DNA of 34,362 bases from an uncultured Caryophanales bacterium (GTDB lineage: Bacteria > Bacillota_I > Bacilli_A > RFN20 > CAG-826). The position numbers were made by a program, and so were the translations under genes. The notes beneath the pieces were generated by a model. The model saw only the letters and a program-made list of their open reading frames with translations, made no database searches and was not told the origin of the DNA. Below, piece by piece: positions 1 to 34,362 of the stretch (position 1 is its first letter; each line of letters opens with the position of its first letter). Location: the NCBI GenBank assembly GCA_947302535.1, contig CAMYVX010000010.1, forward strand, positions 1 through 34,362, in the 5' to 3' direction.

Positions 1-1
1 A

Positions 2-139
2 GATATCTTTGTTGAATTCGTTAAATACATGAGGGAAGAAAAGACATTTGCTTCCTTAGAAGAACTAAAAGAACAACTCACGAAAGACAAAAAAATCTGC
101 AGAAGAGTTTTGAAAATTCTCGAAGATAGAGAAAAATAA
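2..139 (+). CDS. ribF: C-terminal end of RibF (riboflavin kinase/FAD synthetase), 5' truncated by window
   Basis: Frame 2 reads DIFVEFVKYMREEKTFASLEELKEQLTKDKKICRRVLKILEDREK*, resembling the RibF C-terminus (F..ylR.E.kF.s.eeL..qi..D); ribF upstream of rpsO is a common Firmicutes order. Confidence 0.75.
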   Translation, partial: DIFVEFVKYMREEKTFASLEELKEQLTKDKKICRRVLKILEDREK

Positions 140-149
140 ATATTTTTAC

Positions 150-182
150 TTGCTTATAGCCATTAGGCAAGAGTATGATAAT
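150..182 (+). promoter_or_regulatory. putative rpsO promoter (TTGCTT ... TATGATAAT)
   Basis: TTGCTT at 150-155, TATGAT at 174-179 (18-nt spacer), upstream of a structured leader. Confidence 0.45.
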
Positions 183-189
183 CACAGCG

Positions 190-236
190 ACTTTTGCTCA
201 GTCTTTCGATTCCTCAACGAATGACCGAGTTTAAGT
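190..236 (+). promoter_or_regulatory. rpsO 5' leader hairpin, candidate S15 autoregulatory RNA
   Basis: CTCAGTC(197-203)/GACCGAG(223-229) plus inner TTCG(205-208)/CGAA(218-221) and outer ACTT(190-193)/AAGT(233-236) arms, just upstream of the SD aaggagga. Confidence 0.5.
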
Positions 237-263
237 TAAGTACAAAAAAGGAGGAACTTTCTC

Positions 264-533
264 ATGGCATTATCCAAAGAAAGAAAGAATGAAATTATTA
301 AAAAATTTCAAAAGAACGAGAAAGACACTGGCTCTGTTGAAGTTCAAGTTGCTTTATTAACAGAACAAATCAAAGCTTTAACAGCTCACTTAAAAGCCAA
401 TCATAAAGACGCTCACAGTAAACGTTCTTTATTAGTCTTAGTCGGTCAACGTCGTAGTTTATTAAACTATTTAGCGAGAACCGATAGAGAAGCTTATCTC
501 AAATTAATCTTTGATTTAGGTTTACGTAAATAA
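264..533 (+). CDS. rpsO: 30S ribosomal protein S15
   Basis: [36 protein letters not shown]...[18 protein letters not shown]; strong SD (aaggaggaact). Confidence 0.98.
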
Positions 534-546
534 TCGTTCCAAATTT

Positions 547-589
547 AAAGAGAAGTTTAGCCCATTCATAGTAGCGGGCTTTTCTTTTT
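547..589 (+). terminator. Rho-independent-like terminator after rpsO
   Basis: AGCCC...GGGCT stem flanked by A-rich/T-rich arms (aaagagaag...cttttcttttt). Confidence 0.55.
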
Positions 590-600
590 GTATAAAACGC

Positions 601-629
601 TTGTAAGTGTTTTATAACTTATTTAAAAT
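601..629 (+). promoter_or_regulatory. putative pnp promoter (TTGTAA-17-TAAAAT)
   Basis: TTGTAA 601-606, 17-nt spacer, TAAAAT 624-629; overlaps two adjacent inverted repeats. Confidence 0.5.
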
Positions 630-667
630 AAGTGCGTTAGAATTTAAAAAACGAGGTAAAAGAAAAA

Positions 668-2875
668 ATGAAAAGAGTATTCGAATTAGAGTTCGAAGGA
701 AAGAAGTTCGTTGTTGAAGCGGGTGAAATTGCTAAGCAGGCCGATGGTGCTGTTTTAGTGAGATTAAATGAGACCGCTGTTCTTTCCACAGTGTGTTGCT
801 CCGATGAACCAAAAGAAGGCGATTTCTTCCCATTAACCGTTGGTTATGAAGAAAAACAATATGCCGTTGGTAAGATTCCTGGTTCCTTCTTAAGAAGAGA
901 AGGACGTGCTGGAGAACACGCAACATTGTCCGCGAGATTAATTGATCGTCCTATTAGACCAATGTTCTCTGAAGGATTTAGAAACGAAGTGCAAATTGTC
1001 AACACAGTTATGTCTGTGGATCAAGACTGCACTCCAGAAATGACCGCTATGCTCGGTTCTTCTTTAGCGTTAGGTATTTCCGATATTCCATTTGATGGAC
1101 CAATTGCTGGAGTTTATGTTGGTCGAGTTGATGGTAAATTTATCATTAACCCAACCGTAGAAGAAAAAGCTAAAAGCGATATCAATTTAGCAGTTGCTGG
1201 TAGTAAAGACGCCATTAACATGGTTGAAGCTGGCGCTGACCAAGTTAACGAAGAAACTATGCTTGACGCTTTAATGTTTGGTCATGAAGCTATCAAGAGA
1301 CTTTGTGCTTGGCAAGAAGAAATTATTGCGGAAATTGGTAAAGAAAAACGTCACATTGATTTATACAAATGTGATCCTGAAATTGAAAAAGATATTAAAG
1401 ATAGAGCTCAAGACCGTTTGGTTAAAGCTATTTCTATCTTTGATAAATTAGAAAGACAAGATGCGATTGACGCGATTAAAGATGAAATTCTTGATGATTA
1501 TGATGCTCGTTCTTATCCAGATGAAAAGACACATCAAAAAGTCATGCATATGGTTAACGAAACTTTAGAATTATTAGTCGCGACTGAAGTTCGTCGCTTA
1601 ATTACTGAAGAAAAGATTAGACCAGATGGTCGTAGAGTTGACGAAATTCGTCCTCTTGATGCCCAAATTGATTTACTTCCAAGAACTCATGGTTCTGCGA
1701 TGTTTACACGTGGTCAAACTCAAGTTATTTCTGTGACTACTTTAGGCGCTAAGAGCGATGCCCAAATTATTGATAATTTGACAGAAGAAGATTCTCGTCA
1801 CTGGATGCATCATTATAACTTCCCACCATATTCTGTTGGTGAAGTTGGAAGAATGGGCTCTCCAGGAAGAAGAGAAATTGGTCATGGTGCTTTAGGTGAA
1901 AGAGCTTTAAGCTACGTTATTCCTAGCGAAGAAGAATTCCCATACACCATTAGAACAGTGGCAGAAGTTGTGGAAAGTAATGGTTCCTCATCTCAAGCTT
2001 CCATCTGTGCGTCTTGTATGTCCTTAATGGCGGCTGGCGTTCCAATTAAAGCTATGGTTTCTGGTATTGCTATGGGTTTAATTAGTTCTGGACCACTTGA
2101 TGGTAAACACCCATATACTATTTTGACTGATATTCAAGGTTTAGAAGATCACTTCGGTGATATGGACTTTAAAGTTGCTGGTACGGAAAAAGGTATTACT
2201 GCTTTACAAATGGATATCAAGATTAAAGGTGTTACCAAGGAAGTTTTACGTGAAGCATTAGCGCAAGCTCATGAAGCTCGTGCCAAGATTAGAGAGGTGA
2301 TGGCTCAAGCTATTTCTGAACCACGTCCAGATGTTGGTAAGTACGCTCCTAAGATGGATACCTTCATGATTGATCCTGATAAGATTAGAGATGTTATCGG
2401 TACTGGTGGTAAAGTCATTAATGATATTATTGCTCAATGTGACAATGTCAAAATTGACATTGAAGATAGTGGACAAGTTACTATCTACCATATGGATAGA
2501 GACACCATCAACAAGGCAAAAGGCATTATCTTAGACATCGTTAGAGAAGCCAAAGTCGGTGAAGATTTCGAAGGTAAAGTCACTCGTGTTGAAGATTATG
2601 GTGCGTTCGTTAATTTATTTGGTAACGTCGAAGGTTTATGTCATATTTCCCGTTTAGGATGGGGATTCATTGATAAAGCCAGCGATGTTGTTAAAGTTGG
2701 CGATACTTTGAAAGTGAGAGTCGTGGAAATTGATGAACACGGCAAAGTGAAAGTCTCCCACCGTGAATTTGAAGAAAAACCAGCGGATTTTGTGGAAAGA
2801 GACAATCATTCAAGAATTGAACGTCAAGCACGTCCAAACAACTCCTTCAAAGGACCAAGAAAATTTAAGAAATAA
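668..2875 (+). CDS. pnp: Polyribonucleotide nucleotidyltransferase (PNPase)
   Basis: Two RNase PH-like cores, KH ([17 protein letters not shown]) and S1 ([20 protein letters not shown]) domains; SD gaggt. Confidence 0.98.
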
Positions 2876-2883
2876 ATCTTAAG

Positions 2884-2909
2884 GCTCACTTAGAAAAGTG
2901 AGCTTTTTT
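2884..2909 (+). terminator. Rho-independent terminator after pnp
   Basis: GCTCACTT-agaa-AAGTGAGC stem followed by TTTTTT. Confidence 0.9.
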
Positions 2910-2943
2910 AATAAAAATATTTCTCTACTTTATTTTTAAATGT

Positions 2944-2949
2944 TATAAT
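2944..2949 (+). promoter_or_regulatory. putative -10 (TATAAT) upstream of RNase J-like gene
   Basis: Consensus TATAAT after the pnp terminator; weak -35. Confidence 0.4.
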
Positions 2950-3000
2950 TTAAACACATAAATTTGATAGTCAATTTTTTATCATTTTTTGGAGGACTTT

Positions 3001-4689
3001 ATGGATATTATTAAAGTGTTTGCTTTGGGTGGTCTCGATGAAGATGGTCGTGATTGTTATGTCATTGACATAAATAATGATCTATTTGTTATTGATTGTG
3101 GTGTTTCTTTACCTGATAAAACTATTCCCGGTATTGATTTCTTATTACCTAACCCATCTTTTCTTATAAACAATAAAGACCGTATTAAAGCTTATATTAT
3201 TACCCATGGACACGATGAATCGATGGCGGCTTTACAATATTTTTATGAAAAAGCTCCTGCGGTCATTGTTTGTAGTGAATCTACTAGAAGAACGATGATT
3301 CGTTTAGCCAAGATTCGTAAGACTGGTTCTTATTTTGATTTTAAGATTGTGGATCCAAGTTCTGATTTTGAAATTGCGGGAAGAAAATTCCACACTTTCC
3401 AAACTTGCCATAATTTTGCTAATTCCTTTGGTGTGGCGATTGAAACTGATCAAGGTAACATTATCTATTCTGGTGATTATATTATTGATTACTCTGTTAA
3501 TCAAAGCGGTTACCTCTTTAACATGAAAGCCTTATCTCGTATTTGTGATAATAATCCGACTTTGCTTTTAATCGCGGAAAGCAAAAAAGCCAGCACTCCA
3601 GGATATTGTTCTCCTCATCATTTAATTAGCCCGATCGTTAAGAAATATTTCTTAGAAGCTAATAAACGTATTTTCATTACCTGCTTCTGGCAAAACCTTT
3701 TCCGTATTAGAGAGATTTTTGAATTAGCTAAAGAAGGTAAGAAAAAGATTTATTTCTATGATGAATATACCAAGAAAATTATTACTAACTTCATGGAAAT
3801 TGATGAAGGCTTGCTTGATAAAAACGACATTATTTCTAAAGAAGACTTACTTAGAGTAAGAATGCAGGATATTGTCGTCTTAATGCTTGGTATTGATGGT
3901 GAACTTTATGATGAAATGATCGCCTTATCTTTAGGAAGAAACGAAGATAAACGTATCGCGATTAATGAAAACGATATCTTCATTAACGCTGCTTTAGCAC
4001 GTCCAAGTATGGAGACCGCTCAAACACATGCGATTGATGCGATTTATAGAACTGGATGTACAGTTATCGCTTTAAAGAACAAACAAATCAGTTCAATGCA
4101 TGCGCATCAGGATGACTTGAAGGCTTTACTTTCAGTAACTAAGCCTCGTTATTATTTCCCGATTCGTGGTAATTTTGTCAATATGATGGCAAACGCCAAA
4201 CTAGCTTTATCTATGGATATTGGTCTAAATCACAATAGTGTCTTTGTTTTAGATAATGGTATGACTATTCTTTTGGATGGCACTAGACCTAAAATCATTC
4301 CTAACGATCCAGAAAAAATCGCGATTGATCCAGCAATGGTGGATGGAATTGGTATTTCATCACATTCGAATGCTGATTTAATTAACGAAAGAAGAGAGTT
4401 AGGTAATGATGGCGTTGTCGTTGTGGCTTCCACTGTTAGTTTAAGTAAGAAGCAGATTGTATCCGGACCTGATTGCCAGATGCGTGGCTTTGTTTATGTT
4501 AAAGAAGCTGAACCTCTATTAAAATCCATCGTGAATATTTATGTTGATGAAATCAACACAGCTTTCCAAAGCGGGAAAGATAATTTCGAATTAGCGAAAA
4601 CTAATATCGAGCTAAGAGTGAAACGCTTTATCAAACGAGAAAATGGTAGAGAACCAATGATTCTTCCAATCATTGTTGTCAGTGAATAA
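3001..4689 (+). CDS. RNase J-family metallo-beta-lactamase/beta-CASP protein with degenerate active site (RnjB/J2-like)
   Basis: SD ggagg 2991-2995 supports ATG 3001 rather than the TTG at 2989. Full-length RNase J architecture: ITHGHDES, CHNFANSFGVAI, YSGDY, AHQDDLKALLSVTKPRYYFPIRGN, C-terminal REPMILPIIVV. Confidence 0.88.
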   Translation: MDIIKVFALGGLDEDGRDCYVIDINNDLFVIDCGVSLPDKTIPGIDFLLPNPSFLINNKDRIKAYIITHGHDESMAALQYFYEKAPAVIVCSESTRRTMIRLAKIRKTGSYFDFKIVDPSSDFEIAGRKFHTFQTCHNFANSFGVAIETDQGNIIYSGDYIIDYSVNQSGYLFNMKALSRICDNNPTLLLIAESKKASTPGYCSPHHLISPIVKKYFLEANKRIFITCFWQNLFRIREIFELAKEGKKKIYFYDEYTKKIITNFMEIDEGLLDKNDIISKEDLLRVRMQDIVVLMLGIDGELYDEMIALSLGRNEDKRIAINENDIFINAALARPSMETAQTHAIDAIYRTGCTVIALKNKQISSMHAHQDDLKALLSVTKPRYYFPIRGNFVNMMANAKLALSMDIGLNHNSVFVLDNGMTILLDGTRPKIIPNDPEKIAIDPAMVDGIGISSHSNADLINERRELGNDGVVVVASTVSLSKKQIVSGPDCQMRGFVYVKEAEPLLKSIVNIYVDEINTAFQSGKDNFELAKTNIELRVKRFIKRENGREPMILPIIVVSE

Positions 4690-4706
4690 AAAAAACAATA
4701 AAACTT

Positions 4707-4737
4707 ATAGAAATATATTTCTATGTGTATGTATAAT
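4707..4737 (+). promoter_or_regulatory. putative ftsK promoter with 18-bp palindrome upstream of -10
   Basis: ATAGAAATATATTTCTAT (4707-4724) perfect palindrome; TATAAT 4732-4737. Confidence 0.45.
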
Positions 4738-4744
4738 TATAGAT

Positions 4745-7432
4745 ATGAAGAATAACGGTAAGAAAATTATTTCAACGAAACAATTTTGCTTCTTTGGGGG
4801 GATAGCCATCTCCTTGCTTTCAGTTATTCTCATTATGAATACTGGTATTCCCGCTAGAGTATTAGGCTTTGTTCCTTATTACCTCTTTGGCATTGGGGCT
4901 ATGCCTATATTTATTCTTTTATACCTTTATGGTGTTGTCATGATCTTCCGTGGTAAACCAATAAAGATTAAACTAAACTATTGGCTTGGCTTATTTTTCA
5001 CTATATTCGGAACTTTAATTCTTATTTCCGTTATTCAAAACAAAGGTGATACAAGTTTAAGCAATTATAACAATCTCTTCTTTAATCTTGATGGTAGTGG
5101 TGATAATTTCATCACTATTAAGAATTTTGCTATTTTTGGTGATGGCTATAACATCGCTGTTGGAAGCGGAGAAGATGCTAGCACAATTACCTATAAGTTT
5201 GGTGGTGGATTAATTGGTAACGCAGTCGGTGGAGTATTAGTTAATTCTAATAATCAATTTGGTGCTTACTTGGTTTCTGTTGTTTCTATCGTCGTTGGTG
5301 TTGCCATGTTATCATTCGATCCAATTAAGGTTCTTATCGTTCGCTTTTCTAATAGAGAAAAGGTTGCTAAACCAAAGAAGGAAAAACCTGTAAAAGTTGT
5401 TAATAACGAAAAAATCCCTACAAAAGTTGAAGAAAATAAAGAAATTCCTCAATCACGTATGGCAAGAATCACCAACATCGATCCAGTGAAGAATGCTGGT
5501 GAATTATACGTGAAGCGTGAAGAAGTGAAAGCGACTACAATCGCTCCACAAGAAACCGCTCCCGCTCCAGTTAATCAAAATAACGAGGCTCGCATTTTCC
5601 CACAAATTACCAATTTAACTCAACAAGCCTTCCCAATGAACGGAGGATTTGTTCGTGCTAAATTTGTTCGTAATCCACAAAACCAGCAATATTTCGAAAC
5701 TCCAGCACCTCTTATTACTCCTGTTGCTCCTATGAAAGAGGAAGTTAAAGAAGTTCCACAAGAAGTTAGCTCAAATCTTGGCCGTGTAGAACAAATAAAT
5801 TTGTTCGCAGAAGAGCCTACTGCTCCTATTGATAACATCCAAGTGATGAGCAATGTTGAAGTAGAAAAACCCGCTAAGGTTGAATTCCATAGCAACGTTA
5901 TTACTCCAAAACCGGTTGTAAAGAAAGCTCCTAAATGGATTTCCCCATCCTCTGATTTATTAGAAGTTCCAGAAACTAAAGAAGCCGAAGAAGCCAACGC
6001 AAAAGTCGCTAATGAGAGAATTGAAATCATTAATGATTTCTTTAAAGACTTTAATATTGGTGCTTATGTTGATGGTTATACTATCGGGCCTTCCGTTACC
6101 CGTTTCCATGTTCAATACAACCATAACGTATCTTCTCGTACATTATTAAACGCAATGTCTGATATTTCTTTAAGACTTGGTGGCGTATTTGCTCGATTTG
6201 AACAAGTCGTTCAAGGAAAGCCATATTCCGGTATCGAAGTGGAAAATGTGAAAAAGACGATGGTTTCTTTTAAAGATGTTTATGAAGCCTTGCCTGATGT
6301 TAAAAAACATCCATTAGCAATCGCCTTTGGTAAAAACGTTCAAGGCGATGTTGTTTGTGCTGATTTTAATGATTTCCCTCATGCTTTATTAGCTGGTACT
6401 ACGGGCTCCGGTAAATCTGTTTTCATTAACTCAATCATTACCACTTTAATCATGAGAAATTCACCTTCTGATGTGAAATTAGTTTTAATTGATCCTAAGC
6501 GTATTGAATTAAGCAAATATCGTGATATTCCTCATTTATTATGTCCAGTCATTAATGAGCCACAACAAGCAAAGCTTGTTATGTCCAAATTAGTTGATGA
6601 AATGAATGATCGTTATGTGATGTTTGAAACCGCTGATGGCGCTACTTCGTTAAAAGAATATAACGAATATGCAGCAGCTCATGGTTTGGAAAAACTTCCA
6701 TATATTGTTGCCATCGTTGATGAATTTGGTGACTTAGTTGCTGCGACCAACAAAGAGATTTTCTCGCCAATTGTTTTAATTGGACAAAAAGCTCGTGCTT
6801 GTGGTATCCATATGCTTATTGCTACCCAAAGACCATCTGTTGATATTATTACCGGTGTAATTAAAGCCAATTTACCTACACATATTGCTTTATGTACAGC
6901 AAGCCCTGTGGAATCAACTTGTATTCTTGGTGAAGGTGGTGCGGAAACACTTTTAGGGCATGGTGATATGCTTGTTCAATCTCCTGTTGTTTCCCGTTCT
7001 TCCTTAGTGAGACTTCAAGGTTGCTTTATTCAAAAGCAAGAGATCTCTCGCGTTACCGGTTATTTAAAAGAACACTATGAGACTGTCTATAATGAGAAAT
7101 TTATGAATCTTGAAGAAGTCAGCAAGAACGACGCGGTTGAGGCTATCGGAGCAGGCTCTATTGCTAATAGCATGGATGCTGCTGAAGAGAATAAATACCA
7201 AGCCGTTAAAGAATGGGTTATGTGTCAACAATATATGTCCATGTCTCGTATTCAAGGAGACTGCCAAGTTGGATTTAACCGCGCAAGAAGATTCTTCAAT
7301 CGTTTGCAACAAGAAGGAGTCGTCGGCACTGAAGTCGAAGGCAATAAAGGATGCCGTGTTTTAATACATGATCCTCATACTGAAATTAACGATGATGTCG
7401 TGACTAGCGACGAACAATCTACTGTTTCTTAA
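4745..7432 (+). CDS. ftsK: FtsK/SpoIIIE family DNA translocase
   Basis: N-terminal TM segments, linker, Walker A GTTGSGKS, Walker B VAIVDEFGDL, C-terminal gamma wHTH (QAVKEWV...SRIQGDCQVGFNRARRFFNRLQQEGVVG). ATG 4745 preferred over the ORF start at 4673, which overlaps the preceding gene. Confidence 0.95.
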   Translation: MKNNGKKIISTKQFCFFGGIAISLLSVILIMNTGIPARVLGFVPYYLFGIGAMPIFILLYLYGVVMIFRGKPIKIKLNYWLGLFFTIFGTLILISVIQNKGDTSLSNYNNLFFNLDGSGDNFITIKNFAIFGDGYNIAVGSGEDASTITYKFGGGLIGNAVGGVLVNSNNQFGAYLVSVVSIVVGVAMLSFDPIKVLIVRFSNREKVAKPKKEKPVKVVNNEKIPTKVEENKEIPQSRMARITNIDPVKNAGELYVKREEVKATTIAPQETAPAPVNQNNEARIFPQITNLTQQAFPMNGGFVRAKFVRNPQNQQYFETPAPLITPVAPMKEEVKEVPQEVSSNLGRVEQINLFAEEPTAPIDNIQVMSNVEVEKPAKVEFHSNVITPKPVVKKAPKWISPSSDLLEVPETKEAEEANAKVANERIEIINDFFKDFNIGAYVDGYTIGPSVTRFHVQYNHNVSSRTLLNAMSDISLRLGGVFARFEQVVQGKPYSGIEVENVKKTMVSFKDVYEALPDVKKHPLAIAFGKNVQGDVVCADFNDFPHALLAGTTGSGKSVFINSIITTLIMRNSPSDVKLVLIDPKRIELSKYRDIPHLLCPVINEPQQAKLVMSKLVDEMNDRYVMFETADGATSLKEYNEYAAAHGLEKLPYIVAIVDEFGDLVAATNKEIFSPIVLIGQKARACGIHMLIATQRPSVDIITGVIKANLPTHIALCTASPVESTCILGEGGAETLLGHGDMLVQSPVVSRSSLVRLQGCFIQKQEISRVTGYLKEHYETVYNEKFMNLEEVSKNDAVEAIGAGSIANSMDAAEENKYQAVKEWVMCQQYMSMSRIQGDCQVGFNRARRFFNRLQQEGVVGTEVEGNKGCRVLIHDPHTEINDDVVTSDEQSTVS

Positions 7433-7503
7433 TTAACATACAATTTTCAATTATTTTAGAAGAGAAATCAAAAATAAATTAACAAAAGAAAAACGTAATT
7501 ATT

Positions 7504-8112
7504 ATGAACATTCCATTTATCAAAGCCAACCTTATTTCCTTAAGAAGAATTCAAGTAATCCTTTTTACTGAACTTGATCTTCCCAACAATGTTGTCTTCT
7601 CTTTAATTCAAGATGACAAAGTTATTAACAATCCTCGAATTGTTCGTAAAACATCCACGAATAACTTGTTTTTTTATGAATTAGAGCTTAGTCAGAACTT
7701 CGAATTTGGGCATCATACTTATCTTTTCGTGCCTAATTATATTAGCCAGGTTGTGGATGTTTCTTATGCTCCATATTTCCCTGAATTTGATGATTTATTC
7801 TATTATGATGGACCTCTTGGCGTTACCTATACCAAAGAGAAAACTACCTTTAGATTATGGGCTCCATTAGCGAGCGCTGCTGAACTTAACATTAAACTAC
7901 CAAATGCTAAACGCTTTGTTCATTATTTTATGAACCGTATTAATAATGGAGTTTATGAATTAACGCTAGATGGCGATCTAAAAGGTTGTTATTATTCCTT
8001 CTTTGTTAATAACTCTGGCGTTGTTAGAGAAGCTACAGACCCGTATGGAAAATTTGTTTCTTTTAATAGTGAATATTCTGTTGTTGATGATATTAACGTC
8101 ATTAAAATATGA
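7504..8112 (+). CDS. N-terminal portion of a type-I pullulanase (N-terminal and CBM48-like domains)
   Basis: FRLWAPLASAAELNI...GVYELTLDGDLKGCYYSFFVNN...EATDPYGKFVSFNSEYSVV is typical of the region preceding the GH13 barrel in PulA. Confidence 0.8.
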   Translation: MNIPFIKANLISLRRIQVILFTELDLPNNVVFSLIQDDKVINNPRIVRKTSTNNLFFYELELSQNFEFGHHTYLFVPNYISQVVDVSYAPYFPEFDDLFYYDGPLGVTYTKEKTTFRLWAPLASAAELNIKLPNAKRFVHYFMNRINNGVYELTLDGDLKGCYYSFFVNNSGVVREATDPYGKFVSFNSEYSVVDDINVIKI

Positions 8113-9629
8113 ATAAAATCAAGCCAACTAATCTTTATAAAAAGATGAATGATGCGATTATTTATGAAACTAACGTTCGTGACTTCACAGAAGACAAAAA
8201 TACTAACGTCGTTCATAAAGGTAAATATGCAGGTATGATTGAAGAAGGCCGTAAGACGGTTGGTGGTAATCCTGCTGGTATTGATTATTTAAAATTCTTA
8301 GGTGTTACACATATTCAGTTAAATCCAATTATCGATTTTAATTCTTTAAAAGATGATGAGACTGATAAGAAATACAATTGGGGGTATGACCCAATTAGTT
8401 TCTTTGCTATCGAAGGTTCTTATTCTCTTAATCCACATGATCATATGTTGAGATTAAAAGAGTTCCGCTCTTTAGTTGATGCTTACCATTCTCATAACAT
8501 GAGAATTGTTATGGATGTCGTCTTTAATCATATCTATGAACATAGTTCTTCTGTTTTTGAAAAGATTGTTCCTAATTATTTCTTTAGAAGAAAACATAAT
8601 GGCGAAGTCTCTAATGGTTCTGGATGTGGCAATGATGTTGCTAGTGAAAGAAGAATGGCAAGAAGAATACTTGTTGATAGCATAAAGTATTTCATCGATG
8701 TTTTTGATGTTGATGGCTTTAGATTTGATTTAATGGGTTTATTAGATATTACAACCATGTTAGATATTGAAAATGAAGCCAAGAAACTGAAAAATGATTG
8801 CATTCTTTATGGAGAAGGATGGAACATGTATTGTCCATTACCTCACGAACAAAGAGCGTGCACTGATAATGCCTTTAAACTTAAAGGATATGGCTTCTTT
8901 AATGATATGTTTAGAGATGTAGTTAAAGGACCAACGTTTAAAGACCAAATTACAGTAAAAGGCTATATTAATGGTGACCTTAGTTATGTCCACGGATTTG
9001 ATTTTGTTTTCCATGGTTCGGTTACTCACCATTCTTATAATCCTCGCTATGCCTATGCACATCAATCAATCAACTACGTTGAATGTCACGATAATAACAC
9101 CTTATTTGATAAATTATTACAAAGTAACTCCTATGAAGATGAGGCTATTTTAAAGCGTAGAATCAAATTAGCTAATTCTTTAACAATGTATTCTCTTGGG
9201 GTTCCTTTCTTCCACATGGGACAAGAAATCGGATTAACTAAACACGGACTTGAAAACAGCTACAATGTGTTGAGAGTAAATAATATGGATTGGTCAGAAG
9301 TTGATAAGAATTTCGATATGGTCGTATTCTTTAAAGACTTGGTTACCAAAAGAAAGATTGTAACTGTTCTTCATCTTGATAATCCGCTTGATATTGAGAA
9401 TATTTTTGATGTCACTATTAGAGATGATAATTTGCTTATTATCCATACTGACAAGAAAGAATATCTCAACGGGGACAATGAAATGTATATTTTCATTAAT
9501 CCAACTCTTGATATTAAAACATATGATTTAAAAGATTATCACCGCGTTTTAACTGGATCTAATGAAACGGATTTACGTCTTTCTAACGCTATCATCAATC
9601 CATTAGAAGTAGACATCTTGTACAAATAG
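8109..9629 (+). CDS. pulA: GH13 catalytic portion of a type-I pullulanase
   Basis: DAIIYETNVRDFT, YNWGYDP, DVVFNH, DGFRFDLMG, LYGEGW, VECHDN motifs; overlaps the preceding ORF by ATGA. Confidence 0.9.
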   Translation: MNKIKPTNLYKKMNDAIIYETNVRDFTEDKNTNVVHKGKYAGMIEEGRKTVGGNPAGIDYLKFLGVTHIQLNPIIDFNSLKDDETDKKYNWGYDPISFFAIEGSYSLNPHDHMLRLKEFRSLVDAYHSHNMRIVMDVVFNHIYEHSSSVFEKIVPNYFFRRKHNGEVSNGSGCGNDVASERRMARRILVDSIKYFIDVFDVDGFRFDLMGLLDITTMLDIENEAKKLKNDCILYGEGWNMYCPLPHEQRACTDNAFKLKGYGFFNDMFRDVVKGPTFKDQITVKGYINGDLSYVHGFDFVFHGSVTHHSYNPRYAYAHQSINYVECHDNNTLFDKLLQSNSYEDEAILKRRIKLANSLTMYSLGVPFFHMGQEIGLTKHGLENSYNVLRVNNMDWSEVDKNFDMVVFFKDLVTKRKIVTVLHLDNPLDIENIFDVTIRDDNLLIIHTDKKEYLNGDNEMYIFINPTLDIKTYDLKDYHRVLTGSNETDLRLSNAIINPLEVDILYK

Positions 9630-9638
9630 GAGATTTTT

Positions 9639-9902
9639 ATGATTAGTGATGTTGTGATAATAGGAACTTTAGAAGACAAAATTAATTCTAAGTATCGTTA
9701 CATTAAAGCTTATAGTAGCGATTCGATGAAAGAAGAAGAAATCCCTTTTATGATTCCTTTACTTTTTTGGACTAGGAGTAACAATAATATTATGCTCAAT
9801 AGACCTAACGGTTCGCTTGTAGCAATTAGAGGAAGAATTGAATCTAATGAAGAGATTGGACTTTATATTTTAGTAGAAACTATGAATAGTTTCGTTGGTT
9901 AA
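9639..9902 (+). CDS. Small single-stranded DNA-binding-like OB-fold protein
   Basis: VVIIGTLEDKI...IPFMIPLLFWTRSNNNIM...GSLVAIRGRIESNEEIGLYILVE resembles a minimal SSB OB-fold; SD aggag. No acidic C-terminal tip. Confidence 0.5.
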   Translation: MISDVVIIGTLEDKINSKYRYIKAYSSDSMKEEEIPFMIPLLFWTRSNNNIMLNRPNGSLVAIRGRIESNEEIGLYILVETMNSFVG

Positions 9903-9906
9903 AGAT

Positions 9907-10695
9907 ATGGGACATTATTTTAAACCTTTAGCGTTTGTTGGACCCGAGATTATTTATTCATATTTTGCTTGGATGAGAAAATATTCAAATCATCCTGAAA
10001 AATATCCTTTAGAGAAAAGATATAAAAAGCTTTCTTCTTTATTAAGAAAACTCAATAAATCTTTTAACGCTGTTTATCATATTGAAGGATTAGAAAACAT
10101 TCCTCAAGACGATGTATTTTGCTTAGTGAGTAATCATTATTCTAATTACGATCCTCTATCATTTTTATGCGTTTTAGATAAGCCCATGGCTTTTGTTAGT
10201 AAAAAAGAAGTGGAAAAATTCCCGTTTGTTGGAAGATGTTGTAAAGTCATTGATTGTTTATTTATGGACCGTAAAGATTTAAAACAATCTTTAAAAGTGA
10301 TGATGAAAGTCCAAGACGATTTAAAAGAAAAGAATAAAAGCTGGGCTATTTTTGCTGAAGGAACAAGAAATAAAGATACCATGGCGGCGACTAGAGAAAT
10401 GCATCCCGGCACTTTTAGACCTGCGGTAAAAAGTAGAACTATTATCGTTCCAGTGGCCATGTATGGGACTCACCGTTTATTAAAAAGAAAACCCGTATTT
10501 AAAAAATATCCAGTTTCTATTTCCTTTTTAAAGCCTATTTATCCAGAAGAATACGAGAAATGGTCGACTGAAGAATTATCTAGATATGTTCATGATATAA
10601 TTCAAAAGGAATTAACATATAAAATAAGACCATTTGATCATGAATTTATGCTTAAGCATAACAAAAAGAAATATCGCTTTAACGCGATTGTTTAA
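9907..10695 (+). CDS. plsC: 1-acyl-sn-glycerol-3-phosphate acyltransferase (PlsC family)
   Basis: NHYSNYD (HX4D) and FAEGTRNKD motifs; ATG 9907 preferred over TTG 9895. Confidence 0.88.
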   Translation: MGHYFKPLAFVGPEIIYSYFAWMRKYSNHPEKYPLEKRYKKLSSLLRKLNKSFNAVYHIEGLENIPQDDVFCLVSNHYSNYDPLSFLCVLDKPMAFVSKKEVEKFPFVGRCCKVIDCLFMDRKDLKQSLKVMMKVQDDLKEKNKSWAIFAEGTRNKDTMAATREMHPGTFRPAVKSRTIIVPVAMYGTHRLLKRKPVFKKYPVSISFLKPIYPEEYEKWSTEELSRYVHDIIQKELTYKIRPFDHEFMLKHNKKKYRFNAIV

Positions 10696-11981
10696 TCAAG
10701 CTTCTTACGTAAATATTTAGGATAGCGGTTCTTGATGATTCTTTCATCAGACTTAGCAATATCAAGCGGGATACCTTCATAAGTCAAAAGAACGTATCCT
10801 TTTTTTGTTTTGATACTAAGTGATTCACCATTAATATAGTGTTTTGCATCATCGTAATTTAGATCAATCACATTATTGAATGTTGAGATAAAATGGGAAT
10901 AATGATGGTCAAAGGATATTTCTTCACCAAATAGCTCACCAACTTTGACGCCATAGCGAATAGAAGAAACGTCTTTGATATTCATTTTATGTGTAGCTAA
11001 GAATAAAGCTTTATCATAGTGATAATGATGGTGATACCCTCTAGAAGCATCTATTAGCTTTGACCACTTTTCATCCTTGTCGTCTTTATAAGTGGTAATT
11101 TTCTTATGTCCAGGCTTTTTAATTAAAGCAATATAATGGCCTTCTCCAGGAAATAGATATGGGAATAAATGGACGCCAATTCTATCTTTTGACTTATAAA
11201 AGAGTGGGTTATCTTGAATATCAATTAGTTCGGCATCGCTATTATTCAATAAGTAAGATACAACATCCTCATCTTCTTCTTTTGAAAAGGAACACGTTGA
11301 ATAGCAAAGAATTCCACCTTCTTTTAAATACGAATAAGCATTAATGATTAGTTTCTTTTGTTCATCTTGAAACTTGAGAACTTTATTGATTGACCAATCA
11401 TTTTTGACAGCCTCATTCTTGCGAAACATTCCACTTCCAGAACACGGGGCATCCAAAATGACTTTATCGAATTTTCCTTTAAAAACTTGGTAAAAGCTGG
11501 CTAAATCTCTTGAAATTATAGAGATATTACCTATTCCTAAACGTTCAACATTATCTCTAATTGCACTTGCTCTTTTGATTGAAATATCGTTAGAAACAAT
11601 AAGTCCTTTGTTATTCATAAGGAAGGAAGTTTGAACACTTTTGCCTCCTGGGGCCGCACACATATCTAGAACAAGATCATCTTCTTTCGCCCCTAGAAGA
11701 AAAGCAGGAACACTCGCAGAAGGTTCTTGTAAATAAAAGCAGCCTAATTCATGGTAAATTGACTTACCTAAAGGATACTCATTCTTATCAAAAATATATG
11801 CATTTTTAACTATTGGATGTGGGGTAACATGAGGAAAGAGAGTTACGAATCTTTCGTTACTCATTTTTCTTGTGTTTAAAAGCACACAGTGAAGGCTATC
11901 ATCGCTTAATGATGTGAGAAGCTTGTCGACCTCTTCTTTTGACAAATATGACATTAGATGTTCTTTAAATAATTCATCCAT
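10692..11981 (-). CDS. RsmF-like NOL1/NOP2/Sun 16S rRNA m5C methyltransferase
   Basis: LDMCAAPGGKS, LDAPCSGSGMFRK, YSTCSFSKEEDEDVV; C-terminal RsmF-like domain (KNRYPKYLRKKL). ATG at 11981 (MDELFKEHL) chosen over TTG at 12005. Confidence 0.9.
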   Translation of the reverse strand: MDELFKEHLMSYLSKEEVDKLLTSLSDDSLHCVLLNTRKMSNERFVTLFPHVTPHPIVKNAYIFDKNEYPLGKSIYHELGCFYLQEPSASVPAFLLGAKEDDLVLDMCAAPGGKSVQTSFLMNNKGLIVSNDISIKRASAIRDNVERLGIGNISIISRDLASFYQVFKGKFDKVILDAPCSGSGMFRKNEAVKNDWSINKVLKFQDEQKKLIINAYSYLKEGGILCYSTCSFSKEEDEDVVSYLLNNSDAELIDIQDNPLFYKSKDRIGVHLFPYLFPGEGHYIALIKKPGHKKITTYKDDKDEKWSKLIDASRGYHHHYHYDKALFLATHKMNIKDVSSIRYGVKVGELFGEEISFDHHYSHFISTFNNVIDLNYDDAKHYINGESLSIKTKKGYVLLTYEGIPLDIAKSDERIIKNRYPKYLRKKLD

Positions 11982-12071
11982 ATGAGCAATTTTACAACAA
12001 AGCAAAATATATTTAATAATAAAAATTAAATATGATAAAATGATTTTGAAGTTTTAAGGAGATTTATAACT

Positions 12072-13379
12072 ATGAGAATGGTTGATTTAATTGTTAAAAA
12101 AAGAGATGGCAATGAATTAAGCGATGAAGAAATTCGTTTCTGGATTGATGGCTATGTTAAAGGAGAAATTCCTGATTATCAATCAAGTGCGATGCAAATG
12201 GCCATCGTCTTTAGAGGGATGAACAAACGTGAGGTTTCTACTCTCACTGATTGTATGGAACACTCTGGCGAAGTATTAGATTTATCATCTATCAAAGGAT
12301 GGAAAGTTGATAAACATAGTACTGGCGGTGTTGGTGATAAAACTAGTTTAGTTTTAGGACCTATGGTTGCTGCTTGTGGCGGTGTTGTTGCTAAATTAAG
12401 TGGACGTGGTTTAGGCCACACTGGTGGAACTTTAGATAAATTAGAATCAATCCCTGGATTGAGTATCGCTATTGAAGGACAAAGATTTATTGATCAAGTC
12501 AACTCTATCGGTATCGCTATTGCAGGACAAACTAAATCACTCGTTCCCGCGGACAAGAAGATGTACGCTCTTAGAGACGTTACTGGCACAGTGGAATCTA
12601 TTCCTTTAATCGCGGCTAGTGTTATGTCTAAGAAATTGGCATCTGGTTCAGATGGAATTCTCCTTGATGTTACTGTTGGTGAAGGCGCATTCATGAAAAA
12701 TATGGATGATGCTCGTGAATTAGCTACAATCATGGTCGAAATCGGTAATAGATTAGGCCGTGATACAAGGGCTGTGCTTTCAAGCATGAGTGAACCTTTA
12801 GGTTTTGCTGTTGGTAATGCTTTAGAAGTTAAAGAAGCCATTGCTTCGTTACAAGGACATGGTCCAAAGGACTTAATGGAACTTTGTTATAGTGCTGGTT
12901 CGATTATGCTTGTTCAAGCTAAACAAGCCAAAACATATGAAGAAGGTAGAAAAATGCTTAAAGAAGTAATTGGTAATGGAAAAGCATTTGAAAAATTTGT
13001 GCAAATGGTTGAAAAACAAGGTGGCGATGTTGAATATATCCTACATCCTGAAAAATTCGAAGTTAGTAAAAATGTTATCGAAATCTTTGCCGAAAAGGAT
13101 GGCTATGTGCAATCCATTAATGCTTTAGAAATTGGTGAATCTTCTATGAGACTTGGTGGTGGACGTGCGACGCTTGACGATGTTATCGATATGTCCGCTG
13201 GTATTGTCTTATCTAAGAAGATTGGTTATAAAGTGAAAAAAGGCGATAAACTCGCTACTGTTTATACAAATAAGAAGGAAAGCGAATACAAACCTGTCGT
13301 CGAAGATATCAAACGTGCATTTGTTATTGTTGATTACTTCATCGAGGAAGAACCTGTAATTAAAGAAGTGATTGGATAA
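12072..13379 (+). CDS. pdp: Pyrimidine-nucleoside phosphorylase (thymidine phosphorylase family)
   Basis: MRMVDLIVKKRDGNELSDEEI, KHSTGGVGDKTSLVLGP, KLSGRGLGHTGGTLDKLESIPG; SD aaggag. Confidence 0.95.
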   Translation: MRMVDLIVKKRDGNELSDEEIRFWIDGYVKGEIPDYQSSAMQMAIVFRGMNKREVSTLTDCMEHSGEVLDLSSIKGWKVDKHSTGGVGDKTSLVLGPMVAACGGVVAKLSGRGLGHTGGTLDKLESIPGLSIAIEGQRFIDQVNSIGIAIAGQTKSLVPADKKMYALRDVTGTVESIPLIAASVMSKKLASGSDGILLDVTVGEGAFMKNMDDARELATIMVEIGNRLGRDTRAVLSSMSEPLGFAVGNALEVKEAIASLQGHGPKDLMELCYSAGSIMLVQAKQAKTYEEGRKMLKEVIGNGKAFEKFVQMVEKQGGDVEYILHPEKFEVSKNVIEIFAEKDGYVQSINALEIGESSMRLGGGRATLDDVIDMSAGIVLSKKIGYKVKKGDKLATVYTNKKESEYKPVVEDIKRAFVIVDYFIEEEPVIKEVIG

Positions 13380-14620
13380 TGTCTAAAGAAAAGCCATTAG
13401 CGGATTTATTACGTCCGGAGACTTTAGAAGAAATGGTAGGGCAATCCCACCTTTTAGACAAGTCTTCCTTGTTTAGGAAGGTTATTGAAAATAAACACGT
13501 CCCTAATATGATCTTTTATGGTCCTCCAGGAATCGGCAAGACTACTGTTGCTAATATTATTGCGAAGAACGCTGATATGGCTTTATACCAATTAAATGGT
13601 ACGACTGCTTCTACTGAAAACATTAAAGAAGTCATTGCGGATATCCATAGTGTTTTTAATAACAATGGCATCTTGCTTTATCTTGATGAAATTCAATATC
13701 TTAACAAGAAGCAACAACAATCACTTTTAGAATTTGTCGAAAAAGGTGATATTACGCTTATTGCTTCTACAACGGAAAATCCATATTTTTATATCTATCC
13801 AGCTCTATTATCACGTTGCTTAGTTTTTGAATTTAAAGCTATTAGTATTGATGAGATAGAAAAAGGGCTAAATCGAGCTATTTCAAAACTTGGTTTAGAG
13901 GTTGAAAAAGAAGCGCTTACTAAATTAGCTATGTCCGCGAACGGTGATATGCGAAAAGCAATGAATTGCCTGGAATTTCTTGCTAATTCGCTGGGAAAAA
14001 AGAAAAAAATCACTTTACAGATGGTTGATAGTTTCATTGATAAAGCACATATCTCGTATGATAGAAGTGAGGATAAACATTTTGATAATTTATCAGCCTT
14101 CATGAAGTCATTAAGAGGAAGTGATCCTGATGCAGCGATATTCTATTTAGGGAAGCTGCTTGAAACTGGTGATATTGTCGCGGCTTCAAGAAGATTACTT
14201 TGTTCAGTTAATGAGGATGTTGGGCTTGCTTACCCATCATTAATTCCTATCGTAAAATCTTGTTTTGATTCTGCTCTTCAACTTGGTATGCCTGAAGCCA
14301 GGCTTCCTTTAGCTAATGCCACTATATTAATCGCTACCGCTCCTAAGAGTAATTCGGCTTATCTAGCTATAGATGGAGCTTTAGCGGATATTCATAAAGG
14401 CTTAGGTACTAATGTTCCTCGTAATCTACAAAATACGCATTTTGATGGAGCAGACCAAAAGGATAAAGGGCAACATTATTTATATCCACACGATTATCCA
14501 AACCATTATGTAAAACAACAATATTTGCCTGATGATATTAAAAATCATAAATATTATATTTATGGAGATAATAAATTTGAGAATGCTTTAAAAGACTATT
14601 GGGAGAAGATTAAAAAATGA
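13379..14620 (+). CDS. rarA: Replication-associated recombination protein A (RarA/MgsA AAA+ ATPase)
   Basis: PLADLLRPETLEEMVGQSHLL, FYGPPGIGKTT, YLDEIQYLNKKQQ; WHIP/MgsA C-terminal region. Confidence 0.95.
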   Translation: MSKEKPLADLLRPETLEEMVGQSHLLDKSSLFRKVIENKHVPNMIFYGPPGIGKTTVANIIAKNADMALYQLNGTTASTENIKEVIADIHSVFNNNGILLYLDEIQYLNKKQQQSLLEFVEKGDITLIASTTENPYFYIYPALLSRCLVFEFKAISIDEIEKGLNRAISKLGLEVEKEALTKLAMSANGDMRKAMNCLEFLANSLGKKKKITLQMVDSFIDKAHISYDRSEDKHFDNLSAFMKSLRGSDPDAAIFYLGKLLETGDIVAASRRLLCSVNEDVGLAYPSLIPIVKSCFDSALQLGMPEARLPLANATILIATAPKSNSAYLAIDGALADIHKGLGTNVPRNLQNTHFDGADQKDKGQHYLYPHDYPNHYVKQQYLPDDIKNHKYYIYGDNKFENALKDYWEKIKK

Positions 14621-15066
14621 GAGTAGTTCTAACAACAGTTAATGAAGCAAGTGTTACAATTTCTAATAAAATGGTTGCCCATATCAAACGTGGTTTCCTT
14701 TTACTTGTCGGCTTTACCGAAGGAGATAATAAAGAAATAATTGAAAAGATGGTTTCTAAATTATTGTCTTTAAGAGTGTTTCCTGATGAAAACGGACAGA
14801 TCAATATTTCATTAGATGAAGTTAAAGGTGAAATCCTTTCTGTTAGCCAATTTACTTTATATGCCGACACCAAAAAAGGAAGAAGGCCATCCTTTGTTAA
14901 TGCTTTAAGACCAAGTGAATCAGAACCACTTTATGACTATTTCAATAAAGTGCTAAAAGATAGTGGGTTTAAGGTTGAAACAGGAGTTTTTGGAGCCGAT
15001 ATGAAAGTTATGTCTATTAATGACGGACCATTTACCCTACTACTTGATAGCAAGGAGATGTTTTAA
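14617..15066 (+). CDS. dtd: D-aminoacyl-tRNA deacylase
   Basis: SVSQFTLYADTKKGRRPSF and SINDGPFTLLLDS signatures; ATGA overlap with rarA. Confidence 0.97.
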   Translation: MRVVLTTVNEASVTISNKMVAHIKRGFLLLVGFTEGDNKEIIEKMVSKLLSLRVFPDENGQINISLDEVKGEILSVSQFTLYADTKKGRRPSFVNALRPSESEPLYDYFNKVLKDSGFKVETGVFGADMKVMSINDGPFTLLLDSKEMF

Positions 15067-16184
15067 TGAAAGTTTTAATTGGCTTATCAGGTGGTGTAGA
15101 TTCCGCGGTTGCAGCCTATCTATTATTAAAAGAAGGGCATGATGTCGCTGGATGTTTTATGCGTAACTGGGATGCCTTGGCTAATGGGGACTATTTAGGT
15201 AACCCCACAATAAATAATTCTCAATGTCCGCAAGAAAGCGATTATGATGACGCTGTTGCGGTCGCTAAAGTTCTCGGAATTGAATTACTCAGAGTGGATT
15301 ATATCAAAGAATATTGGGATAATGTCTTCTCTTATTTAATAAGAGAGTATGAATGCGGAAGAACCCCAAATCCTGATATTTTCTGTAACAAATACATTAA
15401 ATTTGGTCCTTTTATTGATTTTGCTAAAGCACATGGTTTTGATGCTATTGCTATGGGGCATTACGCGAAAAGAATGGACGAGAATGGTAAAACTTATTTG
15501 CTAAAGAGTTTTGATAAGAACAAAGACCAAACTTATTTCTTATCGCAAATATCTCAAGATCAAGTTTCTTTTTGCTTATTTCCTTTAGGAGATATAAATA
15601 AACAGGATGTTAGAAAAATAGCTCATGAATTAAACCTTGCCTCTGTTATGGATAAAAAAGATAGCACTGGTATATGTTTTATCGGAGAAAGAAATTTCAA
15701 AGAATTCCTTAAGAATTATATTCCGGCCCAAAGAGGGGAAATTGTTGATATTGAAACGGACCGTGTTATCGGTCATCATGAAGGAGCTATGTATTACACA
15801 ATAGGCCAAAGAAAAGGTCTTGGCATCGGTGGCATCACTGGAGAAGTTGCCAAGGGTTGGTTTGTTGTTAAAAAAGATGTCAAAAAGAACATTGTTTATG
15901 TTGCTAGTGGAAATGAGAATAAATATCTTCTTTCTAAAGGATGCACAGTTACTAATTTAAATTGGATAAGTGGAACGCCAATCGAAGGCAAACATGTGAA
16001 CGCTAAGTTCCGCTACCGCCAAGAAGATAAAGGCGTAACAATTCATTTTGTCGGTAAAGATAAAATACGTTTAGATTTTGATAATGATTATTCTTCTATC
16101 ACTCCTGGACAAGCCGCTGTTTTATATGATGGTGAAGTATGTTTAGGTGGTGGTTTAATTGATGAAGTTTTTACATATTTTTAA
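15066..16184 (+). CDS. mnmA: tRNA-specific 2-thiouridylase MnmA
   Basis: GLSGGVDSAVAAYLL P-loop, NPDIFCNKYIKFG, STGICFIGERNFKEFL; SD aaggag. Confidence 0.98.
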   Translation: MKVLIGLSGGVDSAVAAYLLLKEGHDVAGCFMRNWDALANGDYLGNPTINNSQCPQESDYDDAVAVAKVLGIELLRVDYIKEYWDNVFSYLIREYECGRTPNPDIFCNKYIKFGPFIDFAKAHGFDAIAMGHYAKRMDENGKTYLLKSFDKNKDQTYFLSQISQDQVSFCLFPLGDINKQDVRKIAHELNLASVMDKKDSTGICFIGERNFKEFLKNYIPAQRGEIVDIETDRVIGHHEGAMYYTIGQRKGLGIGGITGEVAKGWFVVKKDVKKNIVYVASGNENKYLLSKGCTVTNLNWISGTPIEGKHVNAKFRYRQEDKGVTIHFVGKDKIRLDFDNDYSSITPGQAAVLYDGEVCLGGGLIDEVFTYF

Positions 16185-16204
16185 AACATTGTAGTTTTAA
16201 TGTA

Positions 16205-16210
16205 TATAAT
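16205..16210 (+). promoter_or_regulatory. putative -10 (TATAAT) for the T-box-alaS transcript
   Basis: TATAAT immediately upstream of the T-box leader. Confidence 0.45.
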
Positions 16211-16220
16211 GTGTTAAATT

Positions 16221-16428
16221 AATAAACGCAAGAAGCCAAATCTATTTGATGTAACTTAGCGAGTGTCGGTTGGTGCAAAGGACATTTACTAGAATAGATA
16301 AGCCACTTCCCAAGACGTAGGTAATGCTACCGTTAGACTCACGATAGAGTTGAATTAAGAGCGTATCCAAAGGATACGAAGTAGGATGGTAACGCGGTGA
16401 AAATCGTTCCTATATGGGACGTTTTTAT
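16221..16428 (+). promoter_or_regulatory. T-box riboswitch (tRNA-Ala sensing) upstream of alaS
   Basis: T-box sequence AGGATGGTAACGCGG (16384-16397, TGGT bulge 16387-16390) overlapping terminator CGTTCC-tatatg... GGGACG-TTTTT (16405-16426). Stem I arms ATCTATT(16240-16246)/AATAGAT(16293-16299) and GAAG(16232-16235)/CTTC(16306-16309) enclose a GCC (Ala) specifier at 16302-16304. Confidence 0.9.
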
Positions 16429-16445
16429 ATTATGGAGACAAAATT

Positions 16446-19040
16446 ATGAGAAAAATGACAAGCAACGAAATCAGAAACATGTGGTTAGCTTTTTTCAAAA
16501 GTAAAGGCCACCATGTGGAACCAGGTAGTTCTTTAATACCAAAGAACGACCCCACTCTTTTATGGATTAATGCTGGCGTTGCAGCACTAAAGAAGTATTT
16601 TGATGGTAGTGAAATACCTCCATCAAGAAGAATTACAAATGCTCAAAAATCAATCCGTACTAATGATATTGAACACGTTGGACATACAGCAAGACACCAT
16701 ACATTCTTTGAAATGCTTGGTAATTTTTCAATCGGTGATTATTTCCGTGATGAAGCCATTGCTTTTGCTAGCGAACTTCTCTTTAGCGAGAAATGGTTTG
16801 CTATCCCATTTGATAAAATCTACATTACCTATCATCCTAGTGATTTGGCTACCAAAAAAGCCTGGATGTCACACGGGGTTCAAGAATCCCATTTAATCCC
16901 TATGGAAGGAAACTTCTGGGAAATTGGCGAAGGGCCTTGTGGACCGGACACTGAAATGTTCTTTGATCGTGGGGAAAAATACGATCCTCAAGGTTTGGGA
17001 ATTAAATTACTCCAAGACGATATTGAAAATGACCGTTATATTGAAATTTGGAATATTGTTTTCTCACAGTATAATGCTGTTAGTGGGGTAAAAAGAAGTG
17101 AATATAAAGAACTTCCTAATAAAAACATAGATACAGGTGCTGGACTTGAAAGATTTGCTTGTATTTTCCAAGGCACAGAATCTAATTTTGAGACCGATTT
17201 ATTTATGCCATATATTAAAGAAGTCGAAAAGATTTCTCGTGTTAAATATGAAGACAATAAATTAGCTTTTAGAGTCATCTCTGATCATATTAGAGCTATT
17301 ACTTTTGCTTTAGCGGACGGAGAAATGTTCTCTAATGAAGGACGTGGATATGTTTTAAGAAGACTCCTTAGAAGAGCGGAACGTTATGGTAAGAATCTTG
17401 GTATTAAAGAACCCTTCCTTTACAAGATTGTCAATATCGTCGCTGATAATATGAATGACTATTATCCTTACTTAAAGAATAAGGAAGAATTCATCATGAA
17501 GATGGTGAAGGCCGAAGAAGAAAAATTCTTAAAAACATTAGAAAACGGCGAAAATCTCCTTCTAAAGTCCATTAAAAATAAGAAAATGTTATCTGGAGAA
17601 GACATGTTCTTACTCTATGATACATTTGGTTTCCCTAAAGAATTAACTGAAGAAATTTGTGAAGAGCATGGTGTTTCGATTGATATTGATGGGTTTAATA
17701 AACTCATGAAAGAACAAAAAGAAAGAGCTCGTTCTGCACGTGGTGATTTACAAAGCATGAATAAACAAAGTAAGGATTTGATGGATACTACTTTACCAAG
17801 TCAATTTGTTTATGAAATGGGCGCTTTTAAAAGTAAGGTCATTGCCTTATTCAAGGACGGAGTTAAGGTTGATTCTTTAACTTCTTCTGGCGATGTCATG
17901 CTTGAGAAAACTAATTTCTATGCTGAAAGTGGCGGTCAAGTAAGCGACACTGGTGTTTTAGAAAATGAAGAACTCGCTTTAAAGGTTGTTAACGTTATTA
18001 AAGCCCCTAATAAGCAGCATTTACATCACGTTGAAGTCCTCTTTGGAGAGGTTAAAGTTGGTGACGTTCTTGATGTGAAGATTGATGAAACAAGAAGAAG
18101 AGCCATTATGCGTAACCATTCATCTGTCCACCTTTTACAAAAAGCCTTAGAAGAAGTTGTTGGTTCTCATATTGCTCAACATGGTTCATATGTTTGTGAA
18201 GAATATTCACACTTTGACTTTAATCATTATCAAAAACTCACTCCGGAAGAAATTCTTGAAGTAGAAAAGAAAGTTAATGGCTGGATTTTTGATGGCATAG
18301 CTTCCGAAACTAAGGTTTTACCAATTGAAGAAGCAAAGAAGATTGGCGCGAAAGCTTTATTTGATGATAAATATGGTGATGTCGTTCGTGTTGTTTGCTT
18401 TGGTGATGTTAGCAAAGAATTCTGTGGTGGTACTCACGTTTCAAATTCTAGCGATATTGGTTTATTTGTTATTGAATATGAAGAATCAGTCGCGGCGGGT
18501 ATTAGAAGAATTCAAGCTCGTACTTCGTTAGGTGCATATGAATTAATTAAGAGAAGAGAAGCTATCTTTAATGATAGTAAGAAACTCCTTGGAGTTAATT
18601 CTTTAAGTGATGTGAATACTAGAATTACTTCATTATTGAATGAAAAGGACAATCTTAAGAAAGAAAATGAAGTGCTTTCTAGTAAGTTAGCCTCTTCCTC
18701 AAGTAAAGAATTAAATAATGAATTTGTTAATAAAGACGGTTTACTATTCTTGAGTAAATTCATTAAAGGCCAAAAAAGAAATGATTTGATTTCTTTAATT
18801 GATAACCTTAAACAAAATAAAGATAACTATGTTATTGCTTTAATTGGTGAAGAGAATTGTGGTTATCCAATCGTGGTGGCTTTAGGCAAAAAGGCAATTG
18901 AAAAAGGATATAAAGCTGGTCAATTAGTAAGAAGCATAGCTTCGTTACTCGGTGGCTCCGGTGGTGGAAGAGATGATATGGCTTCTGGCGCTGGAAAAAA
19001 CATTGATAAATTAGATGAAGCATTAGCTTCTATTAAATAA
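16446..19040 (+). CDS. alaS: Alanyl-tRNA synthetase
   Basis: TSNEIRNMWLAFFKSKGHH, NAGVAALKKYFDG, HTARHHTFFEMLGNFSIGDYF, HSSVHLLQKAL, FCGGTHV, GGSGGGRDDMASGAG. Confidence 0.99.
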   Translation: MRKMTSNEIRNMWLAFFKSKGHHVEPGSSLIPKNDPTLLWINAGVAALKKYFDGSEIPPSRRITNAQKSIRTNDIEHVGHTARHHTFFEMLGNFSIGDYFRDEAIAFASELLFSEKWFAIPFDKIYITYHPSDLATKKAWMSHGVQESHLIPMEGNFWEIGEGPCGPDTEMFFDRGEKYDPQGLGIKLLQDDIENDRYIEIWNIVFSQYNAVSGVKRSEYKELPNKNIDTGAGLERFACIFQGTESNFETDLFMPYIKEVEKISRVKYEDNKLAFRVISDHIRAITFALADGEMFSNEGRGYVLRRLLRRAERYGKNLGIKEPFLYKIVNIVADNMNDYYPYLKNKEEFIMKMVKAEEEKFLKTLENGENLLLKSIKNKKMLSGEDMFLLYDTFGFPKELTEEICEEHGVSIDIDGFNKLMKEQKERARSARGDLQSMNKQSKDLMDTTLPSQFVYEMGAFKSKVIALFKDGVKVDSLTSSGDVMLEKTNFYAESGGQVSDTGVLENEELALKVVNVIKAPNKQHLHHVEVLFGEVKVGDVLDVKIDETRRRAIMRNHSSVHLLQKALEEVVGSHIAQHGSYVCEEYSHFDFNHYQKLTPEEILEVEKKVNGWIFDGIASETKVLPIEEAKKIGAKALFDDKYGDVVRVVCFGDVSKEFCGGTHVSNSSDIGLFVIEYEESVAAGIRRIQARTSLGAYELIKRREAIFNDSKKLLGVNSLSDVNTRITSLLNEKDNLKKENEVLSSKLASSSSKELNNEFVNKDGLLFLSKFIKGQKRNDLISLIDNLKQNKDNYVIALIGEENCGYPIVVALGKKAIEKGYKAGQLVRSIASLLGGSGGGRDDMASGAGKNIDKLDEALASIK

Positions 19041-19041
19041 T

Positions 19042-19464
19042 ATGGAAAAATACATTGGTCTAGATTTAGGAACAACAACATTAGGTATCGCTCGTAGTGA
19101 TGCTCTTGGTTTTGTTCATGGTGTAATGACATTAAAGTTTGATCGCAATCAATTTATTGTCGCTAGAAAGAAAGTTCACGCGATTGTGGAAGAAGAAGGA
19201 ATTAAGAACATAGTCCTTGGTTATCCTTTAAATTTGAGTGGTAAACCAAGTGAGATGAGCGAGATATGTTTAAGATTCCGTGATGATTTATTAAAAGAAG
19301 ATCCTTCCTTAAATATTGTTATGGAAGATGAAAGACTTTCGACAGTAACCGCACATAATATGCTTTCTAGCAAAGGTGTTAATCATCAACAAAGAAAAGA
19401 TAATGTCGATAAAATCGCGGCCTGTGTTATATTAGAAACATTCTTGAGAAAGAAGGGATATTAG
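19042..19464 (+). CDS. ruvX: Putative pre-16S rRNA nuclease YqgF/RuvX
   Basis: YIGLDLGTTTLGIARSD, VLGYPLNLSGKPSEM, EDERLSTVTA. Confidence 0.95.
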   Translation: MEKYIGLDLGTTTLGIARSDALGFVHGVMTLKFDRNQFIVARKKVHAIVEEEGIKNIVLGYPLNLSGKPSEMSEICLRFRDDLLKEDPSLNIVMEDERLSTVTAHNMLSSKGVNHQQRKDNVDKIAACVILETFLRKKGY

Positions 19465-19467
19465 ATT

Positions 19468-19737
19468 ATGGAATTTGATAAGAGAATTAAAGTCTATGAC
19501 GATCAAGGAAACGAAAAAGAATTTGAAATGCTTTTTACTTATGAGCACGAAGAAAGAGGACATAAGTATGTTTTCTTTGTCGATTCTTCTAAAGATGATG
19601 AAATCATCTGTATGCGTTACGACGATGATGGCAATCTATTCGAAATCGAAGATGATGACGAATACAACGAGATGGATGAAGTCTTACAAGCCTATCTAGA
19701 AGATCCAACCATCCAAGAATTGAAAAAAGGAAACTAA
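19468..19737 (+). CDS. DUF1292 family protein (YrzB-like)
   Basis: Short acidic protein with DDQGNEKEFEMLFTYEHEERGHKYVFFVD; conserved position after alaS-ruvX. Confidence 0.88.
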   Translation: MEFDKRIKVYDDQGNEKEFEMLFTYEHEERGHKYVFFVDSSKDDEIICMRYDDDGNLFEIEDDDEYNEMDEVLQAYLEDPTIQELKKGN

Positions 19738-19774
19738 ATTCTTTTAAAAGAATATAGAATAAATAAAAAGTTAT

Positions 19775-19783
19775 TGTTATAAT
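19775..19783 (+). promoter_or_regulatory. extended -10 promoter (TGTTATAAT) for greA
   Basis: TGnTATAAT perfect extended -10 about 30 nt upstream of the greA start. Confidence 0.6.
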
Positions 19784-19811
19784 AAACGACGCTATTTGAG
19801 AGGTTTGAAGT

Positions 19812-20285
19812 ATGAACGATAAAGTAAAATTAACAAAAGCTGGTAAGAAAAAGTTAGAAGAAGAATTAAGAACACTTATTGACGTCACTCGTGACGAAGT
19901 CAAAAAACAATTAGCTGAGGCACGTGCTCAAGGTGACTTAAGTGAAAACGCTGACTATGATGCCGCTAGAAATAAACAAGCAGAAGTTGAAGCGAGAATT
20001 AAACAAATCGAAGACATTCTTGATAATTTTGAATTAATTGAAGAGAATAGTCCTCGCAACAAAAACAAAGTCGGTCTTGGTAGTGTGGTAACGGTGAAAA
20101 ACTTAACCAACGGAAAAGAATCTACTTACCAAATCGTCGGTAGTGTTGAGAGTGATCCATTCAATGGAAAAATCTCTAACTCTTGCCCACTTGGAGAAGC
20201 TATCCTTGGGAAAAACGTTGGTGATGTTGTTGAAGTCAAGAGCGCCAATGTCTACAAAGTCGAAATTGTTAAATTAGATAAATAA
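19812..20285 (+). CDS. greA: Transcription elongation factor GreA
   Basis: KVKLTKAGKKKLEEELRTL...QGDLSENADYDAARNKQAEVEARI. Confidence 0.98.
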   Translation: MNDKVKLTKAGKKKLEEELRTLIDVTRDEVKKQLAEARAQGDLSENADYDAARNKQAEVEARIKQIEDILDNFELIEENSPRNKNKVGLGSVVTVKNLTNGKESTYQIVGSVESDPFNGKISNSCPLGEAILGKNVGDVVEVKSANVYKVEIVKLDK

Positions 20286-20301
20286 AATTATTTATTGAGA
20301 T

Positions 20302-20327
20302 AGGAGCCTATGGCTCCTTTTCTTTTG
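20302..20327 (+). terminator. Rho-independent terminator after greA
   Basis: AGGAGCC-tat-GGCTCCT followed by TTTTCTTTT. Confidence 0.88.
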
Positions 20328-20401
20328 CTTAAGAACATCTTTAATATTTTTTTTAAAATTTTGGCCATTTTTGCCCTCTTACAATTATTAGGAGGTTTTT
20401 T

Positions 20402-20929
20402 ATGGTCAAAGTAATTATTGGAATTCTTGTAGCCGCGGTTATTGTCATTGGCGGAATCATCTTCTTGAATAGTGGCGTTGTACAAAACGACCCCGCAGTT
20501 GTGGAAAGTGAAAATACCATTTCCTACACAATTGAAGGTGAAGTTAGTAAACAAGGCACTTATATGTTAGATGAATCTATTACAATGAATAAATTAATCG
20601 AAGCCGCTGGCGGTTTAACAGAAAACGCTGATGAAAGATGTTTCTTTAATGATGCTGAACTCAAAAGCGGAACAACTTATTACATTGCTGGACGTTATAA
20701 CGCTGATGACATTTGCAGCAACAGCGAAATTAGTAAAGTTAATGTCAATAGTGATACCGCAGATGAATTAATGGCAGTTAACGGCATCTCTTCTTCAGTT
20801 GCTACTTCAATTGTTTCTTATCGTACAGAAAATGGTGCATTCCGTACCATTGAGGATCTTTTGAAGGTTTATGGCATTGGAAATGCCACTTACCGGAAGA
20901 TTCGTGGCTATGTAATTTTACATGCATAG
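20402..20929 (+). CDS. comEA: ComEA-like DNA-uptake protein (TM + SLBB + helix-hairpin-helix)
   Basis: N-terminal TM, YTIEGEVSKQGTYML SLBB, VNVNSDTADELMAVNGISSSVATSIVSYRTENGAFRTIEDLLKVYGIG HhH; SD aggagg. Confidence 0.93.
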   Translation: MVKVIIGILVAAVIVIGGIIFLNSGVVQNDPAVVESENTISYTIEGEVSKQGTYMLDESITMNKLIEAAGGLTENADERCFFNDAELKSGTTYYIAGRYNADDICSNSEISKVNVNSDTADELMAVNGISSSVATSIVSYRTENGAFRTIEDLLKVYGIGNATYRKIRGYVILHA

Positions 20930-20936
20930 CTAAATT

Positions 20937-22973
20937 ATGCTATTAGTAATCTTCCTTTCAATTTGGCTTTTGTTGTATTTGCTTCCTCCGATAGCGTGGC
21001 TTTCATGCGTCCTTTCAATCCTAGCTATTTGTGCTATCAAATACCGCAAAAGAAAAATCACTTATATTATTGCAAGCATTATAATTCTATTTCTATTCTT
21101 ATATTTTTTGAAAACCAGTTTACAAGTTAAGCCTATGGTAAAAGGGATTGGTTTAGTCATTGAGAGTAAAGAGAATTATTATATAGTGAACCATCTTGAA
21201 AGGAATTACTATATTTATAGTAAAGGCCATGGTTTGGATATTGGCGATATACTTTTAATTGAAGGAAAGACAAACGAACTTGTTTCAAACACCATTGAAT
21301 CTCAGTTTGATTTTTATGGCTATTTAAATAACAAAGGAATTACCCACGAAGTAACTCTTTTAAATCGAAAAATCCTCTTCTCTAATCCTATTCGCATTCA
21401 TGCATATCAAAGCTATTTAGCTAATAAACTGAATGACAATGCAGCAAGTTTGATGAACGCTATCCTCTTTAATAATCGGGACGACAGTGCGATTATTGAA
21501 AACTTTTCGTCCTTACATATCGTTCGCCTTATCTCAAATAGTGGCCTTTACTTACATTTGTTTCTTGATCTTTTAAATAAATTGTTCCAAAAGAAGATAT
21601 CGAAAAAGAAATCAGAGATTATTTCCTTAACGATACTATCTTTTTATTTTATTTTCACTTTCCCAAGATTAACCGTAATTAAAATATTAGTCTTTTCAGT
21701 ATTTAAGTGGGTTAATAGATATAAGTTAAATAAGCGATTCTCATATATCCAGATTATATCAATAGTGGGAATTATGTTTCTTCTTATAGATCCGTTTTTA
21801 GCTAAGCAAGATTCCTTTATTCTATCTTTTGGATTTCTTTTGGTTTTCTATCTTGTTTCTCCTGGTCTAAAGAACATTAATCGCATAAAAAAGTGGGTAT
21901 TTACGTTACTAATTGCCTGTATATTCTTCATTCCTTTTGAAATCCGCTATTATCATTCTTTCGCTCCGTTATCATATATCTTGACTCCTATTTTATTTCC
22001 TATCTTTGCTTTATTCTCTATTGTTTCGCTCCTTTGCTTTTACGGTTTACCATTATTCCCTTTGGTTAATATCTTAGCTAATCCAATAGAGGGCTTAAGT
22101 GAATTGTTGGTTAAACACCCTCTAGAGATTTATGCTGGAAATATTACCTCTTTTACCTTAGTTATTTATGTCGTTATTTTCATCATTTTAATCTATTTTA
22201 TTGTTTGCCAATTTAAGATGATGATTAAGGCAACTTCTTCCACTCTTTTTCTATTTTTATTAATTCATTTTCTCCCTTTAGATAATCTTACTAGTGAAGA
22301 AATAACATTCATAAATGTTGGACAAGGTGACGCCACTCTTATTAGAAAAGGACAGAGGGCTTATCTGATAGATACTGGAGGTCTAAGATATCTTGATGTG
22401 GCTAAGATTTCACTAGTGCCTTTATTTAAACAAAAGAAAATATATTCTTTGGAATATGTATTTGTGACTCATCATGATTATGATCATTATGGAGCCTATG
22501 ATTCTCTTAAGAATATATTTCCCATTAAACATTATGTCGATTCCTATGTTCCCTTTCCTATTAACGAACACGGATTAAATTTTACAAATTATAATAACCA
22601 CATCGACTCTTATTCTGATGAGAACGATCGTTCTTTAGTTATTGGTTTTACGTTAATGAACCTTTCGTTCTTAGTTATGGGAGATGCTCCAAACAAAGTT
22701 GAAAACAATATCATTCAAGAATATCCCAAATTAAGATGCGATATTTTAAAAGTAGGGCATCACGGTTCAAATACTTCCTCTTCAGATAATTTCATAAAAC
22801 ACGTTAAACCTAAAAAAGCTATCATCTCTTGCGGGAAGAATAATAGGTATGGTCATCCCCATCAACAAACTTTGAACACTTTAAAGAAGTACGATGTAGA
22901 AATCTATCGGACTGATGAGATGGGGACTATCACATTTAAAAAGTTTTACTATCTACCATTTATATTTAATTAA
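20937..22973 (+). CDS. comEC: ComEC/Rec2 family competence protein
   Basis: Multi-TM competence domain followed by MBL domain (FINVGQGDATLI, THHDYDHYGA, LKVGHHGSNTSS, GKNNRYGHPHQQTL). Confidence 0.94.
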   Translation: MLLVIFLSIWLLLYLLPPIAWLSCVLSILAICAIKYRKRKITYIIASIIILFLFLYFLKTSLQVKPMVKGIGLVIESKENYYIVNHLERNYYIYSKGHGLDIGDILLIEGKTNELVSNTIESQFDFYGYLNNKGITHEVTLLNRKILFSNPIRIHAYQSYLANKLNDNAASLMNAILFNNRDDSAIIENFSSLHIVRLISNSGLYLHLFLDLLNKLFQKKISKKKSEIISLTILSFYFIFTFPRLTVIKILVFSVFKWVNRYKLNKRFSYIQIISIVGIMFLLIDPFLAKQDSFILSFGFLLVFYLVSPGLKNINRIKKWVFTLLIACIFFIPFEIRYYHSFAPLSYILTPILFPIFALFSIVSLLCFYGLPLFPLVNILANPIEGLSELLVKHPLEIYAGNITSFTLVIYVVIFIILIYFIVCQFKMMIKATSSTLFLFLLIHFLPLDNLTSEEITFINVGQGDATLIRKGQRAYLIDTGGLRYLDVAKISLVPLFKQKKIYSLEYVFVTHHDYDHYGAYDSLKNIFPIKHYVDSYVPFPINEHGLNFTNYNNHIDSYSDENDRSLVIGFTLMNLSFLVMGDAPNKVENNIIQEYPKLRCDILKVGHHGSNTSSSDNFIKHVKPKKAIISCGKNNRYGHPHQQTLNTLKKYDVEIYRTDEMGTITFKKFYYLPFIFN

Positions 22974-22989
22974 AGCTCACTAGTTTCTG

Positions 22990-23997
22990 ATGGAAAACAT
23001 CAAGAAACTATTAGATAATAATAGTATGATTTATCTTATTTATGGCAATCAAACCGCGACGATTAAGTCGCGCATTAACAAGATATTAAAATCATCTTTA
23101 GACGTGGTTGATGAAATGAATTTTGTCAAATACAATGGGCAAAATTCCTTAGTGCAAGAATTTGTTGATGACGCGAATTATTTACCTTTAGGCTATGATA
23201 AAAAAGTGATAGTGGTAGAAAATTGTTATTTTCTATTAAGTCCAAAACCTAAGAATAAGATTGAATCTGATCAAGATTATGAAACTTTGAAAAACTACAT
23301 TAAAGCCAGTAATCCTGATTGTGAATTAATTCTTACTGTCGTTTCTTCTCAAGTCGATTCTAAAAACGAAATCTTTCAACTTATTAAAGAACATGGAAAT
23401 ATCGTCCAAATAGTGGACCCAGGTGTTGAAGAATGGAAAGAATACGTTAAAAAGTATTGTAAAGAAAATCTTGGTATGAAGATTGATAACGATGCTTTAG
23501 AAGAACTTACCAATCGTACTTCTGGAGATGTTGCTTTATTACAAAATAACGCTAAGAAGTTGGCTTTATACAAAGAACACATCCGTTATGAAGATGTGGT
23601 GTTAATGGTGGCACGTCCATTAGAAGATAATTCTTTCCTTATCTTTAATTACTTAACACAAGGAAAAAATGGTGATGCTTTAGCCTTGTTCCGCGATTTA
23701 AAATCAAATAATGTTCAGCCTGTTGTTTTAATAAAACAAGTTTCTAACCAATTTCGTTTATTAAATCAAATTTCTTATCTTGCTAAGAAAGGTTATTCTG
23801 ATGAAGAGATTGGCCAGGAATTAAATATTAAACCCGTACGCGCAAAGATCATGAAGAAATCTCTTTCTACAGTCTCTGAAAAATGTATTTATCGTACTTT
23901 AGATGAATTATTCAATCTTGATTATCAAATAAAAAGTGGTCAAGTTGACCACTATTATGCTTTTGAATTATTTTTAATTAATTTCAAACGGCGTTGA
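22990..23997 (+). CDS. holA: DNA polymerase III subunit delta
   Basis: IYLIYGNQTATIKSRI..., GDVALLQNNAKKLALY, KSGQVDHYYAFELFLI; comEC-holA-rpsT context. Confidence 0.93.
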   Translation: MENIKKLLDNNSMIYLIYGNQTATIKSRINKILKSSLDVVDEMNFVKYNGQNSLVQEFVDDANYLPLGYDKKVIVVENCYFLLSPKPKNKIESDQDYETLKNYIKASNPDCELILTVVSSQVDSKNEIFQLIKEHGNIVQIVDPGVEEWKEYVKKYCKENLGMKIDNDALEELTNRTSGDVALLQNNAKKLALYKEHIRYEDVVLMVARPLEDNSFLIFNYLTQGKNGDALALFRDLKSNNVQPVVLIKQVSNQFRLLNQISYLAKKGYSDEEIGQELNIKPVRAKIMKKSLSTVSEKCIYRTLDELFNLDYQIKSGQVDHYYAFELFLINFKRR

Positions 23998-24261
23998 TTA
24001 TTTTAAAGAATTAACTAAACGTGAAAGCTCGGCTTTTTGTCTAGCAGCGGTGTTTTTGTGTTGGATGCCGTCGCTAACAGATTTATCGATTAAACGGAAA
24101 GCGGAATTTAAAAGAGTAGTAGCTTTTTCTAAGTCTTTAGCTTCAACGGCCAATCTAACTTTTTTGCTAGCAGTTCTAATAGCGGATTTTGCTGAAGCAT
24201 TTCTTTTGCGTGCTTTTTCGTTTGTGCCAATACGTTTAATTTGAGATTTAATGTTTGCCAT
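23998..24261 (-). CDS. rpsT: 30S ribosomal protein S20
   Basis: MANIKSQIKRIGTNEKARKRNASAKSAIRTASKKV; SD ggagaac supports a start at 24261. Confidence 0.97.
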   Translation of the reverse strand: MANIKSQIKRIGTNEKARKRNASAKSAIRTASKKVRLAVEAKDLEKATTLLNSAFRLIDKSVSDGIQHKNTAARQKAELSRLVNSLK

Positions 24262-24290
24262 AAGTTCTCCTTCTATAAATGCCGAGTAAG

Positions 24291-24320
24291 ATAATATCAC
24301 AAATCGGCCAAATAATGCAA
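24291..24320 (-). promoter_or_regulatory. rpsT promoter (TTGCAT-18-TATTAT)
   Basis: Minus strand TTGCAT (24315-24320), 18 nt, TATTAT (24291-24296). Confidence 0.55.
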
Positions 24321-26300
24321 TTATTTATTTTTCTCTTTTTTCAAGGTTAATATTTCAATCACAAAGTCGTTCACACAAGTCATTTGGCCAAGTGTTTCTT
24401 CTTTGAAAGTAATTTGTAGTTTTTCTTGTAATTCTTTCACTAGTTCAACGTAGCTCATTGAGTCTCCGCCTAAATCATTAATCCAGTGGGCTGAATCTTC
24501 AATTTTGAAAGTAGGAAGAATTAAAACTTTGGAGAATGTATCACGAACAATCTTTAAAGTTTCTTCAACATCTTTTTTATCGAAACCGTCAAAGTTTTTC
24601 ACTTTTCTTTCAGCGGAAATTGGCATGTAATCTTTGCTACCATTTTCAATGTCTTTCTTGATGACGAAACGTTTGACTTTCATGTTGTTTGCTAAAGGTA
24701 ATTTTCCTCTAGCTAAATATGTCGCACTAATCTTGACTCCATGAGGAAGATTAGAGCCAATTCTTTCAACTTCTTTTCTTAAGACAGCTAAGTCTTCATC
24801 ATTCATTGAATTATCAACTTCTAAAACTAAAGCCACATCTTCTTTGTGTCCGTTTTTAATTCCTAAGACACAAATTTGATTAACATGTTTTAAATCTTTA
24901 AAAAAGATTTCTAATTCATCTGGGAAGATATTTTCACCGTCACTAGAGATAATAACGTCTTTACTTCTACCTTTGATGTGATAGCCACCAAATTCATCGA
25001 CTTCAACAATGTCTCCGGTATGGAAATAACCATCTTTATCTAAAGAAGCAGGTTGTTCTTTCCCAGCGATGATTTCGCGAATATGAACCGCTCTTGATTT
25101 GATTAATAATTCGTTGTCTTTTCCAACTTTATATTCAACACCATATAGTGGTTTACCAATTGAAGCTTTTAAACGAACATTAAGATCGCTAGAAAGTTCA
25201 ACAGAAGTAACACCAACCTCAGTCATACCATAACCGTTATATAAGTTATAGCCTATGCCGTTAATAGTTTCTAAGGTTTCTTTGGATAGATATCCACCTC
25301 CAGAAATAGCATATCTGACGTCTTTTCCTAAGACATTCTTCTGCACTGTTTCTTTAGCAACTTTCCAGGAGGCTTTACCAGCTTCTTCTTTACTAATTTT
25401 GCCTAAGTTAAAGTCGATAATCTTTTGGACTAATTCTTTCTTACCGCCCATTTCAGCTTTTCTCATTAAAGAAAGAGCTAAAGAATCCCAGAATAGTGGA
25501 ACACTATAAACGTGAGTGACATGGCGTTTGATACATGTTTCTTGTAATTCGGTTGGAGTGTTGTCTGTTGGGAAGACTAGAGTCTTGCCATAGAATGTAT
25601 ACCATAAGAAGACAGCCACAAAACCAAAGATATGATGGAATGGTACCATAGCAAGGATTTTAATCTTGCCATATTTCTTTGGATACATGATATCTTTAGT
25701 TTCTTTGCCCATATCTAAAGATTCACAGATTTGGTGGCATAAATTCTCGCCATTATAAACCATTAATTTAACGTCGCCGGTGGTGCCGCTAGAGCAGAAG
25801 AAAACTTCATTCTCCCAATTAGGTTTAAATGAGACTTCATAGTTACCATTTCTTAAATCAAAGATAGTGACTTTCTTCACTTCATAGTTAAATAAGTCAT
25901 CTGTTACAATAGCAACAGCCTTGGCTTGCTTAATAAGATTAGCAGTTGCTTCTTGCGCTGTATTAGCGGCGATTAAAACAGGTTTAAATCCCGCCATTAG
26001 GATTGCGTAGAAGGCCATAATCCAATATGGGGAATTCTTAGCTTTTAAAACTACTGGTTGATTCTTTTCAACATCCGCTAATTTCTTTGAAATAACTTTA
26101 GCGAAATTGATGATATCCCCTTTTAGTTGTTTATATTTGATTTTCTTTAATTTGAAGTCGTCGTTCTTATATTCGATAGCAATTTCTTTGCTATTCTCAT
26201 CCATGGTGAACATGAAAATGTCTTCCATGGTGCATTTGGTATCGAGTAGTCTTTTTGCTCGTGCCAAATAAGCATTAATCTTTTCAAATTCAGGATACAT
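24321..26300 (-). CDS. AMP-binding (adenylate-forming) synthetase fused to a C-terminal acyl/peptidyl carrier domain
   Basis: FFCSSGTTGDVKLMVY (P-loop-like A3), YNGYGMTEVG, GYFHTGDIVEVDEFGGYHIKGRSKDVIISSDGENIFP; C-terminal INDLGGDSMSYVELVKELQEKL carrier motif. SD aaggag supports MYPEFEK at 26300. Confidence 0.9.
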   Translation of the reverse strand: MYPEFEKINAYLARAKRLLDTKCTMEDIFMFTMDENSKEIAIEYKNDDFKLKKIKYKQLKGDIINFAKVISKKLADVEKNQPVVLKAKNSPYWIMAFYAILMAGFKPVLIAANTAQEATANLIKQAKAVAIVTDDLFNYEVKKVTIFDLRNGNYEVSFKPNWENEVFFCSSGTTGDVKLMVYNGENLCHQICESLDMGKETKDIMYPKKYGKIKILAMVPFHHIFGFVAVFLWYTFYGKTLVFPTDNTPTELQETCIKRHVTHVYSVPLFWDSLALSLMRKAEMGGKKELVQKIIDFNLGKISKEEAGKASWKVAKETVQKNVLGKDVRYAISGGGYLSKETLETINGIGYNLYNGYGMTEVGVTSVELSSDLNVRLKASIGKPLYGVEYKVGKDNELLIKSRAVHIREIIAGKEQPASLDKDGYFHTGDIVEVDEFGGYHIKGRSKDVIISSDGENIFPDELEIFFKDLKHVNQICVLGIKNGHKEDVALVLEVDNSMNDEDLAVLRKEVERIGSNLPHGVKISATYLARGKLPLANNMKVKRFVIKKDIENGSKDYMPISAERKVKNFDGFDKKDVEETLKIVRDTFSKVLILPTFKIEDSAHWINDLGGDSMSYVELVKELQEKLQITFKEETLGQMTCVNDFVIEILTLKKEKNK

Positions 26301-26388
26301 ATTATTTATCTCCTTAAAACTGCAATATCCATAATACATAAAACAAGATAAAAATAAAATTATTATTTTTTGTCTTATGCGAGTTTTC

Positions 26389-26826
26389 TTAATCTAATAA
26401 TGATTTAAATTCCACTGATACGGTCGTATCAATTGTAAGAATGGCATAGGATAAATCATGGCCATCTCTATCAAAAGAGATTGCGCCTGGATTTATGATA
26501 ATTAAGCCGTTTTCTTTGGTATATTTTCGAGAATGGGTGTGCCCGTGGACGAATATCTTGATGTCATATTCCTTAATAATGTCATATGGGATAGTGGGAT
26601 AATGTTGCATCAATAATTTACCAACTGGAGTATCTATAATTCTTCTTATTGGGGCGGTAGAAAAATGATCACAGTTACCCTTAACACTTTCAAAAGGAGC
26701 AATACTATATTCATCAGTTTCGCTGTCTCCGGCATGCAAAAATAAATCAGCCTCTGGATACATAAGAGCGATTTGATCTAGTGCTCGATTATTATGATGG
26801 GAATCCGAAACAAGAATTATTTTCAT
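26389..26826 (-). CDS. YfcE/MJ0936-family metallophosphoesterase
   Basis: ILVSDSHHNNRAL, FLHAGDSETDEY, VKGNCDH, IFVHGHTHSRKY, IINPGAISFDRD. Confidence 0.93.
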   Translation of the reverse strand: MKIILVSDSHHNNRALDQIALMYPEADLFLHAGDSETDEYSIAPFESVKGNCDHFSTAPIRRIIDTPVGKLLMQHYPTIPYDIIKEYDIKIFVHGHTHSRKYTKENGLIIINPGAISFDRDGHDLSYAILTIDTTVSVEFKSLLD

Positions 26827-26879
26827 CTTATTACTATTTTAAGTTTTTTTGTAAACAAAAATGAAGTATTATTATTTCC

Positions 26880-27818
26880 GTGGATATTAAAGAAGTAAGA
26901 ATCGTCTTTATGGGCACTCCAACGATTAGTGCAAACTGTCTTCGCGGCTTAATTGAGCACGGTTTTAATATTGTTGCTGTTATTACTCAAGCAGACAAAA
27001 AAGTGGGACGAAAAGAGATTATTACTAAGTCTCCGGTAAAACTTGTTGCAGAAGAATATAACATTCCTGTATATACTCCAATTAAGATTCGTTTAGATTA
27101 TGAATTTCTTAAAGAAATAAATCCAGATTTAATCTTAACTTTTGCATATGGACAAATCGTTCCTCAAGGTGTTTTAGATATTCCTCGACTTGGTTGTTTG
27201 AATTTACATGGATCATTGCTTCCTAAATATCGTGGAGCTTCTCCAATACAGGCTGCTTTATTTAATAACGAAGAAGTTACTGGCGTGACATTAATGGAAA
27301 TGATTAAACAAATGGACGCTGGTAGAATGTATGCCAAAAAAGAAGTAAGAATTGAAAAAGATGATAACGCTACTTCTTTATTCAATAAAATTGGCGATGC
27401 TGGATTAGAATTAGCCCTTGAGGCTTTGCCTAAATATGTTGATGGTTTATTAGAAGGTGTTCCTCAAGATGAGTCTTTAGTTAGTTTTTGCGGAATTATC
27501 AAACCAGAAGACGAAAAAATTGATGTTAATTGTTCCGCAAAAACCATTTATGGTTTAATTCGTGGACTTAGTGATAATCCTGGTGCTTATTTATATTTAG
27601 ATGAAGCCAAAATAAAAATATATAAAGCCGACTATGTTAGCGGAGAATATAGTGGGGAAAACGGAGAAATTATCCAAGCTGATAAAAATGGCTTACTCAT
27701 GAAATGCCATGACGGAGCTATTAAGATATTAGAACTTCAAAAAGAAGGTAAAAAGAGAATGGATTACCGTAGTTTTATTAACGGCAATCAAAATCTTTTG
27801 CATCGGTATTTCAAATAA
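26880..27818 (+). CDS. fmt: Methionyl-tRNA formyltransferase (GTG start)
   Basis: VRIVFMGTPTISANCLRGLI, LTFAYGQIVPQGVLDIPRLGCLNLHGSLLPKYRGASPIQAAL. Confidence 0.97.
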   Translation: MDIKEVRIVFMGTPTISANCLRGLIEHGFNIVAVITQADKKVGRKEIITKSPVKLVAEEYNIPVYTPIKIRLDYEFLKEINPDLILTFAYGQIVPQGVLDIPRLGCLNLHGSLLPKYRGASPIQAALFNNEEVTGVTLMEMIKQMDAGRMYAKKEVRIEKDDNATSLFNKIGDAGLELALEALPKYVDGLLEGVPQDESLVSFCGIIKPEDEKIDVNCSAKTIYGLIRGLSDNPGAYLYLDEAKIKIYKADYVSGEYSGENGEIIQADKNGLLMKCHDGAIKILELQKEGKKRMDYRSFINGNQNLLHRYFK

Positions 27819-30152
27819 ATGGAAACATTGAAATTATCGGTCCACCAATTAGTGGACTTTCTTTTGAGAAAAGGAAGCATTGATAATCGTGTTTTTAATC
27901 GTGCTTCTATGAGTGAAGGAAGTAGACTTCATCGTTTGTACCAATCTAATCAAGATGCGGATTTTCTTTCTGAATACCCTTTAAAACATGAATATTATGT
28001 CGACGGTGTATTAATTGAATTAAATGGTTTTGCTGATGGAATTAGACAAAATAAGTTCGGTGAATACTGTGTTGAAGAAATTAAAACCACAGTGGAAGAG
28101 CTACAAGTCTTTAAAGAAGAAAATATAGCTTGGCACCTTGGACAAGCTAAATGCTACGCTTTGATGTTTGCTCAAGAAAGAAAACTAGAAAGAATATCTA
28201 TAAAAATTATTTATATCAGGCAAGGAAAAGAAAAAGAAAGACTAGTTGATCTTTATAATTTCTCGACCACTGAATTAGAACAAGATGTTATTACATATTT
28301 AGAAGATTATTTAGATTTTTATAGCATTATTTTTCGTTATAACGAAAAGAAGATGGAATCTATTAATAATTTAGCTTTCCCATTTGGTAAATATCGTAAA
28401 GGCCAAAGAGAACTATCTAAATATGTCTATGCACTAGCTAGTAATGGTGGAAGGATGTTTATTGAGGCTCCAACTGGAATTGGTAAAACGATGTCGACTC
28501 TTTTTCCTTGTATCAAAGCCCTTTCTTTGAATGATAAAGGAAAAATCTTTTATCTAACAGCAAAGACTAGTGGGAAAGAAGCTGCCTATAATGCTGTAAA
28601 TATTTTAAAGGAAAAGGGATTAATAATTAATGATATTGTTATTACCGCTAAAGAGAAGATTTGTCCTAATGGACAAAAGACATGTAATCCTGATGAGTGT
28701 CCCTTTGCTAAGGACTACTATACAAAACTTCAAGCAATCTTAAGATTTGCTTTAACTAACTACTCAACTTTTGATTATGACTTAGTAAATCAGATTGCTT
28801 TCGATAATATGATTTGTCCTTTTGAATTACAGTTAGATTTATCGCTTTTCTGTGACATCATCATCTGCGATTATAATTACTTATTTGATCCAATTTCATA
28901 TATGAAACGCTATTTTGATGAGGATAGTTCACATTATATGGCACTTATTGATGAGGCTCATAACCTTGTAGACCGTTCGCAGAATATGTATAGTGCTTCT
29001 CTTTCCTATAACACATTCTTAAAGATGAAGAAGTCCTTAAGAAAAGTTAAGTCAGTAAAACTGAAAAGAAGAATTACTTCTTTAAATCGTATGTTTGAAG
29101 AGATTAATTTGACATATGAAGATAATGAAACAATTATTGAAAAGTTGAGTGACGAATATATTGATTATCTTATTGATTTCAATGAAACATATTTGGCGGT
29201 CAATAAGGATGACCATCACCTTATTACAAAAGAAACAACAAACTTCTTTTTAGACGTAAATCGCTTTTTGAAGATTGGCGAATTAGTGGATGAAAAATAT
29301 TTGACCTACATTCGCAAGAATAGTGAAGACATAACTATTAACTATTTCTGTCTTGATACTTCTAAGTTCCTCCATTCGTTAACAAATAGAATCAAACTTG
29401 CTTTATTCTTCTCCGCGACATTTTCACCAATGGATTATTACGTTAATATGCTGGGTGGCGAGAGTGGTGATGCTTGTTTGTCTTTACCATCTCCATTCCC
29501 AAGAGAAAACTTTGAAGTGCTCGTAGCCCCCAAGGTTTCTATTAAATATAAGCACCGTGATGAATCATATGAAAGTGTAAGGAAATATATCAAAACATTT
29601 GTTTCTTCCAAGATCGGCAATTACTTTATTTATTCTCCGAGTTATGAATATATGCATAAACTTTTAGCGGGTTTTGAGATGGAAGATGTTGATGTTTATC
29701 AACAAAGCAAAGAGATGAGCGACAAAGAAAAGCAAACATTCTTACTTAACTTTACTTCTTCGCCCACCAAAACAACTCTTGGCTTTTTAGTTATTGGTGG
29801 CTCCTTTGGAGAAGGTATTGATTTAGTTAGCGATCGCCTTATAGGAGTGGTGATTATTGGTATTGGTCTACCAAGAATTAATTTTGAATCCAATCAAGTG
29901 GCGGAATATTTTAAGAATCAGGATATGGCTGGATACGATTATGCTTATACAAATCCTGGCATTAACAAAGTTATGCAAGCTGTTGGTCGAGTTATTAGAA
30001 GCGAAGAAGATAAAGGCGCAGCTTTATTAATCGATGAAAGATATTTAAATCGTAATTATTTAGATTTATATCGAGCAGAATGGAAAAACTATAAAGTAGT
30101 GTTCAACGAAGAAGATATTCAAGGAGCTTTAAAGAATTTTTATAACAAATAA
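27819..30152 (+). CDS. PD-(D/E)XK nuclease-like domain fused to an Fe-S XPD/DinG-type SF2 helicase
   Basis: N-term ELNGFADGI...VEEIKTT...HLGQAKCYALMF; helicase EAPTGIGKTMSTLFP, LIDEAHNLVDR, VIGGSFGEGIDL, QAVGRVIRSEEDKG; four Cys (ICPNGQKTCNPDEC ... MICPFEL). Confidence 0.88.
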   Translation: METLKLSVHQLVDFLLRKGSIDNRVFNRASMSEGSRLHRLYQSNQDADFLSEYPLKHEYYVDGVLIELNGFADGIRQNKFGEYCVEEIKTTVEELQVFKEENIAWHLGQAKCYALMFAQERKLERISIKIIYIRQGKEKERLVDLYNFSTTELEQDVITYLEDYLDFYSIIFRYNEKKMESINNLAFPFGKYRKGQRELSKYVYALASNGGRMFIEAPTGIGKTMSTLFPCIKALSLNDKGKIFYLTAKTSGKEAAYNAVNILKEKGLIINDIVITAKEKICPNGQKTCNPDECPFAKDYYTKLQAILRFALTNYSTFDYDLVNQIAFDNMICPFELQLDLSLFCDIIICDYNYLFDPISYMKRYFDEDSSHYMALIDEAHNLVDRSQNMYSASLSYNTFLKMKKSLRKVKSVKLKRRITSLNRMFEEINLTYEDNETIIEKLSDEYIDYLIDFNETYLAVNKDDHHLITKETTNFFLDVNRFLKIGELVDEKYLTYIRKNSEDITINYFCLDTSKFLHSLTNRIKLALFFSATFSPMDYYVNMLGGESGDACLSLPSPFPRENFEVLVAPKVSIKYKHRDESYESVRKYIKTFVSSKIGNYFIYSPSYEYMHKLLAGFEMEDVDVYQQSKEMSDKEKQTFLLNFTSSPTKTTLGFLVIGGSFGEGIDLVSDRLIGVVIIGIGLPRINFESNQVAEYFKNQDMAGYDYAYTNPGINKVMQAVGRVIRSEEDKGAALLIDERYLNRNYLDLYRAEWKNYKVVFNEEDIQGALKNFYNK

Positions 30153-30163
30153 CATTTTTATGT

Positions 30164-30169
30164 TAAAAT
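30164..30169 (+). promoter_or_regulatory. putative lepA -10 (TAAAAT)
   Basis: TAAAAT ending 9 nt before the lepA ATG, no clear SD. Confidence 0.35.
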
Positions 30170-30178
30170 AGGCGAGTT

Positions 30179-31993
30179 ATGGAATTTGATCAAAAGAAAA
30201 CACGCAATTTCTCTATCATTGCCCACATCGATCACGGTAAGTCAACTTTGGCAGATCGTATTTTAGAGCAGACTGGTGCGATTGAAGAAAGAGAAATGAA
30301 AGACCAAATTCTCGACTCTATGGATCTAGAAAGAGAAAGAGGAATAACTATTAAGTTAAACGCCGTAACTCTTTCGTATAAAGCCGATGATGGTGAAGAT
30401 TATATCTTCAATCTCATCGACACTCCAGGGCATGTTGACTTTACCTACGAAGTATCACGCTCACTCGCTGCTTGCGAAGGTGCGATTTTAGTTGTTGATG
30501 CCACTCAAGGAGTAGAGGCGCAAACATTAGCCAATACTTATCTTGCTATCGATAATGATTTATACATTTTACCAGTTATCAACAAAGTTGATTTACCAAG
30601 TGCCGCGCCTGAAATGGCAAAAAAGGAAATCGAAGAAAGAATTGGTATTGATTGTTCTAACGCCATCGAAGTATCAGCGAAGACTGGTTTTCACATTCAT
30701 GATTTATTAGAAGCAATAGTGAAATATATCCCTGCTCCTAATGGAGATATTAATAAACCTTTAAAAGCCCTTATCTTTGATAGTTATTATGATTCTTATC
30801 GTGGCGTCATTATTTTAGTAAGAATTAAAGAAGGTAAAATTAATGTTGGCGATAAGATTTATCTTATGCAAGCCAAAAAAGAATATTTAGTAACTGAACT
30901 TGGTATTAGAACACCCAATGAATTTAAACTTAATTCATTAATCTCTGGTCAAGTTGGTTATATTGCTGCTCAGATTAAGGATATAAAAGATATCCATCCT
31001 GGTGACACAGTTACTTTATCAAATAATCCTTGTGTAGAGGCTTTGCCTGGATATCGCGTTATGAACCCAATGGTTTATTGTGGCTTATATCCTGTTAGTA
31101 GTGATGATTATCAATCTTTAAAAGAAGCTTTAGAAAAGCTTACTCTTAATGATGCTTCTTTACAATTTGTCGCTGAGACTAGCCAAGCTTTAGGTTTTGG
31201 TTTTAGATGTGGTTTTTTAGGTTTACTTCATATGGACATTGTCCAAGAAAGATTAGAAAGAGAATATAATCTTGATTTAATCTTAACGGCCCCAAGTGTT
31301 ATTTATAAAGTCCATCTAACAGATGGAGAAGTGATAAATTTAGATAATCCATCTAAACTTCCAGAAGCTTCTAAAGTAGCTTATATTGAAGAACCTTATG
31401 TGAAGGCGAACATTATGACACCTAAAGAATATGTAGGAGCGATCATGCAGTTATGTCAGGACCGTCGTGGCATTTATACATCTTTAGAATATTTCGATGA
31501 TACAAGAATGGTGTTGACTTACGAATTACCGTTAGCGGAAATTGTTTACAATTTCTTTGATAAACTCAAGAGCTACACAAAAGGGTATGCCTCCTTTGAT
31601 TATGAATATAGCGATTATCATCGTAGCGACTTGGTGAAACTCGATATTTTATTAAACGGACAAGTGGTGGATGCTTTAAGCAGTATCATTTATCGTCCAA
31701 GCGGATATCAAAGAGGGCTTGGTATAATTCGAAGAATTAAAGAAGTCATTCCTCGTCAACAATTTGAGATTCCTATTCAAGCCGCGATTGGTGGCAAAGT
31801 CATTGCCCGTTGCGATGTGAAAGCGGTACGTAAAGATGTCTTAGCCAAGTGTTATGGTGGAGATATTTCCCGTAAAAAGAAGCTTTTAGAGAAGCAAAAA
31901 GAAGGTAAAAAGAGAATGAAGAAGATTGGATCTGTTGAAGTTCCTCAAGATGCCTTCATGTCTATCTTGTCGATAGACGATAACGATAAATAG
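30179..31993 (+). CDS. lepA: Elongation factor 4 (LepA)
   Basis: [64 protein letters not shown]-terminal [32 protein letters not shown]. Confidence 0.99.
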
Positions 31994-32036
31994 TAAAAAA
32001 TTAGTAGATTTTTATAAATGTTCTTGCATATATCTA

Positions 32037-32056
32037 TTAACTTAAGTTAAGATAAT
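32037..32056 (+). promoter_or_regulatory. 14-bp palindrome abutting a -10 element upstream of the Fic-like gene
   Basis: TTAACTTAAGTTAA (32037-32050) directly followed by GATAAT (32051-32056), then SD gaggt. Confidence 0.5.
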
Positions 32057-32073
32057 GCTAGAGGTTTTTAGAT

Positions 32074-33462
32074 ATGGGAAATAGTGAACTTGCAATTCGT
32101 TTTACCGAAAACTATTATGCGACTAAAAGTGAAGTCAGTCGCGAACTTAAAATGTCATTAATTGATAATATTTGGTCTGATATTTTGACTTATCGTGGTA
32201 ACTTTTACCATTATTTGACATTACGTGGTATTGATCGCTCAATGCTTTCATTATGTATGTGTCCAAATATCTCCAATCAGCTTAGCAGTTTACAAGGACG
32301 CCTTATGAACGCAAACGCGGAATATTTAAGATTAAATATTGCTAATGGAGATTTGAAATATTTTGAGATGAGCTGCCGTATATCCGCACTTAAATCATTA
32401 GCGGCCTTCCATCAATTAGACGTAAGTGAGAATTTTATCCGCTCCATTATCAATGGAACCATCTCCGAATCTAATGATTCCATGAAAGTGTTGTCTTTAT
32501 ATAACAAGGCTTTAGATTATGTTAAAGATAAACACTTTGATCCTATTGATAATGATTTTGTGAGAGGATTATACGCTGAGATGACTGGTTCTTCTCAACC
32601 TTATTCTTTCTTTAGAATGAATAAAGATGCTAATCCATCTAACCGCGTGATTATTGACCGTATTTATACATCCGCTCCTGTTGAAAGTATTGATTCGATG
32701 ATGAGTAGTTTATATAGCTTTATTGAAAAGGCGACTATCCCAAATATCGCTAAAGCGATGATTACTCATTATTATGTTTCTTATGTCCGTCCTTTCGATA
32801 ATTATAATGATGAGATGGCTTTATTAATGATGAAAGCCGTCTTAGCGCATTTCGATTTATTAGAGTTCGGCGTGGCTTTGCCGCTTGAAAGTCTTCTTTT
32901 AGAAGCTGAAGAATTAACAAAAATGAGTGTAGAAACACAAAAGACTCATGATGTTACATATTATGTAAATGTTATGTTAAGACATGTTGGCCGTAAATGC
33001 GAAGAAGTCTTCGACATTATGACTAACCAGAAAAAAGAAGAAATCAAAAAAGAAATTTACCAAGAAGAAGTCGCGGTAAAAGTTCCTGAAGAAAAGGAAG
33101 AAGCTCTTGAAGCTGTTATGGAAAAAGAAGAAACAGTGGAAGAAAAGAAAGAACCCGCTCCTACCTATTCTAATGAAATTGCGATTAGCTATATTCCTCC
33201 AGAATTAGATGAAAAGCAAGCAGCTAGATTAGAAAACCACCTCTTAGAATTGGATCCTTCCTTAAGGAAAGGGGAAGCGAAATTCTATGCTAGACATTGT
33301 ACTTTAGGTAAATCATATACCATCGCTCAATATAAGAAAGCGATTGGCTGTGTTTATGAAACTGCTAGAACTAGTATGGACCATCTAGTAGAATTAGGTT
33401 ATTATCGTAAAGATAGAGTGAACAACAAAAAGAATGTTTACACTCCAATTGCTAGAAAGTGA
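32074..33462 (+). CDS. Fic-fold-like protein with degenerate active site and C-terminal winged-helix domain
   Basis: Helical layout resembling Fic (SIINGTISES...; ..AKAMITHYYVSYVRPFDNYNDEMALLMM) with the HPFxDGNGR motif replaced by RPFDNYNDE; charged linker; C-terminal YTIAQYKKAIGCVYETARTSMDHLVELGYYRK wHTH-like region. Confidence 0.65.
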   Translation: MGNSELAIRFTENYYATKSEVSRELKMSLIDNIWSDILTYRGNFYHYLTLRGIDRSMLSLCMCPNISNQLSSLQGRLMNANAEYLRLNIANGDLKYFEMSCRISALKSLAAFHQLDVSENFIRSIINGTISESNDSMKVLSLYNKALDYVKDKHFDPIDNDFVRGLYAEMTGSSQPYSFFRMNKDANPSNRVIIDRIYTSAPVESIDSMMSSLYSFIEKATIPNIAKAMITHYYVSYVRPFDNYNDEMALLMMKAVLAHFDLLEFGVALPLESLLLEAEELTKMSVETQKTHDVTYYVNVMLRHVGRKCEEVFDIMTNQKKEEIKKEIYQEEVAVKVPEEKEEALEAVMEKEETVEEKKEPAPTYSNEIAISYIPPELDEKQAARLENHLLELDPSLRKGEAKFYARHCTLGKSYTIAQYKKAIGCVYETARTSMDHLVELGYYRKDRVNNKKNVYTPIARK

Positions 33463-33470
33463 GGACTATT

Positions 33471-33704
33471 ATGAGAACATTTGCTGACATTCCTACTCCA
33501 TTAATCTTCGTCATTGTTTTATTGGTTGTGGCCGCTGTCGCGGGTATTGCCTTTGGCATCTACCGTTTACTTCATCCGAAACTAAAAGAACAACCTCGTG
33601 ATACTTCTCATGACCTTCAAGAATCTCTTGACCGTATCTTAGAACCTGTCGAGGATGAAAAAACTGCTGAAGAAATCAGTAACTATAAAGAAAAAGATGA
33701 ATAA
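33471..33704 (+). CDS. Small single-pass membrane protein with acidic cytoplasmic tail, unknown function
   Basis: One TM (PLIFVIVLLVVAAVAGIAFGIYRLL) then acidic tail; SD gagga upstream of ATG 33471; overlaps hemW. Confidence 0.7.
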   Translation: MRTFADIPTPLIFVIVLLVVAAVAGIAFGIYRLLHPKLKEQPRDTSHDLQESLDRILEPVEDEKTAEEISNYKEKDE

Positions 33705-34362
33705 AATCTCCTCTTTATACATACATATACCTTTTTGTGAGAATATTTGCGAATATTGCGACTTTGCTAAGTTGCAATATTTTCGTAATATCGCTCTTCC
33801 TTATTTAGAAAAGTTAAAACAAGAACTAGATTCTTACCATATTAAAGATGGGATTAAAACCATCTATGTTGGAGGAGGAACACCTACTGCATTAGAGGAT
33901 GATTTGTTTTTGGAATTATTAAAGATAATTAAACCATATTCTTTAGATGTCCAGGAATATACCTTTGAAGCTAATCCAGAATCACTAAGCGAAAATAAAA
34001 TTAAGATGATGAAAGAATATGGGGTGAATCGTCTTTCTCTTGGAGTGGAATCTACAAATGATGAAATACTCCGTTTAATCAACCGTCACCACACCTTTAA
34101 TGACGTCAAAAAAGCCATTTCCTTAGCCAAACAATATGGAATCAATAATTTAAATGTTGATTTGATTTTAGGGCTTCCACATGTCAATAAATCACTTTTA
34201 AAGGAAGATCTAGCAAATATCCTTGCCTTGGATGTTAAACATATCTCTTGCTATGGGCTTACAGTTCATGAACATACTCAATTCTTTTTAAAGAAAATTA
34301 AGGAACCGGAAGATGATGTTTTAAGAGAGATTGGAAATATGGTTTTCGATGTCATCGGAGAA
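33697..34362 (+). CDS. hemW: HemW (radical SAM, coproporphyrinogen-III-oxidase-like), 3' truncated by window
   Basis: Frame from ATG 33697: MNKISSLYIHIPFCENICEYCDFAKLQYF...TIYVGGGTPTALEDD...EYTFEANPESLSENKI...GVNRLSLGVES; CxxxCxxC radical SAM motif. Open to window end. Confidence 0.95.
   Translation, partial: MNKISSLYIHIPFCENICEYCDFAKLQYFRNIALPYLEKLKQELDSYHIKDGIKTIYVGGGTPTALEDDLFLELLKIIKPYSLDVQEYTFEANPESLSENKIKMMKEYGVNRLSLGVESTNDEILRLINRHHTFNDVKKAISLAKQYGINNLNVDLILGLPHVNKSLLKEDLANILALDVKHISCYGLTVHEHTQFFLKKIKEPEDDVLREIGNMVFDVIGE

What the first reader, a model, noticed from the sequence alone, without database searches (positions are those of the whole stretch)
32074..33462. Probable Fic pseudoenzyme fused to a winged-helix domain
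The segment AKAMITHYYVSYVRPFDNYNDEMALLMM fits the Fic core helix-loop, but where active Fic proteins have HPFx(D/E)GNGRxxR this protein has RPFDNYNDEMAL (R codon at 32788-32790). The catalytic His, the anion-hole GNG and the ATP-binding Arg are all lost. The upstream element normally carrying the inhibitory SSxIEG motif reads RSIINGT (32440-32460), so the autoinhibitory Glu is also replaced. The ORF is intact, has an SD and promoter, and keeps a C-terminal wHTH, which argues for a retained non-AMPylating role such as a ligand-sensing transcription regulator. The family assignment is a by-eye remote similarity.
Basis: partly seen in the sequence, partly recalled or inferred. Interest (0 to 1): 0.62.

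Follow-up and report, generated by a model that had tools for sequence, protein, structure and literature searches.

The report
Dead Fic protein at chromosome terminus
A conserved gut-bacterial protein built on a Fic enzyme that has lost its catalytic residues carries a DNA-binding domain and a membrane partner gene, and it travels with a DNA repeat, apparently undescribed, that marks the chromosome's replication terminus and sits a fixed distance from the dif site, which suggests a new terminus-organising system.

Summary
Observation confirmed: the 462-aa ORF is intact and has a Fic fold (AlphaFold pLDDT 86; Foldseek top hits are Fic+wHTH proteins; family profile vs 4rgl E=3e-11) without the Fic motif. 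In 46 homologues the catalytic His is Lys/Arg/Ala, the GNG loop is gone, Arg9 is Glu (44/46), while Pro-Phe is invariant. The gene is syntenic (lepA–X–TM protein–hemW–hrcA–grpE–dnaK) and under purifying selection (dN/dS about 0.05–0.1): a real pseudoenzyme family.

New: a direct repeat, TTAGTA-N5-TTAGTA, precedes the gene in nearly all homologues. Across 296 class genomes, 3-repeat arrays occur in 29/39 with the gene and 9/257 without (p=6e-24). In five genomes the arrays cluster around the GC-skew terminus, are mostly intergenic, and one lies 92–146 bp from dif in fixed orientation in 24/25 gene-bearing genomes and in none of five lacking it.

Best reading: a DNA-binding pseudo-Fic that organises or tethers the terminus/dif region, probably through the co-encoded membrane peptide; it would work like MatP or Noc but is unrelated to them. 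Binding of the repeat by this protein is inferred, not shown. A fork trap or plain transcription regulator are the main rivals.

The parts
32074..33462 (+). Pseudo-Fic/winged-helix protein, 462 aa (called c0 here)
   Evidence: ORF; homologues in 48/58 relatives and 52 loci; Fic fold; dN/dS
32074..32259 (+). N-terminal domain, residues 1-62 (three helices and a beta hairpin, wHTH-like order; no Pfam match)
   Evidence: secondary structure of AF2 model; also aligned in active Fic cousins and, by the family profile, in some short f25 homologues
32263..33072 (+). Fic-like core and its long C-terminal helix, residues 64-333
32788..32823 (+). Degenerate Fic motif RPFDNYNDEMAL, residues 239-250 (His1 to Arg, GNG lost, Arg9 to Glu)
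33199..33459 (+). C-terminal winged helix, residues 376-462, the most conserved part of the protein
   Evidence: homologue L067 matches Penicillinase_R (BlaI/MecI wHTH) at its cut-off
31991..32012 (+). Direct repeat TAGTAAAAAATTAGTAGATTTT upstream of c0 (TTAGTA half-sites, 11-bp period; overlaps the lepA stop codon)
   Evidence: motif built from upstream regions, 18.4 vs 8.4 bits in shuffles; only hit above 13 bits in the window
33471..33704 (+). Small single-pass membrane protein, 77 aa: short N-terminus, one hydrophobic helix, conserved acidic tail (partner gene c2)
   Evidence: follows c0 in 50 of 53 loci, usually by 2-20 bp
33621..33659 (+). Conserved tail motif of c2, EELDRVLxPVEDE-like (residues 51-63)
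   Evidence: alignment
30179..31993 (+). lepA (EF4), upstream neighbour in most homologous loci
33697..34362 (+). hemW-like radical SAM gene (cut by the window end), downstream neighbour; hrcA-grpE-dnaK-dnaJ follow in relatives (names from gene order and lengths, my reading)

Best explanation
The protein is a catalytically dead Fic-fold scaffold fused to a DNA-binding winged helix. It most likely binds tandem TTAGTA repeats (11-bp period) that mark the replication terminus region of its chromosome, including a fixed site about 115 bp from dif and one in front of its own gene. By bridging these sites and by contacting the co-encoded single-pass membrane protein, whose conserved tail may lie in the peptide groove of the dead Fic domain, it holds or presents the terminus/dif region at the membrane or division site. 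Shown: fold, loss of the catalytic motif, conservation, gene pairing, repeat arrays, their terminus and dif positions, and co-occurrence with the gene. Inferred: that this protein is the binder, that the Fic groove binds the tail, and the organising/tethering role.
For: Fic fold and dead motif; 20 pseudo-Fic rows split from 13 active Fics with 100/99 support. Purifying selection, strongest in the wHTH. Repeat in front of the gene across genera, in either orientation, also where lepA is not adjacent (L061, L064, L065). Co-occurrence of 3-repeat arrays with the gene: 29/39 vs 9/257 genomes, p=6e-24. Terminus: in G010, dnaA at 714 kb, skew maximum at 184.3 kb, 12 of 16 arrays within 100 kb of it (p=1.4e-5); arrays centred on the skew maximum also in G005, G020, G025, G201. 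dif: repeat (2 mismatches or fewer) on a fixed side and in a fixed orientation 90-165 bp from dif in 24/25 gene-bearing genomes, background 0.8% of windows, p about 1e-49; absent in the c0-lacking genomes, including G044 of a family whose other members have both. Arrays intergenic 33/44 although coding covers about 91%; 9/33 in convergent gaps, 0 in divergent gaps. Membrane partner.
Against: No binding or localisation data. The window's own repeat taken alone is not beyond chance (29% of shuffles); the significance comes from comparison across genomes. Several gene-bearing genomes, mainly genus g24, lack strict 3-repeat arrays, though those looked at keep the repeat before the gene. G015 has the gene but no repeat at its dif. 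AlphaFold of a natural c0-c2 read-through gave no confident docking signal (no coordinates available). Another co-inherited protein could be the binder. Genomes with the short f25 homologues show no such arrays beyond noise.
Confidence: 0.5

Rival explanations
1. Replication fork trap: the protein bound at terminus sites blocks forks in one direction, as RTP and Tus do, and autoregulates its gene through the site in its promoter.
For: Sites cluster at the terminus; orientation is biased, 33 of 44 arrays point with the local fork direction (p=0.0013); Tus and RTP genes also carry a ter site in their promoter area (PMC10331603).
Against: About a quarter of arrays, including exact ones such as G010:142140, point the other way, which would be unusual for a fork trap; the bias can follow gene orientation (19 of 24 arrays in same-strand gaps lie along the genes); fixed spacing to dif and a membrane partner are not fork-trap features; no RTP homologue.
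Confidence: 0.15
2. Ordinary transcription regulator (autoregulator and regulator of terminus-proximal genes) whose dead Fic domain senses a ligand or the membrane protein.
For: A repeat lies upstream of its own gene in nearly all homologues; some G000 sites precede genes read by eye as ftsA-ftsZ, dnaG, dxs; CccR, a FIC plus DNA-binding protein, represses its own promoter (PMC9755527).
Against: No array in a divergent gap and 9 of 33 in convergent gaps; clustering at the skew maximum and fixed spacing to dif are unexplained.
Confidence: 0.13
3. Xer accessory factor: the protein bound about 115 bp from dif shapes the recombination synapse or directs FtsK/XerCD, and the other sites are secondary.
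For: Nearly constant spacing and orientation relative to dif in 24/25 genomes, with a TT(A/T)TCCACA element between dif and the repeat in many.
Against: Does not explain a dozen further arrays over 100-200 kb nor the membrane partner.
Confidence: 0.1
4. The repeat belongs to another co-inherited DNA-binding protein, and the pseudo-Fic protein has an unrelated role.
For: Binding is inferred only from position and co-occurrence.
Against: The repeat follows the gene when its neighbours change; the wHTH is the most conserved part.
Confidence: 0.12

Closest known systems
Class II Fic proteins with C-terminal wHTH (SoFic 3eqx, Dde_2494 4rgl, Coxiella CbFic2 8cil)
   Same: Fic core followed by a C-terminal winged helix; best fold matches. 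CbFic2 binds DNA, mainly through its HTH (PMC10628234).
   Different: CbFic2 keeps the HPFxDGNGR motif and an inhibitory TSAIEG; here both are gone, and the associated DNA sites are terminus-linked.
Active Fic-wHTH cousins in related bacteria (HPYFDYNGR type: L089, L090, L132, L133)
   Same: N-terminal domain and Fic core align by profile (E=1.7e-14); the YN of DYNGR is retained in many pseudo-Fic sequences.
   Different: Catalytic His, Asp, Gly and Arg present, SExEGT-like inhibitory motif present (SEIES in L090).
AvrB (Fido fold without the Fic motif)
   Same: Fic-like fold lacking the catalytic motif that binds a peptide (RIN4) beside its beta hairpin (PMC2686095).
   Different: A plant-pathogen effector; to my knowledge no wHTH and no chromosomal sites.
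MatP/matS of Enterobacteria
   Same: Repeated DNA site confined to the terminus region; links terminus to division (PMC3330122, PMC7188993); membrane contact reported (PMC6538776).
   Different: MatP family absent here; different site; here a separate membrane protein and a dif-linked site.
RTP/Ter of Bacillus subtilis
   Same: Terminus sites and a site in its own promoter (PMC10331603); winged-helix fold (my knowledge).
   Different: No homologue found; RTP sites are directional barriers, here polarity is partial.
Noc/NBS of Bacillus subtilis
   Same: DNA-binding protein that brings scattered sites to the membrane (PMC4331003).
   Different: Noc reaches the membrane by its own amphipathic helix and is ParB-like; from memory its sites are sparse near the terminus.

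Membership tests
Fic/Fido fold superfamily | Fic fold | tested here: met
   AF2 model pLDDT 86.5; Foldseek top PDB hits are all Fic proteins, best E 5e-8; profile 4rgl E=2.8e-11
Catalytically active Fic AMPylases | HxFx(D/E)GN(G/K)RxxR motif | tested here: not met
   His, both Gly and Arg9 lost in 46/46 homologues; Pro-Phe kept
Class I-III Fic autoinhibition | (S/T)xxxE(G/N) inhibitory helix | tested here: not met
   no such signature at the aligned helix
Catalytically active Fic AMPylases | ATP binding and AMP transfer | not testable with these tools
   needs biochemistry
Winged-helix DNA-binding domain (BlaI/MecI-like) | wHTH fold and family match | tested here: met
   helix-helix-helix-hairpin in model; homologue L067 22.7 bits vs cut-off 22.6; the window protein itself gives no Pfam hit for this part
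MatP | sequence family PF06303 | tested here: not met
   absent in 19 genomes incl. own, while the E. coli control rings
MatP-like function | repeated sites confined to the terminus region | tested here: met
   (five genomes)
MatP-like function | protein binds those sites and bridges or tethers them | not testable with these tools
   inferred from co-occurrence and position only
RTP fork trap | sequence family PF02334 | tested here: not met
   absent in 19 genomes; B. subtilis control rings
Replication fork trap (function) | sites oriented to block forks leaving the terminus | tested here: inconclusive
   33/44 concordant, partly explained by gene orientation

The most novel reading that the evidence does not exclude
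A previously unknown terminus system in Gram-positive Bacilli: a dead Fic enzyme turned DNA-binding organiser, its membrane tether peptide, and TTAGTA arrays including one about 115 bp from dif with a DnaA-box-like element between, together coupling dif and the terminus to the membrane or divisome.
Probability: 0.4. Interest if true: 0.92.

Novelty: new variant of a known kind. Interest (0 to 1): 0.8.

Why it matters
How the terminus is organised and linked to division is described mainly for MatP (enteric bacteria) and ZapT (Caulobacter); a 2020 paper calls it unclear for the vast majority of bacteria (PMC7188993). A widespread gene that co-occurs with terminus- and dif-linked repeats in small-genome gut Bacilli would make the question testable in a new lineage, and would be, as far as I know, the first case of a Fic enzyme scaffold recruited for chromosome architecture. 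Independently of that, the TTAGTA arrays give a sequence marker for the terminus of these uncultured genomes, and the gene is a clean case of a conserved pseudo-Fic family.

Tried and rejected
Rejected: decaying pseudogene (dN/dS about 0.05-0.1, intact in dozens of genomes). Rejected: non-Fic fold. Rejected: homologues with intact motif elsewhere. Rejected: RSIINGT as inhibitory motif. Inconclusive: c0-c2 docking by AlphaFold of natural in-frame read-throughs (pTM 0.61, tail helices pLDDT about 70-80, no coordinates returned). Controls: backwards-read pattern in every genome search; for the 2-mismatch pattern in G000 alone hits did not exceed the control (16 vs 24), so weak single sites in one genome mean little. 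Tree one search contained two mistranslated rows and was discarded; one search replaces it. One search stopped with a script error after part of the rows. Small membrane protein: no Pfam family beyond scattered weak transmembrane matches.

Full report
Observation. The ORF 32074-33462 encodes 462 aa. The Fic assignment, made by eye, holds: Pfam Fic is just under its cut-off for the single sequence, 14 of 46 homologues match it at E of 0.01 or better, a family profile finds Fic structures with 4rgl at E=2.8e-11, and the AlphaFold model (46 sequences, pLDDT 86.5) has as best PDB matches Fic proteins, among them 4rgl, SoFic and CbFic2, which carry C-terminal winged helices.

The active site is gone throughout the family. 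In 46 homologues the catalytic His is Lys (38), Arg (7) or Ala (1); Asp5 is unconserved; both Gly of GNG are lost; Arg9 is Glu in 44; Pro2 and Phe3 are invariant; the Arg at 181 is invariant. More divergent members of the order also lack the His (L124, L127, L128, L129). Against active cousins of the HPYFDYNGR type the profile alignment runs from the N-terminus through the Fic core (E=1.7e-14) and places the missing inhibitory SxxxEG near residues 108-114, not at RSIINGT. Twenty pseudo-Fic sequences separate from thirteen active ones with 100/99 support; the root is not fixed, so one origin is likely rather than proven. dN/dS between close pairs is 0.03-0.19 in the Fic core and nearly always below 0.1 in the winged helix.

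Genome context. By protein search the gene or a Fic relative occurs in 48 of 58 sampled genomes, and the gene in 52 contigs of uncultured Bacilli, mainly from gut and rumen samples. Order: DinG-like helicase, lepA, this gene, a 70-110-aa membrane protein, hemW, then genes that by order and size are hrcA, grpE, dnaK, dnaJ. The membrane protein follows in 50 of 53 loci. It has one hydrophobic helix followed by basic residues and a conserved tail EELDRVLxPVEDE, which I read as cytosolic.

Short homologues (about 270-310 aa) sit at the same lepA-hemW position in another family, f25. They share the winged helix (E=1e-22) and, by the class-wide profile search, the N-terminal region in some; the two tested give no Pfam match. 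There the next gene is, in five of six loci, a regulator that reads as Spo0A-like (Spo0A_C at E 2e-17 in the two tested), and Spo0A-box-like sequences stand upstream (box consensus from my knowledge).

The repeat. The gaps before the gene in diverse genera share tandem TTAGTA half-sites with 11-bp period. A motif search gives 18.4 bits against 8.3-8.5 in shuffles. In 579 kb of loci nearly all strong hits lie 46-90 bp before this gene, also in reversed orientation and where lepA is not the neighbour. The matrix was trained on these gaps, so this scan shows specificity rather than independent discovery.

In whole genomes the exact two-repeat pattern exceeds its backwards-read control in gene-bearing relatives (12 vs 2 in G000, 20 vs 4 in G010, 18 vs 1 in G025) but not in order relatives without the gene. 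Over 296 class genomes, three-repeat arrays with at most one mismatch are present in 29 of 39 gene-bearing and 9 of 257 other genomes (Fisher p=6e-24). Relatedness inflates this p-value; the gene-bearing genomes of this sample come from two families.

Terminus. In G010, where one contig holds most of the chromosome, dnaA and the GC-skew minimum are at 714 kb and the skew maximum is at 184 kb; 12 of 16 arrays lie within 100 kb of the maximum (p=1.4e-5). In G005, G020, G025 and G201 the arrays are centred on the skew maximum of their contigs (mean offsets -6 to +4 kb). Arrays are intergenic in 33 of 44 cases although called genes cover 90-93% of the DNA; nine lie between convergent genes and none between divergent genes. 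Orientation follows the local fork direction in 33 of 44 (p=0.0013) and follows gene direction in 19 of 24 same-strand gaps.

dif. A dif-like site, one in nearly every genome that has a match (consensus ACTTCGNATAATNNNNATTATGTTAACT, first found with the B. subtilis dif sequence from memory), lies within about 100 bp of the skew maximum in G010, G201 and G000. On its GTTAACT side, in one orientation, a repeat lies 92-146 bp away, most often 113-116 bp, in 24 of 25 gene-bearing genomes from families f1, f3 and f5; background is 0.8% of windows (p about 1e-49; relatedness again inflates this). Five genomes without the gene show none at this place (L314 is cut short by its contig end). Between dif and the repeat many genomes have TTTTCCACA or TTATCCACA, like a DnaA box.

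Interpretation. The simplest account is that the winged helix binds the repeat. The site in front of the gene recalls Tus and RTP, whose genes carry a ter site in their promoter area (PMC10331603). The multi-site confinement to the terminus recalls MatP/matS (PMC3330122), and the membrane partner recalls Noc (PMC4331003). No MatP or RTP family member was found in 19 genomes. I favour terminus organisation or tethering over a fork trap because of mixed polarity, the dif spacing and the membrane partner, and over a transcription regulator because of the intergenic geometry. A dead Fic-like domain that binds a peptide has a precedent in AvrB (PMC2686095); that the c2 tail is the peptide here is a guess.

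Limits. Binding, localisation and phenotype are untested.

Noticed in passing
L118-L123, between lepA and hemW: In family f25 the short homologue is followed in five of six loci by a Spo0A-like regulator (Spo0A_C E about 2e-17 in two tested), with Spo0A-box-like TTTTGTCGAAA upstream of the homologue; L129 (f5) has both the box and TTAGTA repeats.
   Followed up: partly
dif regions, L309 and L315-L328: A TT(T/A)TCCACA element (DnaA-box-like) lies roughly 84-96 bp from dif, between dif and the TTAGTA repeat, in many gene-bearing genomes.
   Followed up: partly
L303, L307, L308, L310: Some f3 and f5 genomes have TTAGTA arrays on both sides of dif.
   Followed up: no
L072 (CAMBSI010000003.1): A record titled Staphylococcus epidermidis carries this gut-Bacilli locus; probably a mislabelled metagenome bin.
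   Followed up: no
G000 (own genome), L130, L134-L138: Five other Fic-family genes over the Pfam cut-off; motifs seen: HPFYDGNGRIGR (L130), HPFEDGNGRTAR (L134), and HPYNHGNGRLSR (L135).
   Followed up: partly
L036 and L078 (inside the DinG-like gene): Strong TTAGTA repeat hits away from the pseudo-Fic gene, possibly further terminus arrays.
   Followed up: no
window 27819-30152: DinG/XPD-like helicase gene, conserved two genes upstream of the pseudo-Fic gene in about 37 loci.
   Followed up: no
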